Source: Paenibacillus sp. EZ-K15
Lineage (GTDB): Bacteria > Bacillota > Bacilli > Paenibacillales > Paenibacillaceae
NCBI RefSeq assembly: GCF_002573715.1
Contig: NZ_PDHM01000017.1
Span: 607,499 to 671,498, forward strand
Length of the DNA: 64,000 nucleotides
Direction of reading: 5' to 3'
Shown: piece by piece, positions 1 through 64,000 of the stretch
Position numbering within the stretch: position 1 is the stretch's first letter
Layout of the letters: each line of letters opens with the position of its first letter
Program-made: the position numbers and the translations under genes
Notes under the pieces: generated by a model
The model's input: only the letters and a program-made list of their open reading frames with translations
Told to the model about the DNA's origin: nothing
Databases searched by the model: none

Positions 1-478
1 CCACATAAGGGTCATTCAAGGCTTCAATTGCAAGGTATACCAGCCGGAAATCCCGGAACAAGCCTTCCTTCCATGCTTCTTCTATGATCTCGTAACGGCC
101 GCCGCCCGTTGTTGTCAGCGCTGTCTGTACAGCGGAAAGCTTGCGGAAGGACAAGTGGGATGACAGTGAAACCGGATGATGGTCTACCGGGTGCAGCTCT
201 CCTTCAGTGGCTGTCGTTCCTTGCGTATGCAGCACCGAGCTCAGCAGCTGGTTCAAATCCTGAAGCAACTGTGCCGAATGGGTCTCCTTCCCGGATTCCG
301 GTTCGATTAGAGCACTGATCCCTTCACCCAATCTCTTGAACACGGGAGCACGCTCTCCCAGCTGCTGAAACTGCGGCAACAGCCTCTTGAGGCGAAAGTC
401 GCCGGCTGCGAGTTCGCTGCCGGCAATATATAAACGTCTAACCTCCTGGTTAAGCTCCTGCAGTAATGCCGTACTCAT
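1..478 (-). CDS. HEAT-repeat-like protein, N-terminal part (partial)
   Basis: The gene starts with ATG at 478 and runs off the left edge of the window, so 159 codons are visible with no stop. The Shine-Dalgarno AAGGAGG lies about 8 bases upstream. The protein begins MSTALLQELNQEVRRLYIAG and is rich in paired amphipathic helices with Leu/Ala/Glu, which fits the HEAT-repeat proteins that often accompany SWIM, MoxR-type ATPase and VWA genes in Bacillales. That family assignment is inference. It is 26 bases downstream of the SWIM gene and probably co-transcribed with it. No catalytic motif is visible in this part. Confidence 0.7.
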   Translation of the reverse strand, partial: MSTALLQELNQEVRRLYIAGSELAAGDFRLKRLLPQFQQLGERAPVFKRLGEGISALIEPESGKETHSAQLLQDLNQLLSSVLHTQGTTATEGELHPVDHHPVSLSSHLSFRKLSAVQTALTTTGGGRYEIIEEAWKEGLFRDFRLVYLAIEALNDPYV

Positions 479-504
479 GGTCGTTCCTCCTTCGTTAACC
501 CTGC

Positions 505-1941
505 TCAGTACAACAGCCGGATGATTTCGTTATTCGTAATAATGGTCAGCGGCTGCGCCAAGAGGCGGCCCGTCGTCAGGCTGTGCTCAAACATAACCAG
601 CATGGAGACGCCGCTCAGCTTCTCCTCCGGCAGATACCGCAGCATCGGTATCGTCGGCTGTAAGAATACGTCACCAAGCGCAATTGACTGTCCGACTTCA
701 TCCGTGATGGCATACTGACCTTCGGCGTTCCGGCTGATCCGGGAAACATGAAGCAGCATCACGGGATGGCTGTCAGCGAGCGGATTTTTCAGCTGGTTCT
801 TCACCTTTTTAACCTTGTCAGCATAAGAACCCGCGGCATATTCGTGAATCCAAACCAAATCCTCTGCTGTCATCGGAGTTGAAGTCATCTCTTCAAAGCG
901 GACCCGTCGGTTCATATCCCCCGGATAACGGTAAAGTACTGGGACTCGGGCTTTTTCGAAAAAGCTGTCTTCCTCACGCATCAGCTTGGCGGCCTTATAG
1001 GGACGGTACTGGATCGTTCGGTGAATTTCGCCGCTGTCCTTCTGAATCCAGTATCCGATATCCACATGCTCCAGCCGTGCATCGTCGGCATAACTCAGAA
1101 AGGAAAGCTGTATCAACTCTGCCTGTTCACTTACGAGTCCGAAGCTTTGCAACTCCGTCAGCTGCCAGGCATGCCCTAGCCATTCCTCAATCGTCGACTC
1201 ATGGTCCAGTGCCATATCCGGATCCTCAAGCTTTGAAGTCAGGTATTGTCTGCCTTTTTTAATGATTGCGTTCATAACAGCAAGCTGCTCCACCGCATAT
1301 GTATAAGCTTTCTCCTGGTCTTTGTCCGACAGCACCAGCGCCAGGCGGCGTAGCTCCGACTGAGCACCCGATAAATAATAATTGCCCATCTGCTTTACAT
1401 GTTCCTGGATCAGCTTTTGTTCCTTTTTATCCAATGTTCCTAATCCGTTCCGGATCAACGAGTGGATCAGCTTCTCCAATACGTCCAGACCTTCCAGCTG
1501 TGCATTGATTTTCTTTTTTAATGCCGATTTGTTGACCTTCTTCGGTTTGGGTGCTGCCCCTTCGGCAGATTCTTTGAGCTTACGCTCTTCCCGCTTCTCC
1601 GCTTTCTCCCGCTTGGCGGCCAAATCCTCCGGCACCTCGGCGGGTGTAAACGAAGCTCCCTCTGCATACGCATAGAGCAGTCCAAGCACATGCTTGCACG
1701 GAAACTGCCGACTCGGGCAAGTACACCGCATAACCGGCTTCTCTGGTACCGCAAAATCGGCGGACGGCTGGTAATCGGAACTTCCGCTGCCTGCACATGT
1801 GCCAAAAAGTACGGCATGATCCTCCGAATAATGGAGCTGCAGAAACCGTCCTTTTTTGACAAGACCCTGCCCATTCTTTATGGCCGCACTATTCGGTGCC
1901 TGCGAATCGATCCATGACTCTGTAATCTCAACCAAACTCAT
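505..1941 (-). CDS. SWIM zinc-finger family protein
   Basis: A 478-residue cytoplasmic protein. The SWIM motif is seen near residues 70-90 as CTCPSRQFPCKH, i.e. CxC followed by CxH, which binds zinc. It is followed by a Lys/Arg/Ala-rich linker and a long alpha-helical C-terminal half. SWIM domains bind DNA or protein; the specific role of this bacterial family is unknown. The start is ATG at 1941 with GGAGGG only about 3 bases upstream, which is short, so a slightly different start is possible. It is first in a probable operon with the HEAT-repeat gene that continues out of the window. Confidence 0.85.
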   Translation of the reverse strand: MSLVEITESWIDSQAPNSAAIKNGQGLVKKGRFLQLHYSEDHAVLFGTCAGSGSSDYQPSADFAVPEKPVMRCTCPSRQFPCKHVLGLLYAYAEGASFTPAEVPEDLAAKREKAEKREERKLKESAEGAAPKPKKVNKSALKKKINAQLEGLDVLEKLIHSLIRNGLGTLDKKEQKLIQEHVKQMGNYYLSGAQSELRRLALVLSDKDQEKAYTYAVEQLAVMNAIIKKGRQYLTSKLEDPDMALDHESTIEEWLGHAWQLTELQSFGLVSEQAELIQLSFLSYADDARLEHVDIGYWIQKDSGEIHRTIQYRPYKAAKLMREEDSFFEKARVPVLYRYPGDMNRRVRFEEMTSTPMTAEDLVWIHEYAAGSYADKVKKVKNQLKNPLADSHPVMLLHVSRISRNAEGQYAITDEVGQSIALGDVFLQPTIPMLRYLPEEKLSGVSMLVMFEHSLTTGRLLAQPLTIITNNEIIRLLY

Positions 1942-2145
1942 ACCCTCCTAAATCAAGTCGCTGCTGGTCATGCAACGCAAAATTATCCATTACTCTTAAT
2001 CATATCGAATCTGCGCCTGACTCCCTACCCTTCTTAAGACCTATTTAAGAACACTCATTCCTATTTATTTAATAATATTCATCCTTTAATGGGTAATAAT
2101 GTTAAACGGAATTCATGTGATTGCTACCATAAGAAAAACGTCTAT

Positions 2146-2239
2146 CGACGTACTTTCTCAGTAGACAGACCGCATTTAGCGGAAGTTTTTCTTGCGAGAT
2201 AAGGATGCTAAGCCTTGGAAGTTTATACTTTCTTATCTC
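2146..2239. repeat. Dispersed 94-bp repeat, copy A
   Basis: It matches 30162-30256 at roughly 85-90% by eye, starting CGACGTACTTTCTCAG and ending CTTATCTC. It contains the inverted repeat CCGCatttaGCGG and outer arms GATAAG/CTTATC. On the minus strand it begins directly after the poly-T of a terminator, as copy B does. No transposase is nearby. Confidence 0.8.
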
Positions 2240-2241
2240 TT

Positions 2242-2268
2242 AAAAAAGAGCCGGCATAACCGGCTCTT
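2242..2268 (-). terminator. Intrinsic terminator of the phosphoesterase/HD operon
   Basis: On the minus strand AAGAGCCGG-ttatg-CCGGCTCTT forms a perfect 9-bp stem and is followed by a T run. It lies 18 bases past the stop of the gene ending at 2287. Confidence 0.9.
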
Positions 2269-2286
2269 CAGAAATCGATATTATCC

Positions 2287-3018
2287 TTAGTCTTTCCTTA
2301 CTTGATACCGCCCCGTTCTAACCTCGAGAATATATTCCTTAGGTGAAGGCATGCCGGATTCCAAGGCATCCTGTACGGCTTGTTCAATAGGGTATGGCAC
2401 GCGAATAAATTGAATGTTGAAAGGAGCCGGATCTTCGCTGTCATAGATTCCGTCCAAAATGACATACGAGGCTTCAGGCATTTCAAGGGGATTGCCGACG
2501 CTTCCGGTATTAAACAGCGTTCTCCCATCCAGATGCTGGTGATATGCATTATGAATATCCGCGTAACCCGCGACGTCCGCGATTCTCGGGTCTCCGCACA
2601 GCGGGGAACTGTGAAACAAGGTTTCCAGCTTCTCCTGGTCATCCCATGGTTGTATTCGCTCGTACACGCTGCGGGGCGATGCATGAAACAACCGGATCCA
2701 TTTACCGCTCATCATGAACTCAAGGATATACGGAAGTTCGGCAAGATATTGAAGCCTCACGCTTCCGAGTCTATGCTGATGCCATTGGAGGACCGGATCA
2801 TCGGTTTCCTTACCTATAAAGTCGTCCCAATTCCCCTTGATGACTTGCTGGCAATGGGTTCTCACCATATCAACCGCGATATCTCCGTGCGGGCCTTTCC
2901 CAATCAAGTCACCCAGGCAATAGATGGTTTCTATTCCGCGCTGTTTGATATCCTTCAGAACGGCCTCCAAGGCAGGAATGTTTCCATGTATGTCGGAGAT
3001 CAATGCAATTTGCGTCAA
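2287..3018 (-). CDS. Metallophosphoesterase family protein
   Basis: A 243-residue calcineurin-like phosphoesterase. Metal-binding motifs are visible in order: ISDIHGN (D and H), CLGDLIGKG (GDxxGxG), KGNWD (GNxD) and, near the C-terminus, FNTGSVGNP. These fit the YfcE/ApaH-like single-domain group that hydrolyses small phosphodiesters or nucleoside polyphosphates. The exact substrate cannot be read from sequence. I chose the TTG at 3018 because GGAGG sits 8 bases upstream; a longer reading from 3033 would place the start on the Shine-Dalgarno itself. It is 22 bases downstream of the HD-domain gene, with which it forms a two-gene operon. Confidence 0.85.
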   Translation of the reverse strand: MTQIALISDIHGNIPALEAVLKDIKQRGIETIYCLGDLIGKGPHGDIAVDMVRTHCQQVIKGNWDDFIGKETDDPVLQWHQHRLGSVRLQYLAELPYILEFMMSGKWIRLFHASPRSVYERIQPWDDQEKLETLFHSSPLCGDPRIADVAGYADIHNAYHQHLDGRTLFNTGSVGNPLEMPEASYVILDGIYDSEDPAPFNIQFIRVPYPIEQAVQDALESGMPSPKEYILEVRTGRYQVRKD

Positions 3019-3040
3019 TGAACCCGCCTCCAAACTTCGT

Positions 3041-3703
3041 TTATTTCGGATTGCCGAGGTTATGGTTTAGTGAATCCCGTAATTCATCATATGCGTCTCG
3101 AAGCCAAGGATGGATTACCTTCAGCAATTCACGCCGATTCCATAAGTATTGAATATATTCAAATGCGGCATGATCCAGCGAGATTTGCAGCTGCTCCGTA
3201 ATCTCCTTTAAATACGGGGGGATTCCCGTTTGATCCCATTCCATCTTATCCGCGACGAACAGTACCTTGTCTAATAATGTAGCCTTGGATCTTAACGTCG
3301 TATGGCAACCAACAGCGTTCAAGGTTTCAGATTCTGTAATTTTGAACAAATCCTCGGCCATATATGCCGATATTTTCTGATGGATGATCATGGGAAATTG
3401 CTCTTCTTCAGGCAATACTTCTACCCCGATCTCGCGTGCTACTTGAATGCGGACATGATTCGGAAAAACGGCGCTAATATCATGCAGATACCCGGCATAT
3501 TCAGCAGCGGTCGGATCGGCGCCATAGAGAACAGCAATTCTGCGGGCTTCCTCCCCCACTTTCAGCACATGCTCTGCTGTCTTGGGACATTGGTGTTTCT
3601 GCAGAAAGGAGGCCACGTCATTCCTAAGATTCCCCGTGAGCTCGTGTTCCCCAAGCTCACGGTAGGAGCTGATGATCAAGCGACGGTTATGCGGGTCATT
3701 CAC
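3041..3703 (-). CDS. HD-domain phosphohydrolase, YqeK-like
   Basis: About 220 residues with an HD-superfamily metal site: a histidine in TAEHVLKVG, the HD pair in YLHDIS, IIHQKIS, then HTT and a late Asp in FVADKME. This arrangement is that of YqeK, a symmetrical diadenosine tetraphosphate (Ap4A) hydrolase of Gram-positives. Here, though, it is not in the usual nadD-yqeK locus, so it is probably a paralogue. The start is taken as GTG at 3703 with GGTGAGGTG just upstream; a TTG at 3739 is also open. It is co-transcribed with the phosphoesterase that follows. Confidence 0.75.
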   Translation of the reverse strand: MNDPHNRRLIISSYRELGEHELTGNLRNDVASFLQKHQCPKTAEHVLKVGEEARRIAVLYGADPTAAEYAGYLHDISAVFPNHVRIQVAREIGVEVLPEEEQFPMIIHQKISAYMAEDLFKITESETLNAVGCHTTLRSKATLLDKVLFVADKMEWDQTGIPPYLKEITEQLQISLDHAAFEYIQYLWNRRELLKVIHPWLRDAYDELRDSLNHNLGNPK

Positions 3704-3867
3704 TCTTTTCACCTCACCTAATCCCCTTGAATTTACCAATCTAGCACTTCATTTTCCATACAATATTAACTTATACTGAGAATAGTTTGAAGCTATTATA
3801 CAAGAAAGTCAAAGAAAGGAGGTCATCCGATTCTAAGCCTCATCGACCGAACCCATTCGTGCAGGTG

Positions 3868-4071
3868 ATGCGGAATATTAACGACGAGCATGACATAACT
3901 AACGAACCTATGGAAGGAGGAGGCAATGATATATCAGAAAGACTTGATCGATCCGTGATATCGCCCCCCGGGTTGTCCATTTATTATTCCTTTTTATGGA
4001 TTGTTTCGATTTTTAGTCTAATGTTTATAAACGTAATCATATATTTATACTCACGCAAGCTTGGTAACTGA
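3868..4071 (+). CDS. Small single-pass membrane protein, unknown function
   Basis: The 67-residue reading from ATG 3868 has a polar N-terminal half and one hydrophobic segment (SIYYSFLWIVSIFSLMF and on) near the C-terminus, ending in Arg-Lys. The frame is open further upstream to about 3787, and a very strong AAAGGAGG lies at 3825-3832 without a conventional start codon at good distance, so the true start is uncertain. It sits 48 bases upstream of the solute-binding protein and may be the first gene of that operon. I do not recognise the family. Confidence 0.4.
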   Translation: MRNINDEHDITNEPMEGGGNDISERLDRSVISPPGLSIYYSFLWIVSIFSLMFINVIIYLYSRKLGN

Positions 4072-4119
4072 ATAAGATTTAAGCATCACCGACTTCACCA
4101 CGTTAGGAGGCTGACGATA

Positions 4120-5376
4120 GTGAATACACGTAGGATGATTAGCTTGGGGTTACTGATTCTTGTTATGATCATCAGCGGTTGCGCTGGAAATGTTTCCACC
4201 GAAAAAACGAAAACGCTTACACTTTGGTATTGGAACCGAAGCCTGGACGATGAGCTGATTAAGTCCGTTGAAAAGGAGTTTCCAGGGATCCGAATCGATG
4301 CGCAAAAAATCGGTGGCGACTTCAAATCGAAGCTAAAAACAACGCTGGCGGCTGGTTCCGGAGGTCCGGACATCGTTGCTTTTAACGACTGGGTGGCAGA
4401 GCTGTTTACGAGTTCGGATCGTTTCTACGATCTGTATGAGCTGGGCGCCAAGGAGATTGAGCCGGATTTCCTGGATTGGAAATGGAAGCTTGGCGTTACC
4501 CCGGAAGGTGCCATGATTGCCCTTCCGATCGATACGGGGCCAACCGCCCTATACTACAGGGCAGATTTGTTCGGGGAAGCAGGGCTGCCAACCGAACCGG
4601 AAGAGGTCCACGCGCAGCTCGGCACCTGGGATCAATATTTGGAAGCCGGGCAGAAGCTGCAGGAGCATTTTAATCAAAAAGTAAAAATGCTCGACAACAT
4701 CACTAACATTTACACGCAAATGAATGCTCAGTCTGAACGCATATATTTTGCCGAGGACAATACGTTTATCGGCGAAACCCCTGAATCCTCCATGAAGACG
4801 GCCTGGGATACGGCGGTGAAGGCTTCACAGATGAAGCTAAGCGCCAACGCTAATACTTCCTCCTCCGAATGGAATGCTGCCATGAACAATGGACGGGTCG
4901 CTTCCTTTGTCGGTGCGGTGTGGATGAAGGAAATATTGATGCAGGCGGCGCCGGATACCAGCGGTAAATGGAGAGTCGCACGCGCCCCTGGCGGGGACGG
5001 CAACAATGGCGGCTCCTTCCTAGCCATCATGAAGACGAGTAAATATCCGCAGGAAGCATTTGAAGTAATGAAATATATTCAGAATCCGGAAAATCAGGTT
5101 CAATCCTTCAAGAAGATCAACCTTTTCCCTTCCGCCAAAGACGCGCTGGATGCCCCCGTGATGAAGGAGCCCGAGGAATTTTTCGGGAATCAGGCAACTG
5201 GCGAGGTGTTCTCGGAATCTGCGCGTAACGTCAAACCTGCTTATTTCGGCGGTAAATTCGCTAATGTAAACGGCATTGTCAATCGAGAGCTGTCATCCGT
5301 TGCGCTCCAAGGCAAAAATCCTGATAAAGCCTGGGAAGACGCGCTGGCCAGGGTCAAAAAAGAACTGCTGCGCTGA
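4120..5376 (+). CDS. ABC sugar transporter, extracellular solute-binding lipoprotein (family 1)
   Basis: 418 residues. The signal peptide has a lipobox ending IISGC, so it is processed at Cys near residue 21 and lipid-anchored outside the membrane. The mature part starts with the pattern LTLWYWN and contains FNDWVAELF and PIDTGPTALYYR, typical of family 1 (maltose/multiple-sugar) binding proteins. The start is GTG at 4120 with TTAGGAGG 9 bases upstream. The two permeases that follow complete the membrane parts of the importer. No ATPase is present, so a shared MsmX-type ATPase is likely. The substrate is unknown; no glycoside hydrolase is adjacent. Confidence 0.92.
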   Translation: MNTRRMISLGLLILVMIISGCAGNVSTEKTKTLTLWYWNRSLDDELIKSVEKEFPGIRIDAQKIGGDFKSKLKTTLAAGSGGPDIVAFNDWVAELFTSSDRFYDLYELGAKEIEPDFLDWKWKLGVTPEGAMIALPIDTGPTALYYRADLFGEAGLPTEPEEVHAQLGTWDQYLEAGQKLQEHFNQKVKMLDNITNIYTQMNAQSERIYFAEDNTFIGETPESSMKTAWDTAVKASQMKLSANANTSSSEWNAAMNNGRVASFVGAVWMKEILMQAAPDTSGKWRVARAPGGDGNNGGSFLAIMKTSKYPQEAFEVMKYIQNPENQVQSFKKINLFPSAKDALDAPVMKEPEEFFGNQATGEVFSESARNVKPAYFGGKFANVNGIVNRELSSVALQGKNPDKAWEDALARVKKELLR

Positions 5377-5412
5377 CCCGGATCCGGTTCTTACCTGTAT
5401 GTTTCTCGATTG

Positions 5413-5794
5413 CTATAAGTGCGTGTTCAAAAAGGTCGATTTTCAGCACCAAGCTTATGCTTCCGATGTGTGTTTTTTCAAAACGCTTTAGTTAGATGAA
5501 GCTAGGGACGTCAGGAGCGGAGCGTACGTTTTGGGTACGTGAGCACCTAAGATGTTTCCGCAGGAAACATGACTTCGTAAGCATCCGCTTAGGCCCGGCT
5601 GAATTCATGATTCGATGCCGAGCTGCTTCCTGATTCGCTTCGTGTTAGATATAGAATTTATGAGTTATCAGTGGAACTGATGAAATTCTATATCGCAAGA
5701 AAACCTACCTATGCATCGCGGTCGCTCATCCTTGAAGTGGCCTCGATAGAGGTTTTCTTATCAAAAGCGGACTTTTTGAACTACCTCTATAAGT
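5413..5794. mobile_element. MITE-like element with terminal inverted repeats and 8-bp target duplication
   Basis: CTATAAGT occurs at 5413-5420 and again at 5787-5794, bracketing 366 bp. The inner ends are inverted: GTTCAAAAAGGTCGATTTT at the left and, on the opposite strand, GTTCAAAAAGTCCGCTTTT at the right. The interior has no coding frame of note but is rich in hairpins, for example ATGTTTCC-gca-GGAAACAT and a TATAGAATTT/AAATTCTATA pair. It separates the binding-protein gene from its permeases. The class of the parent transposase is unknown; 8-bp duplications occur in several IS families. Confidence 0.8.
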
Positions 5795-5830
5795 ACTTAA
5801 ATACCAACCGCTTGAGGAGGTTACAGTACG

Positions 5831-6790
5831 ATGGATAATCCAATGCTGAATCATACGCCTGTGGAACAGAAGCCTGTTCCTAAGCATCCGAAATCTCAAG
5901 ACCGCCTGTCTGCACAGATATGGAAACACCGCAAAGAATATTTGGCGATTTCCCCTTTCTACATTCTATTTGCCATATTCGGGCTGTTCCCGATTGCCTT
6001 CTCGATGTTCCTGTCCTTTCAGAAATGGGACGGCATCGGCGAGATGACCTATAACGGGCTGGGCAACTACCAATTCATGCTCACCGATCCAGAATTCTGG
6101 AGAGCCGTCGGCAACACGCTGCTCATCTGGATCTACTCCACGATACCGATGCTGTTTATTGCGCTGGTCGTTGCCTTCCTGCTGAATGCATCGTTTGTCC
6201 GGTTCCGCACCTTCTTCCGGATCGGCTATTTCCTGCCGAACGTCACCTCACTCGTGGCGGTTGCCATCGTGTTCGGCACCGTATTCTCGAACAATTACGG
6301 CCTTCTCAACTATATTCTGTCCTTGCTCGGCCTGAACTCTATCGAGTGGCTGAATAAGACATGGGGCATACAGCTCGCCATTTCGGTCATGGTCATATGG
6401 AGATGGGCAGGGTATAACGCCATTATCTATCTTGCCGGGCTGCAGAGCATCCCGACCGTCCTGTACGAAGCTGCCAAAATCGACGGGGCCTCCGGCATTC
6501 AATCCTTTTTCAAGATCACCATTCCCAATCTAAGGCCCATCATTCTCTTCACGGTCATCACCTCGACCATCGGCGGCATGCAGATCTTTACCGAACCGCA
6601 GGTGCTTGTCGGCAATGATGGCGGCGTCAGCGGCGGCGGTATGACCATCGTCCTCTACCTATACCGAGAAGCTTTCGTGAATAACTATTTCGGATATGGC
6701 GCTGCCGTCGGCTGGGGAATGTTCCTGCTCATTGCACTCTTCTCCATTGTGAACTGGAAAATGGTGCAGGGCAGTCCGTCCAATGACTGA
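5831..6790 (+). CDS. ABC sugar transporter permease (MalF/UgpA type)
   Basis: 319 residues with six predicted membrane helices after a polar N-terminus of about 35 residues. The cytoplasmic EAA loop is seen as EAAKIDGASGIQSFFKIT.P, which docks to the ATPase. The start ATG at 5831 follows TTGAGGAGG. It overlaps or abuts the second permease, so the two are co-translated. Its binding protein is 455 bp upstream, on the other side of the MITE-like insertion, which may weaken or alter their co-expression. Confidence 0.93.
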   Translation: MDNPMLNHTPVEQKPVPKHPKSQDRLSAQIWKHRKEYLAISPFYILFAIFGLFPIAFSMFLSFQKWDGIGEMTYNGLGNYQFMLTDPEFWRAVGNTLLIWIYSTIPMLFIALVVAFLLNASFVRFRTFFRIGYFLPNVTSLVAVAIVFGTVFSNNYGLLNYILSLLGLNSIEWLNKTWGIQLAISVMVIWRWAGYNAIIYLAGLQSIPTVLYEAAKIDGASGIQSFFKITIPNLRPIILFTVITSTIGGMQIFTEPQVLVGNDGGVSGGGMTIVLYLYREAFVNNYFGYGAAVGWGMFLLIALFSIVNWKMVQGSPSND

Positions 6791-6806
6791 AATGGGGGTG
6801 AATCGT

Positions 6807-7628
6807 ATGTTCAAATGGAAATCCATATTCCTTCACATCGGGTTAATCGCCGGACTGCTGCTGTCGATTTTCCCCTTCTACTGGCTGCTTGTCATGGCAA
6901 CGCGAACCACTTCGGACATTTACAGTTTTCCCCCGAAACTATGGTTCGGTCCTCACTTGCTTGATAACGTGTCGAGAGTGCTGAGCAGCATTGATTTCTT
7001 CGGCGCCTTCTGGAATACCCTGTTCGTTGCTTCCGCTTGTACGCTGTTAGTCTTATTCTTTGATTCCTTGGCCGGATTCACGTTCGCTAAATTCCAATTC
7101 CCAGGCAAAAGATGGCTGTTTGTGCTGCTGCTTGCCACCATGATGGCGCCTGCCCAGTTGTCCCTGGTACCTTCGTTTGTCATTATGGCAGAGTTCGGAT
7201 GGGTAGGAACTTATAAAGCGTTGATCATTCCCGGAATGGTAAACGCCTTCGGGATCTTCTGGATCAGGCAATATGCACAGGAGTCGGTGCCCTCGGAGCT
7301 GCTAGATGCAGGAAAAATCGACGGCTGCGGATTCTTCCGCCTCTACTGGAATATATCGCTGCCGATTCTGCGTCCCGCCCTATCGTTCCTGGCCGCCTTC
7401 ACGTTCATCGGCGTATGGAATGACTACCTATGGCCGCTTATTATTCTAAATGATGAGAACAAATTCACCTTGCAGGTTGCGCTCTCCTCATTGAACGGAA
7501 TATATACGACCGACTATTCGATGGTCATTGCCGGTACGCTGCTCGCCGTCATTCCGCTGATCGTTATGTTCCTGTTCATCAGCAAGCAATTCATTTCCGA
7601 TATTGCAGCGGGTGCCATTAAGAGTTAA
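6807..7628 (+). CDS. ABC sugar transporter permease (MalG/UgpE type)
   Basis: 273 residues from ATG 6807, which has GGGGGTG about 6 bases upstream; an in-frame ATG at 6783 overlapping the previous gene is an alternative. Six membrane segments are visible. The EAA loop reads ELLDAGKIDGCGFFRLYW, with the usual conserved Gly. It partners the preceding permease in a heterodimeric channel. The operon ends here, with a hairpin at 7712-7753. Confidence 0.92.
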   Translation: MFKWKSIFLHIGLIAGLLLSIFPFYWLLVMATRTTSDIYSFPPKLWFGPHLLDNVSRVLSSIDFFGAFWNTLFVASACTLLVLFFDSLAGFTFAKFQFPGKRWLFVLLLATMMAPAQLSLVPSFVIMAEFGWVGTYKALIIPGMVNAFGIFWIRQYAQESVPSELLDAGKIDGCGFFRLYWNISLPILRPALSFLAAFTFIGVWNDYLWPLIILNDENKFTLQVALSSLNGIYTTDYSMVIAGTLLAVIPLIVMFLFISKQFISDIAAGAIKS

Positions 7629-7711
7629 CGGTAAGAGGGGGGTCCCAAAAGGTCTTGGTTCTGGCGGGATGCCCTCTTATTCAGTTAAGGGCAACCGGCC
7701 GGAAAGCAAGA

Positions 7712-7753
7712 AATGGCGGTGCAAAGGATAACATCCTGAGCACCGCCATTATT
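7712..7753. terminator. Terminator between convergent genes
   Basis: AATGGCGGTGC pairs with GCACCGCCATT across a 17-base loop and is followed by ATTTC. It lies between the sugar permease operon (+) and the drug exporter (-) and could serve both. Confidence 0.75.
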
Positions 7754-7863
7754 TCATAGGACATGGTTTTCAACCTGACGAACCATCAGTCCAATGAGCA
7801 AATCCGTTTATTGGACAACTCTTTCATTAATTCAACCCAGATCATACCGACATACCGTAAACG

Positions 7864-9444
7864 CTACGGCACCATCACCAGCTTTTCATTATCCGGAGTT
7901 TCTCCCTCCTCTTCTGAACCAACCACCGCCTCCCTCTTTAACTCCGCTGTTTCATCCAACTTTTTGCGCCCCATTAACGTTGCTGCCGCAAGCGCTAATG
8001 CTGCAGGAACGATAGCCCAGGCAAATGTAACGGCAATGGAGGAAGCGAGGTTGTCCGAGATCGGTTTGAGCAGCTCTGACGGAATCAGCGACCTTGTCTC
8101 CGGCGCCAATAAGATGTGGGGATCCTTCAGATCGAATCCTTCAGGAAGTCCGCCGTTGTTCACTCCTCCCGATGACAGGGATCCGGTGAAGGATCGGCTC
8201 TGTATCAACCCGAACACCGTTATTCCAATCGTCATCCCAAGCGATCGCGTGAAGTTAAAGGTCGAACTCGCCATCCCGCGCTGTTTATAGGATAAGCCAT
8301 GCATGACGGCTGTACTCAGCACGGAGAACGATCCGCCGATGCCAAGCCCGATCAGTACCATGTATAGGGTTACGATGAACCTGCTGGATTCCGCAGTTAG
8401 CGTCGAAGCGAGCACCATCCCTCCCGTGAACAGGACAAGCGTCGGGATCATGATGTTGCGATACGATATTTTACTCATCAGAAAACCGCTGACTGTAGCC
8501 GTGATGACCGAACCCACCATCATTGGCAGCAGGACGAGCCCCGAGTTCGTTGCGCTTCCACCGAGTACCCCTTGAATGAAGATCGGAATATATACGGAAG
8601 CCACGATGAACGATCCTCCGCTGAATAAACCGCACAGCACACTGGATGTATAGAGTTTATTCTTGAATAAACGAAAGGAAATAATCGGTTCCTGCGCCCT
8701 TCTCTCAGCAAGCACGAAGAGAACCAGCATGACAAACGCCATTGCAAACAACGCCAGGATAATCCAGGAATTCCACGCCAACTGCTTGCCGCCAAGCTCT
8801 AAAGCAAACATGAAACAGATGACGCCCGTCAGGAGTGTAGTGGCTCCCATCCAATCAATCGGCTGCTTGGAACGTTCATGCGATTCCTTATAAAACAGCG
8901 TAACCATCATGAAAGCCACGATGCCGATTGGCAAGTTAATATAGAATATCCACTGCCATGTAATATGATCCGTAATATACGCACCTGCAAGCGGTCCGAA
9001 TATGCTGGATAATCCGAACACGGCTCCGAATAACCCGGTGAGCTTACCCCGCTTTTCGAGGGGAACCGTATCGAACATAATTGCGAATGCAATCGGGATC
9101 AGCGCACCGCCGCCGATACCTTGCACTGCTCGATATAGCGCCAGTTCTGTAATGGAGTTCGCCGTACCGCACAGTACGGAACCCAGCATAAATACAATCA
9201 TCCCGAATACAAAGAACTTTTTTCGACCGTACATGTCGGACAGCTTGCCAAAGATCGGCATTCCCGCTAGCTCAGCGACCATATAAGCGGAGGTCACCCA
9301 TACGAAATGATCAAGTCCTCCGAGCTCCCCGACGATATTCCCCATTGCGGTAGCTACGATTGTATTGTCCATGGAGGCCATTAAGATGCCGAGCAGCAGG
9401 CCTGCGAGCACGATGGGCAATTTGTTGGTCGATTGTGTCTTCAC
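7864..9444 (-). CDS. DHA2-family (14-helix) multidrug efflux MFS transporter
   Basis: 526 residues with 14 hydrophobic segments. DHA2 signatures are visible: LDxT-like MDNTIVATAMGNI in helix 1, the loop GKLSDMYGRKKFF (motif A), and ALYRAVQGIGGGALIPIAF in helix 4-5 (motif B/C region). Such proteins export drugs or dyes with protons (EmrB/QacA group). I prefer the GTG at 9444; the GTG at 9456 overlaps the AAGGAG ribosome site. It is divergent from a MerR regulator across an intergenic region with a 28-bp palindrome, so it is probably induced through that regulator. Confidence 0.92.
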   Translation of the reverse strand: MKTQSTNKLPIVLAGLLLGILMASMDNTIVATAMGNIVGELGGLDHFVWVTSAYMVAELAGMPIFGKLSDMYGRKKFFVFGMIVFMLGSVLCGTANSITELALYRAVQGIGGGALIPIAFAIMFDTVPLEKRGKLTGLFGAVFGLSSIFGPLAGAYITDHITWQWIFYINLPIGIVAFMMVTLFYKESHERSKQPIDWMGATTLLTGVICFMFALELGGKQLAWNSWIILALFAMAFVMLVLFVLAERRAQEPIISFRLFKNKLYTSSVLCGLFSGGSFIVASVYIPIFIQGVLGGSATNSGLVLLPMMVGSVITATVSGFLMSKISYRNIMIPTLVLFTGGMVLASTLTAESSRFIVTLYMVLIGLGIGGSFSVLSTAVMHGLSYKQRGMASSTFNFTRSLGMTIGITVFGLIQSRSFTGSLSSGGVNNGGLPEGFDLKDPHILLAPETRSLIPSELLKPISDNLASSIAVTFAWAIVPAALALAAATLMGRKKLDETAELKREAVVGSEEEGETPDNEKLVMVP

Positions 9445-9502
9445 GTTCTCATACACTCCTTCTAATTAGGTTTCTTTCTTTACTGTCGTCATTGTAATTC
9501 AG

Positions 9503-9530
9503 AAAGTATGACAGGTGACTGTCACACTTT
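9503..9530. promoter_or_regulatory. 28-bp near-perfect palindrome, probable MerR operator
   Basis: The arms AAAGTATGACAG and CTGTCACACTTT surround GTGA; 11 of 12 arm positions pair. It lies between the divergent exporter and MerR genes, the expected place for a MerR-family operator controlling both. Confidence 0.7.
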
Positions 9531-9604
9531 TGTCCCCGATTCCTCTTTTTTTCGAATACGTATAAATAAAGCCCAGACACTTTATGCACACATACTTGGT
9601 AGCG

Positions 9605-9610
9605 TATAAT
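9605..9610 (+). promoter_or_regulatory. Consensus -10 (TATAAT) of the merR-family gene
   Basis: TATAAT lies 37 bases before the start codon. The -35 region is weak (TTATGC-like at 17 bp), so this is only a partial promoter call. Confidence 0.5.
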
Positions 9611-9646
9611 CTGGGTATCCAACTCATGCAAGGAGGTTCATGTGGA

Positions 9647-10018
9647 ATGAAGATCAGTGAATTATCACAAATCAGCCAAGTCAGCGCACGCTCCATCCGG
9701 CATTATGAACAAAAGGGACTGCTTGAAGCTGACAGGCTTGATAATGATTACCGTCATTTCGACACATCTGCCATCGAACGGGTCAAGATGATTCAATTGT
9801 ATTTGAAGCTGGGATTAACGACGGATCAAATCAGAGCTTTATTCAAAGGTGAAATCTCTTCTCCAGATGATTACGAGTATTGCGAGGAAATGCTGTCCAT
9901 TTACCAAGAGAAGTTAAGTCATGTGGATGGTCAGATCGCAGCTCTCCATGAGTTGAAAAGACTGCTTGAAAGACAAATCTCCCTTACGATGAATAAAAAG
10001 AATCAGGTCCCTGTCTGA
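9647..10018 (+). CDS. MerR-family transcriptional regulator
   Basis: 123 residues. The N-terminal winged helix-turn-helix reads MKISELSQISQVSARSIRHY, then EQKGLLEADR, the family signature, and a dimerising coiled coil follows with a basic C-terminus. There is no C-terminal drug-binding domain, so it is a short MerR protein. The start ATG 9647 has AAGGAGG 11 bases upstream. The adjacent divergent efflux gene and shared palindrome suggest it controls that exporter and itself. Confidence 0.9.
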   Translation: MKISELSQISQVSARSIRHYEQKGLLEADRLDNDYRHFDTSAIERVKMIQLYLKLGLTTDQIRALFKGEISSPDDYEYCEEMLSIYQEKLSHVDGQIAALHELKRLLERQISLTMNKKNQVPV

Positions 10019-10031
10019 CGAAATAAACGCT

Positions 10032-10051
10032 CAGAGCGTCATGATGCTCTG
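10032..10051 (+). terminator. Weak hairpin after the MerR gene
   Basis: CAGAGC-gtcatgat-GCTCTG follows the stop codon by 14 bases, but there is no clean T tract, so termination strength is doubtful. Confidence 0.4.
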
Positions 10052-10142
10052 GGCTGTTCATTTTCATGATTAGATCCGTTATCTGAAAGCCTCCTTAACA
10101 TGTTAAAATAAAGTGTACATCTGAAATGGAGGAAATCTACAT

Positions 10143-11372
10143 ATGGACAATTTCGAGAAAAATCTGGAAAAATACGCGGAGCTGGTCGTTAAGGTAGGCG
10201 TAAACGTTCAACCGGGCCAAGTACTGATTGTCAATGCTCCAATCGAATCCGTAGAGTTGACACGCCACATCGTGGCCAAAGCATACGATGCAGGCGCCAA
10301 ATATGTGCAAGTCGACTGGGATGATGAGAGAATCACCCGCATTCGCTACGAGAAAGCACCTGCTGGCTCTTTCGGTTATTATCCGCAGTGGCAGGCCGAC
10401 GCCATGCAGCAGCTTGCAGAAGGTGGAGGGGCCATTCTGCGCATTAAAGTTCCGGATCCGGAACTGTTCCGCGGCATTGATTCAGCCAAAGTATCTACAG
10501 CCGTGAAGGCCGCTGCCGTAGCTAACGAGAAATACCAGGTTTATGTGCGCAACAATAAAATCAGCTGGTCGCTCATTAAGGCACCTACCCGTGCCTGGGC
10601 CGATAAGGTATTCGCGGATCTTCCCGAAGAGGATCGTATTCAAGCGATGTGGGATGCGGTATTCCAGATGAATCGAGTGGATAGCGAAGATCCGGTTGCC
10701 GCTTGGCGGGATCATATTGCTCAGCTGAAGCTGCGCCAGAATCACATGAATGCCAAACGCTATAAAAGTTTCCACTATCGTGCGCCGGGAACGGATCTGC
10801 GCGTGGACATGCCGGAAGGGTATCTCTGGCTTGGCGGCGGTGACGAGAATGAAGCCGGCGTATATTTCGTGGCAAACATGCCAACCGAAGAAATCTACAC
10901 AATGCCGCACCGTACAGGCGTGAACGGGACCGTAACCAGTACACTTCCGCTTAATCTGAACGGCCGCTTGGTAGAAGGCATAAAGCTCACGTTCAAGGAC
11001 GGCAAGGTTGTCGAATATGAAGCCGAATCCGGGCGGGAGCATCTTACAACACTGCTGGAAACGGACGAAGGCGCGTCCTATCTAGGAGAAATGGCACTCG
11101 TTCCGCATGATTCGCCAATATCCCAGCTGAACCGTGTCTTCTATAACACCGGTATCGATGAGAATGCATCGTGCCACTTTGCGCTGGGAAGCGCCTATCC
11201 TGTCAATATCGAGGGTGGCACCAAGATGAGCAAGGAAGAACTTCTAGCTTGCGGAGTCAATGTCAGTCTGACCCATGTTGATTTCATGATCGGCTCGGCT
11301 GAACTGGACATTGACGGTGTGCTGGCTGACGGCACGATTGAACCTGTATTTCGCGGTGGACGGTGGGTTTAA
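10143..11372 (+). CDS. M29-family metalloaminopeptidase (AmpS/aminopeptidase T type)
   Basis: 409 residues. It starts MDNFEKNLEKYAELVVKVGV and contains the conserved stretches VDWDDERITRIRYE, GTDLRVDMPEG, NMPTEEIYTMPHRTGVNG (with metal-ligand Glu and His) and FYNTGIDENASCHFALG. This is the signature order of peptidase family M29, cytoplasmic zinc/cobalt aminopeptidases of about 410 residues with broad substrate range. The start ATG has GGAGG upstream. It stands alone, with its own terminator. Confidence 0.95.
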   Translation: MDNFEKNLEKYAELVVKVGVNVQPGQVLIVNAPIESVELTRHIVAKAYDAGAKYVQVDWDDERITRIRYEKAPAGSFGYYPQWQADAMQQLAEGGGAILRIKVPDPELFRGIDSAKVSTAVKAAAVANEKYQVYVRNNKISWSLIKAPTRAWADKVFADLPEEDRIQAMWDAVFQMNRVDSEDPVAAWRDHIAQLKLRQNHMNAKRYKSFHYRAPGTDLRVDMPEGYLWLGGGDENEAGVYFVANMPTEEIYTMPHRTGVNGTVTSTLPLNLNGRLVEGIKLTFKDGKVVEYEAESGREHLTTLLETDEGASYLGEMALVPHDSPISQLNRVFYNTGIDENASCHFALGSAYPVNIEGGTKMSKEELLACGVNVSLTHVDFMIGSAELDIDGVLADGTIEPVFRGGRWV

Positions 11373-11422
11373 TTCATTGCTCCATACCCTTAACATGAAT
11401 CTCCATTAGCCTTCAACCTAAA

Positions 11423-11468
11423 AAGAGGCTGACACTAAAGCTCCAGCTCTAGTGTCAGCCTCTTATTT
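11423..11468. terminator. Strong bidirectional terminator
   Basis: AAGAGGCTGACACTA pairs with TAGTGTCAGCCTCTT, a 15-bp perfect stem between the convergent aminopeptidase and surface-protein genes. A tails lie on the left and T-rich sequence on the right, so it can act on both strands. Confidence 0.9.
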
Positions 11469-11479
11469 GTTCTTATTTC

Positions 11480-14400
11480 TTACTGCTTCTCCACGTTCTC
11501 CAGCATACGAAGAATCATCATGACGGCTTCCGCCCGGGTCGCGGAGTCCCGTGGTGCAAACCGGTTACCCGAGCGGCCATTCACGATGCCAGCCGCAGTG
11601 GCGGCAGCGATTTCCTTCTGTGCCCAAGCTGGAATGGCTTGCTGATCGCGGAATTCCGTTTCTGCTTCTGGTAAGGCAAGGCCCAGATAACGAGTGATCA
11701 TGACCGCCATTTCAGAACGGTTGACAGATTGATTCGGTCTGAATGTGCCGTCTTCATATCCCTTCACAATACCTTCGGATACGGCCCATTGAATCGCTTC
11801 AAGCGCCCAGGATCCGATCTGGGAACTGTCTTTGAAATCCAGCTTCCCAGCATCCCTTTGTCCATCGAGTGCTTTGGCCATCATGACCATAAATTCGGCG
11901 CGTGTTACTTGTCGGTCCGGTTTAAAGGTATGATCCGGATAACCCCCAACGATACCGAGCTGAGCCGCTTCCTCTATCGCCGACGAAGCCCAATGTCCCG
12001 CGATGTCTGTTAACATAACCGGCTTTGGCTCCGGCTTCGGTTCTTCGGTCCCCGGCTTCGCCTTACGGTGAATGGTTAACTGGTAGGTTCGGGTCGTCCC
12101 GTTCTCCGCCCGAATCACCAGCTTCAACAGGTTATCCCCTTCCTTTAGCTCGATAACCTGATCCTTCTTCAGGGGTTCTTCTCCCAGAAGGACTGTTGCC
12201 TTGCTATGCGACGCATGAACACGGAGCTGCACAGATTCGGCTTCCGTCTCAAGTCGGTACTCAGTTCCGTTCTCATTGAATGCAGGGGTAAGTTCAGCTG
12301 CTTTGTCGCCGATGATCACTTCAAGTTCTTTTAAACGGTTATCTCCAGATAATACGTGTCCTCCAGAGGACCCCGATCCTGATTCTGATTCTGATCCCGA
12401 TGATGGAGGATTCTCCGTTGAAGGTACTACCGAAGCGTTATAGGTACGGATCGCGGCTTGCAGAGCCATGATCGCATTCTCTACTGCCTTGGCAGTTGCA
12501 TGATCCTGTTGCGCTATGGCGCTGGCTCTTTCAATGGCAGCACGGAGTGCAGACCTTGCTGCGACCGGATACTGCCCCGGCAATGTGCCTTCCCGAGTTT
12601 CGTCGAGCCTTTGCTGTGCCGATGCGATTAATCCGATTAACTCGCTCTTGTCTACTGCTGCTGCCGGTGTTGTGACTGAGTTATGAAGTCCGACGCTCTC
12701 TCCTGCAGCGTTATAGGCTTTTACAGTAAAATGATATCGGGTGTCCGGCTCCAAACCGGAAGCGGTATGTGAATACACATCATTTGTCACGGTAACAACC
12801 GGTTCACTCCGCCCTTTCAGATATACACGATATCCATCCACGCCATCAACTGCGGTCGCCTCCGGCCAGCTCATGGATACGCCGTTTGACGTGATGTCCG
12901 AAAATTCAAGCTCCCCGGCTGTCCATACAGGTGCACCCGGAATTTCTACGGTTTGAGTGATGACCGTTAAAATCTCACTTGGAGCCGATTCCGTGCCTTG
13001 CTTGTCCACGGCGGTTACTTTGAATTCATACAGCGTGTCCGGGGTTAGCCCTGTCGCTTCATATACGCTATCCGTGACCGTTGCCACGCGCTCCCCGTCC
13101 TGATACACATTAAAGTTCACGACTTGTTGGTCTGGACTGTTTACGGGATCCCAACCGATTTGAACCGTTGACGATGTCACATTCAGTGCTTTCAGGTTGG
13201 TCGGAGCGTTGAGATTCCCGCCATCTGTCGTGAATGTCCACACATCCGAAAGGGTTTTTCCCCCGAATTTGTCTTGTGCGACGACATACCACGAATAGAT
13301 TCCATCGGATTGCAGTCCTGTCCACGGCTGAGTAACCTCAGTGCCGCTATCCACGTTCTGCGGTGTACCGATAGACTCTCCTCTCAGATGATTTACATGG
13401 ATCGAATCCGTTGCTACCCGCTTTAATTTCGGTTCAAGATCCAGATTCATCTTGAACTCATCCGAGCCATTTGTATAATAATTGTACTTATCCAGATAAG
13501 GAGAGTACGTATTTACGTAAATCTGATTGCTATCCTTATCAAAATGCAGCAGTCTCAAGTAACCACTGCCGCCATCGGCATGTCCTTGGTAGTCTGCCAG
13601 CATCTGATACACGGTTCTGTCCGCAGTACCGTCACCATTATCATCCAATTCATTCTTAAGCAGACTGGCTCCCGTGTAATGGCCGCTCAGAACGGCAACC
13701 ACATTCGGATTCGGAACGACAACTTCCTTGTACAATTTGTTACCTATACCGGAACGAGTTCCGTTCGCGAGCATATAATCATGGAAATTCAGGAATGCGG
13801 TACGGTCTGGATACGCTGCGAGAACCTCGTTCATCCACTTGATATCCTCGTCTTCAACGCCCCATCCCATATACATCATGATGAAGTCGTTGCCTTCAAC
13901 GGAGACAAGGTCATAATGTCCGCGATTGTCCTTGTAGGAACCTCCGTAATATGGCTGATTCTTGTAACGGTCCTCCCCGAAATATTGACTGTAGGTCGTG
14001 TAATCCCAATCATAACTTCCCACATCATGATTTCCGGCGAGCACGCCATGCGGCAGATTAGCATCCTCCAGCATCTTCATGTAATCATCGGCACGTTTCC
14101 ATTGATACTCAGCTGTCGGATCATTCACGATATCACCGGTATGGAACAAATATTTGATGTTCATATCATCGATGGAATCGACAATCCAGTCGAATTGCTT
14201 CTGCTGAATATGCGGGTACAGCTCCGTTAAGAACTGGGTATCCGATACCCATACAAAAGTGTAATCATAATCCCCACGGGATGGAATTTCATCCTGTACG
14301 ATGACATCCACTTTGCTGTTCTGGACGTAGTCTGCTGCCATCAGTTCGCCTCGTAGCGTAAAATCATCTTCAGACTGGGCAATATGTTTGGTAATTTCCG

Positions 14401-16708
14401 TCCACTTGTTCAGGTTGTGGTTCCACGCATACATCGTGACCTTGCGTCCGAGCACCGTGTGTCCTTCCCAAATAACTTCAACGCTGTCACGCGGCTCCAC
14501 GGGATGCTCCAGCTCTACCTCAAACCGGATATAAGGGAACTTAGACGTGGAATCCACCGTGACATATTGATCGTTGGACTCTGCTACCAACTTCAATTCC
14601 TCTGTAGTTAGCGCAGTTTCGCTCACTGGGAACCTGTCCTTAGGTGGCTCTTCATCCGAGGCGTTCTTGGATAATTTTACTCGATCGCCACTTAATGCAT
14701 GATACGGATACGCCTGATGAAAGGAGACCTCAAGCTCGTCATCCGACGGATCGCTGACTTGAACCTTCAGTTCCGGCGACAACCCGGTTCCGCTCTCCAT
14801 ATCTGCTGGTGAGACCAATACAGGTGCATTCGGATGCTCCGGTGCCGTGTTAAACGTTACCGTACGTTCCGAGATGTTGCCGATCTTGTCTACTGCCCGG
14901 ATTTCCAGCTTATGATCACCTGGATCAAGCTCGGACGACGAAGTATCGTATGGCACCTGGATGGCTCGACCATCCAGCAGGACCTTCACCTGTTCCACGT
15001 CGGATACGCTATCTTCTGCAGTCACATTGATCGGAATGCTTCCCTTATAGCTCTTCCCCTCTTCAACGGTCACGCTAATTACCGGTCCATTGTTATCTAC
15101 CTGAACATTGGCAGATGCTTCAGACTTCCCCTTTACATTCAATTCAACCTTGTGCTGCCCGTCTGTAACCGTCGTAGTATCCCATGCGTAAGACAGGGCC
15201 TTTACTTTATCGGCTGGAATATCGAATTGAAATGCAACAAAAGGCAGAAACCGTCCATCGTCACCAAGGTCATGGATAAGCGCAGGATCGCTAAATTGCG
15301 GATCCCGGATTTCTGTCCCATCTCCTAACAACAGCCGTACATTGCGGGCATTAAAGTCATCCATATTTCCGGTCGGCTTGTCATCCTCGAAATAGGTTTT
15401 CTCATTATCACCGGCCCGAAGGGTAATTTCGTTTGTGCCGCTTATCAACCATTGCGGTTCGATGGGGACAACGATGGTTTGATAGCCGTCAATGTTCGCC
15501 TCGGTCTTGAACAGAACATTCTTGCCGATGGTTACCGTGTTGATCCCATCGTCAATACCATCGCCTTCAAAAACAAAATAAGCGGAATGCTCCATAACGG
15601 GTGTACCTTGAACCGGCTGCCCGTCGATTTGAAGCTCAAGATCGGCAGGTTCTACCCCACCTGCTGCACCCCGAATATACGTTATCCCGGTGACGGTCTG
15701 TTGATCGTCAACATTCAGGCTGGCGCTGCCACCATTCCCCGTGAGATCGACTTCGTATTTGGGACTCTCTACTTCCTTAAAGGTGTTGGACACCGTGAAA
15801 AAATACTCCAGCTTGGTGTGTCCCAGCAGCTCCAGGTAAGAAATCGTATGACCGAGGCCTTGCTTTCCTTCCTGAAGCTGTACGACCTTGTAATCGTTCT
15901 GTCCATCGACACGATAAGATAACGCGAGCGAAGTAATCATACGATCATCGTGCGCTTCTGCGATAATTTCCAGATTTTCGCCCGGCGTCACATTCGTCGT
16001 TGTCGTCCGGTTGGTGACCGTTGGTTCCTTGGTCACATCAATATGTACCGGCTCCGCAGGTACCTCGGAATGCTGCAGCGAACCCGGCGTAGCCTTATGC
16101 TCCAGCTGGGAAATCCGCTGCATCTTCAGGCTGCCATCCTCCGGGTACTTATAGAAGATCCCCTGATCGGCGGCGTTATGAACGTCTCCGTCATTGAAAA
16201 ATGCGGATACGATCGGACGGCCGGTGTTCGTCACAACCACGAGCTCCCGCATGCGTGAATTGGACATGCCGCCTGAGAATATTTTGACGACATCGGTGTT
16301 TTCAATCAGGTTGGTGCCGTAATTTTTATTAAAATCAGCAATCGTTGATTTGCTGTTCTGTGCGTTAATAATCCAGAACACCAGCGTGCCTCTGGATGGA
16401 ATCATCACCTCATCGGGTACATGAGCCCAGAGGGTATCACTCTCCAAGTAACGGTAACGAATTTTGTAATGGCTGAAATCGATGTCTTGGTCGGTATTGT
16501 TATATACTTCAATAAATTCATAACCGTCGGCGGTTCCTACATTCGTAGAATCAGGGACAAGCTCGGTGATCAGCAGTTCAGGTACGTTGTTCAGTGCGTT
16601 GGATGACTGGGCTGAAGCCTGTCCTGGGAAACCGGCAAACGAGGCCGACAACACGATACAGAGAATCAAAAAACAGGATATACATCGATTCAGGACGATC
16701 TTAGACAA
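11480..16708 (-). CDS. SLH-anchored extracellular metallophosphoesterase with lamin-tail and fibronectin III domains
   Basis: 1742 residues. A signal peptide (ending near ASAQS) is followed by a lamin-tail domain (about 40-165: LLITELVPDS, YEFIEVYN), then beta-sandwich modules. The calcineurin-like phosphoesterase core is at about 815-1015, with VSDTQF, HTGDIVND, GNHDVGS and LSGHYTG. Two fibronectin III domains (about 1165-1345), a helical FIVAR-like segment (about 1350-1420), a Ser/Gly/Glu linker, a cadherin-like beta domain (about 1455-1545) and three SLH repeats (from about 1565 to the end; key phrases HWASSAIEEA, GYEDGTFRPN) complete it. SLH repeats bind cell-wall polysaccharide, so it is displayed on the surface. 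The start is TTG 16708, with AGGAGG 7 bases upstream. The phosphoester substrate is unknown. Confidence 0.9.
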   Translation of the reverse strand: MSKIVLNRCISCFLILCIVLSASFAGFPGQASAQSSNALNNVPELLITELVPDSTNVGTADGYEFIEVYNNTDQDIDFSHYKIRYRYLESDTLWAHVPDEVMIPSRGTLVFWIINAQNSKSTIADFNKNYGTNLIENTDVVKIFSGGMSNSRMRELVVVTNTGRPIVSAFFNDGDVHNAADQGIFYKYPEDGSLKMQRISQLEHKATPGSLQHSEVPAEPVHIDVTKEPTVTNRTTTTNVTPGENLEIIAEAHDDRMITSLALSYRVDGQNDYKVVQLQEGKQGLGHTISYLELLGHTKLEYFFTVSNTFKEVESPKYEVDLTGNGGSASLNVDDQQTVTGITYIRGAAGGVEPADLELQIDGQPVQGTPVMEHSAYFVFEGDGIDDGINTVTIGKNVLFKTEANIDGYQTIVVPIEPQWLISGTNEITLRAGDNEKTYFEDDKPTGNMDDFNARNVRLLLGDGTEIRDPQFSDPALIHDLGDDGRFLPFVAFQFDIPADKVKALSYAWDTTTVTDGQHKVELNVKGKSEASANVQVDNNGPVISVTVEEGKSYKGSIPINVTAEDSVSDVEQVKVLLDGRAIQVPYDTSSSELDPGDHKLEIRAVDKIGNISERTVTFNTAPEHPNAPVLVSPADMESGTGLSPELKVQVSDPSDDELEVSFHQAYPYHALSGDRVKLSKNASDEEPPKDRFPVSETALTTEELKLVAESNDQYVTVDSTSKFPYIRFEVELEHPVEPRDSVEVIWEGHTVLGRKVTMYAWNHNLNKWTEITKHIAQSEDDFTLRGELMAADYVQNSKVDVIVQDEIPSRGDYDYTFVWVSDTQFLTELYPHIQQKQFDWIVDSIDDMNIKYLFHTGDIVNDPTAEYQWKRADDYMKMLEDANLPHGVLAGNHDVGSYDWDYTTYSQYFGEDRYKNQPYYGGSYKDNRGHYDLVSVEGNDFIMMYMGWGVEDEDIKWMNEVLAAYPDRTAFLNFHDYMLANGTRSGIGNKLYKEVVVPNPNVVAVLSGHYTGASLLKNELDDNGDGTADRTVYQMLADYQGHADGGSGYLRLLHFDKDSNQIYVNTYSPYLDKYNYYTNGSDEFKMNLDLEPKLKRVATDSIHVNHLRGESIGTPQNVDSGTEVTQPWTGLQSDGIYSWYVVAQDKFGGKTLSDVWTFTTDGGNLNAPTNLKALNVTSSTVQIGWDPVNSPDQQVVNFNVYQDGERVATVTDSVYEATGLTPDTLYEFKVTAVDKQGTESAPSEILTVITQTVEIPGAPVWTAGELEFSDITSNGVSMSWPEATAVDGVDGYRVYLKGRSEPVVTVTNDVYSHTASGLEPDTRYHFTVKAYNAAGESVGLHNSVTTPAAAVDKSELIGLIASAQQRLDETREGTLPGQYPVAARSALRAAIERASAIAQQDHATAKAVENAIMALQAAIRTYNASVVPSTENPPSSGSESESGSGSSGGHVLSGDNRLKELEVIIGDKAAELTPAFNENGTEYRLETEAESVQLRVHASHSKATVLLGEEPLKKDQVIELKEGDNLLKLVIRAENGTTRTYQLTIHRKAKPGTEEPKPEPKPVMLTDIAGHWASSAIEEAAQLGIVGGYPDHTFKPDRQVTRAEFMVMMAKALDGQRDAGKLDFKDSSQIGSWALEAIQWAVSEGIVKGYEDGTFRPNQSVNRSEMAVMITRYLGLALPEAETEFRDQQAIPAWAQKEIAAATAAGIVNGRSGNRFAPRDSATRAEAVMMILRMLENVEKQ

Positions 16709-17189
16709 TGGAAAACCTCCTAGAAATGATTTTTTGAACAATCAATTCAGTTTCCCAATTCTCCAGGTCTCCATGGGATCTCCAAATTTTAATTAAAGCG
16801 CTTTCAATATTAAATCCCTCACGATTTAGATTTAGGCTATCCCCTATAAGAGATCCATTTAACACCTCACCTCCTAAGATCAATAATTGCATATTCCCTT
16901 TGATTTTTAAACCGATTTATGTAAAATCTGATAAATGATTCACAAGTCCCGGGATCAGTTAAACGTCTAGTAAAATAGGACAATTTGTTAACAGATATTC
17001 ATTACTATATATTAAGTAGTTACCCCTATCTCAAGGTCCACAAGCGGGGGCAGCATAGCGTATAAAGCCCATTACTTCCAGACTATTCACGTCTTATCCG
17101 GTTCATCTTTAGGCAAGCATCCGTCAGGATCCTCTTTCATGGAATGCTGCTTCAGCTTATTCAGATACTATCAATTACTCCGGTCTCCC
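16709..17189. other. Intergenic sequence, no gene seen
   Basis: About 480 AT-rich bases upstream of the surface-protein gene, which must contain its promoter. I saw no reading frame with a ribosome site and no clear -35/-10 pair. Confidence 0.4.
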
Positions 17190-17418
17190 GCACAAAAAAA
17201 GACCCCGCGAATGATTTCGCAGGATCCTTATCAGTGGGAAGCGATTTAAAATTCATTATGCAGCCATTTTCCAATTGCTAGGGTGCCTTACCTGAAAAGA
17301 ATCGAAGAAACTTCGCTCTCCTTCTCCTTTTGCGAGTGTTCATGGTGAATCAACTGCCTTTCGGAATGACATCATGTTCTTCCGTCCGTCGATTGACAAT
17401 ACCACTTCCCACTTGTTC
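17190..17418 (-). ncRNA. Unrecognised structured small RNA, copy 1
   Basis: The minus-strand transcript inferred from a sigma-B-like promoter (17424-17448) runs to a terminator about 230 bases on. Its ends pair: GTGGGAAGTGG near the 5' end with CGCTTCCCAC at 17234-17243. Order-conserved blocks are shared with copy 2 (19726-19948): GACGGA, CCGAAAGG, TTGAT.C..CCATG, a CACC..AGCAAT.GGAA block, and the closing stem. The hairpin CGGAA/TTCCG precedes GAAAGG. A 21-codon frame (17278-17343) begins at the conserved ATG but its peptide is not shared with copy 2. I do not recognise the family. Confidence 0.65.
17193..17226 (-). terminator. Terminator of small RNA copy 1
   Basis: On the minus strand CCTGCGAA-atca-TTCGCGGGG is followed by seven T residues, directly after the closing stem of the RNA. 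Confidence 0.85.
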
Positions 17419-17423
17419 TATAT

Positions 17424-17448
17424 TTACCCGTTCCTCGGGGAGTGAAAC
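17424..17448 (-). promoter_or_regulatory. Sigma-B-like promoter of small RNA copy 1
   Basis: GTTTCA, 13 bases, then GGGTAA on the minus strand matches the Bacillus general-stress sigma-B pattern (GTTTaa, 12-15 bases, GGGTAt). Copy 2 keeps exactly the same spacing. Confidence 0.65.
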
Positions 17449-17520
17449 ACTTTAACCCGAACTTCCTCTCGAATTTTGAGATTAGCCTATGTACCCCTTC
17501 ATTTGTATAAATGATGGCGA

Positions 17521-18084
17521 CTACTCACTCTTCATTGTCTGGGACAGTTGCACCAGCTTGTTCATGGTTTTCCAATTCCGCATCGTCATCGGTACGCCGA
17601 GCTTCGTCAACTGAACCGCCAGCTTGGAATTCCGAACGCTTTCCTTAAACAGTAAGTAAACATCTTCACCAATAACCTCGAAGGTTTCCTTTTCGTTTAC
17701 ATAAAGCCTTAATTTCTCCACATCTTCAGCAGCAGGCGCTTCCGGCAGCATGGCAGCATAAAGGCTCTCAAACTCCGATGCTTCCTCCGCTTGACGTATC
17801 GTTTCTTCCGAAAATGGACAGTTCCGAACGATCCCCTCGATTTCCTCGGAAGTTCTAAGGATCACCGATATCGAGAATCCGAACGTTTCAAGTATGCCTT
17901 GTTCCATTTGGACGCGCAGCGTTTCCTTGGATTCCGCAGATTCGAAGAGCACGTTTCCGCTCTGGATGTAAGTCTGCACGCGAGTTAGTCCCATGCGTTC
18001 AAGCATCTTCCTTAGATCGGCCATTTTGATTTTGTTATGTCCGCCGACATTGATCCCTCTGAGCAACGCGATATAAATTGTCAT
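17521..18084 (-). CDS. DUF1697 family protein
   Basis: 187 residues beginning MTIYIALLRGINVGGHNKIK, the hallmark N-terminus of DUF1697, followed by MADLRKMLE, YIQSGNVLFES and, near the C-terminus, TMRNWKTMNKL. These are small cytoplasmic proteins of unknown biochemical function found widely in soil bacteria. The ATG at 18084 overlaps the stop of hemY by four bases (ATGA), so the two genes are translationally coupled. The gene is followed by small RNA copy 1 on the same strand. Confidence 0.92.
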   Translation of the reverse strand: MTIYIALLRGINVGGHNKIKMADLRKMLERMGLTRVQTYIQSGNVLFESAESKETLRVQMEQGILETFGFSISVILRTSEEIEGIVRNCPFSEETIRQAEEASEFESLYAAMLPEAPAAEDVEKLRLYVNEKETFEVIGEDVYLLFKESVRNSKLAVQLTKLGVPMTMRNWKTMNKLVQLSQTMKSE

Positions 18085-19478
18085 CCAAGCATCCTTTCCA
18101 CGATCAGACCTGCCGTCTTCTCCCCGTTCGCAATGCAATCCGGTATACCCACTCCATAATAGGAGCATCCCGCAAGCATAACGTTAGGGTACAGGTCACC
18201 CATTTTATGCTCTAATGACTCCACGATTTGCCGGTGCTTCAAATGATAATTCGGCATATTATCATGCCATTTAGTGACTTCACAAGAGATGGGCTCTGCC
18301 TTAATACCGAGGCTTTGGCTGATATCCTCCATCCCGACCTGTTTCAATTCTTCATCGGATAATCGGATGAACTCCTCATAATGCGGATTGGAGCTCTTGT
18401 AGAACAATCGCATTAATAACCGCTTGTTCTCGGAAGTATGCTCCCATTTCCGGCTCGTCCAGGTACAAGCATCACACTTCAACTGGGTTCCCTTGGCCGT
18501 AATGAATCCCGTTCCATCGTAGGGAAGCTCTTCGTCTTGAATATCATAGGCAAGATACACGCTGATAAGCGATTTGGTATACAGCTGGTCAAAGTCCTCG
18601 TTAAGCAGCGGATCTTGCAGCAGCTCCTTCGCGGCGGATCCCATTGTGCTTAATACAACAAAATCAGCTTCAAGCTTTTCGCCATTTGCCAACGTTATCC
18701 CGTAGCCGCTAGCCATTTTCTCCAGCTTCTCTGCGGAAACGCCCTTATATATCTTCGCGCCTGCTTGTATCACGGTCCGTTCCAGTGCATCAATCAATAC
18801 GGAGACTCCGTCTTGGAAGGAAACAAACTTCTTATTTCCTGAGCCCAGGAACTTCTGTTTATGCTCGGCTAGACCACCCATGATACTACCGTGTTCATTT
18901 TTGTATTCTAGTAAATAAGGAAACGTAGACGCAATGGTGAGATCATGAAGCTCTCCGGAATATACGCCCGATATGACCGGAGCGATCTGATTCTGAACGA
19001 TTTCCTTGCCAAGGAAGGCTTCAAGGAACTCGCCCAAAGAATCATCCTTGGTAAACGTTTCATTCGGCGTGTAGTAGTCCTTGAGCGCCTCCACCTTCCC
19101 CTCGGCGGACACGAGCTCGCTTTCCGCCAAGGATTTCAGGCTAAGCGGTATGCCGAATACGCTCTCATCCGGGATTCTTTTCAAACCTGCAGCCGTATAT
19201 ATGAACGAAGTCCCCGTGGCATTATACACAACCTGGTCTGTTAACTGAAGCTCCTCCAGAAGTGGTGCCACATTCGTTTTCCGGGATACGATCGAATCCG
19301 CTCCGGTTTCCATAATAAATTCACCGTTCTGAACGGTTCGGATTTTGCCTCCCAGCGTTTCACTTGCCTCGATAAGCACAAATTCCATATCCTGTTGATG
19401 GCGATTTAATTCTTTTTGCAAATAGTATAAGGTCGAAAGTCCGGTAATGCCGCCGCCGATGACTACGGTAGTTGTCAC
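18081..19478 (-). CDS. hemY: Coproporphyrinogen/protoporphyrinogen III oxidase
   Basis: 465 residues, like Bacillus HemY (about 470). The N-terminal Rossmann motif VVIGGGITGLSTLYYLQ binds FAD; ETGADSIVSRK, the mid-protein FQDGVSVLIDALE and the C-terminal LAGCSYYGVGIPDCIANGE are typical of this oxidase. In Gram-positives it oxidises coproporphyrinogen III to coproporphyrin III in the coproporphyrin-dependent heme pathway, at the membrane face. The start is GTG 19478 with GAGGTG 7 bases upstream; reading further upstream adds no conserved residues. Other heme genes are absent, so this is a solitary copy coupled to DUF1697. Confidence 0.93.
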   Translation of the reverse strand: MTTTVVIGGGITGLSTLYYLQKELNRHQQDMEFVLIEASETLGGKIRTVQNGEFIMETGADSIVSRKTNVAPLLEELQLTDQVVYNATGTSFIYTAAGLKRIPDESVFGIPLSLKSLAESELVSAEGKVEALKDYYTPNETFTKDDSLGEFLEAFLGKEIVQNQIAPVISGVYSGELHDLTIASTFPYLLEYKNEHGSIMGGLAEHKQKFLGSGNKKFVSFQDGVSVLIDALERTVIQAGAKIYKGVSAEKLEKMASGYGITLANGEKLEADFVVLSTMGSAAKELLQDPLLNEDFDQLYTKSLISVYLAYDIQDEELPYDGTGFITAKGTQLKCDACTWTSRKWEHTSENKRLLMRLFYKSSNPHYEEFIRLSDEELKQVGMEDISQSLGIKAEPISCEVTKWHDNMPNYHLKHRQIVESLEHKMGDLYPNVMLAGCSYYGVGIPDCIANGEKTAGLIVERMLG

Positions 19479-19725
19479 TTTACATACACCTCTATTATGT
19501 AGGTTCATAACATCTTCATCATGTTTGTTACCATTGTATCCAATTTCTAAGTATATCATAGAGTCCGTTCTTTCGAGGGCCGCCAATCCCTCAATATTGT
19601 GAACAGAATCGTTCACACAGTCATCGGCTTTCCACCAGGAACAGGAACACAATTAGTACATCATGCATACTACTCCCTTTGTGCACGTGCAGATCCAGGG
19701 GCATGCCAGGATGGTTATCGACAGC
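19479..19725. other. Leader region upstream of hemY
   Basis: The terminator of small RNA copy 2 ends at about 19726, leaving 250 bases for a hemY promoter. A TATACT-like -10 is seen near 19553, but without a good -35. No gene is seen. Confidence 0.35.
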
Positions 19726-19761
19726 AAAAAAAACTCCGCGAGATCACTCGCAGAGTTTTTT
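19726..19761 (-). terminator. Terminator of small RNA copy 2
   Basis: On the minus strand AACTCTGCGAG-tgat-CTCGCGGAGTT is followed by a run of T, one base after the closing stem. Confidence 0.88.
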
Positions 19762-19948
19762 CGTGGGAAGCGGTTATTTCTATTCTAACGCAATCGTTCC
19801 ATTGCTTAAGGTGTACTTTGGAATAATTCAGGTAGTGTCGTCCTTATTCCTCGTTATGCTGTACATGGGTATCAAATCCTTTCGGTAATTCCGACTTAAC
19901 GTCTTATTATCCGTCTGGTGTTGATGTGTTTCCACTTCCCACTTAGGA
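19726..19948 (-). ncRNA. Unrecognised structured small RNA, copy 2
   Basis: Paralogue of the RNA at 17190-17418 and on the same strand. The closing stem pairs GTGGGAAGTGG with CCGCTTCCCAC (19763-19773) over 11 bp with one wobble, enclosing about 160 bases in both copies. Internal hairpins visible here include GGAATAA/TTATTCC, GCAAT/ATTGC and a CGG.TAAT/ATTA.CG helix that replaces the CGGAA/TTCCG helix of copy 1 at the same place, which suggests the structure is conserved more than the sequence. It lies upstream of hemY but ends in its own terminator. Confidence 0.65.
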
Positions 19949-19953
19949 TATAT

Positions 19954-19978
19954 ATACCCGGTGTACGGTGGATGAAAC
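19954..19978 (-). promoter_or_regulatory. Sigma-B-like promoter of small RNA copy 2
   Basis: GTTTCA, 13 bases, GGGTAT on the minus strand: the same spacing as copy 1 and a full match to the sigma-B -10. Confidence 0.65.
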
Positions 19979-20015
19979 AGATGAAGCTTTTCTTTTTCAC
20001 GCCACTGCCAGAACT

Positions 20016-20759
20016 TTAATTATCCTCGGTCAACACTTCAAGCAATCCGGCCGGAAGCTCATACTTGCGGTTGTTGATCTGAATGCTCTTCAGTTCCTCC
20101 AGCAGCGAATCATTGCTTTCCGAATCCTTAATGGCCTGCACTTCGTGGTGCAATTGCTCCATCTGACGGTCCAGCGCGTTAGCCGTATCCGCCGCCTTCT
20201 TGAGCTCTTCCAGCAGATGCTGGGGAACCGACTTATTATATTTATAGAAAATTTTATGCTCCAGACTCGCCCAGAAATCCATGGCAATGGTCCGAATTTG
20301 GACTTCAACGCATACCTTCTCCACCCGGTCGGAGAAAAAGACAGGCACTTCGACTAACAGATGCAGGCTTTGGTATCCGTTTGGCTTCGGATTCTTGATA
20401 TAATCTTTGACGTTCAGGACCGTTAAGTCGCTCTGCTTCTGCAGCATGTCGCTGATTTTGTAAATGTCGGTAATGAAGGAGCAGGTGATTCTTAGACCCG
20501 CGATGTCTTTAATGTTATCTTCGATGGAACTGAGAGATATGTTTCCGCCTTTTCGGAGCAGCTTCTTCATGATGCTCTCCGGCGATTTCAGGCGGGACTT
20601 CGTATGTTCGATCGGGCTATAATCATGAAGAGCCTGGAACTCCTCTTTTAATATTTCCATTTTGGTTTCGATCTCATCTAAGGCGAATTTGTATTTCATC
20701 ATAAATCGGGTAATTTCGTTCCGAATGATTTTGAGCTGTTCGATTTGCATAGAATTCAT
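20016..20759 (-). CDS. ywaC: Small alarmone synthetase (GTP pyrophosphokinase), YwaC/RelP type
   Basis: 247 residues with a single RelA/SpoT synthetase domain. Diagnostic stretches are SPIEHTKSRLKSPESIMKKL, IAGLRITCSFITDIYKI, YIKNPKPNGYQSLHL and EVQIRTIAMDFWASLEHKI, closer to Bacillus YwaC (SAS2, RelP) than to YjbM. It transfers pyrophosphate from ATP to GDP/GTP to make (p)ppGpp during envelope stress. The start is ATG 20759 with AAAGGAAG 6 bases upstream; an ATG nine bases further in is possible. The gene is monocistronic. A loose extracytoplasmic-sigma-like promoter (AGAAC-17-CGTG) lies upstream but is only suggestive. Confidence 0.92.
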   Translation of the reverse strand: MNSMQIEQLKIIRNEITRFMMKYKFALDEIETKMEILKEEFQALHDYSPIEHTKSRLKSPESIMKKLLRKGGNISLSSIEDNIKDIAGLRITCSFITDIYKISDMLQKQSDLTVLNVKDYIKNPKPNGYQSLHLLVEVPVFFSDRVEKVCVEVQIRTIAMDFWASLEHKIFYKYNKSVPQHLLEELKKAADTANALDRQMEQLHHEVQAIKDSESNDSLLEELKSIQINNRKYELPAGLLEVLTEDN

Positions 20760-21132
20760 GGGATACTTCCTTTCGATTGTGTGATTCAGAGCCGTGATGA
20801 CTCGAGTAGTAAATAAAAACAAAACACGCTGCTAACATTCTAGAAGTTCTGTTCCCTCTTTAAATAGTAGTTGATTTTGAGGTGCGACTGCAACTTTAGT
20901 GCAATGACGTCAAAAAGACGCTGCAACCAGAAGGTTACAACGTCTTTTATCATATGCCAGCTTCGTAGCGCTTGATATCGTTGTATAAACCATATCTTGC
21001 AAGGCGTTTATGCTCGTATTTTATTATCCTATACAGTTCATGAACGTGGTATTATTTCTCGGGCAATCGCAAAATACTCATGGTTTCGACATCCATTCAC
21101 AATGGATTTCCCCACTTTCATTCACTCCCATT
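20760..21132. other. Intergenic region upstream of ywaC
   Basis: It holds the ywaC leader and promoter region and the terminator of the following minus-strand hydrolase (20913-20948). Nothing else was recognised. Confidence 0.4.
20913..20948 (-). terminator. Terminator of the metallo-beta-lactamase-fold gene
   Basis: Minus-strand AAAGACG.TG.AACC-ttct-GGTTGCAGCGTCTTT followed by T. It lies 185 bases after the stop at 21133. Confidence 0.75.
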
Positions 21133-21807
21133 TTATCGAAAATTAAATATTCCCTCTTGATTTGGCCTCATTCTGAAATCGACAAAATGCTTGAGCGAAT
21201 CCAATTGAAAGTAGATGTTCTGATCGTATAACTTTCTTATTGTTTGGCCGGGTGGGGTTCCATAGGAATGCCCAGGAAATACGCGCATTTCAGGTGCCGC
21301 AAATGATTTGATTTTTTGAATGCTATCAAACATCGCCTCAGCGGATCCGCCCTTGAAATTGCATCCTCCGCAGCCTTCAATAAATAGTGTATCTCCCGTA
21401 AACATACAGTCCTCAAGCAAAAAACACATACTTCCCGAAGTATGCCCGGGTGTCAACATGCACGTCACGATCGTCTCCTCAAACTGGATGGTCTCTTCAT
21501 CGGATAAACCTATCAAATTGGGGCAATTGAATCCATACTCTTCTATTTCCACACTCGACATGAATACACCGCATTCATAAATCTCAGTTAACACTGACGT
21601 CAGGTTTATATGATCGTAATGGGAATGGGTTAACATAATCCCTCTCACATCTGCGTTTAAATCGTTTAGCTTGGCTAGGATGGTATCGAGTTCCCATGAA
21701 GGATCGATTAGGATGGCGGCGTGGCTGCCCTTATCAAATACAATATAACTATAATTAATATAGGGTTGCGAAACCGTTCGCAGGGCAAACACTTCGTAAT
21801 TTATCAT
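21133..21807 (-). CDS. Metallo-beta-lactamase-fold hydrolase (glyoxalase II / PksB-like)
   Basis: 224 residues. The zinc site is complete: THSHYDH, later TPGHTSG, FTGDTLF and FPGHSYG. The overall length and the C-terminal phrase following FPGHSYGTPPGQT resemble PksB/BaeB, thioester hydrolases attached to trans-AT polyketide clusters; however, no polyketide genes are nearby, so the substrate may be an ordinary thioester such as S-lactoyl thiols. The start is ATG 21807 with GGGAGG just upstream. Single-gene unit. Confidence 0.85.
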   Translation of the reverse strand: MINYEVFALRTVSQPYINYSYIVFDKGSHAAILIDPSWELDTILAKLNDLNADVRGIMLTHSHYDHINLTSVLTEIYECGVFMSSVEIEEYGFNCPNLIGLSDEETIQFEETIVTCMLTPGHTSGSMCFLLEDCMFTGDTLFIEGCGGCNFKGGSAEAMFDSIQKIKSFAAPEMRVFPGHSYGTPPGQTIRKLYDQNIYFQLDSLKHFVDFRMRPNQEGIFNFR

Positions 21808-22007
21808 GATTCCTCCCTAGCCATTTATTACCCATATATTAGTATATGGATACTTTTTTGTAAACTATGTAAGAATAGCTTGAAGCAGATTCGCTCACCA
21901 CTTGCTAACCAACGCAGTTCCTAGAAGGAAAGAACATGAGAAGAAAGACCGTCAGGAATGTCATGCTATAAAAACACTTTTTCCAGGCTATTATCTTCTT
22001 CTGAATC

Positions 22008-22910
22008 TCATCTTTGTACCGCTGGCACCCTGCCCCGCTTCTGCGCCGCCATCTGCGGATACGCAATGCCCAGCAGGATCACGATAACTCCGATCCATTG
22101 CAGAGCAGTCACCTGCTCGCTCAGCACCAGCACCGAAGCGATAACAGCGACGGGCAGCTCTCCAGCCCCAAGGATGGTTGCCAGTCCTGTGCTGATTTTG
22201 GGTGCGCCCAGTGCGAATAGCAGTACGGGCAAAACAACGCCGAATACGCCTAAGATTAAGCCGAACAGCCATAACCCGTTGTCAAACAGGGATATCTCCG
22301 TGTACACTTTCGGCGTGAATAGGATCGTCAGCAGAATCAGACCACCCGTTGAGGTATAGAAGCTCCGGGTAATCGGTGACATCTGCGTCTCGACCCGGCC
22401 GCTGAAGAAGACAAACAAAGCCATCATCAAGGCCGCAGCCAGCCCCAATAAAGTCCCTTTCCAATTCAATTGAAGCTCGCCTGCACCCAAAATCCCCCCA
22501 GCCATAATCGTCCCGACGAACAGGATGATAACGGAGATAATGGTGGATTTATCCGGCCATTGCCGTTTCACAATGGCTTCGATAATGACGCCGATCCAGG
22601 TGAATTGAAATAGAAGAACGACGGCAATCGATGCCGGAATGCTCTGAAGGGCAAGGTAATACGTGACGCCTGTAAGACATGTACATAACCCAACCCCAGC
22701 TAGCCTTAGGAATTGCTTGCCCGTAACCTTTTGACGTCCAAAAAACAGCATCAGCAACAGCAGGATGAGCCAGCCTGTCCCGAATTGGCTGATCATAACC
22801 TCCTGAAATTGGAACCCTTCCTGGTAAGCAAGCTTTACAACCGTTGACAGAATACCGAAACAGCAAGCTCCCAAAAATACGTAGAATGAATTTTTCAACA
22901 AATGCAACAA
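22008..22910 (-). CDS. EamA-family (DMT) membrane transporter
   Basis: About 300 residues with ten hydrophobic segments in two EamA repeats, for example GACCFGILSTVVKLAY in helix 1 and GAPKISTGLATILGAGELP in the second half. DMT proteins move metabolites or amino acids; the substrate cannot be told. No ATG is available. I place the start at TTG 22910, 9 bases after GGAGGGAG. An intrinsic-terminator hairpin ends directly before this ribosome site, inside the apparent leader. Confidence 0.85.
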   Translation of the reverse strand: MLHLLKNSFYVFLGACCFGILSTVVKLAYQEGFQFQEVMISQFGTGWLILLLLMLFFGRQKVTGKQFLRLAGVGLCTCLTGVTYYLALQSIPASIAVVLLFQFTWIGVIIEAIVKRQWPDKSTIISVIILFVGTIMAGGILGAGELQLNWKGTLLGLAAALMMALFVFFSGRVETQMSPITRSFYTSTGGLILLTILFTPKVYTEISLFDNGLWLFGLILGVFGVVLPVLLFALGAPKISTGLATILGAGELPVAVIASVLVLSEQVTALQWIGVIVILLGIAYPQMAAQKRGRVPAVQR

Positions 22911-22937
22911 CGTAATACTCTCCCTCCGCAACAAAAA

Positions 22938-22988
22938 AAACCCCGCTTTTCACTGTTTTGGAGACCAGAAAACAGTAAAAAGTGGGGT
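22938..22988 (-). terminator. Terminator or attenuator before the EamA gene
   Basis: On the minus strand AACCCC.CTTTTTACTGTTTT pairs with AAAACAGTGAAAAG.GGGGTT, then eight T residues and, without a gap, the ribosome site of the transporter. It could end the upstream sigma-factor transcript or attenuate the transporter's own leader. Confidence 0.8.
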
Positions 22989-23017
22989 TAACACTGTTTG
23001 ATATTGAATTATGACTT

Positions 23018-23046
23018 ATCTTAAGACAAAATCTCGACATTGTAAA
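23018..23046 (-). promoter_or_regulatory. Sigma-A-like promoter in front of the EamA leader
   Basis: TTTACA, 17 bases, TAAGAT on the minus strand, placing transcription start near 23011 and giving a leader of about 100 bases that contains the 22938-22988 hairpin. Confidence 0.55.
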
Positions 23047-23113
23047 TACCAAATTGATCAATCGTACATCTAACCGTGGTCCCTATACGATTCACATTGA
23101 TGACTAACCAAAC

Positions 23114-24862
23114 TTAGGAGGACAACTTTGCAAAAATCTCTCTCAATTTAGCAACAGCTTCGATCTCCAGAGCTTTAATATCCTCTACCAGCGATATCGC
23201 CTTCGTTGCTTGCTCCTCCGAATTAGGCTCTCCACCTACCGGGAATGGGAACATCTGATGCAGGACACTGAACTTCTCACACATTCCTGTATATAACACG
23301 CTGGCTTCTTTAAACTGCTGCGTGAGCTCCGGTCCTTCCTTATTCGCATCCGGCCAAGCTGCAATCAGTTCCTTGAAGAACTCAGCAGCATAATACCGGG
23401 CATCTCTTAATACCTCGATGTTGTAAGCATGACCGTTCGGTTCTATCTTCCGCCCCTGCAGCGATTTAACCCAAGCATCATATGCCGCAATCCCCTTCAC
23501 TGCCGTCGGCACCACGCTTTCTTTCCCCTCATATTGCTCGATGGCGGTTTCAAGCGCAAGTCGAAGCTGCTGCTGAAGCGTTAAATCAACGGAGCCCTCA
23601 ATAGCCAGAACAAATAGATCTTCCATCACGCTTCTGCCGAGATTTTCGTAGGGCAGCGTATCCACTCTGCCGCATACTTCCCCATAGAGAGTTCTCGTTT
23701 CATCGTCGTAACCATACAGTGTACCAAATTCCGGGAAGAATATATCCCAAGCCAGCACAGGGTATCCCCGGTCTAGTGAAGCATGAATCAGATCAAGGGC
23801 CCTTGGCAGCTCCTGATGAATGCTGCGCTTGCTCATGGCACTCTTCTCCAAAGCGGTTGGATCCAGCAGATTGGCATTGGTGCCGACGCCGTCCGACATG
23901 CCATCTACAAACTTGGAATGGAACCCGATATTATGAAGGCCCCGAGATAATACTTCACCAAAAAAGTACGACGTTGGACCTGCAATGTGAACTTCATCCG
24001 GGATGATGTTGATCCGGAATGCATGACCTGTAAGCCCCATGACCATCGGCAGGGATAACTTCCGATCTGTAAATTGAAGCATTTTATACGTGGCATCCGC
24101 AGCGGTTGTCCAAGTTTTGATTTCTTTCAACGGTCCTTCATAAGGCAGAATTTTCTTTTTCATAATTCCCAAGTCCCTTCTCATCTTAATATAAGAGTCA
24201 ACGGTGACGCGGATTTTTTCTTGGATCACTTTCTTCCGTGATCTCGAAATAATCTGATACACATTGGCCGAGGAGAGCTGAAACAAGTTGGCAATTTCTT
24301 GCGGAGACAGCTGATCGAAAAAATGGGATTCGAAAATAAGCCGTTCGCGTGGCTTTAGACATTGAATGATGTCCGTTAAAAAGCGCAGCGTCTCTCGCTG
24401 GACGATCCGTTCCTCCGGAACGTGGAATCCAGCGGCAGCTTCGGTTGCAGAATGACGGAGCCTGCCCAGAATACTGTCCAGATTGTTCCACTGATCTGAA
24501 CTCCCGGCACCATCAGCTCTTCCCCTGCCTTCAAGCTCGGTGAATGTCTGCTCTTTCATCGCAGGGCTTCCCTTAAGGCGGGTATAGGCCTGATTCCGGA
24601 CGATCCGCTGCACCCACGGCAAGAACCGCCGGGCATCGACTAGTTTCCCCAGATGCATGAACGCACGGATTAGCGCATCCTGTACAACGTCCTCTGCCAG
24701 GTAGGACTCCCGGGTTATAGCTCTGGCATAGCCATAAACCTTGGACCGATGACGCCGAACAAGCTCCCCGAATGCTTCCCGCTCCCCTGCCTGCGCATAT
24801 TTCACCAACTCCTGATCTTCCATCTCATCCCACTGGACCCTGCTGTCTGCTGTCGTTTCCAA
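23114..24862 (-). CDS. ECF-type RNA polymerase sigma factor with large C-terminal BtrH-like extension
   Basis: 582 residues, three times the usual ECF length. Region 2 lies at about 14-75 (AFGELVRRHRSKVYGYA, AEDVVQDALIRAF), region 4 at about 165-215 (LKPRERLIFESHF, SPQEIANLFQLSSANVYQII). The remaining 360 residues resemble the butirosin BtrH N-terminal papain-like fold: GLTGHAFRINI, then later GYPVLAWDIFFPEFGTLYGY. No cysteine stands at the expected nucleophile position, so it may be a ligand-binding pseudoenzyme. The start is TTG 24862 with AGAGGG upstream; the frame is open to 24928 but a TATAAT at about 24940 makes that unlikely. No anti-sigma gene is adjacent. Confidence 0.8.
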   Translation of the reverse strand: METTADSRVQWDEMEDQELVKYAQAGEREAFGELVRRHRSKVYGYARAITRESYLAEDVVQDALIRAFMHLGKLVDARRFLPWVQRIVRNQAYTRLKGSPAMKEQTFTELEGRGRADGAGSSDQWNNLDSILGRLRHSATEAAAGFHVPEERIVQRETLRFLTDIIQCLKPRERLIFESHFFDQLSPQEIANLFQLSSANVYQIISRSRKKVIQEKIRVTVDSYIKMRRDLGIMKKKILPYEGPLKEIKTWTTAADATYKMLQFTDRKLSLPMVMGLTGHAFRINIIPDEVHIAGPTSYFFGEVLSRGLHNIGFHSKFVDGMSDGVGTNANLLDPTALEKSAMSKRSIHQELPRALDLIHASLDRGYPVLAWDIFFPEFGTLYGYDDETRTLYGEVCGRVDTLPYENLGRSVMEDLFVLAIEGSVDLTLQQQLRLALETAIEQYEGKESVVPTAVKGIAAYDAWVKSLQGRKIEPNGHAYNIEVLRDARYYAAEFFKELIAAWPDANKEGPELTQQFKEASVLYTGMCEKFSVLHQMFPFPVGGEPNSEEQATKAISLVEDIKALEIEAVAKLREIFAKLSS

Positions 24863-25102
24863 TTGCTCAAACCCTCTTTCGTATCGTTGACTACTTATAT
24901 GACCAGAGAAGTTCGTTATTTCTGACAAAGTGATTGAGAAATATTATACCTTTTTTTGTTTAACCCTGGTGCATTATGCTAAGAACGCAAGCGAAATCAA
25001 ATCCAACCAGCCGCCACTTGAATTTTATAGTACATAAAAAACATTCCAAGATGACCCCTAAACCTCGGTCACTCGAAACGTTTTTTTAACAACATGGCTC
25101 GC

Positions 25103-26473
25103 TTAGATTACATCCGCGGCTGCTTGGTGAGCCTCCCGGCGAAAATGCCCGGGTTCAGGACGTGTTAGGCCCAGGTGCTCCCGCAGCGTCGTTCCGCTGT
25201 ATTCAGTACGGAACAAGCCTCGTTCTTGCAGCACCGGTATAACCGTATTCACGAAATCGTCCAGATCACCGGGCAGAACCGGCGGCATGATATTAAATCC
25301 GTCGCAGGCATAACCTTCAAACCAATCCTGCATCATGTCCGCTAATTGCTCGGGCGTCCCAACAAACTGCATATGTCCCCTTGAGGTCAGTATCTTTCTG
25401 CCTAACTCCAGGATCGACAGATTTCCTTGGTAAGCCATATCCATGTATAACTGGACCCGACTCTTCATGCCGTTAGAAGCTGCCACGGGGTCCGGGATGT
25501 TTCTTGGTAGCGGCTGGTCCAGCGGATAACCGCTCAGGTCGTAATTCAGGAACCCGGATAGAACGGTGATTGCCGACGCTGGCGGAATCAATTCCAGCAG
25601 CTCCTGCGCCTTGCGCCGTGCCTCCTCTTCAGTAGACCCGATGACAGGCGACAAGCCCGGCATGATTTTAAGGCTTCCTCTTCCTCTCCCATAATGAGAC
25701 AGCTTCGAATGGACGCTTGCATAAAACTCCTGCGCTGCCTGTTTGGACTGCTGTGCCGTGAAGATAACCTCGCCATATTGCGCGGCAAAGTCCTGTCCCC
25801 GACCGGAAGAACCAGCCTGTATCAGCACGGGGTAGCCTTGCGGCGGCCTCGGTACGTTCAGCGGGCCTTTCGTGGAGTACCATTGTCCGGTAAAATCCAC
25901 AGGCCGTACCTTCGCTCCATCCGCAAATCTACCAGACTTCCGGTCAAGCACAAGCGCATCGTCTTCCCAGCTGTCCCATAAACGGGTAACCACTTCAACA
26001 AACTCACGTGCCATTTCATAACGCAGGCCATGCTCCGGATGCTTGTTCTTCCCGTAATTGTGGGCTTCGATATCCAGCTGGGACGTTACGATATTCCAGC
26101 CCGCTCTACCTCCGCTGATCCAATCGAGAGAAGCGAACTTCCTTGCCACGTTGTAGGGCTCGTTGTACGTTGTGGAGACCGTGGCGGTCAGTCCCAGCTT
26201 GTCCGTAACGGTAGAGAGAGCGGATAAGAGCGTCAACGGGTCCAGCATGCCGGAGGCGGAATTCTCGACCTGGGTCACATACAGCAAATCGGCAAAAAAC
26301 ATCATGTCGAACTTCCCCCGCTCCGCTGTGGCGGCAAGCTGCTTATACAGCTCAATTCCAAACATTCCTTCTACATCGGATGCTGGATGACGCCACCCGG
26401 CATGATGATGTCCGGCATAATAGATAAACGCACCCAGATGCATCTGGTGATCTCTGCGGTTGGTTGTTCCCAT
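25103..26473 (-). CDS. LLM-class flavin-dependent monooxygenase (NtaA/SnaA/DszA group)
   Basis: 456 residues of the luciferase-like fold: HLGAFIYYAGHHHAGWRHP, FDMMFFADLLY, PYNVARKFASLDWISGGRAGWN and, further on, PVLIQAGSSGRGQDFAA are signatures of the NtaA/SnaA/DszA/DmoA branch, which uses FMNH2 and oxygen to cleave C-S or C-N bonds. It is last in an operon with a sulfonate-type importer, so sulfur scavenging from an organosulfur compound is the likely role. The start is ATG 26473, 11 bases after AAGGAG. The FMN reductase partner is not in the window. Confidence 0.9.
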   Translation of the reverse strand: MGTTNRRDHQMHLGAFIYYAGHHHAGWRHPASDVEGMFGIELYKQLAATAERGKFDMMFFADLLYVTQVENSASGMLDPLTLLSALSTVTDKLGLTATVSTTYNEPYNVARKFASLDWISGGRAGWNIVTSQLDIEAHNYGKNKHPEHGLRYEMAREFVEVVTRLWDSWEDDALVLDRKSGRFADGAKVRPVDFTGQWYSTKGPLNVPRPPQGYPVLIQAGSSGRGQDFAAQYGEVIFTAQQSKQAAQEFYASVHSKLSHYGRGRGSLKIMPGLSPVIGSTEEEARRKAQELLELIPPASAITVLSGFLNYDLSGYPLDQPLPRNIPDPVAASNGMKSRVQLYMDMAYQGNLSILELGRKILTSRGHMQFVGTPEQLADMMQDWFEGYACDGFNIMPPVLPGDLDDFVNTVIPVLQERGLFRTEYSGTTLREHLGLTRPEPGHFRREAHQAAADVI

Positions 26474-26514
26474 CTTCGTTAACACTCCTTTTAATAAATT
26501 GTCGACTTAACCTC

Positions 26515-27330
26515 CTAGAAGAAGCCCTTATAGGTCTCTCTCCAGCTCAGCAGCCTGGACTCCAGCAGACGCACCACGGAATCGGACAGCTTGCCCACGA
26601 TCGCGAAAATAATAATGCCTACAAACACGATATCCGTCTGCGAATAGGCTCTGGCGTCTTGAATCATATAGCCAATGCCCGCGCTGGTCCCCATCATCTC
26701 CGCGACGACCAGAACAAGCCAGGAGACGCCGAGCGACAGGCGGATGCCAAGCAAAATGTTCGGCAAGGCGGCCGGTACGATCAATCGGATCAGCAGCTGC
26801 GGCTTGGAATATTGAAAGATCCTTGATACTTCATACAGCTTCGTATCCACGTTTCGAATGCCGAGGAAGGTGTTCACATACATCGGGAAGAAAGCCCCCA
26901 GGGAAATCATCAGAATTTTTGAGAATTCCCCGATGCCGAACCAGAGAATAAACAGCGGAATCAGCGATAAGAGCGGTACGGTACGCAGCATTTGCAATGA
27001 GGGATCCAGCGTTCGCTCCGCCATTTTGCCTAGACCCGTGGACACCCCCAAGGCAAGACCGGTCAAACCGCCCAGTAAAAAGCCCGAGAGCGCTCGAAGG
27101 ATGCTGATCCGAAAATGCTCCCACAGTTCACCGCTGGCCCCCAAACTCGCGAATTGCTTGGCAATCGTTAGCGGCGTAGGCAGCAGGGTTGCTGAAATCC
27201 ATCCGAAACCACCCGCTGCCTGCCATAAAGCCAGAATCGCGATAGGCACAAGCCAGGCATGAAGCGGCCTTGGTATGACCTTCAACCAATCCTTCTCCGT
27301 AAATTCACGGGTGGCACTTGGACTTTTCAT
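26515..27330 (-). CDS. ABC permease, sulfonate/nitrate/taurine type (second)
   Basis: 271 residues with six membrane helices and the SsuC/TauC loop EVSRIFQYSKPQLLIRLIVPAALP. Its ATG overlaps the stop of the preceding permease (ATGA), so the two are coupled and probably form a heterodimer. The sequence is about half identical to its neighbour, indicating an old tandem duplication. Confidence 0.92.
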   Translation of the reverse strand: MKSPSATREFTEKDWLKVIPRPLHAWLVPIAILALWQAAGGFGWISATLLPTPLTIAKQFASLGASGELWEHFRISILRALSGFLLGGLTGLALGVSTGLGKMAERTLDPSLQMLRTVPLLSLIPLFILWFGIGEFSKILMISLGAFFPMYVNTFLGIRNVDTKLYEVSRIFQYSKPQLLIRLIVPAALPNILLGIRLSLGVSWLVLVVAEMMGTSAGIGYMIQDARAYSQTDIVFVGIIIFAIVGKLSDSVVRLLESRLLSWRETYKGFF

Positions 27331-28187
27331 GACTTGTCATCCCCCTTGTAGCTGTTCTGCCAACGCAGCAGTCTGCCTTCGAGCCGTTTAACCAGCGTAT
27401 CCGAGAGCTTTCCGACGAGTGCAAAGACCATAATTCCGACGAAGACGACGGTGGTCCACGAGAAGGATCGCGCGTCATTGATGATATACCCGATGCCGGA
27501 GCTTGCGCCCATCAGCTCCGCCACTACAAGTCCAAGCCATGCAACGCCGATAGAGAGACGGATGCCAAGGAAAATATGGGGCAGCGCGGCGGGAACGATC
27601 AGCCTGCGAATCTGGTCCCAGCGGCTGAACTGCAGAACGCGTGCTACGTCAAACAGCCTGTTGTCCACGGACCGGATGCCGAGGAAGGTGTTCACGTAAA
27701 GCGGAAAGAACGAGCCTTTGGCAATAAGAAGTATTTTCGAGGTTTCCCCAAAACCGAACCAAAGGATGAATAGCGGGGCGATCGCCAGATGGGGAAGCGT
27801 CCGCAGCATTTGCAAGGAAGGATCGACAAGCCGTTCGGCTTTGTACGAAAATCCTACCCATATGCCCGCGGCCAAACCCAGGCTGCCGCCAAGCAGGAAT
27901 CCGAGCAGTGCTCGCCAGGATGATATGCCAAGATGCCTGATCAGCTCGCCTGTGCTTGTTAGATGAACGAACTCATTCCAGATGCTGAGCGGAGTCGGAA
28001 GCAGAATCGGGTTGAGCCAGCCCAGAGCTCCCGCGGTCTGCCATGCGATGATAATAGAGAGCGGAACAAGCCAGCCGATCAGTGCGTTTGTAAGCTTTAG
28101 CCGGAACCTGCGTTTTAGCCGATTTTGACTTCGAATGGACTCGGCGGGCACAACCACGGCCCCTTTGCTGATCCCTTCTTGGAGCAT
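27327..28187 (-). CDS. ABC permease, sulfonate/nitrate/taurine type (first)
   Basis: 286 residues; same SsuC family as the next gene, with loop DVARVLQFSRWDQIRRLIVP. The start ATG 28187 has AAGGGGG 9 bases upstream. It has a longer basic N-terminus (RLKRRFRLK) than its partner. Confidence 0.92.
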   Translation of the reverse strand: MLQEGISKGAVVVPAESIRSQNRLKRRFRLKLTNALIGWLVPLSIIIAWQTAGALGWLNPILLPTPLSIWNEFVHLTSTGELIRHLGISSWRALLGFLLGGSLGLAAGIWVGFSYKAERLVDPSLQMLRTLPHLAIAPLFILWFGFGETSKILLIAKGSFFPLYVNTFLGIRSVDNRLFDVARVLQFSRWDQIRRLIVPAALPHIFLGIRLSIGVAWLGLVVAELMGASSGIGYIINDARSFSWTTVVFVGIMVFALVGKLSDTLVKRLEGRLLRWQNSYKGDDKS

Positions 28188-28224
28188 ATACGATTACCCC
28201 CTTTCCGATTCAGATGATTTGCAC

Positions 28225-29244
28225 TTATTTAGACGCAGCCTCAATGTACTGATTATCAAACACGTCTTTAACCTGGATTTTTTTGCGGATTGTTTTCTGC
28301 TCGAATTGGAAATCGGCCGTTTTCTGCTGTTCGGCAATAATGGCATCCGTCACCGGAATGTTGATCGACCTCGAACGGTCAAAGATGCCTTGAATGACTT
28401 CCTGTGGAATGCCGCGCTCATCGGCATACCGCTTTAGCGCCTCGGCCTCGTTCTCTTTCTCCCAAGCGAGCGTTTTGTTCAGCACTGTAAGATAGAGCGT
28501 GACCAAATCCGGATATTGATCGGCAAAATCCTTCCGCACGATATTGAACGATGGTGACAGAACGCCAAGCTGCTCGCCGTCCGCCAGCACTTTGCCTTTG
28601 CCTGTCAGCGTGTTCAAGGTGATATACGGATCCCAGGTTGCCCATGCATCGACGCTGCCCGATTCGAATGCGGGCTGGGCTTCGTCGGGCTGAAGCTGGA
28701 TGATTTCAATATCGGACACCTTGACTCCTTGATCCACCAATCCCCGGTACAGGAAGTTAAAGGCGTTGCTCCCTTTGGTCACCGCTACCTTCTTGCCCTT
28801 CAAATCACTCAAGGTCTGCGCGGTACTGCCCGGCGGCACGATGATAGCCACATTCTTCTGACCGTGCAGGCTCTGGGAAATGACCTTAAACTGGATATCT
28901 GCTGCCTGGGCAGCGATAATCGGCATATTGCCGAGCCCCGCAAAATCCAGGCGCTTCGAAGCCATCGCTTCGGTCATCGGGGGGCCGCTCTGAAACTCCG
29001 ACCACTCCACCTTGACGCCCAACTTGCCAAACTCCTCCTCAAACCACTTCTCTTCGCGGGCCTTGCCAAACAAACCGCCGCTGCCCTGTACCCCGAGTCT
29101 TACGGTCAGATCTTTGTATTTGCCGTCCGCTCCTTTCTCTACAGCGCTAACCTTGGGCTGGCTGTTTGCGCCCGCGCAGCCGGATGCCAAGACAGACATG
29201 ATGAGGAATACCATAATGACTACACTTTTTTTCTTCAGTTTCAT
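28225..29244 (-). CDS. ABC substrate-binding lipoprotein, aliphatic sulfonate (SsuA) type
   Basis: 339 residues. The signal peptide has lipobox LASGC, so the mature protein is lipid-anchored. The body matches SsuA/NMT1-like proteins: LRVGVQ-like TVRLGVQGSGG at the start, KRLDFAGLGNMPIIAAQA, LKGKKVAVTKGSNAFNFL and VDAWATWDPYI. It delivers an organosulfur (or similar) ligand to the two permeases. The ATG at 29244 is preferred over a TTG two codons upstream. Confidence 0.92.
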   Translation of the reverse strand: MKLKKKSVVIMVFLIMSVLASGCAGANSQPKVSAVEKGADGKYKDLTVRLGVQGSGGLFGKAREEKWFEEEFGKLGVKVEWSEFQSGPPMTEAMASKRLDFAGLGNMPIIAAQAADIQFKVISQSLHGQKNVAIIVPPGSTAQTLSDLKGKKVAVTKGSNAFNFLYRGLVDQGVKVSDIEIIQLQPDEAQPAFESGSVDAWATWDPYITLNTLTGKGKVLADGEQLGVLSPSFNIVRKDFADQYPDLVTLYLTVLNKTLAWEKENEAEALKRYADERGIPQEVIQGIFDRSRSINIPVTDAIIAEQQKTADFQFEQKTIRKKIQVKDVFDNQYIEAASK

Positions 29245-29313
29245 GCTCAAACTCTCTCCCCTGTTTTCTATCGTTCATCTATCCTGCTAGACGTTCAGCA
29301 TCATCCTGCGTGT

Positions 29314-30090
29314 TTAAATGCCCGCACCGGTATCAAACTCCGGTTCTTCCACTTTCTCAAACTCGCGCAGTACTTTGGTCCGCAGCTCCTGAAAGGAGGA
29401 GCCGGTCCGTTTGCGAGGGAACGGCAGATCAATCGGCAGAATGGAACGGATGTGGCCCGGTCTCGGGTTCATAATAACAACACGCTCGCCGAGGAACACG
29501 GCTTCATCCAGATCGTGGGTGACAAAGAGCATGGTCGTGCGGTTATTTTGCCAAATATCGAGCAGCACCTCTTGCATATGGGAACGCGTAAATGCATCCA
29601 ACGCGCCAAACGGCTCATCCAGCAGCAGCACGTCCGGATTCCGCAGCAGCGCCCGGGCGATTGCTACCCGCTGAGCCATCCCCCCTGACAGCTCCCTGGG
29701 ATATGCTTTCTCGAAGCCTTTGAGCCGTACCAGCTCGATGAACTCATCCACCTTCTTGCGGATGTCCTTCTGCTTCAGCGACAAATTACCTGCGATATTC
29801 TTCTCCACGGTCAGCCATGGAAACAACCGCGGCTCTTGAAAGATAAACCCTTTCTCGATGCTTGGGCCGGATATCGGCTTGTCATTCAACAAGACATTCC
29901 CTTCGTACGATGTGTCCAGACCGGCAACGATTTTCAGCAGGGTGCTCTTGCCGCAGCCGCTCGGTCCGATTAACGTAATGAATTCTCCCTTTCGAACCCG
30001 CAAATCAATGCCTTTCAGCGCGGTAACATTCCCCGTCGGGGCTTGAAAAATTTTATTTACCTGTTGAATAATCAAGGTGTCTGCTGACAT
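29314..30090 (-). CDS. ABC ATP-binding protein, sulfonate (SsuB) type
   Basis: About 258 residues. Walker A is [10 protein letters not shown]-loop FQEPRLFPW, signature LSGGMAQR, Walker [13 protein letters not shown] and switch His in FVTHD: all intact. It is the first gene of the operon ATPase-binding protein-permease-permease-monooxygenase. The ATG at 30090 has GGTGA 5 bases upstream; an upstream ATG at 30102 abuts a TATAAT and is less likely. Confidence 0.93.
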
Positions 30091-30161
30091 TCGTTTCACC
30101 ATCCCATATTATAATTATTCACACCTGTTTACTTGGTTATAGAGACAACAAAACCCACTAA

Positions 30162-30256
30162 CGACGTACTTTCTCAGAAGACAGACCGCATATAGCGGAA
30201 GTTCTTTCTTGCAAGATAAGGATGATAAACCTCTGAAGTTTATGCTTTCTTATCTC
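30162..30256. repeat. Dispersed 95-bp repeat, copy B
   Basis: Second copy of the repeat at 2146-2239, same orientation. It starts directly after a terminator poly-T when read on the minus strand. Its outer arms GATAAGgatgATAAAC and GTTTATgcttTCTTATC pair better than in copy A. Confidence 0.8.
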
Positions 30257-30360
30257 ATAAAAAAAGAGATATAGCGCTTGTCTAAGTACGTCCATCCATC
30301 ATCGTACTTATTCATATGCGCGATATCTCCAGTTATCCGGTCGATTATCTCGTGATTCAT
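30250..30360 (-). CDS. Possible 36-codon leader ORF of the sulfonate operon
   Basis: ATG at 30360 lies about 7 bases after the predicted transcription start and runs 36 codons (MNHEIIDRITGDIAH...), reading straight through the terminator hairpin and ending in the adjacent repeat. There is no Shine-Dalgarno site, so translation is doubtful. Listed because its overlap with the hairpin would allow translation-dependent attenuation. Confidence 0.25.
   Translation of the reverse strand: MNHEIIDRITGDIAHMNKYDDGWTYLDKRYISFFMR
30258..30331 (-). terminator. Terminator-like hairpin in the sulfonate operon leader
   Basis: On the minus strand GGAGATAT.GCGC pairs with GCGC.ATATCTC, with an inner AAGTACG/CGTACTT helix, followed by seven T residues. 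It lies between a good promoter and the first gene of the operon, so it would stop most transcripts unless antagonised. Confidence 0.75.
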
Positions 30361-30373
30361 TTGATATGCCGTT

Positions 30374-30402
30374 ATATTACAACCACTGGTAAAGGTTGTC
30401 AA
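30374..30402 (-). promoter_or_regulatory. Sigma-A promoter of the sulfonate operon leader
   Basis: TTGACA, exactly 17 bases, TAATAT on the minus strand; transcription start expected near 30367. Confidence 0.75.
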
Positions 30403-30580
30403 ACCTTTTTTTCATTCCGCGCCCAAGTCATATATGTCAGAATATAGTCCTTACAGGCAATGGACAAAAGATGCCCAATAATGCGACAATATAATCTGCA
30501 TGTCATATATTATATTGTAAGATTTTTGCACCACTAAACGCGAAGAAGCAACATTGCATTTATAGGAAGGGAACGAAAGC

Positions 30581-31153
30581 ATGGCTCAATTATTTTTCAA
30601 ATACGGCTCCATGAACAGTGGTAAATCCATCGAAATTTTGAAAGTTGCCCATAACTACGAAGAACAGAACAAACCGGTGCTTCTCTTTACGTCCGCTCTT
30701 GATGACCGGGATGCCGTTGGGTATGTATCCTCACGAATCGGCCTTCGCCGAGAAGCGATACCTGTAACCGATACGACCGACATCTATGGGATTGTGAAGG
30801 ATCATCAGCCTAAGCCTTACTGCGTTCTTGTTGATGAATGCCAGTTCCTGTCCAAGGACAGCATCCTGCAGCTAGTACGGATTGTAGATGAGCTTAATGT
30901 GCCTGTCATGGGCTTCGGGTTGAAGAATGATTTCCGGAACGAGCTGTTTGAAGGCAGCCGCTGGATGCTGATTTACGCTGATAAAATCGAGGAAATGAAG
31001 ACGATCTGCTGGTTCTGCGAGCGCAAAGCGATCATGAACCTTCGCGTCATTGACGGTAAGCCCGTGTATGCCGGCGAGCAGATCCTGATTGGTGGGAATG
31101 ATACCTACTTCCCTGTTTGCCGCAAATGTCATACCAATCCCCCTTTATCTTAG
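30581..31153 (+). CDS. tdk: Thymidine kinase
   Basis: 190 residues. P-loop GSMNSGKS, Walker B-like VLVDECQFL, the GFGLKNDFR lasso region and two CxxC zinc-knuckle pairs ([13 protein letters not shown]) define type II thymidine kinase. It phosphorylates thymidine with ATP for DNA precursor salvage. The start ATG follows AGGAAGGGAACG. A 70-residue conserved-looking small gene follows 50 bases later. Confidence 0.97.
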
Positions 31154-31203
31154 GACGTTTTCACGAACAATCCACCATTCAAACGTAAGGAGTAGGATGA
31201 TCC

Positions 31204-31416
31204 ATGCCGATAGTCAGACCGCTATTAACCGACCAGGACTTTCAGGAAGTTATGGAGCAGCAGATCCGTATACGCATCTTCAAGGATAATCATCTGATTG
31301 ATTCCGGCAGTCTCCTCATCCGCTTCACTGACGAAACCGTCATTACACAATCCAGCGTCAGTTCGCTCGGCTATCATAAGCGGGATGAATGCGAATTTTT
31401 TGAAGTACGAAAATGA
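31204..31416 (+). CDS. Hypothetical protein, 70 residues
   Basis: Starts MPIVRPLLTDQDFQEVMEQQ after AAGGAG (about 12 bases). It is soluble, mixed alpha/beta in appearance, with no signal peptide or membrane segment, and ends FFEVRK. It is downstream of tdk on the same strand and ahead of a terminator, so probably co-transcribed. I do not recognise a family. Confidence 0.65.
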   Translation: MPIVRPLLTDQDFQEVMEQQIRIRIFKDNHLIDSGSLLIRFTDETVITQSSVSSLGYHKRDECEFFEVRK

Positions 31417-31428
31417 GAAATGATAGAT

Positions 31429-31499
31429 GGATTGCCTGAGTGCTTTCATGATAGACCTCTTCTACGAAGATCTGTCAGAGCCTCGGGCAATCCTTCTTT
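31429..31499 (+). terminator. Terminator of the tdk unit
   Basis: GGATTGCCTGAG pairs with CTCGGGCAATCC around a 41-base loop and is followed by TTCTTTA. Confidence 0.7.
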
Positions 31500-31530
31500 A
31501 TCTCAGGGATAGATCGCATATAGCGGCCAC

Positions 31531-31576
31531 AAAAAACAGCGGCCTTCTGCAGAACGATCTGCAAAAAACCGCTGTT
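31531..31576 (-). terminator. Terminator of the YitT-family gene
   Basis: Minus-strand AACAGCGG pairs with CCGCTGTT, with an inner TGCAGA/TCTGCA helix, followed by T residues. Confidence 0.8.
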
Positions 31577-31616
31577 CGTTAATCAACCTATTACACTAAA
31601 AGCGTACGCTTGTACC

Positions 31617-32483
31617 CTAGTGAATATCAGACTTCGCCATGCTCCCGCCCAGCACATCCGCGACATTTTGAATCGAAATAAATGCGTTCTTATCAATTTC
31701 CTGCACAACCGTCTTCAACTTCGCAATTTCCAGCCGGGTAATGACGCAATAAATCATCTGCGTATCCTCTTTGGAATACCCGCCCTTGGCATAGATCATG
31801 GTCGTGCTGCGGCCCAGACGCTGCATGATAGCATTTGAAATTTCTTCGTATTCATTGGATATAATCGTAACGGATTTGGACTCGTCCAAGCCCTCTACCA
31901 CTATATCCATCACTTTTGCCGCTATGTAGTATGAGAAGATCGAATACATGGCCGAATCTGCACCAAATACAAACCCTGCCGTAATAAAAATAAACACGTT
32001 GATAATCATGATGATTTGTCCGACCGGCATCCGCAGCTTTTTGGACAGCAGGATAGCAACGATCTCCGTACCGTCGAGCGCTCCGCCATAACGGATGACA
32101 AGACCTACCCCCAGCCCCAGAACCAAACCACCGAACAGCACCGCTAAAATTTTCTCGTTCGTAAACGGGTCTACATGATGCAGGAAGGTTGTCGCCACCG
32201 ACAATACCACAATCCCGTATAATGTGGAAAATGCGAACGTTTTACCGATCTGCTTGTAACCGATGAACAGAAACGGTAAGTTGATAATAAATAGGAACAC
32301 ACCCAGATTGATGGGCGTAATCGATGATAATACGATGGAAATACCAGTAATACCACCGTCGATAATTTCGTTGGGCACCAGGAATATTTCAAGCGCCACG
32401 GCCATCAGAATTGCACCGATGGTGATAAAGATGAACCGTTTCAGAATTTCGCCGACTGTCAGATTTTTGTGTTTTTTGACCAT
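31617..32483 (-). CDS. YitT-family membrane protein (DUF161/DUF2179)
   Basis: 288 residues: five to six membrane helices in the N-terminal two thirds, with IDGGITGISIVLSS and RYGGALDGTEIVAILLSKK, then a soluble DUF2179 domain (VTIISNEYEEISNAIMQRL, GGYSKEDTQMIYCVITR). The function of the YitT family is not established. The ATG has AAAGGAG 6 bases upstream. It lies downstream of a TetR gene, with overlapping palindromes at its promoter. Confidence 0.92.
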   Translation of the reverse strand: MVKKHKNLTVGEILKRFIFITIGAILMAVALEIFLVPNEIIDGGITGISIVLSSITPINLGVFLFIINLPFLFIGYKQIGKTFAFSTLYGIVVLSVATTFLHHVDPFTNEKILAVLFGGLVLGLGVGLVIRYGGALDGTEIVAILLSKKLRMPVGQIIMIINVFIFITAGFVFGADSAMYSIFSYYIAAKVMDIVVEGLDESKSVTIISNEYEEISNAIMQRLGRSTTMIYAKGGYSKEDTQMIYCVITRLEIAKLKTVVQEIDKNAFISIQNVADVLGGSMAKSDIH

Positions 32484-32533
32484 GCCATTCTCCTTTTGTA
32501 TCTTTTTTCACACGAAGTGCCTGTCGAAGAACC

Positions 32534-32563
32534 ATTGTATTAAAAAAAGGAATGACATGTCAA
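32534..32563 (-). promoter_or_regulatory. Promoter of the YitT-family gene
   Basis: TTGACA, 18 bases, TACAAT on the minus strand. The -35 is part of overlapping palindromes at 32553-32571. Confidence 0.7.
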
Positions 32564-32571
32564 TGTTGACA
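32553..32571. promoter_or_regulatory. Overlapping palindromes, possible TetR operator
   Basis: TGACATGTCA (32553-32562) and TGTCAA-tg-TTGACA (32558-32571) share a half-site and cover the -35 of the YitT-family promoter. The neighbouring TetR protein is the obvious candidate binder; this is inference. Confidence 0.5.
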
Positions 32572-32591
32572 CGCAAAGTAACATGGGTCTT

Positions 32592-33200
32592 TTAGGCCAT
32601 TGTATCGTCATCCAGACATAAGGAACGCAGATGCTGATCGATAATCCTCTCGATCTTTTCTGTGGCGAGCTGCTGCGGCCTCATGATATGATGAATCGCT
32701 AACCCATCCACCAATGCGTATATTCGCTCCTTCTCATATTCAAGATCCAGCTCCGGTTTAGCCAGCTTATGGGCAACCAGGGTATCCACCACATAATGGC
32801 ACGCCTTGGTTAAACCATCGTACATATGATCGGTCATTATTCTTAACTCGGGATAGACTAGCGCTTTGGCAACAAACGACATCCACACCTCCATTTCCAT
32901 CGTCCTATCCTCATCCATCGGCAGAAATTGCATCAACACTTTCTTTACATCCTCAAGGACGGGTCCGTTTAAGGCTAGAGAAGAAAAACGTTCTTCAATC
33001 CGTTCGATAATCAGGTTCATACAGAAAGCTAACAGCTCAGCCTGGCTGGTAAAATAGTGCCTCAACGAACCTACGGATAAACCCGCCTCTTCCGCGATAT
33101 TACGTACCGTCGCTTTTTCGAGTCCACCCCTCTGAATCACCCGCAGGGCAGCCTCAGCGACCCATTGTCTTTGTTTATCATGATCTACGATTTTCGGCAT
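32592..33200 (-). CDS. TetR-family transcriptional regulator (BetI-like)
   Basis: 202 residues. The N-terminal helix-turn-helix is plain: VAEAALRVIQRGGLEKATVR, NIAEEAGLSVGSLRHYFTSQ, as in BetI/TetR_C_6 regulators. The ligand-binding C-terminal half is unassigned. The ATG at 33200 is only 6 bases after TATAAT of a TTGTAT-18-TATAAT promoter, and there is no Shine-Dalgarno, so the mRNA is probably leaderless. Confidence 0.9.
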   Translation of the reverse strand: MPKIVDHDKQRQWVAEAALRVIQRGGLEKATVRNIAEEAGLSVGSLRHYFTSQAELLAFCMNLIIERIEERFSSLALNGPVLEDVKKVLMQFLPMDEDRTMEMEVWMSFVAKALVYPELRIMTDHMYDGLTKACHYVVDTLVAHKLAKPELDLEYEKERIYALVDGLAIHHIMRPQQLATEKIERIIDQHLRSLCLDDDTMA

Positions 33201-33206
33201 AACCCC

Positions 33207-33236
33207 ATTATACACTTCCTGTTTTTTTTAATACAA
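33207..33236 (-). promoter_or_regulatory. Promoter giving a leaderless TetR mRNA
   Basis: TTGTAT, 18 bases, TATAAT on the minus strand; the start codon begins 6 bases after the -10, where transcription should start. Confidence 0.65.
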
Positions 33237-33404
33237 CGTACGATAAACAACATTTCAGTTTCCTCGGTTTGCTTCTACGATGCCTACCCTCGTAAAAATA
33301 GGTTCTCTTTATGGAACACCTTGGTAGAACCAATACTATATATATTAATGTCAAAAAGAATAGTGAACACGCGCAGCGTGTTTTAGAAGAGGAGCGAGTT
33401 TGCC

Positions 33405-34376
33405 ATTCGCACATTAACTGAATCGAAGGCTAGGCATGGTGTCTCTCGGGCATTCCGTGATCGGGAGGGCCGTTTAAACCTGTTCTGGCGTGTCGTCCTT
33501 GGGTGGCTGGCTTTTGTAACAGGGCTCGGACTAGCTGTTGTGATAGCCACGACAGCGAGTTCCTACGAGATCCCCACGCTCGGGCTGCAAATCCTCCTGG
33601 CAGTCGTAACGACAAGTGTATCCGTACCGCTGATTTATCTGCTTAGGCGTTATGTCGACCAGCGTCCCTGGAGCGGACTTGGTCTTAGCTCTCCTCCTTC
33701 CGGTTTTCGTTATTTCCTTCTCGGCATTGGTCTCCTTGCCCTGGTCACAACAGCAGCCTTGCTGATTGGCAGTGCCGCCGGGTGGCTCCGAATCGTGGCA
33801 TTCCACTTCCCTGTTGCTACGATGCTCGTTATCCTCATCAACGTTCCCATTGCTTTTTTCTATGAAGCCTTTCCTGAAGAATTAACCTTCCGCGGTTATG
33901 TGTTTCGAAACCTGAACACCCGTTTTCCGCGCTGGCTTGCGCTGATCCTTCAGGTTGTGTTATTCGTACTTGCACCTATCGCCGTAACGGGATTCATGAT
34001 AGCCATAGGAATAGGTACATGGGATCTGATTACGGTGGAGTATATCATCAATTTAATTGCATTTGGTACGGTATTGCAGCTGTGCCGTATCGTATCCAAC
34101 AATCTATGGATGAATATTGGCTTTCACCTGGCCTGGCTGGAGATGGTCCGGTATGTCGTGGTGCCTTCGAATTATGCACTCATCGAGATTGAATACCTTT
34201 CTATATGGGGCAATTATATGGTCACGATCGGTTCGGTCATCATCGGAATTATTCTCTTGGTCGTGTGGTCACTGCGGAGCAAGAATCGAATCGATTGGAA
34301 TGGGGTCGAGCCGGATCTTCCTCCGAATTCATATCCAGAAACCAAGAAAGCTGCGTTGCCCACCCATTCTGGATAA
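33405..34376 (+). CDS. CPBP-family intramembrane metalloprotease, apparent ATT start
   Basis: A protein of about 323 residues with seven to eight membrane segments. The CPBP (Abi/CAAX protease) motifs are EELTFRG (EExxxR) and, later, FHLAW. The family processes prenylated or peptide substrates in the membrane, and some members confer bacteriocin immunity. Conserved-looking sequence (LNLFWRVVLGWLAF) extends upstream of the first GTG (33540) and no ATG, GTG or TTG exists in frame. AGAAGAGGAG at 33385-33394 points to ATT at 33405, ten bases on. The alternative is a shorter protein from 33540 lacking helix 1, or a sequence error. Confidence 0.75.
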   Translation: MRTLTESKARHGVSRAFRDREGRLNLFWRVVLGWLAFVTGLGLAVVIATTASSYEIPTLGLQILLAVVTTSVSVPLIYLLRRYVDQRPWSGLGLSSPPSGFRYFLLGIGLLALVTTAALLIGSAAGWLRIVAFHFPVATMLVILINVPIAFFYEAFPEELTFRGYVFRNLNTRFPRWLALILQVVLFVLAPIAVTGFMIAIGIGTWDLITVEYIINLIAFGTVLQLCRIVSNNLWMNIGFHLAWLEMVRYVVVPSNYALIEIEYLSIWGNYMVTIGSVIIGIILLVVWSLRSKNRIDWNGVEPDLPPNSYPETKKAALPTHSG

Positions 34377-34391
34377 CAACCGTTAACGGTT

Positions 34392-34436
34392 AAAGCTCAA
34401 ACTCACCGCTGCTTACGGGGAGTTTGAGCTTTATTT
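34392..34436 (+). terminator. Terminator of the CPBP protease gene
   Basis: AAAGCTCAAACTC pairs with GAGTTTGAGCTTT (13 bp), followed by ATTTG. Confidence 0.85.
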
Positions 34437-34564
34437 GTGTTCATCCATCCGGTCCAATACCTGCAATTTATAATATTGGTTTCCGTTATGCTATAATATA
34501 TTCCATCCGAGATCGACCAGAAAATACATAATTTTACCCTAGGCAGGGAGAGGACTTACTCATC

Positions 34565-35218
34565 ATGTTGGAATGGCTTCAGAATTTATGGACCCATATA
34601 AAGGAAATTGACATGGATCAAGTACAGGGATGGCTTGAGCAGTATTCACAGCTAGGTCCCATTCCGGGTATTTTGCTTCCATTTATAGAGGCGTTTCTGC
34701 CCATACTGCCCCTTATCGTCCTTGTAATGGGGAACTCCGCTGCCTACGGTTTATGGTGGGGATTCTTACTGTCCTGGATCGGCGTTTGCCTTGGATCTAT
34801 TACCGTGTTTTGGATCGTTCGCAAGCTGGGCGGCAAGCTGGGATTGCTTATTCAAAAAAGAATGCCGGGATCCCAGCGTTTTTTCCATTGGATCGAAGAA
34901 AAAGGCTTTACGCCGATCTTCATCCTGTACTGCTTCCCCTTCACACCTTCCTCGCTGATCAATATTGCATCCGGCATCAGTACGGTATCGGCAACGACAT
35001 TTACGATAGCCGTTATGGCGGGTAAATCCGTAATGATCTTCATGGTCGCTTTTATCGGACATGACTGGCAAGCGTTTATAACACAGCCCTGGCGTATTCT
35101 AATCGCAGTTCTTGTCCTATGGCTGCTGTGGTTAACCGGCAAAAAGATGGAAAAACGTTACCATCATGAAGATCAGCCGGGAAGTATCGTGATAAGCAAC
35201 AAAAAGACAAAGCGTTAA
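34565..35218 (+). CDS. VTT-domain membrane protein (TVP38/TMEM64-like)
   Basis: 217 residues with an N-terminal amphipathic stretch, then the VTT/SNARE-associated domain: FIEAFLPILPLIVLVMGN, the re-entrant loop, GSQRFFHWIEEKGF, and FPFTPSSLINIASG. The family overlaps the DedA superfamily, implicated in phospholipid or undecaprenyl-phosphate translocation. The C-terminus is basic (KKTKR). The start ATG follows GGGAGAGG by 11 bases. Transcribed alone. Confidence 0.9.
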   Translation: MLEWLQNLWTHIKEIDMDQVQGWLEQYSQLGPIPGILLPFIEAFLPILPLIVLVMGNSAAYGLWWGFLLSWIGVCLGSITVFWIVRKLGGKLGLLIQKRMPGSQRFFHWIEEKGFTPIFILYCFPFTPSSLINIASGISTVSATTFTIAVMAGKSVMIFMVAFIGHDWQAFITQPWRILIAVLVLWLLWLTGKKMEKRYHHEDQPGSIVISNKKTKR

Positions 35219-35224
35219 ATCCAT

Positions 35225-35270
35225 AACAAGACCCGCCCATCCGTTGCAACCGGGACTGGCGGGTCTTGTT
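35225..35270. terminator. Bidirectional terminator
   Basis: AACAAGACCCGCC pairs with GGCGGGTCTTGTT between the convergent VTT and GNAT genes. Confidence 0.88.
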
Positions 35271-35307
35271 ATAGTAGACACATGTTTAGATGCGGGATAA
35301 ACCCATC

Positions 35308-36189
35308 TTACTCCAATACGTAAGCCGCCAGTTTATGTACCGCGTCGAACCCCGCACGTTGATACAGCTGGATCGCGCCTTCATTTCTCTGGTCCACGCA
35401 TAACGAGATGTCTTCCAGCTGTACGATATGGAACAGATAATGAAGCGCTTGGTCAAGAAGTGCCCGGCCATAGCCCTTCCCCCGGAAATTTTCGGATACT
35501 GCGATGTATTCAATGCTGCCTTCCTTGAATTCGGGTTCACCTTCCACATAAACATAGCCAACGAGCTGTCCTTGTTCCGTAAGCATAAAGAGTCGGTGAT
35601 CCTCATCCAGCTGCTGCATAATATCCTGAGCGCTGAGATAGGTATTAGGGAAATTCGTACCATGCAGCTTCACAAATTCATCCGCATACTCGGATGTGAA
35701 ATCCTGGAGTCTAGAAAGGCCATCCGTTAAAAGGGCCGATTTTCGGATTCGTAGAACATGATGCTCTCCTGACTTTCTCCCCCCTTTGTCTTCCATAAAG
35801 CGTGCAGCGGATTGATGATCCACATTATAAAAACCGTAATAACGATTTACGCAGCCTTCCAGCTTCGATGTCCCTGCATCCCATAGCTGCTCCGCCAATC
35901 GATTCCATTGCTCACCTTCCGCGTTGATAAAAGGTCCCCATAATTCAGCGGACCGTTCTTCTTCATCAACATCGAATCCCAATGCCCCCACAATCTGATC
36001 TTGATCATATATGACGGTGAATTTTTGACTGCTCAGTTCGCCATTCTCCGTGAACTCCGCCTGAATCGTGCTGTAAATCTCGCCTTCCTGTTCACCGCAA
36101 TATCCGACATGATGATGACGAATCCCATTTAATCTTGCAAGAAAGGAAGATAACTCTCTAAGTTTCATATCAGCTTGCTCTAAAATCAT
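35308..36189 (-). CDS. GNAT acetyltransferase with two GNAT halves
   Basis: 293 residues. The C-terminal GNAT domain is clear: YIAVSENFRGKGYGRALLDQ carries the acetyl-CoA-binding R/QxxGxG/A, followed by VDQRNEGAIQLYQRAGF. The N-terminal half (VIYDQDQIVGALGFDVDEEE) looks like a degenerate second GNAT fold. The substrate is unknown. The start ATG follows AAGGAG by 11 bases. Confidence 0.88.
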   Translation of the reverse strand: MILEQADMKLRELSSFLARLNGIRHHHVGYCGEQEGEIYSTIQAEFTENGELSSQKFTVIYDQDQIVGALGFDVDEEERSAELWGPFINAEGEQWNRLAEQLWDAGTSKLEGCVNRYYGFYNVDHQSAARFMEDKGGRKSGEHHVLRIRKSALLTDGLSRLQDFTSEYADEFVKLHGTNFPNTYLSAQDIMQQLDEDHRLFMLTEQGQLVGYVYVEGEPEFKEGSIEYIAVSENFRGKGYGRALLDQALHYLFHIVQLEDISLCVDQRNEGAIQLYQRAGFDAVHKLAAYVLE

Positions 36190-36314
36190 CTGAATAAGTG
36201 CTCCTTGTTCATATTTTACTGGATGTGTTACAGCTAACGTTCATTGCCAAGCATCTCTCGAATATGTTTTGGTCAATTCTACCATATGGGAATGCCCACT
36301 GACCAAGCTTTAAC

Positions 36315-36351
36315 AAAAAAATGGGCCTCCCAAGTTCATGGAAAGCCCATA
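36315..36351 (-). terminator. Terminator of the mrp operon
   Basis: Minus-strand ATGGGC...GGCCCAT hairpin with an inner TCCATGAACTTGGGA arm, followed by six T residues; 42 bases after the last mrp gene. Confidence 0.82.
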
Positions 36352-36392
36352 TTGACATTCGTCAATATGTCAGTCTGGGACTCCCTGTTCGG

Positions 36393-36809
36393 TCATCCCT
36401 TCTCGGAGCGCTCCCCTTTCTGGGAAGCGCGCATCCGCTCACGTTCGCGCTTGAGTTCAGGCTTGAGATCATCGTGGACGCTGTTCTCCCACATGGATAC
36501 GCCTGATCGATACGCCGCCCTCCCATTCAAGTGACCCGCTACCGGCCCCGTAATAAATACGAATACAATTCCCAGCAGCAGTTTTGCACTGACATGCTCC
36601 AGGTAGAAGGTGAAATACAGAAATGCGCCTGCAAGAATCAAGAGGACGCCTAGCGTAGCACTTTTCGTTGCTGCATGAGACCTCATATAAACATCCGGCA
36701 GACGGATAAGGCCAAATGCACTCAAGGCACCAAGTAAAGCTCCAAGCAGCACCATAAGCGCGATCAGAAACTCACCGATCTGACTCATCGTTTGTGCGTT
36801 CAATGACAT
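36393..36809 (-). CDS. mrpG: Mrp Na+/H+ antiporter subunit G
   Basis: About 138 residues with three membrane helices. The MnhG/MrpG signature FGLIRLPDVYMRSHAATKS is intact. The C-terminus is unusually long and charged (KPELKRERERMRAS). MrpG is a small structural subunit at the MrpE-F-G end of the complex. The start overlaps the end of mrpF; ATG 36809 has GAGGGG just upstream, and ATG 36788 is an alternative. Confidence 0.9.
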   Translation of the reverse strand: MSLNAQTMSQIGEFLIALMVLLGALLGALSAFGLIRLPDVYMRSHAATKSATLGVLLILAGAFLYFTFYLEHVSAKLLLGIVFVFITGPVAGHLNGRAAYRSGVSMWENSVHDDLKPELKRERERMRASQKGERSEKG

Positions 36810-37065
36810 CACCCCTCTCGATATATCTGGCAAGCGCAGTCGTTCCGATAAACGTCAGTATCCCGATCAGCAGAATGATATCGAAATAGACGGTTGTCCG
36901 GAACAGCATGCACAGAACAGCGATCATGGACAACAGTATAATTCCAATCGTATCCAGCGACATGATCCGGTCGTTCATGGAAGGTCCCTTGATTAATCGG
37001 TACAAGCAGCCCAGTATAGCCAGCGACAAAATCACCAGAGAGGCAATCAGGATGCTATGAATCAT
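36772..37065 (-). CDS. mrpF: Mrp Na+/H+ antiporter subunit F
   Basis: 97 residues with three helices and the MrpF phrase LIKGPSMNDRIMSLDTIGI. Needed for assembly of the antiporter; also linked to bile-salt or cation efflux in relatives. Its ATG overlaps the stop of mrpE (ATGA) and its end overlaps mrpG, so translation is tightly coupled. Confidence 0.93.
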   Translation of the reverse strand: MIHSILIASLVILSLAILGCLYRLIKGPSMNDRIMSLDTIGIILLSMIAVLCMLFRTTVYFDIILLIGILTFIGTTALARYIERGDVIERTNDESDR

Positions 37066-37541
37066 GTGCGGGTCACCTCCTTGATCGCGCGTTCGAAGGT
37101 ATCGCGGATCTGATTCGACAGCTCTTCGACATCTTCAATATCCATCGCATGAATATATAGCGTCTGACCATCGCGAGACACTTCCAGGGTAAGCGTTCCT
37201 GGCGTCAAGCAGATCAGGCACGATAACACCGTAATCTCCCAGTCGGATTTCAGCTCGGTTGAGTAGGCGAAGATGCCTGGGCGAACATTCAGCTTCGGTC
37301 TTAGGATCTGTCCAATTACCGTGATGCTCGATTTTAACAGCTCCCTTAGGAACAAGAGCAGCAGCAGAATGATGGACCACAGCTTGCGCAAATAGAAATC
37401 GTTCGGCCAGAAGCGTCGCAACAGATAAATCAGCAAGATTCCGATCAGATAGCCGATGATCAATTGCTGGGGGGACCAATTATTGTTCAGGAACATCCAG
37501 ACAACGGCAATGATGATATTTAACAGTATTTGATGGCCCAT
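37062..37541 (-). CDS. mrpE: Mrp Na+/H+ antiporter subunit E
   Basis: 159 residues: two hydrophobic helices, then a cytoplasmic domain including LTPGTLTLEVSRDGQTLYIH, the MrpE signature. The ATG at 37541 has AAAGGAG 8 bases upstream; a GTG two codons earlier overlaps the mrpD stop. Confidence 0.93.
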   Translation of the reverse strand: MGHQILLNIIIAVVWMFLNNNWSPQQLIIGYLIGILLIYLLRRFWPNDFYLRKLWSIILLLLLFLRELLKSSITVIGQILRPKLNVRPGIFAYSTELKSDWEITVLSCLICLTPGTLTLEVSRDGQTLYIHAMDIEDVEELSNQIRDTFERAIKEVTRT

Positions 37542-37546
37542 ATCCA

Positions 37547-39031
37547 CTACTCCTTTAATACAGCGTTAATATATAGTGATGGATCGGATAATACGGCGCC
37601 TGCTTGAGAGGTGTAGGAATATATCCACTCCGAACCCACCCCAAGGACAATCACCATAACCGTTAGCCCAATAGCTGCCGCATAAGCTGTCTTGTGGATT
37701 CTGACCGGTTTTGATTCTTGAAGTCGAGGTGATTCGCCCCAGAATGCCCCCATAAACACTTTGATCAAGGAATACAATACCGCCAAACTTGATGCCAATG
37801 CCAGTCCTGTTAGCACATAATGGCCTCCGCTCAATCCGCCGCGAACGATGAGGACTTTGCCAAGAAAGCCGCTAAGGGGCGGGATGCCGACCAGAGCCAG
37901 TGCAACGATAAAGAACATCCATCCCACCAAAGGATGGCGCTTCATCAGCCCGCCCATATCGCTCAGCTTGTTCGCTCCTGCACTGGCGATGATGATACCG
38001 CCCAGGATAAAGAGCAGCGCCTTTGCTATCATGTCATGCATCAAGTAGAATACGGCTCCGTTCAAGGAGTCAGAGGATGCCGTCGCTATGCCGAAGGCGA
38101 TAAAGCCAACGCTAATAATAATGTTATAGTTCAGGATTCGTCCAAGATCCTTATACGCAACCGCGCCCAAACTGCCCAGAATCATCGTCGCCGCAGCCAT
38201 CCAGCCGATGACGGCGTGGATGCCGCCGGTATCGTGATAGAAGATCAACGTAAAGGTACGGATAATCGCATATAACCCAACCTTCGTAAGCAGCGCGCCG
38301 AACAAAGCCGTAACTGCCGCCGGAGGTGCGCTGTAGGAACCGGGCAACCAGAAGAACAGGAACAAACCCGCCTTCAAGGCAAATACAATCAGGAACAGAA
38401 GGCCGATGACCGATAAGATTCCATCCTGCTGAACTTCGGCCACGCGCAGAGACAGATGCGCCATATTCAGCGTTCCGACTGTGCCGTATAAATAAGCAAC
38501 AGCTGCAACAAACAAGGTGGATGAAATAATATTAATCAGCATGTACTTTAAGGTTTCCCTCAGCTGGCGCTTGGTGCCGCCCAGTACAATCAAGGCGTAG
38601 GAAGCGATCAGCATAACCTCAAAACAGACAAACAGGTTAAACAAATCCCCTGTCAGGAACGATCCGATCACGCCAGCCAGCAAGAATTGGAAAAAAGCAT
38701 AGAAGTAATGCTTCTCTCTCTCTTCCCCGATGCTCCGAAAAGAATAGAACAGACAGGCAGCCGCGACAATCAACGTCGTAAGCACCAGCAGTGCCGCGAG
38801 CATGTCGGCTACAAATACGATTCCATACGGCGGCTGCCACCCACCCATGTGAAGCGTCTGGATGCCCTCATTGTTTACCTGACTTACAATGAACAAAGCC
38901 ACAAGCAGGTTTACTGCGATACTAACCGCACTAATCCAGCGCTGAACACGAACGTATTTGGAACAGAAAATAAGAATAACAGCTGTAACCAGCGGAATAA
39001 GGAGAGGAAGGACAATTACATTATTCATCAT
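37547..39031 (-). CDS. mrpD: Mrp Na+/H+ antiporter subunit D
   Basis: 494 residues with about 14 helices, homologous to complex I NuoM/N. It shows SFLTGDLFNLFVCFEVMLIASY, with the conserved Glu, and KVGLYAIIRTFTLIF with the key Lys. It forms one of the two large proton-translocating half channels. Start ATG 39031 overlaps the mrpC end. Confidence 0.95.
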   Translation of the reverse strand: MMNNVIVLPLLIPLVTAVILIFCSKYVRVQRWISAVSIAVNLLVALFIVSQVNNEGIQTLHMGGWQPPYGIVFVADMLAALLVLTTLIVAAACLFYSFRSIGEEREKHYFYAFFQFLLAGVIGSFLTGDLFNLFVCFEVMLIASYALIVLGGTKRQLRETLKYMLINIISSTLFVAAVAYLYGTVGTLNMAHLSLRVAEVQQDGILSVIGLLFLIVFALKAGLFLFFWLPGSYSAPPAAVTALFGALLTKVGLYAIIRTFTLIFYHDTGGIHAVIGWMAAATMILGSLGAVAYKDLGRILNYNIIISVGFIAFGIATASSDSLNGAVFYLMHDMIAKALLFILGGIIIASAGANKLSDMGGLMKRHPLVGWMFFIVALALVGIPPLSGFLGKVLIVRGGLSGGHYVLTGLALASSLAVLYSLIKVFMGAFWGESPRLQESKPVRIHKTAYAAAIGLTVMVIVLGVGSEWIYSYTSQAGAVLSDPSLYINAVLKE

Positions 39032-39359
39032 CCATCCCCCTTAGCTCTTCCATGTTGTCCGTGCCCAAGCGTTGATACGCTTTATACGCCAGTACGAAGA
39101 AGAACGATGTGACGCCAAAGCTGATGACAATGGATGTCAGAATCAACGCTTGCGGAACGGGATCAACGTAGGATGAAGCCTTCTCGCCAAGCAGCGGAGC
39201 AGCACCTGTCTTCAATCGCGACATGGTGAGCAGCAGCAGGTGGACACCATGGGTTAACAGTGACGTACCGAGAATAATCCGCAGCAAGCTTTTGGATAAG
39301 ATCTGGTATATCCCAACCGCAAAAATAATCCCGATGGCAAGTGACATATAAAGTTCCAT
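39021..39359 (-). CDS. mrpC: Mrp Na+/H+ antiporter subunit C
   Basis: 112 residues, three helices, homologous to NuoK. TSLLTHGVHLLLLTM and DPVPQALILTSIVISFGVTS are typical of MrpC. Its last bases overlap the mrpD start; it begins just after the mrpA stop. Confidence 0.94.
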   Translation of the reverse strand: MELYMSLAIGIIFAVGIYQILSKSLLRIILGTSLLTHGVHLLLLTMSRLKTGAAPLLGEKASSYVDPVPQALILTSIVISFGVTSFFFVLAYKAYQRLGTDNMEELRGMDDE

Positions 39360-39361
39360 GG

Positions 39362-42220
39362 TCAGTTATCCCTCCCAATCGAATTGATGATGGTCATCGT
39401 TACGCCAACGACGGCTAAATAGACGCCGAGGTCGAAGAGAACCGCAGTAGCCAGCTCGGTTTCCCCGAGCAACGGCAGGTTGAAGTAACCGAAGGAATGA
39501 CTTAAGAACGGTGCGTCAAAAGCAAAGGAGCCGATCCCTGTAAGGAGTGCAATCGCAAGTCCAGTAGCCGTAACCTTTCGAAATTCGAAAGGTATGATCC
39601 TCCGGGTCATGTCCATGCCGAAAGCCATCGACAACAGAACCAGTGCGGCTGAAGTCATCAGCCCCCCGATAAATCCTCCGCCCGGCTCATGGTGTCCCGA
39701 GTTGAACAGGAACCATGAGAAGGTTACAACGATAAAGATAACCACCTTGGATATGGTGCGCAGAATGACATCATTGCTGTTAGGGAGATATGCCCCTTCA
39801 TAACGATCCCGTTCGCCCAAAATGCCTTCACCCAAATCGATTTTAATCAAGGCATAAATCCCAAGGGATGCTATGCCGAGAACCGTAATTTCAAGCAAGG
39901 TATCAAATCCGCGGAAGTCCACCAGAATGACGTTGACGATATTTTTACCGCCGGCCAAATGGTAGCTCTCTTTAATGAAGTAATCCGCAATGGAGTCAAA
40001 GGTTCTGCCGCTGCTCGCAGCCAATGCGATCAAGGTCACGACAGCACCGACGCCAACCGAAATGAGCAAATTTCTCCACTTCAGGCTCATCGGTACCTTC
40101 TCCCGCTTCAGCTTCGGCAGATGATAGAAACAGAGCAGGAACAGCATGACCGAAACCGTCTCGACGACCATCTGGGTCAGCGCCAGATCCGGAGCCCGGA
40201 ACAGAACGAAGAACAAGGTCACCATATAGCCGGCAGCCCCGGTTAATATAATCGCCATCAATCGTGTTCGTACGAACGGAAGCACAATGACCGGGATGAC
40301 CAGACCGAGTATGGCAACGGCCTCATAGAAGGACATCGGTGCGTAGTCCGTCATATCGAATCCGATATGATCAACTAGCAGGAGCCCCCCGCCAAGCACG
40401 ACTATAAAAAACACAAAGATATAGATCACATAGTGACGTAACGAACCTGTCATGTAGGTTGAGGTCAACGATTTGCCGCCTCTTTCGAGGACGCGCAATC
40501 CCCCATCATACAGATTGTTCAATGTCCATCGCTTCGTAAGCGTTGTGTTCAAGATACGCGCTCTGCCGTGAAGCTTATACAGAACGATGCCGAGAACAAT
40601 GATTCCGATGGTCATGAAAATTTCTGTTGTCCAGCCGTGCCACATCTCAATATGGACGTGAAAACGATCCTCTCCCGCTAGCAGCCCCGGATGAATGGCG
40701 GCCATCGCCGGTTCAATGAGTGCATGAGACAGCAGGTTCGGAAACAGCCCGAACACGATGGCGAGCGATGCCAGAATAACCGGGGGAATCAGCATCCCCA
40801 GCGGTGCTTCGTGCGGCTTCTTCTCCAGTTTTTCAGGCTGAAAGCGTCCGGTAAAGGTTTTGAAGACCAGGATCATGCTGTACAGGAACGTAAACACGCT
40901 GGCGATCCAGGCAACGACCGGTATTAGCACGCCCCAGGTCTCGGCATTCCAGAAATTCATCTGAGACGCTTGAAGGACCGCCGTAAAGAACATTTCTTTA
41001 CTCAGGAATCCGTTAAACGGAGGCAGACCGGCCATGGAAAATGCACCAATGACAGCCACGGTAAACGTGATTGGCATGAGCGACATCAGACCTCCGAGTT
41101 TCCGCAGATCACGGGTGCCCGTTTCATGGTCCACGATACCGACAACCATAAACAAAGCGCCCTTAAATATCGCATGGTTCATCAGATGAAAGATAGCGGC
41201 TGTCGTTGCTTTCGTATAGAGCAGCGTGTCCACGCCACCTCCATAATAAGCTGCAGCAGATCCAAGACCGAGCAAGCTCATGATCAGCCCCAGTTGGCTG
41301 ATGGTAGAGAATGCCAGCAGTGCTTTCAGGTCCGTCTGCTTGATCGCACGGATCGAAGCGTATATCAGCGTGGTCAAGCCCGTAATCGCAATGATCCAGA
41401 ACCAGGAAGCTTGCCCGGCAAACACCGGACTAAAACGGGCCACCAGATAGATTCCGGCCTTGACCATCGTAGCGGAGTGCAGATAAGCACTAACTGGAGT
41501 CGGTGCTTCCATCGCATCCGGCAGCCAGATATGGAACGGGAACTGCGCGGATTTGGTGAATGCTCCCAGCAGGATCAGAATCATGGCCGGAATAAACAGC
41601 GCGTCTCCCGCAATGCTACCCACATTCGCTACAATCTCCCGCACGCTAAAGGTGCCTGTCATGATATAAAGAAGAATAAACCCTGCAAACATGGCAAGTC
41701 CGCCGAATACGGTAATCAGCATGGATTTTAAAGCTCCGTATCTGGAGCGGTCGCGATGATGCCAGAATGCAATCAGCAGGAATGACGAGATGCTTGTCAG
41801 TTCCCAGAAGCCGTACAGCACCATCAGGTTATCCGAAAGCACAACACCAAGCATGGCGCCCATGAACAGAAGCAGATAGATGTAAAATCTATGGACGGCT
41901 TCCTTGTTCTTGTCCATGTAGAAGATGGAGTACAGTACAACGAGTGAACCAATACCAGATATTAATAGTGCAAAAATTAAACTTAATCCATCCAAATAAA
42001 CGGTGAAGTTTATTCCCATGCTTGGAATCCATTCCAGGACAGCTTGAAGCTGTTCACCTCCCTGAATGGTTGGGATAAGTCCCAAAAAATAGGCGAACAG
42101 GACAACCGGTACCGGCAAAATCACCCATCCGGTGTGAACACGGCCGATGAGCTTGTAAGTCAACATAACCACAAGCGCTACGATAAAAGGTGCCATAACG
42201 GCGATGTGCAGCAAAGACAA
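39362..42220 (-). CDS. mrpA: Mrp Na+/H+ antiporter subunit A fused to subunit B
   Basis: 952 residues from TTG 42220 (GGAGGAG 6 bases upstream). Residues 1 to about 800 are MrpA, homologous to NuoL: MVLYGFWELTSISSFLLIAF, LPDAMEAPTPVSAYLHSATM and HAIFKGALFMVVG are all present, with the conserved Lys and His. The last 150 residues are an MrpB domain: FNSGHHEPGGGFIGGLMTSA and TELATAVLFDLGVYLAVVGV. In Bacillus MrpA (about 800) and MrpB (about 140) are separate genes, so this is an A-B fusion. Consistently, there is no separate mrpB in the operon. The complex exports Na+ in exchange for H+, for pH and salt homeostasis. Confidence 0.95.
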   Translation of the reverse strand: MSLLHIAVMAPFIVALVVMLTYKLIGRVHTGWVILPVPVVLFAYFLGLIPTIQGGEQLQAVLEWIPSMGINFTVYLDGLSLIFALLISGIGSLVVLYSIFYMDKNKEAVHRFYIYLLLFMGAMLGVVLSDNLMVLYGFWELTSISSFLLIAFWHHRDRSRYGALKSMLITVFGGLAMFAGFILLYIMTGTFSVREIVANVGSIAGDALFIPAMILILLGAFTKSAQFPFHIWLPDAMEAPTPVSAYLHSATMVKAGIYLVARFSPVFAGQASWFWIIAITGLTTLIYASIRAIKQTDLKALLAFSTISQLGLIMSLLGLGSAAAYYGGGVDTLLYTKATTAAIFHLMNHAIFKGALFMVVGIVDHETGTRDLRKLGGLMSLMPITFTVAVIGAFSMAGLPPFNGFLSKEMFFTAVLQASQMNFWNAETWGVLIPVVAWIASVFTFLYSMILVFKTFTGRFQPEKLEKKPHEAPLGMLIPPVILASLAIVFGLFPNLLSHALIEPAMAAIHPGLLAGEDRFHVHIEMWHGWTTEIFMTIGIIVLGIVLYKLHGRARILNTTLTKRWTLNNLYDGGLRVLERGGKSLTSTYMTGSLRHYVIYIFVFFIVVLGGGLLLVDHIGFDMTDYAPMSFYEAVAILGLVIPVIVLPFVRTRLMAIILTGAAGYMVTLFFVLFRAPDLALTQMVVETVSVMLFLLCFYHLPKLKREKVPMSLKWRNLLISVGVGAVVTLIALAASSGRTFDSIADYFIKESYHLAGGKNIVNVILVDFRGFDTLLEITVLGIASLGIYALIKIDLGEGILGERDRYEGAYLPNSNDVILRTISKVVIFIVVTFSWFLFNSGHHEPGGGFIGGLMTSAALVLLSMAFGMDMTRRIIPFEFRKVTATGLAIALLTGIGSFAFDAPFLSHSFGYFNLPLLGETELATAVLFDLGVYLAVVGVTMTIINSIGRDN

Positions 42221-42298
42221 AGTCTACTCCTCCTATAGTCCGATTTTTCCTTCATTAGTAGTATTTCCCCATTATTTAGGCATAAGTCCAAAAAAACA

Positions 42299-42330
42299 CA
42301 AAAAGAGCCCGCTGTTGGCAGGCTCCTCCA
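42299..42330 (-). terminator. Terminator-like hairpin in the mrp leader
   Basis: Minus-strand GAGCCTGC-caaca-GCGGGCTC followed by TTTTT. It sits between a strong promoter (42372-42400) and mrpA, so it may attenuate the operon rather than end an upstream transcript. Confidence 0.7.
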
Positions 42331-42371
42331 GGTAAAACCATATGGTATTTTTTCGAATCACACTGAAAAAC

Positions 42372-42400
42372 AGTATATCTTGAGATCAAAACTTTGTCAA
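42372..42400 (-). promoter_or_regulatory. Sigma-A promoter of the mrp operon
   Basis: TTGACA, 17 bases, TATACT on the minus strand; transcription start expected near 42365, giving a leader of about 145 bases. Confidence 0.75.
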
Positions 42401-42462
42401 AGGGTATGTTGGAATGAAAAAGGGACAATCAGGAAATCACTGTATATAAAGGAGTGGTTCCC

Positions 42463-42672
42463 ATGATGATCAAAAAAGCGGTTGTTTGCGCTTTCATCTT
42501 TCTCGCTATTTTAGCAGCCGCCATCGTAACAAATACTCGTACTCATCCCAGTTATCCACAAGAAAACACGTCAACCAGAGTTTATCAAATTCAAGAAACC
42601 CCATGGTTTTTACCCCGAGAATACATAAAAATCATTCGAACATCACCCGAGCCCCTGCCGGATGAGCCCTAA
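42463..42672 (+). CDS. Small exported or membrane-anchored protein, unknown
   Basis: 69 residues: MMIKKAVVCAFIFLAILAAA is a signal-anchor-like helix, followed by a short polar, Pro-rich tail. The ATG at 42463 has AAAGGAG 8 bases upstream. It lies alone between the mrp promoter and the 3' end of the DedA gene. No family recognised. Confidence 0.6.
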   Translation: MMIKKAVVCAFIFLAILAAAIVTNTRTHPSYPQENTSTRVYQIQETPWFLPREYIKIIRTSPEPLPDEP

Positions 42673-42690
42673 TTCACAGACATGCGGCAT

Positions 42691-43317
42691 TTATCCGTGA
42701 AACTGAATTTCATTATTCTCCTTGTTTCGTTTATTTCTTCGAATCACCCACGAAATGATCAGAATGATGGCCAGCACCACGACGATTCCTGCTGCATAAT
42801 AACCGTACCGGTTAATCAAGGCTCCGATATGATCGACGACCTGATCTCCGACAAACATGCCTAAAGAGAAATAACCGATGGTCCATACCAAGGACGCAGA
42901 ATACGAATACATCGCAAATCTGCGATACGGCATCCCTTTCATGCCTACCGCATAGGGCGTCACGTTGCGCAAGATGGGCAAAAAAGCGCTAATACATATA
43001 GCGTAATTGCCGTATTGGCGGGTCAACCGTTCGGATACATCAAGAAACTGGCGGATTTTGGACTTTTCCTGAGCGCGGTTTAACAGCTTGCTCGCGGTAA
43101 AGCGACTAAGCATGTAACCTACCGTCGATCCCGAGCACACACCAAGAAACGTCATGATAAAAGACGGAAACGGCGTTAAAATCTCGGATGCCGCTAACGC
43201 TCCGCCTGTCATTGCCACGACTTCATTAGGCACAGGAAGACCGACCAATCCAAGGCACAATACGACGAATAATGCGTAGTGCCCGATCTGTTCTATAAAA
43301 TTGAATAGCGTATCCAC
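42691..43317 (-). CDS. DedA-family membrane protein
   Basis: 208 residues with the DedA/VTT fold: FVVLCLGLVGLPVPNEVVAM, GVCSGSTVGYMLSRF, YAICISAFLPILRNVTPYAVG and MKGMPYRRF. DedA proteins are lipid-carrier translocases (undecaprenyl phosphate, phosphatidylethanolamine) or support proton-motive force. The start is GTG 43317 with a G-rich upstream run, not an ideal ribosome site. A second VTT protein is encoded at 34565. Confidence 0.92.
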   Translation of the reverse strand: MDTLFNFIEQIGHYALFVVLCLGLVGLPVPNEVVAMTGGALAASEILTPFPSFIMTFLGVCSGSTVGYMLSRFTASKLLNRAQEKSKIRQFLDVSERLTRQYGNYAICISAFLPILRNVTPYAVGMKGMPYRRFAMYSYSASLVWTIGYFSLGMFVGDQVVDHIGALINRYGYYAAGIVVVLAIILIISWVIRRNKRNKENNEIQFHG

Positions 43318-43439
43318 CCCTGCCCCCCTAATCCGTCCCTAGAATAGTATCAGCTTATATGACAACGTAGTTTTCGCAAACGTGCTGCAGGCGAGGATAT
43401 GAACTGGACCTGAGACCAGTTTTATTATGGATCATGCCA

Positions 43440-43715
43440 TTAGAGATTTTTAAATGCCGATATGAAAGAACCCGGATCATCCTTCACCGTGTACGAATAC
43501 ACTCCTTGCTGGGTGTGCAAGTATAAGAAACCACCGCCATCCCCCATCGGCCGATACGACAGGTCAAAGACCTGCTTGATGGGGAACTCCCGGTATTTCG
43601 TTACGATGCGATCCTCGTACAGGAACATCTCCCGCCCCTGCTCTTCCGTTCGTTGTTCGATGCCATCCACGACTCGGTTGATTTTGTAGTACGGCTGTAC
43701 GGCTACCCAATTCAC
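43440..43715 (-). CDS. Hypothetical protein, 91 residues
   Basis: Starts at GTG 43715 with AGGAGGG 5 bases upstream and begins MNWVAVQPYYKINRVVDGIE. It is predicted mostly beta, with YREFPIKQVFDLSYRPMGD, somewhat like a small pleckstrin-type stress-sensing fold, though I cannot assign a family. 28 bases after a small membrane protein, so likely a two-gene operon. Confidence 0.7.
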   Translation of the reverse strand: MNWVAVQPYYKINRVVDGIEQRTEEQGREMFLYEDRIVTKYREFPIKQVFDLSYRPMGDGGGFLYLHTQQGVYSYTVKDDPGSFISAFKNL

Positions 43716-43743
43716 AAGTTCCCTCCTTGCTGTCTTTACATTT

Positions 43744-43947
43744 TTATTTGGAAGATTGCACTTCCCCCTTCTTCTTTCTGCGGCTCCTGATTCGTTCCAG
43801 CAGCTCCAGCGCCCCGATAAATAGTACGAATACAACGAAGAGTGCAATCGCCCGGCCAGGTTCGATCAGACCGGTAATAGACGCAACGATGCCGGTAATG
43901 CCTACAATAATAATACCTATTACGGATAGTTTCCAACCTGTTAACAT
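43744..43947 (-). CDS. Small two-helix membrane protein
   Basis: 67 residues from ATG 43947 (AGGAGC 6 bases upstream). Two hydrophobic helices (LSVIGIIIVGITGIVASITG; IALFVVFVLFIGALELL) are followed by a basic tail RSRRKKKGE. Function unknown; co-transcribed with the 91-residue gene. Confidence 0.7.
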   Translation of the reverse strand: MLTGWKLSVIGIIIVGITGIVASITGLIEPGRAIALFVVFVLFIGALELLERIRSRRKKKGEVQSSK

Positions 43948-44170
43948 ATGTATGCTCCTAAAGTAAACGTAATAGCCACCCATCAAGATCACAGCTGCAT
44001 GATCAAAAAACGTTAGACACACACGGAATGTATCATAAAGAAGCCCTTATATTCAAGTTATAATCGATTTTCAATTTCAATTGCCAACCCTCGTGACATT
44101 TGCAATAATTTACTCAGGAGAGAATGAATAGGCCCACCTCCAAACACCAAAAAGACAGGAGGAACACGGT

Positions 44171-45214
44171 ATGAACTCAACAACCTGGATACTGATTATT
44201 CTATTCGTTGCGGTGGATGCATGGATTATTTCTTTTTTCGTGAAACGCTCGTTGCGCAAACACAGCAGCCAGTCACTCCCTAATGGCAATAAGCTTCGAC
44301 GCGGGAAAATACCTGAACTGCCGCCAATCGTCAAGGCAGGAAGCCCGGCGAGTGAGCTTGTCGGCAAACTGGAGGCTGCGCTGCCCTACACCTATCAGAG
44401 CATGCTGAAGCAACGAGTAATGAGTGAGCATCCGAATCTGTCTGAACAGGAGTATGAATGGAGATGGCAGGAGCTTAAGCGGTTCTTCATCATGTGCTCC
44501 GTGCTGGATCGCGTCCCAATGTTCAGCAAAGACGTGGATGAAGTATGGCATGAAATGTTGATGTATACATACGAGTACCACCAATTCTCGGAACGCTTTC
44601 TTGGCAAAATGCTTCACCACGCTCCAAATACCGGAAGCGAGCATGTGCCTATTCCGAATGAACGCGCGTGGTTTGATACGGTATATGTACAATTATTCGG
44701 TTGGCATGAATACAGCGCCAAGTTATGGGGAGCTTTCTTTCGTGTCCCGCTGCCGCGCGAAGAGCTGGAGGTCTACACTTCTCGCCATTTCACCGTGAAT
44801 CATGGCCAGAAGCGCTTTAATGCCTGGACCTACGAGAAGATCCCTGCAGCGCGTACGGCCATCGATGCAATCATCCTGGATCTGCAGGATCGGGTTCGAA
44901 CCGCCCAAGAGGAGCCGGCGCGTCATGAGAAGCTGGTCAATTTCCGGAATAGCGATGTGCTCCTGGCAGCGGCCGTCTATTTTGCCTGGAACGCACCGGA
45001 ACAATTTGGTGACCACATGATCCCTGATGAACGCGAGCTTCACAAAAACAGCAGCAGCTCCTCCTGCACGTACGCTTCGGCATGCGGGTCTGGCGGATCG
45101 GATTCGGGCGATGGGTCATCAGGCGATGGATCTGGATCCTCTTGCAGTAGCGGTTCATCCTGCAGCAGCGGGTCCTCTTGCGGGAGTGGCTGTGGCGGCG
45201 GCTGCAGCAGCTAA
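44171..45214 (+). CDS. Glycine-rich-domain-like (GRDP) protein with membrane anchor and Cys/Ser/Gly tail
   Basis: 347 residues: an N-terminal membrane helix (MNSTTWILIILFVAVDAWII), a basic linker, then an alpha-helical domain with the GRDP-like phrases VDEVWHEMLMYTYEYHQF and HHAPNTG. The last 50 residues are almost only Ser, Gly, Cys and Asp, ending in repeated SSC/GSG units and GCGGGCSS. Similar tails occur on TIGR04222-type membrane proteins; their purpose is unknown. The start ATG has AGGAGG 8 bases upstream. Confidence 0.8.
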   Translation: MNSTTWILIILFVAVDAWIISFFVKRSLRKHSSQSLPNGNKLRRGKIPELPPIVKAGSPASELVGKLEAALPYTYQSMLKQRVMSEHPNLSEQEYEWRWQELKRFFIMCSVLDRVPMFSKDVDEVWHEMLMYTYEYHQFSERFLGKMLHHAPNTGSEHVPIPNERAWFDTVYVQLFGWHEYSAKLWGAFFRVPLPREELEVYTSRHFTVNHGQKRFNAWTYEKIPAARTAIDAIILDLQDRVRTAQEEPARHEKLVNFRNSDVLLAAAVYFAWNAPEQFGDHMIPDERELHKNSSSSSCTYASACGSGGSDSGDGSSGDGSGSSCSSGSSCSSGSSCGSGCGGGCSS

Positions 45215-45262
45215 GTTGCAAACTTAACATGAACATGAGCGCCTACTTATAATGAATAGAAC

Positions 45263-45299
45263 AAAAAGCATGGGCTGAGATTGCAGGCCCATGCTTTTT
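45263..45299. terminator. Bidirectional terminator
   Basis: AAAAAGCATGGGC pairs with GCCCATGCTTTTT between convergent genes. Confidence 0.9.
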
Positions 45300-45313
45300 G
45301 TTTGATCTAATAT

Positions 45314-46171
45314 TCAAACCCCGCCATATACCATTTGGCCTCGTTTCACCTTGATATCGCCAAACCAGTTGATGTTAAGAGACTTCGTATTGACCCTAAA
45401 CAGATCCGGATGATCCGACACTTGAAAATGCAAATGAGCTTCGGTTGAATTGCCGGAATTGCCGCATAGACCTATCAGATCGCCTGCTTCGACCTCAGCG
45501 CCTTCCTTCACGCATACCGATCCCTGCTTTAAATGTGCATATAGACTATATTCTGAATTTCCATGATCGATGATGACATAGTTACCGACGGGTTCAGTTT
45601 CGTTTGTCATACCCACTGGCTCATTGTCCATGATGTTATTCTCGATACCAACCACCTTCCCACGGGCACCGGCAAGAATCTCTTCTCCAAACGCGAAGTA
45701 ACTTTCATTCTTGGAGGGATCTCCTTTATAGGACATCGCGTTTTCAGTTTTTATGACGTCTATGGCATACCGCTGGCTTTCCTCTACGTAATGGTAATTA
45801 TCCACAACATTCTCCCCGCCCCAGAACACATACCATTGTCCGTTAAAAGGAAGTCGGAAAACGGAGTCTGTTTGCTTGGCATCTGATTCAGGAAATCTCT
45901 CAATAGGCGATAACATAAGCCCTCCAATCGTCCCCTTTTCATCGATCATCGCTTGAATGCCTTTTTGTCCGCTATCATCCATCCAGTTTATCATTCGGAT
46001 CCTGTTGAGCGTGTCGTCCATCGTGATATGGAACGCGTTTACCCCTGCTGTGTATTCCTCTGCCATCGCTTCAAATTGTTCGACCGTTACGAGTGAACGC
46101 AATTCCTCCCCAAACAGCTCGTACAGCTTGCGATATTCCCCATTTAACAAGAATCTTGAAACATCTACCAT
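45314..46171 (-). CDS. M23-family (LytM-like) peptidase homologue without signal peptide
   Basis: 285 residues from ATG 46171 (AGGAGG 7 bases upstream). The first 100 residues form a DUF3887-like helical domain (LYELFGEELRSLVTVEQFEA). The rest is an M23 fold: QRYAIDV, GNYVIIDHGNSEYSLYAHL, EVEAGDLIGLCGNSGNSTEA and HLHFQV. The usual first zinc histidine, four residues before the Asp in HxxxD, is Arg here. There is no signal peptide, so either it acts in the cytoplasm or leaves by another route; activity is uncertain. Confidence 0.82.
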   Translation of the reverse strand: MVDVSRFLLNGEYRKLYELFGEELRSLVTVEQFEAMAEEYTAGVNAFHITMDDTLNRIRMINWMDDSGQKGIQAMIDEKGTIGGLMLSPIERFPESDAKQTDSVFRLPFNGQWYVFWGGENVVDNYHYVEESQRYAIDVIKTENAMSYKGDPSKNESYFAFGEEILAGARGKVVGIENNIMDNEPVGMTNETEPVGNYVIIDHGNSEYSLYAHLKQGSVCVKEGAEVEAGDLIGLCGNSGNSTEAHLHFQVSDHPDLFRVNTKSLNINWFGDIKVKRGQMVYGGV

Positions 46172-46354
46172 ATTCAAACCTCCTCATGTATGCCAATCCA
46201 ATATTATCCATAGTATATCTGACGAAATTAACCTGCATCGAAACAGGAACTTAACATTGGTTAAACTTTCGGCTCCCCTAGGTACATTAGGTCCATGACG
46301 AATAGGCCGGGATAACAATACAAACGGTCATTGGATACATCTCTAACCAAAACA

Positions 46355-46397
46355 AAGAAGCACCTGAACCCATTTATCGATGGTTCAGGCGCTTCTA
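46355..46397 (-). terminator. Terminator of the 46420 gene
   Basis: Minus-strand GAAGC.CCTGAACC pairs with GGTTCAGG.GCTTC, then TTTGTTTT. Confidence 0.85.
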
Positions 46398-46419
46398 TTC
46401 ATGATATAAATTCGGCAGA

Positions 46420-46899
46420 TTAATTGTTAGATGAGAGAACCAAACCGGAGCGGGTTTGCGGTCCGACCTTACGCACGGAAACCTGGTTCCGCTCGGCCCA
46501 ACGCGTAAGACTCCGAATCCCTTCACAATTCTTCTCTTCAAATTTAAAGCAGCAATACATCGGATTCACGTTCTTGTCCTTGAGGTTAATTTGGAATGCG
46601 GCTTTATGGCATCCGGAAACCTTGATCTCACGAATCTGGTCGGCATGAATCTCTACGCCATTGATGGTAATCGTATCTGAATTCTCCTGAATGTTCACTT
46701 CCCGTTTCACCAATCGGGCATACCCTTCAATCGCCAGTGCCGCAACAACAACGACGTTCACCGCCATCTGCATATAGAATAGGACAGGATAAGAATATTC
46801 GGTCAAGGTAGCTACTTGAAACAGAATAATGCTAATAACAAAGGAAAACAAAATAATGTCTTTCATTCTCGTAGAGTAATGGATTGCGTATTTCATCAT
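46420..46899 (-). CDS. Hypothetical two-helix membrane protein
   Basis: 159 residues. Two helices near the N-terminus (FSFVISIILFQVATL; MAVNVVVVAALAIEG), then a soluble beta-rich domain (ITINGVEIHADQIREIKV) with Cys pairs (YCCFKFEEKNC). It looks like a PH-like or YcxB-type cytoplasmic domain behind a hairpin anchor, but I cannot name the family. The start ATG has GGAGCTG upstream. The TATAAT at 46947-46952 is a likely -10. Confidence 0.7.
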   Translation of the reverse strand: MMKYAIHYSTRMKDIILFSFVISIILFQVATLTEYSYPVLFYMQMAVNVVVVAALAIEGYARLVKREVNIQENSDTITINGVEIHADQIREIKVSGCHKAAFQINLKDKNVNPMYCCFKFEEKNCEGIRSLTRWAERNQVSVRKVGPQTRSGLVLSSNN

Positions 46900-47235
46900 A
46901 ATCAGCTCCGTTCATTCTGTAAGGGTTTTCATTTAACTCTTACCCTATTATAACACCATTGTACATAATTTTGACACATATCATTCACATTTATGTCAAA
47001 AAATTATTTGCGTCGTTCCATATCCTATGCTTATCCGATGGGTCGCGTGTCGTTCATGGTCTAGCCAACCAACTAAATACACGGTGACGCGGAGGAAAGT
47101 TGGCTCGTGAATGGCGGCAAAAGTGGGGGAGGAGCGATTCGTGCGTAATGCCTATGGTGTCTCCTAACAACAAAAAAGAGCATCCCGCCAGATCCAAGAT
47201 CTGTTGGGACACCCTTTGCTTCAACACTTTTGTCT
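46900..47235. other. Intergenic region with promoter and terminator
   Basis: It holds a probable promoter of the 46420 gene (TGTCAA, 18 bases, TATAAT at 46947-46976, minus strand) inside a TTGACA/TGTCAA dyad, and the terminator of the HAAS gene (47171-47213). A short plus-strand frame from 47100 was rejected. Confidence 0.5.
47171..47213 (-). terminator. Terminator of the PadR-HAAS operon
   Basis: Minus-strand GTCCC.ACAGATC-ttg-GATCTG..GGGATGC followed by TTTTTT. Confidence 0.82.
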
Positions 47236-48252
47236 TTACTTGGTTAACGCCGTATTTCCTTCCTTTCCTCGAAACCGTTTCATCCCGACAGATACGGTAT
47301 CAACAAGGGCAATGACCACAATGACGTAAATGAGGCCGTCCCTGGATCGATCCCAAATTGATTTTACGGTATCATACGCTTCATCTCCCGGTGTTACGAG
47401 GCCTGATTGAACGAGCTGATCCATGAATGTCGGATTCCAAATCGTCATATCGGAGAACAGCATCACCGCAACGATAACGGAAGCAACGTTAAATATGACA
47501 TGCATGACGGCAATCTGCGGCGTCCACTTTTTTGTGATCAATTTCCTGGCTTCATTGAATATGCTGAAGGCGGTAAGAAACCATATGAGCGGCAAATACT
47601 TGGCAAAGGCAGCCTGTTCAAACACCGGAATGGCGATCGAGTTTTCATTGAATCGATGAACACCGATCAGGTTAATGGAAAACGTGAACAGGACGAAGAA
47701 CAGCACGGAAAACAGGATGCCGAGCACCGGCTCGATCGGTTTAATCCGAACGCCTGGTTCCGGAATTGCAGGCAATTCCGAGGGTTTCCATGGATCATTG
47801 GAGACTTGGCGAGCCCCGCGGTATTCGATAAAGGCAAAAATAACGGTAACCCATGCAAACCCGTGGATTCCCACGCTAAGCAGGGAGACAAGATATTCCA
47901 GAGGCTTCTCGGCAGTGGGTTCCGTGCTTGTAAAGAAATCAACGATGTAGACGATGCCAAGAGCAACGACTATCGAATACAGAACAATCCTCTGGACGGA
48001 CCAATAACTGTCAATCAAACCAGGGCCAATGAGATACCTTTCCCTTCCTCTGTATCTGGCTGCCATTTCCCCGGGCGGCCCGAGCTCAAGCAGCACCTGC
48101 TCCACCTCTTCCAAACTTGCGGTCTCCCCGCCGACTCCCCGGTCTTCCAGCATGTCTTCGACGAGTCCATGAAGTTCCTTTTCAATATCGGCCCTTTGGG
48201 ATTCGGGCAGCTTCTGGGTCACCGCATAAATATACCTGTTTATCAGATCCAT
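47236..48252 (-). CDS. HAAS/DUF1700-domain membrane protein
   Basis: 338 residues. The first 75 form a HAAS (PadR-associated) helical domain: YIYAVTQKLPESQRADIEKE, LEEVEQVLLELGPPGEMAARY. Six to seven membrane helices follow. Such proteins are usually encoded next to PadR regulators and are thought to sense envelope state. It starts three bases after the padR stop. Confidence 0.88.
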   Translation of the reverse strand: MDLINRYIYAVTQKLPESQRADIEKELHGLVEDMLEDRGVGGETASLEEVEQVLLELGPPGEMAARYRGRERYLIGPGLIDSYWSVQRIVLYSIVVALGIVYIVDFFTSTEPTAEKPLEYLVSLLSVGIHGFAWVTVIFAFIEYRGARQVSNDPWKPSELPAIPEPGVRIKPIEPVLGILFSVLFFVLFTFSINLIGVHRFNENSIAIPVFEQAAFAKYLPLIWFLTAFSIFNEARKLITKKWTPQIAVMHVIFNVASVIVAVMLFSDMTIWNPTFMDQLVQSGLVTPGDEAYDTVKSIWDRSRDGLIYVIVVIALVDTVSVGMKRFRGKEGNTALTK

Positions 48253-48254
48253 AA

Positions 48255-48602
48255 CTAAAAGTCCCCCTTGTCATCAACAAGCCCTTCCAGACTTGTCATC
48301 ATATCCTTCCATTCATGGTACAGCTGCCGATATATAGCCTTGCCTGACTGACTTATGATGTAATATTTCCTCGGACGAGCCTCATTCGTATCCCACTCGC
48401 TATTCAGCAAGCCTTGTTTCTCCAACCGCCGCAGCAAGGGGTACAGGGTACCCGCTTCCACGCTGATTCCCTTCTCCTGCAATATGGTCACCAATGAATA
48501 TCCATACTGAGGTTCCGACAATTGGCTAAGGACACCAAGAATGATGGTTCCTCGCCGAAGCTCCTGCACCAAACTGTGCAGAATATCTTGATCCTCTGAC
48601 AT
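48255..48602 (-). CDS. PadR-family transcriptional regulator
   Basis: 115 residues: the winged helix EPQYGYSLVTILQEKGISVE and LYPLLRRLEKQGLLNSEWD is the PadR signature, with RKYYIISQSGK in the wing. The start ATG has AGGAG 8 bases upstream. It is probably autoregulated: TATAC and GTATA half-sites at 48625-48629 and 48649-48653 flank the promoter. Confidence 0.93.
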   Translation of the reverse strand: MSEDQDILHSLVQELRRGTIILGVLSQLSEPQYGYSLVTILQEKGISVEAGTLYPLLRRLEKQGLLNSEWDTNEARPRKYYIISQSGKAIYRQLYHEWKDMMTSLEGLVDDKGDF

Positions 48603-48928
48603 ATCATCAACTCCTGGAAGTCATTATACTGTATGACACACACTAATGTATATAGTCTAATGATTATTATCCACAAATATTTTTCGATTAATACTTGTTG
48701 CAAGGCTACTGAACCAGACAGCAGGCCACATTAAAGCCTCTCCTTTCATGTAAAAAAGGTTATCCTACGACCGGGACAGTCCCAGACCATAAGATAACCT
48801 TCTTAAAATACTCTCATCTCATTTAGACAGCCACCGCCGGATGGGTTAACGTTTCACGATTGCCGAACGAATCAGTTCCCTCTGCAATATAGTGAAACAT
48901 TCTCAAAATGGCCCCCTTATAAATAAAG
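48603..48928. other. Promoter region of padR and downstream terminator
   Basis: A TATAAT lies at 48623-48628 (minus strand) inside a TATAC-17-GTATA-like dyad. Terminator hairpin 48758-48800 belongs to the gene ending at 48929. No gene was seen. Confidence 0.5.
48752..48800. terminator. Terminator hairpin
   Basis: AGGTTATC pairs with GATAACCT, with an inner GGGAC/GTCCC helix. Minus-strand reading ends in TTTTTT. Confidence 0.8.
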
Positions 48929-49903
48929 TTATTGGCCACATTGTACGCAACTGGCTCTAGTTTGCTGCTGATAGCCCCAGGTGGCTCCGCCAAGTGCGAT
49001 GCCTAACAACAACCATCCTCCGTACACCATCGATACCATCAATCCGTTGCCATCAAAACGCACTGGACCATCAGCCAGACCTAGTGCTTGCATTAAAGCC
49101 CCAAATATCGCCAGTAGTCCCATAGGAGCTGTCATGCAGGCGGCGATCCAACCTCCAGTGATTAAAATCCAGCGAGGAACTTTTTTGCCAGCAAAAAACG
49201 GGACCCAACGTGGGAATATGCGCCCCCACCTTTGGACAAGAGCAAGGGAAAGCAATGCACTAGCGCCGAAAACCAGAATTTCCCCAAACGCAGTATGATG
49301 ACCGAAATTTTGACCGCCCCCTAAGGCCCCGCCAATTGACCAGTAGATTTTCAGTAAAGGGTATGGAAAAGAAAGGATGAAGGCGGTATAGCCAAGCCAC
49401 GCATTCGAGCGAATCTTCCCCTTGATCAAGAGCCCTTGGCCACACGAAACACATGCACCGCGGGATACGCGCTGATAAGAGATGGTAACCATCGCCAGTA
49501 ATATTGCCCCTGTGAGGCTTATAGCCCGAGACGCAAAGCCTAACCAGTCCACGACAGGGGGCAAACCAGGTATTCCAAGCACAGCGGCCGTTCGGAGTGC
49601 GTCAAAGACAATACCAGCTGATGACCAAGTTAATAGAATAGAAGCACTCCATGCACTGGTTAGTACGAGTAGCCGTGGTACAAATCTTACTCGTGTCCAA
49701 CCCGTTGACAGCAGCAAAGCGATCACTCCAATTATTGCGGCGAATGCCGTAACCCACAGGGGAGCAAATCCCTTTGTATATTCTGGCCCGTCTGGAAAAA
49801 AAGGCTTCAATATAACGATTATCAGAGTTATGGCACAGGCCCCGAGTGCAGCCCAAACTTTAAAATAAGATTGTATGGTCGGATCTTTATCAACTAATCT
49901 CAT
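48929..49903 (-). CDS. Multi-pass membrane protein with two CxxCGQ motifs
   Basis: 324 residues, about eight helices. A cytoplasmic-looking RGACVSCGQGLL lies near the middle and an almost identical RASCVQCGQ ends the protein, each directly after a membrane helix, suggesting that the two Cys pairs jointly bind zinc or form disulfides. Function unknown. The start ATG overlaps the stop of a 21-codon frame (ATG at 49965, AAGGAG upstream), so translational coupling is possible. Confidence 0.75.
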   Translation of the reverse strand: MRLVDKDPTIQSYFKVWAALGACAITLIIVILKPFFPDGPEYTKGFAPLWVTAFAAIIGVIALLLSTGWTRVRFVPRLLVLTSAWSASILLTWSSAGIVFDALRTAAVLGIPGLPPVVDWLGFASRAISLTGAILLAMVTISYQRVSRGACVSCGQGLLIKGKIRSNAWLGYTAFILSFPYPLLKIYWSIGGALGGGQNFGHHTAFGEILVFGASALLSLALVQRWGRIFPRWVPFFAGKKVPRWILITGGWIAACMTAPMGLLAIFGALMQALGLADGPVRFDGNGLMVSMVYGGWLLLGIALGGATWGYQQQTRASCVQCGQ

Positions 49904-50288
49904 AATCTGAGCACCATCCTCTTAATCATTGTTTCTCCAATCTGATTTTGATTATTTGAAGACATCGTTGGGAACAGCTCCTTCAGTTTTCATTTCGAAC
50001 TCAGTTTTCAATAATTTTACAGAAACATTTCTTTCCCGAAAATAGACTGAGGTCTACTTTCCAGCTAGACCTTAGTCTTAAATATGATTGATCAAACCAA
50101 GCCTTGAAAGCCTTTTCATCTGGTTTAACAGGTATTCCCCTTCTTAAGCGTGATCCAAAGGCATTCTTTACTTCGGTTTGGTCCTTACCTAAAATACTAA
50201 AATACGCTTCAAACCGAAAACATGCCAGTCCTTATCGTTCCGTAGGAACGAAGACTGACACGCTGCATAACTTTTTATCACAATAAAA
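49904..50288. other. AT-rich region with apparent decayed coding sequence
   Basis: Minus-strand frames look protein-like but broken: one runs about 50003-50237 without a start (contains FEAYFSILGKDQTEVKNAF), another about 49950-50050 ends EMKTEGAVPNDVFK, in a different frame. Inverted repeats AGACT.AGGTCTA/TAGACCT.AGTCT (50045-50079) and CGTTCC/GGAACG (50237-50252) interrupt them. Could be a frameshifted pseudogene; I do not recognise the parent. Confidence 0.4.
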
Positions 50289-51089
50289 CTATACGATCTC
50301 CTGCGCTTCCTTGCCCAGTAGACCCAACATACGAAGACCGTACTGTATACCATCTTGATCAACATCCCGGGTTATATATCTGGCCGCCTGCTTAACGATC
50401 TCCGGCGCATTGCCCATAGCCACACCGTGGCCTACAAGTGACAGCATCTCCAGATCATTCAGATAGTCACCAAAAGCGATAGTATCCTCGAGATCGATGT
50501 GCAGCAGCTGAATTAATTGTTTGATCCCTTCCGCTTTGGATCCGCCCGACGGTAACACATCGATTCCATAAGGACCCCATCGAACGAAATCGAACCGACC
50601 TTCGAATCTGTTCACGTAAGCCGCTTCCTCTTCCTCCGTGCAGAATACAATAGCCTGATAAATGTCTCTGCCCAAGTAATATTCGGGATCATATTCCGGG
50701 ATCGTAAGTTTCAGCTCGCCCCAGCTGGAATCGATATGAACATGCTCGGTTACGTTCATCTTCATGGCTTCACTGCCGGCATAGATGATCGGATGATCAA
50801 GCTCCACGGCCTGCTCCGTCAGCTGCTGCAAGGCATCTATCGCCAATGGATTTCCATAGATCGGTTGGCCTTCGTGAACCACATACTGTCCGTTCAAACA
50901 AACATAGGAATTGATACCGAGCTCCTCCCGCAGTTCTTCAAAATGATAAGGAGCGCGCCCTGTCGCTATGGCGACGATGTGCCCGGCATCCTTTAACTCT
51001 TGTATGGACTCCTTCGTTGTAGCCGGAACCTTTTTTTCATGATCCAGCAGCGTCCCGTCAATATCAAAAAATATGATTTTCCTATTCAA
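50289..51089 (-). CDS. Cof-type HAD-IIB phosphatase
   Basis: 266 residues. HAD motifs: FFDIDGTLL (nucleophile Asp), IATGRAPYH (motif II), the cap domain in the middle, then GSKAEGIKQL (Lys, motif III) and AFGDYLNDLEML (motif IV). Such enzymes dephosphorylate sugar phosphates or cofactors. The start is TTG 51089 with GAGGCGAG upstream. It lies beside the sucrose operon, on the same strand but after its terminator. Confidence 0.92.
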   Translation of the reverse strand: MNRKIIFFDIDGTLLDHEKKVPATTKESIQELKDAGHIVAIATGRAPYHFEELREELGINSYVCLNGQYVVHEGQPIYGNPLAIDALQQLTEQAVELDHPIIYAGSEAMKMNVTEHVHIDSSWGELKLTIPEYDPEYYLGRDIYQAIVFCTEEEEAAYVNRFEGRFDFVRWGPYGIDVLPSGGSKAEGIKQLIQLLHIDLEDTIAFGDYLNDLEMLSLVGHGVAMGNAPEIVKQAARYITRDVDQDGIQYGLRMLGLLGKEAQEIV

Positions 51090-51205
51090 TGAAACTCGCC
51101 TCTCTTCCGTATATTCTAGCCAGTAACCCTATTGTAAATGATGAAAAGCATTTCAGAGCAAGCCACAATTTCAGCAAGGTCGGATCCGGCGCTTCCCGAC
51201 AATGC

Positions 51206-51234
51206 ATAAAAACCGCGCCGGAGCGCGGTTTTCA
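51206..51234 (-). terminator. Terminator of the sucrose operon
   Basis: AAAACCGCGC-cgga-GCGCGGTTTT, a 10-bp perfect stem with T tail on the minus strand. Confidence 0.9.
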
Positions 51235-51264
51235 CGATATCAAAAATCGAAAAAATAAAAATAA

Positions 51265-52686
51265 TTATTTCGCTTCCGAGCGAACCTCATCGAGCATTTT
51301 ATCATTGAATCCGAACAACCAAGTCAGTACAAACGTTATAGCCATCGCTGTTAAGTTGCACAAAATGTAAAGTGGAAGCTGACTGTTCAAGTATAGGAGC
51401 GTACCGGGTATAACGGTAATCGCCATACCCGTAGCCTCAAGCTGGAAGAGGGAAGCCATGAAACCGCCCACGCCACCGCCGATCAGGGCGATAACGAACG
51501 GTCTGACGTAACGGAGGTTGACCCCGAAGATCGCCGGCTCCGATATTCCCAGCATGGCCGAGAATGCGGATGGCAGGGATAACGCCTTTAGTTTCTTGTT
51601 TCTTGTCTTGAGACCAACAGCCAGACAAGCTGCCCCCTGCGCTGCCATGGCGCTAGTCACGATTGCATTAAACGGATTGCTTCCCGTCTTCTCAAGAAGC
51701 TGAATTTCAAGGAAGTTGAAAATATGATGCACGCCGGTGACTACAATGATCTGGTTGAAGAAACCGATCACAAGACCCGCAATGCCAAACGGCAGCTCCA
51801 GCAAGAAGGTGGTCACGTTCATGACTACCTCTTCCAGAGAGTGGAACACGGGCCCAATTGCGAACAGACCAAGGATGATCATAACGAGCAGGGTTAAAAA
51901 TGGCGTAACGATCAAATCAATCGCTTCAGGAATACGCTTTCTCAAAAATCTCTCGAATTTCGCGCCCAGCAGTCCGATGAAGAAGGCTGGCAGGACCGAA
52001 CCCTGATATCCGACAACCGGAATGAAATCGAAGAGCATGAGCGCTTCGGCCGAACCGTTCGCCACGCTATATGCGTTGGGAAGAGCCGGGTTAACCAGCA
52101 TCAAACCCAGCACGATACCAAGCACGGGGCTCCCTCCGAACACCCGGAATGCGGACCATGCCACCAATGCCGGCAAGAAAGCAAAAGCCGTATCCGTTAG
52201 TACCTGGGTGAAAAGCAGAAAATTAGGCGAAATATCGTCGGGCGTCGCTCCAAACCATGCGAGGACGGTTTCTTGCGTCAATAATCCCCGTAATCCCATG
52301 AACAAACCTGTGGCGACTAATATCGGGATAATCGGTACAAAGACGTCACCGAACGTGCGAATCGCCCGCTGAAACGGATTTCCTGATTTTTTCGCCTCGG
52401 ATTTCAACTCATCCTTGCTTGTGCTCTCCAGCCCAAGCGATTCTACCGCTTCAAAAATCTGATTAACGGTTCCCGTCCCAAAAATAATCTGATATTGGCC
52501 GGAGTTGAAAAAAGCGCCTTTGACCTTATCGATATTCTCGACCTTCTTCTGGTCAATCTTCTTCTGATCGTGAACCATAATTCGGAGTCTCGTAGCACAG
52601 TGGGCAAAGGAAGCGATGTTCTCCCTGCCACCGATGGCTTCCACTACCTGCTTTGCAATTTTCCGATTATCCGCTGCCATGTTCAT
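51265..52686 (-). CDS. scrA: Sucrose-type PTS transporter, EIIBC
   Basis: 473 residues. The IIB domain (first 85) has the phosphocysteine loop SFAHCATRLRIMV; the IIC domain has about ten helices with FVPIIPILVATGLFMG, VTGVHHIFNFLEIQLL and SEPAIFGVNLR, typical of the glucose/sucrose superfamily and close to SacP/ScrA. No IIA domain is fused, so a separate EIIA-Glc-type protein is needed. It takes up sucrose as sucrose 6-phosphate. The ATG overlaps the hydrolase stop (ATGA); ATG 52680 is an alternative. Confidence 0.9.
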   Translation of the reverse strand: MNMAADNRKIAKQVVEAIGGRENIASFAHCATRLRIMVHDQKKIDQKKVENIDKVKGAFFNSGQYQIIFGTGTVNQIFEAVESLGLESTSKDELKSEAKKSGNPFQRAIRTFGDVFVPIIPILVATGLFMGLRGLLTQETVLAWFGATPDDISPNFLLFTQVLTDTAFAFLPALVAWSAFRVFGGSPVLGIVLGLMLVNPALPNAYSVANGSAEALMLFDFIPVVGYQGSVLPAFFIGLLGAKFERFLRKRIPEAIDLIVTPFLTLLVMIILGLFAIGPVFHSLEEVVMNVTTFLLELPFGIAGLVIGFFNQIIVVTGVHHIFNFLEIQLLEKTGSNPFNAIVTSAMAAQGAACLAVGLKTRNKKLKALSLPSAFSAMLGISEPAIFGVNLRYVRPFVIALIGGGVGGFMASLFQLEATGMAITVIPGTLLYLNSQLPLYILCNLTAMAITFVLTWLFGFNDKMLDEVRSEAK

Positions 52687-54188
52687 TCATCCCCTTCTAT
52701 ATCTTTTACGGCTTGGGCAAGATCCCACTTCGTGACCTTCAAGCCGGCGCTGCCGTTTTTTGCGAAAAATCGAATATGGCGGCTGTCCTGCTTTGGAAAT
52801 ATCCGACTCGTAAACACCTCTTCGCCATCATTGACGAACACTTCTGCCGAAGAAATATCCACAAAGAGATGGAATTTGATTGAGTTTACTTTGGCATGCA
52901 GCATACAGGTACGTGTCGTTCCGTAATCACTCACAATCGTTGCACCCGATGATGAGCGATCCAGCGTAATCTTTTGCCTGACGGCTTCATACCGGATGAC
53001 GGTCCGCTCCGTTTCGCCGGCTCGAAATTCAATGCCAACAACGTCCGCTTCGATCGAGTGGAACTCGCATATCATCTCGAATACGGTTCCCTCAACCCCT
53101 GCATAACTCTTCACTTCGCTGTAAAGCGTATCCGCTGCTTCCATAGCTGTCGTCTCACGAAGAAGTTCCAACTCGGAGACGGGCTGCTGAATCAGCTTAC
53201 CCTCACGGAACGAGAGCGTACGCGGAAGCGTCAAACAATGCGCCCAGCCATGCGAGTCGGTTGGATAAACGACCTCAGGCAAACCCATCCAGCCTACCAT
53301 GATGCGCCGGTCTTTCTCATCCACCATGGTCTGTGGTGCGTAGAAATCAAAACCTCTGTCCAGCTCGTAAAAGGAGCCGTGTTCAAACTCCAGCTTCTCC
53401 CGATCCAGCGGCTTGCCCGCGATGTAGCCGGATTGGTAAACGTTCCGGAATTCGTCGCCTTGCGGACTCAGCCCCTGCGGCGAAAACAGCAGCACGCCCC
53501 GTCCTTCCAGTTCAAAATAATCGGGGCATTCCCACATATAGCCGAAATGTTCAAGACGGGTCTGGATTTCCCCTTTGCATGACCAATCCAGCAAATCCGG
53601 TGATTCATACACGACAGCCGTTCCTGTTTGATCGTCCCTTTGGGCGCCGATGACGAACCGGAACAGGTCTTCGTCTTTCCATACCTTCGGATCCCGGAAA
53701 TGCTCGGTATATCCATCCGGCACACGGTCAATCAGCGGCTTATCGAACTTCGCGATGGTGCCAAAACGGTCCATCACGGCCATGCATTGATAAGAATGCC
53801 TGTTCCATTCCTCATCCCGGGCATTCCCGGTATACATCAGATACAGTTTGTCGTCTTTCACGATTCCGCTTCCCGAATAGGCGCCATATGCATCATGCGA
53901 GTGCCCGGGCTCAATGGCGATGCCTTTGTTTTGCCAGTGCACCAAGTCCGTGGAGGAGGTATGGTACCAGTATTTCAGGCCGTGAAACGTGCCCAGAGGA
54001 AACCATTGATAAAACAAGTGGTATTCCCCGTTATAATAAGAAAATCCGTTGGGGTCATTCAGCAAGCCCATGATGGGCTGTACGTGAAACCTCTGCCTCC
54101 ATTCGCTTCGTTTCGCTTGCTCCTTCAAGGAGTCAATCTCTTCGGGAGAGGCCTGATCCAGGCGTCGGTATCTTCGTTCTCTGTCCAT
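52683..54188 (-). CDS. scrB: Sucrose-6-phosphate hydrolase (GH32)
   Basis: 501 residues. The GH32 motifs are clear: GLLNDPNGF (nucleophile Asp), FRDPKVW (RDP, transition-state Asp) and WECPDYFEL (ECP, acid/base Glu), followed by a C-terminal beta-sandwich. It cleaves sucrose 6-phosphate to glucose 6-phosphate and fructose in the cytoplasm. The start ATG has AAGGAG upstream. First gene of the hydrolase-PTS operon, controlled by the two GGAACCGGTTCC sites upstream. Confidence 0.94.
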   Translation of the reverse strand: MDRERRYRRLDQASPEEIDSLKEQAKRSEWRQRFHVQPIMGLLNDPNGFSYYNGEYHLFYQWFPLGTFHGLKYWYHTSSTDLVHWQNKGIAIEPGHSHDAYGAYSGSGIVKDDKLYLMYTGNARDEEWNRHSYQCMAVMDRFGTIAKFDKPLIDRVPDGYTEHFRDPKVWKDEDLFRFVIGAQRDDQTGTAVVYESPDLLDWSCKGEIQTRLEHFGYMWECPDYFELEGRGVLLFSPQGLSPQGDEFRNVYQSGYIAGKPLDREKLEFEHGSFYELDRGFDFYAPQTMVDEKDRRIMVGWMGLPEVVYPTDSHGWAHCLTLPRTLSFREGKLIQQPVSELELLRETTAMEAADTLYSEVKSYAGVEGTVFEMICEFHSIEADVVGIEFRAGETERTVIRYEAVRQKITLDRSSSGATIVSDYGTTRTCMLHAKVNSIKFHLFVDISSAEVFVNDGEEVFTSRIFPKQDSRHIRFFAKNGSAGLKVTKWDLAQAVKDIEGDE

Positions 54189-54271
54189 GTCTCTTCTCCT
54201 TGTAAATAGGCTTTCTCAAAAAAACAAACTGATCATGCCATGCGTGAACATCAGCCTAACCCATTTGTAGC

Positions 54272-54283
54272 GGAACCGGTTCC
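54272..54283. promoter_or_regulatory. LacI-type operator 1 of the sucrose operon
   Basis: Perfect palindrome GGAACCGGTTCC, downstream of the predicted -10. It has the central CG of LacI/GalR-family sites. Confidence 0.88.
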
Positions 54284-54294
54284 AATCAGAGGTA

Positions 54295-54322
54295 AAAATA
54301 ATGAACTCAGCTCCAATACCAA
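54295..54322 (-). promoter_or_regulatory. Possible promoter of scrB
   Basis: TTGGTA, 16 bases, TATTTT on the minus strand, lying between the two operators. Confidence 0.45.
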
Positions 54323-54336
54323 GCAAAAGCAGTATT

Positions 54337-54348
54337 GGAACCGGTTCC
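54337..54348. promoter_or_regulatory. LacI-type operator 2 of the sucrose operon
   Basis: A second perfect GGAACCGGTTCC, 65 bp from the first (about six helical turns), upstream of the promoter and suited to loop formation. Confidence 0.85.
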
Positions 54349-54369
54349 GTTTTTTTCAGTATAAAATAC

Positions 54370-55362
54370 CTAATTTAGATTGTCAACGCTTTCCCGATGA
54401 ATCATATCGCAATTCATGACCGTCAGGAAATCCACAGACTCGTCATTGACCAGCTTTATGATATGCTGAGCTGCGAGGTGGCCCGCTTGGGAATATCCAT
54501 ATTTAATCGTTGTCAATCCGGGATGAATCACCTCGGTTACGTCGTATCCGCCAAATCCGGTAACCGAGAGTTCGTTAGGAATTTGAATGCCCTTCATATG
54601 AGCCGCTTTCATAACGCCTAACGCGATATTGTCGGTAGCGCAGACCACGGCAGTTGGCAGCGTTCGGTTCAACTCAAAAATGGACAATGCGGTCTTCACA
54701 CCATCCGACATCTTAAATCCACTCTCGTAGAGAACCGCTTCGACCTCGTCATACTCGCTTAACGCCTTCAGAAACCCTTCCTTCCGCTGAACTCCGACAG
54801 CAACGTCTTTTTCCGTCACACCGATATAGGCTATATGACGGTGTCCCTTGGACAGCACATATCTCCCCATGTCATAACCTGCGGCATAGTCGTTATATAT
54901 CATGCTGTGGACATCCTTATGCTGTTGTCCAAGCAGGATGACGGGGATACTGATCTCTTTAATCGCGGCAAGATGGGTTTCCGTCACCTGCGTGGCGAAC
55001 AGAATAATGCCTGATATTTTTTGCCTGGCAAGATCATACAGCGCTTCAATCTCCCTGGATAAGTCCTGGCTTGCATTGATAATGAGAAGCTGATAACCGT
55101 GTTTCCTTAATTCTTCATCCATGCCGGCAACGGTCTGCGATGCCGAGAATGAATCCAGACGCGGCACAATGGTGCCGATCATGCTGGTTTTTTTCGCTTT
55201 CAAGCTCTGTGCAAACGAATTCGGAATATAACCGGTTTCCTGAATGACCAGCTCGATCTTTTGGCGTGTTGCATTACTGACGGAACCTCCGTTTAAGAAA
55301 CGGGAGACCGTGCTTTTGGCAACTCCGGCTTTTTTGGCAATATCTGCAATCGTGTTCTTCAT
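54370..55362 (-). CDS. scrR: LacI-family sucrose operon repressor
   Basis: 330 residues. N-terminal helix-turn-helix TIADIAKKAGVAKSTVSRFL with hinge SFAQSLKAKKTSMIG; the sugar-binding part has VVCATDNIALGVMKAA and LSVTGFGGYD. Given the adjacent scrB-scrA and two operators, it most likely represses them until sucrose 6-phosphate or fructose appears. Its ATG overlaps the stop of a 33-codon upstream ORF. Confidence 0.9.
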   Translation of the reverse strand: MKNTIADIAKKAGVAKSTVSRFLNGGSVSNATRQKIELVIQETGYIPNSFAQSLKAKKTSMIGTIVPRLDSFSASQTVAGMDEELRKHGYQLLIINASQDLSREIEALYDLARQKISGIILFATQVTETHLAAIKEISIPVILLGQQHKDVHSMIYNDYAAGYDMGRYVLSKGHRHIAYIGVTEKDVAVGVQRKEGFLKALSEYDEVEAVLYESGFKMSDGVKTALSIFELNRTLPTAVVCATDNIALGVMKAAHMKGIQIPNELSVTGFGGYDVTEVIHPGLTTIKYGYSQAGHLAAQHIIKLVNDESVDFLTVMNCDMIHRESVDNLN

Positions 55363-55460
55363 TCGGTGCTCCCGGGAGCCGCTTGCGGCGCTGCAACGAA
55401 CAGTTTATCGTCCACAGCTCCTTGTTGGGCAGCACAATTGGTAATGTAGAGTTTGTCCAT
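55359..55460 (-). CDS. 33-residue ORF coupled to the LacI gene
   Basis: ATG 55460 has AAGGGGAG 5 bases upstream and the 33-codon frame (MDKLYITNCAAQQGAVDDKL...) ends in a TGA that overlaps the repressor's ATG. Good ribosome site and exact ATGA overlap support translation. It may be a leader peptide that sets repressor synthesis, since the repressor has no clear ribosome site of its own. Unknown family. Confidence 0.55.
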   Translation of the reverse strand: MDKLYITNCAAQQGAVDDKLFVAAPQAAPGSTE

Positions 55461-55660
55461 GAAAACTCTCCCCTTCGATTTCGCTTTTTCCTAACTATAC
55501 CATGACGTCCAAGGATCCGTGAAATGCGGGCTCCAAGCCTATCATTGCCTAGGCCATATCTCTTCCATATTCCAGACTCTTACATGAAATGAAGCGATTC
55601 GAAGGGGATTGTTCATGGGCGCCCCCCTTAATTCATATGCAAATGGTCTATGGCTTTCCC

Positions 55661-56509
55661 TTAGGCTTGCACGGTCCGCTCGGCCGATTCGACGGTGTGC
55701 TTCAGCAATGTAGCAATCGTAACAGGTCCTACACCGGCAGGTACCGGCGTAATCGCAGATGCCACCTTCGCGCAGGCTTCATAATCACAGTCCCCGATAT
55801 TTCCTTTATTGTAGCCGGCATCCAATACGACAGCACCCTGCTTAATCCAATCCCCTTGAATGAAATTAGGCTTGCCGACAGCCGCAACTACGATATCTCC
55901 CTGGGACACAATCTCCCCGAGGTTCTTCGTTCTCGAGTGGCAGATCGTAACGGTAGCGTTGCGGTTGAGCAGCATCATCGAGACCGGCTTGCCCAGAATC
56001 GGACTTCGTCCGACCACCACGGCATGCTTCCCTTCGATCGGCAGATCATAATAATCCATAATCGCAATAATCGCGGCAGGCGTGCAAGACGGGTAATCGG
56101 CAAAACCAAACGCATTTTGCGAGAACCCGAGCGTGGTGACTCCATCCACGTCTTTTTCAATGTCAATGGCATCAAAAGCCGCCCGTTCATCGATTTGATG
56201 CGGTACCGGATGCTGCAGCAGAATACCGTGGACATTCGGATCCTCGTTCAGCTCCTGGATCGCGGCGATCAGCTCCTCGGTCGTTGTCGATGTCTCCAGT
56301 ACCACTTTCTTAGATATGATGCCAAGCCGCTCGCATGCATTTCCCTTCATCCGCACATAGGTCGCCGATGCAGGATCATCTCCAACCAGAATCGTTGCCA
56401 GACAAGGCGTTACCCCCTGCTGCTTCAATTCCTGTACCTTTACGGTCAGCTTGGCCTTGATATCGTCGGATACCTTTTTTCCATCTAAAATTACGGGTTC
56501 CTTACTCAT
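55661..56509 (-). CDS. folD: Bifunctional methylenetetrahydrofolate dehydrogenase / cyclohydrolase
   Basis: 282 residues. FolD motifs: ATILVGDDPASATYVRMKGN (active Tyr and Lys region), VHGILLQHPVPHQID, DVDGVT and HAVVVGRSPILGKPVSMML (NADP site), ending GVGPVTIATLLKHTVES. It interconverts 5,10-methylene- and 10-formyl-tetrahydrofolate. The ATG 56509 has GGAGCGG 6 bases upstream. A ZTP riboswitch precedes it, matching the known pfl-folD pairing. Confidence 0.96.
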   Translation of the reverse strand: MSKEPVILDGKKVSDDIKAKLTVKVQELKQQGVTPCLATILVGDDPASATYVRMKGNACERLGIISKKVVLETSTTTEELIAAIQELNEDPNVHGILLQHPVPHQIDERAAFDAIDIEKDVDGVTTLGFSQNAFGFADYPSCTPAAIIAIMDYYDLPIEGKHAVVVGRSPILGKPVSMMLLNRNATVTICHSRTKNLGEIVSQGDIVVAAVGKPNFIQGDWIKQGAVVLDAGYNKGNIGDCDYEACAKVASAITPVPAGVGPVTIATLLKHTVESAERTVQA

Positions 56510-56533
56510 GCTAATCCGCTCCTTCGCCATTGT

Positions 56534-56655
56534 ATTAAAAAACATAAAGAGGCAAGGCGACTGATCGTCTCCTTACCTCTTGCCCAGGCGTACGGCATAT
56601 GATCCTATGTGCTCCCTCTTGGTGCCCCAAGCTACGCCAGTAACACATAGATAAC
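56534..56655 (-). promoter_or_regulatory. ZTP (pfl) riboswitch upstream of folD
   Basis: Minus-strand leader with the conserved ZTP elements: CTATGTG...ACTGGCG in the first domain, GGGAGCACATAG closing it, and CGCCTGGGCA (56581-56590) of the pseudoknot/binding domain. A terminator follows: GAGG.AAGG.GAC-gatca-GTC.CCTT.CCTC, then TTTATGTTTTTT (56534-56580). ZTP/ZMP accumulates when 10-formyl-tetrahydrofolate is short; binding favours read-through into folD. Confidence 0.88.
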
Positions 56656-56662
56656 TTTTTTT

Positions 56663-56668
56663 AATATA
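56663..56668 (-). promoter_or_regulatory. -10 of the folD transcript
   Basis: TATATT 10-15 bases upstream of the riboswitch; the -35 is weak. Confidence 0.45.
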
Positions 56669-56762
56669 CCACGACTTTGGACATCGCGCTACCGGGTATG
56701 AAGCCGGCCGCTTTAAATCGCAATCTCTTTGATTCATTTGCGGGAAGCACATATGATTCTGA

Positions 56763-57014
56763 TTAGTCTCTCGGATAATTCACTTCCATAATGTCCATAA
56801 AAGGAACCTTCGTAATAACGCCATTCTGTTTCATATGTACCTTCCCTGTTCGGGAGTCCATTTGATCGATTTGCCCGCGGACCGCCTCTTCCCTTCCCCA
56901 GACCGTCAGCACGATAACCGATTCCTCCTGGTAAGCTTCCGTAAGCTGATTTCCGAGCTCTTCCAGTACAAACTCATCTCTAGTGGGTCTCTTTGGAACC
57001 TTTGCTTTTGCCAT
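56763..57014 (-). CDS. YolD-like protein
   Basis: 83 residues beginning MAKAKVPKRPTRDEFVLEEL, followed by VIVLTVWGREEAVRGQIDQM and a short beta strand before MDIMEVNYPRD. This layout (PxRDE start, central YW/VW strand, D-I-ME ending) resembles YolD-like proteins, small partners of UV-damage polymerases. The call is tentative. The ATG 57014 has AGGAGG 8 bases upstream. Confidence 0.6.
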   Translation of the reverse strand: MAKAKVPKRPTRDEFVLEELGNQLTEAYQEESVIVLTVWGREEAVRGQIDQMDSRTGKVHMKQNGVITKVPFMDIMEVNYPRD

Positions 57015-57297
57015 AACCTTGTCCTCCTGATTGATGTTGCTCATGCGTCAGCATTACATTCTGAAATACGATAAAGCTATCATCGAAACATGAATTGGGA
57101 ATCTTCTTCCTATTCTTCTTATTATACAACAAATACAAAGCAGGCGCTCTGGACTTGATAGGTATGAGTTCTTGACAGATCCATTATAGAACAAAGTATT
57201 CGTATATGAACTATCCATGGCAAAAATCCCCTTTAAGTAAACTGTAGCGCTCTTCTTCAGCACTGTCTACGCAAAGGGGATTATATTCTAGAAAACC

Positions 57298-57322
57298 AGT
57301 AAAGCCACTCAAGTGGCTCCTT
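57298..57322 (-). terminator. Terminator-like hairpin after the CobW-family gene
   Basis: Minus-strand AGTAA.GAGCCACT-tg-AGTGGCT.TTACT, followed by GGTTTTC; the T tract is short. Confidence 0.55.
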
Positions 57323-57324
57323 AC

Positions 57325-57347
57325 TTATTCGTAATTATTACGATTAA
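57325..57347. promoter_or_regulatory. Second Zur-box-like palindrome
   Basis: TTCGTAAT-t-ATTACGATT matches the Zur core CGTAAT-n-ATTACG exactly, with one outer mismatch. It lies just past the CobW gene, with no obvious target. Confidence 0.7.
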
Positions 57348-57369
57348 CTTTTAAAAAAAAAATATAACC

Positions 57370-58578
57370 TTATAGCGATATCTCTTCGATGGCCATCCAT
57401 GGCAGCGGATTGTTAAAGGTCGACCAATCCAGCTGCATTTCCTGATCGGTCAACAGACAATCGTCCAGCTCCCGCTCGATCTGTGACTGTTCCATCCTTA
57501 TCCCGATCATCACGAGCTCGGTCATCCGATCTCCCCAGATGCCGTCCCATTTTCGCTGCACATCTGGCTCACTCTGAATCAGCTCCTGCTGCTCCTGCTC
57601 GGTTAAAGCTGCCACCCAGTATCCTGCTGGCCCGAACTGAATCGAAGGTCCCGCCTGACTTAAACTTGCCGCAACGTCCTCACGTACAGCCAACCAAGCG
57701 ATCCCTTTCGCGCGTACGACCTCTTCCGGCCAATAACTCAAAAATTCTGCCAGCCGCTCTGGATGAAACGGTCTTCTTCTCCGATAAACAAAAGAGCTGA
57801 TGCCGTATTCATCCGTCTCCGGCACATGCTCTTCCTTCTGAAGCTCCTGAATCCAGCCGGGGGACTGACTGGCTTTTTCAAAATCGAATAAACCGGTATT
57901 CATAATTTCCGCAGGAGAGACTTGTCCTTTCATAGTGCGTATGATTTTGGCGCTTGGCTGAAGCTTACGTAGGATGCCTTCCACCTTGGCCAACTCGTCT
58001 TCGCTTACCAAATCGCATTTATTCAATAGGAGTACATCACACATTTCAATCTGGTCAATCAACAGATCCACGACTTCCCGCGTATCCTCTTCGCCCAGCG
58101 CTTCCTTCCGATCGAGCAGGCTTTGGCCCGAAGAGAAGTCTTTCCAGAATCGGTTCGCGTCCACCACCGTCACCATGCAATCCAGACGGGCGAGATCGGA
58201 CAACTGTACGCCGGACACCCCATCCGGATAGACAAAGGTCTGCGCAACGGGCACAGGCTCGCTGATTCCCGTCGATTCGATCAGTATGTAATCAAAACGG
58301 TTCTCTTGAGCCAGCTTCTGAACTTCCTGCACCAAATCTTCCCGTAGCGTGCAGCAGATGCAGCCATTGGACATTTCGACCAGCTTCTCATCCGTTCGGG
58401 ACAGGCTTCCTTCCCCTCGAACCAAATCCGCATCAATATTCACTTCGCTCATGTCGTTCACGATGACCGCTACCTTCAATCCTTCGCGATTATGAAGCAC
58501 ATGATTCAGGACCGTCGTTTTGCCTGAACCGAGGTAGCCGCTAAGTACAGTAACCGGAATTCTATTGTTGTTATTCAT
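57370..58578 (-). CDS. yciC: CobW-family GTPase (YciC-like zinc metallochaperone)
   Basis: 402 residues. Walker [10 protein letters not shown], the metal motif NGCICCTLR (CxCC), Walker B-like ILIESTG and NKCD mark the COG0523 family. YciC is induced under zinc starvation and is thought to insert zinc into essential enzymes. Here a perfect Zur box overlaps its transcription start, which supports that role. The ATG follows GGAGG by about 11 bases. A histidine-rich protein is encoded divergently next door. Confidence 0.92.
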
Positions 58579-58599
58579 CTAATGAACTTCCTCCATTTC

Positions 58600-58623
58600 T
58601 TAATCGTAATTATTACGATTTAT
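58600..58623. promoter_or_regulatory. Zur box of the CobW-family gene
   Basis: TAATCGTAAT-t-ATTACGATTTA matches the Bacillus Zur consensus at essentially every position and lies just downstream of the predicted transcription start. Confidence 0.92.
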
Positions 58624-58631
58624 ATGGTATG

Positions 58632-58660
58632 ATGTTATATCTCCGCACTTCAATTGTCAA
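58632..58660 (-). promoter_or_regulatory. Promoter of the CobW-family gene
   Basis: TTGACA, 17 bases, TAACAT on the minus strand, with the Zur box immediately downstream. Confidence 0.65.
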
Positions 58661-58691
58661 TCCTTCGGTTCAAAAAATGATCCGGCAAGCA

Positions 58692-58728
58692 AAATAAACC
58701 TCCGGCACTTAAGTACCGGAGGTTTATT
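58692..58728. terminator. Symmetrical terminator in a divergent intergenic region
   Basis: AAATAAACCTCCGG pairs with CCGGAGGTTTATTT, a 14-bp perfect stem. It stands between two divergent genes, where no transcript is expected to end. Confidence 0.8.
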
Positions 58729-58838
58729 TCATCACTATTTTCAACCTTTATCTTGGCTGCCCATTTTCTTATGGTCAAGTGTCACTAATCGTTTGTATAC
58801 ATACTATGAATTATCTCAAGACGAAAAGGAGAAATTCG

Positions 58839-59042
58839 ATGAATCAACAAAACTATAACCTTCAAGAAACTCAACAAAGAGAACCTCAACCTTATCATCA
58901 TGGTCATGGTCATGGTCACGGTCATGAGCATCACCCCCATTTTCATCCATATAGTTATCCATCAGGCCATCATATGATCCATCATCATCACCATCACCAC
59001 TATCACCATCACTACCAAATGAGGAGAGAAGACGATCAATAA
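58839..59042 (+). CDS. Histidine-rich small protein, probable metal binder
   Basis: 67 residues, of which 22 are His: GHGHGHGHEHHPHFHPY and a later run of seven His, then YHHHY. The N-terminus is Gln-rich, the C-terminus charged. There is no signal peptide. Such proteins (Hpn-like) bind Ni, Zn or Cu for storage. The ATG has AAAAGGAG 7 bases upstream. It is divergent from the Zur-regulated CobW gene, pointing to zinc; no Zur box was found in its own promoter region. Confidence 0.8.
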   Translation: MNQQNYNLQETQQREPQPYHHGHGHGHGHEHHPHFHPYSYPSGHHMIHHHHHHHYHHHYQMRREDDQ

Positions 59043-59058
59043 TAATAATAATAATTGA
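59036..59058 (+). other. Five tandem in-frame TAA stop codons
   Basis: The His-rich gene ends in five consecutive TAA codons within an ATCAAT...ATTGAT symmetrical stretch. Confidence 0.9.
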
Positions 59059-59069
59059 TAATGAAAAAC

Positions 59070-59142
59070 GTAAGGCGAGAAGATTTACGGTCACAGTCGT
59101 ATGTCGCTTTCATACGGCCGTGCGCGGCATTCTCGCCTTTTT
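59070..59142 (+). terminator. Terminator of the His-rich protein gene
   Basis: AAGGCGAGAA pairs with TTCTCGCCTT, with an inner CGTATG/CATACG helix, followed by TTT. Confidence 0.85.
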
Positions 59143-59222
59143 CTATGCTTACATAGTCCTACGGCAAAACTATCATGTGGTGCTCAACAGACGTTTAAAC
59201 GTGCAGGCAAGATTCATTTCTT

Positions 59223-59244
59223 AATATTCCCTTACAGGAATATT
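59223..59244. promoter_or_regulatory. Palindrome at the ArsR-operon promoter
   Basis: AATATTCC-cttaca-GGAATATT, perfect 8-bp arms covering the -35. Likely the ArsR operator. Confidence 0.65.
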
Positions 59245-59260
59245 CTCATCATGGTATATT
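59232..59260 (+). promoter_or_regulatory. Promoter of the DUF1801-ArsR-SRPBCC operon
   Basis: TTACAG, 17 bases, TATATT. Confidence 0.6.
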
Positions 59261-59304
59261 ATAATCAATCGTTGGTTAATCTTTACAAATAAGGAGGATA
59301 CGAT

Positions 59305-59643
59305 ATGAGCCAGGAAGTAATTTCGTTCATCGAAAACCTTAGTTTGCCTTGGCAAGTAGACGTCAGCAAAAAGCTTCGACACATGGTCCAAGAAGCAATT
59401 CCGGAAGTAGAAGAACGAATTCAGTACAAAAAGCCACATTTTCTAAAGAACGGACAGTATGCAGCTGTAATTTCACCATCAAAAGATGCAATCGCCTTTA
59501 TGATCATGAACACAACAAATTTAGAAGTCCCCCAAAATTTCGATGGTCCACCCGAACGAAAATGGCTTAAAATTCGAAAAGATGATACTCCAGATTTTGA
59601 ACTGTTAGCCCAACTATTAGTTCAAGCATCAAGTTCGTTGTAA
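59305..59643 (+). CDS. DUF1801 (YdhG-like) protein
   Basis: 112 residues. VRxxIxxxxPEVEERIQYKKPHF and KDAIAFMIMNTTNLEVP are the DUF1801 pattern; the fold is a small alpha/beta iron-sulfur-independent domain of unknown function. The ATG follows AAGGAGG. First gene of a three-gene operon with an ArsR regulator and an SRPBCC protein. Confidence 0.9.
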   Translation: MSQEVISFIENLSLPWQVDVSKKLRHMVQEAIPEVEERIQYKKPHFLKNGQYAAVISPSKDAIAFMIMNTTNLEVPQNFDGPPERKWLKIRKDDTPDFELLAQLLVQASSSL

Positions 59644-59667
59644 TAACAAGATCGGGGGTAAGGTCAT

Positions 59668-59985
59668 ATGAAACAGACAACGTTGAACGCACTAGCCGAA
59701 CCTAACCGATTGCAGATTGTCGAACTATTACGAGACGGTCCCTTAACTGTCGGTCAGATTGCTGATCGTCTTAAAATCCGGCAACCGCAGACTTCCAAAC
59801 ATTTAAAGTTATTGCATGAAGCAGGAATGGTAGAAGTTCATGCGGAGGCTAATCGACGAATATATAGACTACGACCTGAACCGCTTCAAGAGATGGACGA
59901 ATGGTTGGAATCGTTCCGCGGTATTTGGGAAAAGCGCTTAGATCAACTTGAGCATTATTTGGAAAAATTACAAAAGAAAGGGTAG
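59668..59985 (+). CDS. ArsR-family transcriptional regulator
   Basis: 105 residues: LAEPNRLQIVELLRDGPLTV, QIADRLKIRQPQTSKHLKLL is the winged helix-turn-helix. The metal-binding ELCVC motif is absent, so it is of the non-metal ArsR group commonly paired with SRPBCC (AHSA1) genes. It starts 24 bases after the DUF1801 gene and probably represses its own operon through the AATATTCC palindrome. Confidence 0.93.
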   Translation: MKQTTLNALAEPNRLQIVELLRDGPLTVGQIADRLKIRQPQTSKHLKLLHEAGMVEVHAEANRRIYRLRPEPLQEMDEWLESFRGIWEKRLDQLEHYLEKLQKKG

Positions 59986-60018
59986 CAGCCGCTCCCCTTC
60001 TTATTAGGAGGAATTCAA

Positions 60019-60525
60019 ATGTCCGAGCAAAGCAAACAAGGCTTACTTCTGTCACGTGTTTTCAATGCCCCCAGGGAACTGGTTTTTAAAGTTTGGACCG
60101 ACCCTGAACACTTCGGCAAATGGTGGGGGCCTCAAGGGTTTTCCTTAGAAGTTATCAAAATGGATGTACGTCCTGGAGGCATGTTCCTAGGTTGTCAGAA
60201 GTCTCCGGACGGCAGCCAAGCCATGTGGGGTAAATTTGTATATCAGGAAGTTATCGTTCCTGAGAAACTGGTATTCGTTCAATCATTCTCAGATGAGGAA
60301 GGTAACACGATACGTGCACCTTTTAACGCAAACTGGCCGCTTGAAATAATGAATATCATCACGCTTGAAGAAATCGACGGAAAAACTACGCTTACCATGC
60401 AGGGAGGCCCTGTAAACGCGACTCCAGAAGAACTAGCAGCGTTTGATGAAATGGCTCCAATGGTGAAACAAGGATTTGGCGGTACTTTTGATCAACTCGC
60501 TGAATACCTCGAAAGCCAGCAATAA
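60019..60525 (+). CDS. SRPBCC/AHSA1-family protein
   Basis: 168 residues. FNAPRELVFKVWTDPEHFGKWWGP is the AHSA1 signature; a helix-grip fold with a hydrophobic cavity follows (GGMFLGCQKSPDG, FDQLAEYLES). In ArsR-linked members the ligand is unknown. The ATG has AGGAGG upstream. Confidence 0.93.
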   Translation: MSEQSKQGLLLSRVFNAPRELVFKVWTDPEHFGKWWGPQGFSLEVIKMDVRPGGMFLGCQKSPDGSQAMWGKFVYQEVIVPEKLVFVQSFSDEEGNTIRAPFNANWPLEIMNIITLEEIDGKTTLTMQGGPVNATPEELAAFDEMAPMVKQGFGGTFDQLAEYLESQQ

Positions 60526-60557
60526 TTACATTGGATTAAGGAAGCTCAAACCAGCGG

Positions 60558-60585
60558 AGGCGAACCAACAGGTTCGCCTTTTTAT
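60558..60585 (+). terminator. Terminator of the ArsR operon
   Basis: GGCGAACC-aaca-GGTTCGCC followed by TTTTTA. Confidence 0.92.
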
Positions 60586-60822
60586 TCTTCAGAGCTCAGC
60601 ATCATCGCGCTCGACTCCCTCCTTCAAGGGGGGGGGGGGCGATGCTTGCATTGCTCTAAGCCATCTGACAACGAATCGTTCTGTCACTCGGACCCTGCCG
60701 AAAAAACGACAAGTTTCCTTGTAAAAGCAACCCGGGAATGTATGAATCCGCTGATTACAGCTCGATGCATTTGTGACGATCGCGTTGCCCATACATTCAT
60801 AACCATTGTTCAAAAAAAATTA
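60586..60822. other. Intergenic region with a 12-G tract
   Basis: No gene with a ribosome site was seen. The stretch contains G12 at 60628-60639 next to CTCCCTCCTT. Short open frames on both strands look like chance. Confidence 0.5.
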
Positions 60823-61239
60823 CTACTTCTGTGCGACTGCTTGCTCCTTTGCCTGTTCATCGTCTTTATTCTCAGGCAACTCGCCGTCTTTCCAGATGAC
60901 CTGTTCGCCGTAATCTTTTCCCCAATCGTACATCAACTTCAAAATCGGCATTAAGCTCTCCCCGTAAGGCGTGAGCGAATATTCGACTCGTGGCGGAACC
61001 TCGGGATAAACCACGCGATGAACGAGCTGATCTTCCTCCAATTCACGGAGCTGGTTGGTCAGCATTTTTTGCGTGATATGAGGAATCATTCGATTCAGCT
61101 CGCCGAAGCGTTTAACCCCCTCTAAGCCAAGATGCCATAGGATGATCAGCTTCCATTTGCCGCCGATGACCGCCAGGGTTAACTCCTTATGGCAGTTTAT
61201 TTCCTTCAGATTGATTCGCTGCTTGACTTCACTTGCCAT
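60823..61239 (-). CDS. hxlR: HxlR-family transcriptional regulator
   Basis: 138 residues. The winged helix is plain: [39 protein letters not shown] and [11 protein letters not shown]. The single Cys in [10 protein letters not shown] is at the position of the formaldehyde-reactive Cys of Bacillus HxlR. HxlR activates hxlAB when formaldehyde is present. Here it is downstream of hxlAB on the same strand, unlike in Bacillus subtilis, where it is divergent. Confidence 0.9.
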
Positions 61240-61322
61240 AATGCATCACCCCTTCTTCCCTACAGTATACAACGGTCGCGGTTATATCATCAAAACGGCA
61301 ACTTTACCCAGACCTTGGCTTC

Positions 61323-61886
61323 TTATTCCAAATTGGCATGTAGCCCGAACATATTTTCCGAGTGAACTTCCTTCATCTCCATCAATCTCAAGATGACGGC
61401 ATCCAAAACGATCAGCATCGTTTGTTCAAATAAAGAGGCCATCGGTTGAACGGTGACAAGGGATCCTTGATGCTGATCCTTCGTTGTGCCCGGTAGTCGA
61501 ACGATCGCATCCGAAAGCTTACCGATACGTGATTCGGGGTTCACGGTTACCACCGCTACGGCAGAGCCTATATCCTTGGCCTTCTGTGCCATAGACACCA
61601 AGCTCTGCGTTTCGCCGGAGCCTGAACCGATAAGTAGTAAATCCCGCGCGCCGATGGCTGGAGTTACCGTATCGCCCACGACATGAACATTATACCCCAT
61701 CTGCATTAATCGCATGGCAAAAGCTCGGATCATCAGACCGGATCTGCCTCCCCCTGCCAAGAAGACGGCATCGGATTGCACGATCCGTTCAATCAATTCC
61801 TCGATCTGGCCAGCATCCACCTGCTGTACGGATTCCGATAACTCCTTGGCAATGACGGATGCATGTTGAAAGATGTTATGACTCAT
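61323..61886 (-). CDS. hxlB: 6-phospho-3-hexuloisomerase
   Basis: 187 residues with a SIS sugar-isomerase fold: FLAGGGRSGLMIRAFAMRL, GDTVTPAIGARDLLLIGSGS and TTKDQH. It converts hexulose 6-phosphate to fructose 6-phosphate in the ribulose monophosphate pathway. It starts 6 bases after hxlA. Confidence 0.95.
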   Translation of the reverse strand: MSHNIFQHASVIAKELSESVQQVDAGQIEELIERIVQSDAVFLAGGGRSGLMIRAFAMRLMQMGYNVHVVGDTVTPAIGARDLLLIGSGSGETQSLVSMAQKAKDIGSAVAVVTVNPESRIGKLSDAIVRLPGTTKDQHQGSLVTVQPMASLFEQTMLIVLDAVILRLMEMKEVHSENMFGLHANLE

Positions 61887-61892
61887 GGTGAC

Positions 61893-62525
61893 TTATGCCT
61901 GCTTCACAAGCTCGTTCATTTGAGCCGCTGTGGCCTTCTTGTCGGTTTGGCTTGTAATTCCGCCGCCGACGATGACGAGATCGGGATTTGCCTGAATCAC
62001 CTCAGGGAGCGTCTCCATTTTGATTCCGCCCGCAACGGCAGTTTTGGCTTGTTTCACGACACGTTTGATCGCTGCCAATTCCTCGAATGAGTTTTTGCCT
62101 TCCGCCTGGTGGTCGTAGCCGGAATGAACGCAGATGTAATCCACGCCGAAAGCATCGATCTCCCGCGCCCTGCCTTCAATGTCCTTTACATTGATCATAT
62201 CCACCATCACTTGCTTGCCTTGCTTGAGGGCTTCCGCTACCGCGCCTTTGATCGTGGAATCGTCGGATACGCCAAGCACCGTAATGATATCCGCACCGGC
62301 TTCAGATGCTTTCATCACTTCATAACCGCCCGCATCCATAATTTTAAGGTCGGCCAGCACGCGCAGATGCGGGAACGCCTCTTTAATCGCTTTGACGGCA
62401 TGAAGCCCTTCGTTAATAACAACGGGCGTTCCGATCTCCACGATATCGATAAACTCGGCTACTTCAGCCACCACTTGTTTTGCTTCTGGAATATTCACCA
62501 AATCCAATGCCAATTGAAGTTCCAT
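61893..62525 (-). CDS. hxlA: 3-hexulose-6-phosphate synthase
   Basis: 210 residues of the orotidine-decarboxylase-like barrel: IVEIGTPVVINEGLHAV, LADLKIMDAGGYE (catalytic Asp/Lys) and VAGGIKMETLPEV. It condenses formaldehyde with ribulose 5-phosphate. The ATG has AAGGAGAG upstream. With hxlB it detoxifies formaldehyde. Confidence 0.96.
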   Translation of the reverse strand: MELQLALDLVNIPEAKQVVAEVAEFIDIVEIGTPVVINEGLHAVKAIKEAFPHLRVLADLKIMDAGGYEVMKASEAGADIITVLGVSDDSTIKGAVAEALKQGKQVMVDMINVKDIEGRAREIDAFGVDYICVHSGYDHQAEGKNSFEELAAIKRVVKQAKTAVAGGIKMETLPEVIQANPDLVIVGGGITSQTDKKATAAQMNELVKQA

Positions 62526-62587
62526 ATTGTTAATCTCTCCTTATGAACGTATTGTTTAATGACTACACGATCATTGTAGAGCGACAG

Positions 62588-62643
62588 TTTACTTTACGGA
62601 AGTACGTACTTATAAGTGAGATACTTACGTGGAAGTAAGTAAT
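62588..62643. promoter_or_regulatory. Repeated ACTT/AAGT sites, probable HxlR operators
   Basis: Two 20-base direct repeats (62588-62607 and 62621-62640), each with ACTT and AAGT half-sites and sharing TACTT..(CGT)GGAAGTA, flank a third ACTT-at-AAGT. They lie just upstream of TACAAT (62573-62578, minus), whose -35 is poor, as expected for an activated promoter. Confidence 0.6.
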
Positions 62644-62809
62644 ATGGAGACAAAGGGTTAGTGGCTTCATTTTTTTCTGTTAAGCATGCTGTCTCAATGC
62701 GGCTGGTAAAAAACAATTAAGCCTGTTTGTTCACTTTCGACTCACATCCGGCTGTGGTTTAATATAATTGTCAGGCCGGACAAAATGATCGGAAAGGAGG
62801 CTGAACGAA

Positions 62810-62842
62810 TTGATTCAGAATATGGAGGTGGCATCCGCATAA
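62810..62842 (+). CDS. 10-residue leader peptide, copy 1
   Basis: TTG start, 9 bases after AAAGGAGG: MIQNMEVASA, stop TAA. The same peptide is encoded at 63604 with a synonymous Ser codon (TCC versus TCT). Its last codons form the 5' arm of a hairpin. Confidence 0.6.
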   Translation: MIQNMEVASA

Positions 62843-62861
62843 AGCGGGTGTCACGTTTAAG

Positions 62862-62890
62862 GGAGCCCGTTATAGGGCTCCCTTTCATTT
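62862..62890 (+). terminator. Terminator in leader copy 1
   Basis: GGGAGCCC-gttata-GGGCTCCC followed by TTTCATTT. Confidence 0.85.
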
Positions 62891-62918
62891 ACAATCCGAT
62901 AGAATTGGAGGTAATGTT

Positions 62919-63464
62919 ATGTCACATTCATGTGAACCAGCCGTTATAATTGTCACTGGCGTCATGGCTTCCGGTAAATCGACGGTAGCCCAGCTGCTAG
63001 CGGAGAAATTTGAACGCGGAGTCCATTTGCGGGGGGACTCGTTTCGGAAAATGATAGTCAGGGGCAGAGAAGAAATGCTTCCGGATGCTTCCCTTGAGGC
63101 GGAGAGGCAACTCGCATTACGGTATCAGCTATCCGCCTCCGCTGCCAGAACCTATGCTGAAGCCGGTTTTCATGTCATTCTGCAGGACGTCATTCTCGGC
63201 CCGGCACTGCAAGATATCACAGCAATGCTAAATGGCCTTCCCGTCTTCATCGTTGTGCTAAACCCATCCGAGAATGCCATTAGCGAACGAGAGCAGATAC
63301 GTGACAAAAAAGGCTACGGGGTATGGACCATCCACGAGCTGAACCGGCGGTTAGCCGACGAAACGCCAAGAATTGGCCTGTGGCTGGATACCTCCGATTT
63401 TTCTCCTGAGGACACCGCCCAAGAGATTTGGAAGCGGATTTGGGATGAGGGGAAAGTCCGTTAA
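62919..63464 (+). CDS. P-loop kinase / phosphotransferase-like protein (AAA_33, Cpt-like)
   Basis: 181 residues. Walker A GVMASGKST, then HLRGDSFRKM, GFHVILQDVILG (Walker B-like) and a lid with REQIRDKKGYG. This pattern occurs in zeta-toxin-like and chloramphenicol phosphotransferase-like kinases. The substrate is unknown. The leader RNA with a short peptide ORF upstream is of the kind seen before antibiotic-resistance genes, which makes a resistance role plausible but unproven. The start ATG has TTGGAGGT upstream. Confidence 0.85.
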   Translation: MSHSCEPAVIIVTGVMASGKSTVAQLLAEKFERGVHLRGDSFRKMIVRGREEMLPDASLEAERQLALRYQLSASAARTYAEAGFHVILQDVILGPALQDITAMLNGLPVFIVVLNPSENAISEREQIRDKKGYGVWTIHELNRRLADETPRIGLWLDTSDFSPEDTAQEIWKRIWDEGKVR

Positions 63465-63603
63465 CATATACTCGGTAGCATTCATGACGAGACTTCCTGG
63501 TAAAAAACAATTAAGCCTGTTTATTCACTTCTGTCCCGCCACCGGCTATGGTTAAATATAGTTGTCCGGCTGGACCAAATGATCGGAAAGGAGGCTGAAC
63601 GAG

Positions 63604-63636
63604 TTGATTCAGAATATGGAGGTGGCATCTGCATAA
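63604..63636 (+). CDS. 10-residue leader peptide, copy 2
   Basis: Identical peptide MIQNMEVASA from TTG, with the same ribosome site AAAGGAGG; one synonymous change. Confidence 0.6.
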   Translation: MIQNMEVASA

Positions 63637-63651
63637 GCGGATGCCACGTTA

Positions 63652-63682
63652 AGGGGAGCCCCGTATAGGGCTCCCCTTCATT
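63652..63682. terminator. Terminator in leader copy 2
   Basis: GGGGAGCCC...GGGCTCCCC followed by TTCATTT. Also placed to act on the convergent gene. Confidence 0.8.
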
Positions 63683-63687
63683 TCATA

Positions 63688-64000
63688 TTACTCGTAAATC
63701 ACGGCTTTGATCTCGTCGCTATCGATATTGTTTTTGTCGTACCAGTAGAATCCCGTATCGATCTGCGGTTCGACCTTCTCCCCTTTGATGGCCGCCACGG
63801 CGGCTTTTACCGTCTCATATCCGATGCCGACCGGATTTTGCGTGATGGCTCCCGCCATTGTTCCGTTCTTGATAGCGTCAATCTGCGCTTTTCCGGAATC
63901 GAATCCAACCACGATAATCTGACCTTCCTTCTTCATCTCCGTTACCGCATTGATGACACCGACGGCGGAGCCTTCATTCGCCCCGAATATCCCTTTTAAG
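63688..64000 (-). CDS. Sugar ABC transporter substrate-binding protein, C-terminal part (partial)
   Basis: The last 103 codons are in the window; the 5' end is beyond the right edge. Sequence such as GIFGANEGSAVGVINAV, IIVVGFDSGKAQIDAIKNGT and AGAITQNPVGIGYETVKAA is the C-terminal lobe of RbsB-type periplasmic-binding proteins for ribose, galactose or similar sugars. The lipoprotein signal, if any, lies outside. Confidence 0.9.
   Translation of the reverse strand, partial: LKGIFGANEGSAVGVINAVTEMKKEGQIIVVGFDSGKAQIDAIKNGTMAGAITQNPVGIGYETVKAAVAAIKGEKVEPQIDTGFYWYDKNNIDSDEIKAVIYE

Follow-up and report, generated by a model that had tools for sequence, protein, structure and literature searches.

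A short-ORF leader preceding CD3324-family genes in Paenibacillus and its relatives, a candidate counterpart of the whiB7 leader

Mor and C of phage Mu activate promoters with a poor -35 element from an upstream dyad, and WhiB7, which acts beside the -35 element, has a regulon that includes genes for ABC-F proteins, HflX and Eis. According to excerpts of two reports (PMC11550727, PMC13236596), the whiB7/wblC gene, encoding a transcription factor of intrinsic resistance, is preceded by a uORF-bearing leader and induced by stalling on the uORF, and the wblC leader is described in the excerpted text as a terminator/antiterminator switch (PMC11550727/PMC13236596). In Bacillus subtilis, vmlR and bmrCD have uORF attenuators with antiterminator/terminator switching at the resistance gene itself (excerpt of PMC9226507). 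The regulator gene rbf of Staphylococcus aureus follows an 8-codon leader, rbfL, which overlaps the rbf Shine-Dalgarno (SD) sequence, and extended SD motifs are found there (excerpt of PMC13009471), while the toiL uORF before topAI of Escherichia coli was proposed as a sensor of several classes of ribosome-targeting antibiotics (excerpt of PMC12121999).

We analysed a stretch of 64,000 nucleotides from Paenibacillus sp. EZ-K15 (the window), in which a sequence-only reading had noticed two 188-base units, each seen as a leader RNA with a decapeptide ORF, a hairpin and a terminator. The two-copy repeat is real and the leader is indeed duplicated, but the units measure 188 bp and 187 bp, the second being shorter: unit 1 spans 62703-62890 and unit 2 63497-63683 (offset 794/793), with 89% identity over the direct repeat 62703-62842/63497-63636 and 86% over 62842-62890/63635-63683. 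Each unit contains, in this order, a promoter, the SD sequence AAAGGAGG, a TTG-started 10-codon ORF, a hairpin whose loop holds the stop codon, and another, GC-rich hairpin; the ribosome site and the peptide MIQNMEVASA, which the reading took to be common to both, are found in both units with one synonymous change (TCC/TCT). The folding MFE z-scores are -6.6 and -5.8 for the two units (0 of 200 shuffles as good).

For the searches we used a covariance model of the RNA core built from 31 units (R1) and a sequence-only promoter model (R2) derived from an alignment of 56 unit promoters (A4). Unit 1, on the forward strand, starts with an AT-rich operator-like inverted repeat and an extended -10 promoter (62701..62772; R2 match at C8:670199-670270, E 2.6e-11, a score that is by construction because the site is among the 56 training-set promoters of A4), followed by the RNA core (5' inverted repeat, SD, 10-codon ORF and stop hairpin; 62769..62856; R1 99.8 bits, as a training-set member). 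The core contains the SD AAAGGAGG (62793..62800; alignment columns nearly all invariant), the leader ORF with its TTG start, MIQNMEVASA and stop (62810..62842; conserved across units), an SD-like GAGGTG in the Glu-Val codons 9 nt before the stop (62825..62830) and stem 2, whose loop holds the stop codon (62828..62854; from folding and covariation). Stem 3, the GC-rich hairpin with a weak U-tract, lies at 62859..62884 (from folding, tail counts and a terminator scan). Unit 2, on the same strand, has its operator-like repeat and promoter at 63493..63566 (R2 match C8:670991-671064, E 1.0e-12; training-set member), the RNA core at 63563..63649 (R1 96.5 bits; training-set member), the ORF for MIQNMEVASA at 63604..63636 and a stem 3 that is terminator-like in the terminator scan at 63651..63678, convergent with the next gene.

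Between the units, on the forward strand, lies a gene for a CPT-like/AAA_33 P-loop kinase of 181 aa (62919..63464; Pfam PF07931, 46.5 bits with a cut-off of 22, and PF13671, 46.2 bits with a cut-off of 27), for which no NCBIfam model was over its cut-off. Unit 2 ends at 63683, and at 63688 ends the convergent gene of a sugar ABC substrate-binding protein (63688..64000, reverse strand; Pfam PF13407), which runs off the window and lies outside the system. Divergent from unit 1, hxlA/hxlB (RuMP formaldehyde pathway) and an adjoining HxlR-family gene occupy 60823-62525 on the reverse strand. The genome has three copies in total: the third (C8:685073-685252; peptide MIQIREVVFA), 13.9 kb downstream and outside the window, precedes a CD3324-family gene, and the window copies are its paralogues. 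None of 4227 Rfam families reached its gathering score over 18 loci, with two sub-threshold matches in window positions 61000-64000.

R1 matches 166 of 295 family genomes (12 of 19 genera) and 185 of the 296 genomes in an order sample (29 of 48 genera), mostly in single copy (9 of the 185 have more than one). By blastn (E<=0.01), 43 of 100 genomes of the genus match, some of the matches being short and weak. In a class sample, 11 of 250 genomes have R1 matches, including 8 within the order, one sound match outside it (G526, with CD3324 downstream) and two weak ones (G595 and G495, E 0.006 and 0.009), which on inspection were judged to be chance. The element is also present in some Bacillaceae. 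In named genomes, a pattern scan found 31 loci, spread over Paenibacillus, a Paenibacillaceae bin and Cohnella and including five in Oceanobacillus (2), Virgibacillus, Pseudalkalibacillus and Lederbergia; a CD3324 gene follows the unit in four of these five (two by motif, two by eye), and the fifth sequence stops 229 nt past the SD. We also note that five genomes (G111, G221, G275, G363 and G371) have two unit matches each.

The sequence-only reading proposed listing the genes that the unit precedes in related genomes. The unit proved not to be scattered: of 40 diverged loci, 39 have a CD3324-family gene following it on the same strand, with other neighbours that differ and a conserved peptide ORF (the contig of the 40th locus, L097, ends 646 nt after the R1 match, and L085, among the 39, has CD3324 called just as a 57-aa piece). 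Between the R1 match and the start of CD3324 lie 107-560 nt with further leader ORFs: one overlaps the beginning of CD3324, and some of the loci also have a second leader. At five loci (L003, L018, L069, L078 and L084) an ORF with a strong SD crosses the CD3324 start out of frame, and this overlap suggests translational coupling. At some loci, sequence resembling a promoter is visible by eye in the gap before CD3324; the leader and the CD3324 mRNA may therefore be distinct transcripts.

CD3324 is a chromosomally encoded protein of about 93 aa, which profile similarity predicts to be a small Mor/C-like transcription activator. All three CD3324 proteins scanned are over the NF040785 cut-off (113 bits for the third-copy protein; cut-off 65), and two of them match Pfam Mor PF08765 at 34.6 and 33.2 bits (cut-off 24.9), the 33-bit match being that of the third-copy protein; no WhiB model is among the NF040785/Pfam scan results of these proteins. 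Searched against the PDB, the CD3324 profile finds 'Late transcription activator C' (E 0.005) and Mor 1rr7 (E 0.95), the top match being another molecule, 8vd6 (E 0.001). The family also occurs without the unit: the window's genome has three further CD3324 genes with no adjoining unit, the unit is absent at 14 other CD3324 loci, and a promoter search at 15 other CD3324 loci gave a single weak match (L126, E 0.015). At an Oceanobacillus locus (L144), sequence like the unit promoter type is seen by eye after a CD3324 gene.

That the unit is a translated leader, as first proposed, is supported by ORF conservation among 84 distinct units from 110 loci: the ORF is 10 codons long in 80 units and 11 in the other 4 (in L087 through an extra upstream Met). 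The script demanded [EG]V in the ORF, so that the amino acids there are partly by construction and the codons are not; three of the 110 loci (L013, L070 and L098) failed the unit filter, and their ORFs, with GAG GTG, are present by reading. The ORF is open in all 50 units displayed, out of 63 R1 matches, and the SD-start spacing differs by single bases across units whereas the codon number stays near-fixed. GAG is conserved in 83 and GTG in 84 of the 84 units; the Val after GAG GTG is encoded by GTT, GTC or GTA, never by GTG, and the Ser, Ala and Ile codons show synonymous variation. These codon patterns therefore point to conservation of both the reading frame and an RNA-level GAGGUG, and the 10-codon ORF is under selection.

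GAGGUG can pair with the 3' end of 16S rRNA, and 6 nt is a usual SD distance. In the leader, 9 nt separate the motif from the stop and 6 nt from the last sense codon. Pairing with the 16S 3' end could therefore take place exactly as the stop codon occupies the A site, and we infer that a terminating ribosome may be held there. Read-through or frameshifting beyond the leader stop was rejected as a candidate, the three frames being open across stem 3 in just 59, 61 and 56 of the 84 units. The stop-proximal SD-like motif seemingly reappears in a different ORF: at 10 loci (L089, L090, L093, L095, L096, L098-L100, L105 and L107), the second leader ORF between the unit and CD3324 was seen by eye to end E-V-x-x-x-stop, with GAGGTG/GAGGTA 9 nt before the stop. 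In L096, L099, L095, L098 and L107, a terminator-like hairpin and a long T run follow this second ORF.

A hairpin over the peptide stop had been proposed, and both units do hold the stop codon in the loop of stem 2, which covaries among the 31 units (changes on both sides in 5 of 9 pairs). Over the 13 pairs of this hairpin and the 5' inverted repeat, 95.5% of cells show standard pairing, and 7 of the 13 pairs have changed on both sides; 0 of 500 shuffles did as well (the 31 sequences are related and not independent events). The 5' inverted repeat, whose arms are down to 8 bases at some loci, may be a DNA palindrome or an RNA hairpin. The second hairpin, read earlier as a terminator, is GC-rich, but its T tail is weak, and a simple terminator scan was passed by unit 2 and failed by unit 1. 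Stem 3 is strong (mean -18.3 kcal/mol over 84 units), and, counting T in the 9 bases that follow it, 59 of the 84 units reach at most 4 and 25 at least 5 (in these counts the tail of L007 unit 2 ends at the contig end, and the stem chosen for L103 is doubtful).

The sequence-only reading saw in this arrangement the form of ribosome-mediated attenuation; the classical geometry of that form did not hold up. Sought in all 84 units, an antiterminator against stem 3 was found to compete in 4, and pairing of the upstream RNA with a stem 3 arm averages -12.4 kcal/mol, about the level of shuffled upstream RNA (-11.6 kcal/mol, with shuffles that preserved base composition only), compared with -18.3 for stem 3 itself; the U-tract, moreover, is weak in 59 of 84. 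RNAalifold suggested pairing of the SD with the 3' arm of stem 3 from a poorly aligned terminator; we rejected it as CCUCC is absent from window-type and several other units, and a covariation test of this pairing is impossible because the SD is invariant.

In the unit promoter, a conserved AT-rich inverted repeat precedes a poor -35, and the -10 is of the extended type; the A4 consensus is GGTAAAAAACANTTATAACNATTCTTTCNCTTG, a variable spacer and then ATATGAGTTAATANAG. We searched R2 in 20 genomes and then, with stricter filters, in 75 more, all 95 unit-bearing (by R1, except G017, G028, G038, G052, G062 and G063, by blastn). Sites were removed as unit promoters by adjacency to a known unit (in G363, G374 and G382 the strong site was assumed to be the unit's), second-strand matches of the same palindrome were left out (G399, G420), and so was L241, which is a unit (43 -> 42). 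There remain 42 non-unit sites at E<=0.003 (10 + 32), in 37 of the 95 genomes; sites in related species are not independent. Genomes without an R1 match have one site in 33 (G107, E 1.3e-4), under filters laxer than for the 75. Recurrence of the motif is far commoner in unit-bearing genomes (Fisher p 3.7e-5 by genomes, 37/95 versus the 33-genome control, with relatedness uncorrected, 14 of the 33 control genomes from one genus, g7, and 'unit-less' status taken from a search with stricter filters). A same-strand ORF lies within 400 nt of 34 of the 42 sites versus 7 of 20 weak sites (E 0.34-0.55; p 6e-4), and 2 of 43 sites versus 8 of the 20 weak sites lie within ORFs; at one control locus (L276) about 500 nt after the site are covered. 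Gene calling overlooked some short genes (csaA in L246 and a small protein in L248, L255 and L259).

Ribosome or translation genes follow 14 of the 42 sites, namely ABC-F (5, all over the NF000355 cut-off, with the L262 site inside another ORF), HflX (3, over cut-off), RsgA (3, over the TIGR00157 cut-off), CsaA (2, one over cut-off and one by eye) and ThrS (1, over cut-off). The genes at the other 28 have no direct part in ribosome function or translation. ABC exporters are found after seven sites (four scanned, three from first residues), genes of the aminoglycoside-modifying type after two, one ANT(9)/ANT(3'')-like (70.6 bits, cut-off 340) and one of the APH family (Pfam, over cut-off), and GNAT genes after four, one of them Eis-like (its Pfam domains are those of Eis). 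An unnamed small protein conserved in Paenibacillus follows four sites (L248, L255 and L259 were read, L260 was assigned by its identical site), and the remaining sites precede methyltransferase (2, below cut-offs), DinB (2), and other or no genes (7). Of 12 weak-site ORFs 10 were scanned, and none was ABC-F, HflX or RsgA. The window's genome has one extra site at E<=0.003 (C12:207566, E 0.00115), flanked on one side by a GNAT gene and on the other by the gene of a divergent relative of tetracycline ribosomal-protection proteins (537.6 bits over 477 residues; the cut-off of 775 applies to the whole protein). We note that the rsgA genes with the motif (L224, L230) are themselves preceded by a short leader ORF (MTAYMVVVVLT in L224) and by terminator-like sequence. 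The unit promoter motif, without the leader, recurs before ribosome-protection and drug-resistance-type genes. The suspected link to resistance against ribosome-targeting drugs gains substance from the motif before ABC-F, HflX, RsgA and drug-modifying-type genes, and the unit may be part of an alarm system for attacks on protein synthesis.

The kinase gene turned out to be a less regular partner. Its homologues give 19 matches in 18 of 100 genus genomes; the unit is found within about 1.5 kb of six of the 19 (in fetched flanks), the six closest, and the other 13 loci have neither unit nor promoter motif. The unit is therefore not primarily the leader of the kinase gene, as had been supposed, nor do these 13 loci agree with the scar of a gene-cassette duplication; rather, the unit seems to have arrived before an existing kinase gene. 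We also rejected general membership of the kinase family in the regulon: of 14 kinase loci (L172-L185), a single one, L172, has a promoter match, and this locus has the unit. Two weak control sites bear on the same point: L272 (E 0.381) is followed by the gene of a relative of the window kinase (39.7% over 68 aa), and L270 (E 0.377, in the window's genome) by a gene that is CPT-like by eye only; as links between kinase and motif these two are suggestive, no more. The unit pair around the kinase gene is confined to a small clade, and in another genome (G010) two units stand in tandem before CD3324, which suggests how the duplication began. Copy 2 has no downstream gene to point at, yet it is conserved: across 9 genomes identity is 0.89 in the leader, 0.80 in the promoter and 0.69 in stems 2-3, with 0.65 in the downstream flank and 0.37 in the upstream flank (partly from differing neighbours). 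For copy 1 (6 genomes) the leader is 0.97 identical and the flanks 0.68 and 0.65. A compensatory change is seen in the orphan copy 2 of L006, and on these identities copy 2 is apparently maintained by selection.

We consider it probable, though well short of certain, that CD3324 acts as a Bacillales analogue of WhiB7, with the unit, in Paenibacillus and relatives, as its self-contained, autoregulated promoter-leader carrying a uORF. CD3324 would bind the AT-rich inverted repeat, as its position and co-occurrence suggest, and activate its own leader promoter plus a motif-bearing regulon. Translation of the ORF would make activator production depend on ribosome state, in the manner of the actinomycete whiB7/wblC uORF, and a ribosome with the stop in its A site might be held by pairing of GAGGUG with its 16S 3' end. 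The module was duplicated in the window lineage, where copy 1 may draw the kinase gene into the regulon. The simplest whole reading, we infer, is a system that works like whiB7/wblC yet lies outside that family. More tentatively, and with the balance of our judgement on the doubtful side, we propose for Bacillales a WhiB7-like master switch made from unrelated parts, a Mor/C-type CD3324 and, in the 10-codon ORF of its leader RNA, a stop-proximal SD clamp, for which the signal would be ribosome termination or recycling, not stalling at a drug-specific codon, and which would be portable and have recruited a phosphotransferase in the window lineage.

Several other explanations deserve weight. A different regulator may bind the promoter motif of a ribosome-stress regulon in which CD3324 is merely one member; the motif stands upstream of many genes and the binding by CD3324 is itself deduced, but no target is more frequent or scores higher than CD3324 (on which the model was trained), CD3324 is Mor/C-like, and the co-occurrence of motif and unit together with CD3324 as the top target fits autoregulation, short of proof, so we regard this explanation as somewhat unlikely. 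An ordinary attenuator of the erm/vmlR type, in which a ribosome stalled on the ORF prevents the terminator and the downstream gene is transcribed, would account for the in-frame conserved short ORF, the hairpin over its end, the terminator-like hairpin and the downstream gene, and vmlR is of this type (excerpt of PMC9226507). At L084 and L078, with a short gap, no convincing second promoter is seen by eye, so CD3324 probably needs read-through of stem 3 there. The lack of a mutually exclusive antiterminator in all but 4 of 84 units and the weak U-tract in most make such an attenuator unlikely.

The unit could also yield a stand-alone small RNA or a trans-acting decapeptide, with CD3324 and the kinase gene having their own signals. 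Its own promoter and 3' hairpin, the promoter-like sequence before CD3324 in some loci, and the conservation of the gene-less copy 2 with its compensatory change are all compatible with this, but a near-constant place before CD3324 amid changing neighbours is typical of a cis element, and we hold a stand-alone product to be distinctly unlikely. Finally, the copies might be a mobile or passive repeat, a functionless scar of cassette duplication, as the small clade of the kinase-flanking pair and the absence of a gene after copy 2 could be taken to indicate; given order-wide conservation, covariation, the codon-frame constraint and the well-conserved orphan leader (with lower identity in stems 2-3), this is very improbable.

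If the preferred autoregulation by CD3324 is true, intrinsic resistance to ribosome-targeting drugs in a large group of soil bacteria would be under a central regulator that has gone unrecognised and is convergent with WhiB7, and a candidate for it would be in hand by name, together with a promoter motif and a short leader. GAGGUG exactly 9 nt before the stop offers an idea of how a leader could report translation termination, and the window suggests that an attenuator-like leader can be duplicated and then come to precede another gene. In the titles and abstract openings among the matches listed for CD3324, Paenibacillus leaders or resistance regulators, WhiB7/HflX/ABC-F and Mor activators, with subscription journals outside this scope, the CD3324-leader system is not named.

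Among the described systems, toiL-topAI differs in working, according to the excerpt, via SD occlusion and Rho-dependent termination. With rbfL-rbf (again from the excerpt), the unit shares a short leader ORF before a transcriptional regulator and extended SD motifs, but here the ORF stops well upstream of CD3324 and the SD-like motif precedes the stop. With vmlR and bmrCD, as excerpted, it shares a short translated leader ORF and a link to ABC-F or ABC exporter resistance; here, however, the leader fronts a regulator and no terminator switch was seen. CD3324 resembles Mor/C in its profile, and the conserved inverted repeat just upstream of a poor -35 is a candidate binding site; it differs in being chromosomal, about 93 aa long and equipped with a leader RNA. 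Compared with whiB7/wblC, CD3324 is Mor/C-like and not a WhiB iron-sulphur protein, it belongs to another phylum and no conserved antiterminator was found in its units; what the two systems appear to have in common is a uORF-bearing leader before a predicted regulator and a regulon of ribosome-protection and resistance genes, deduced here from the promoter motif (14 of 42 sites).
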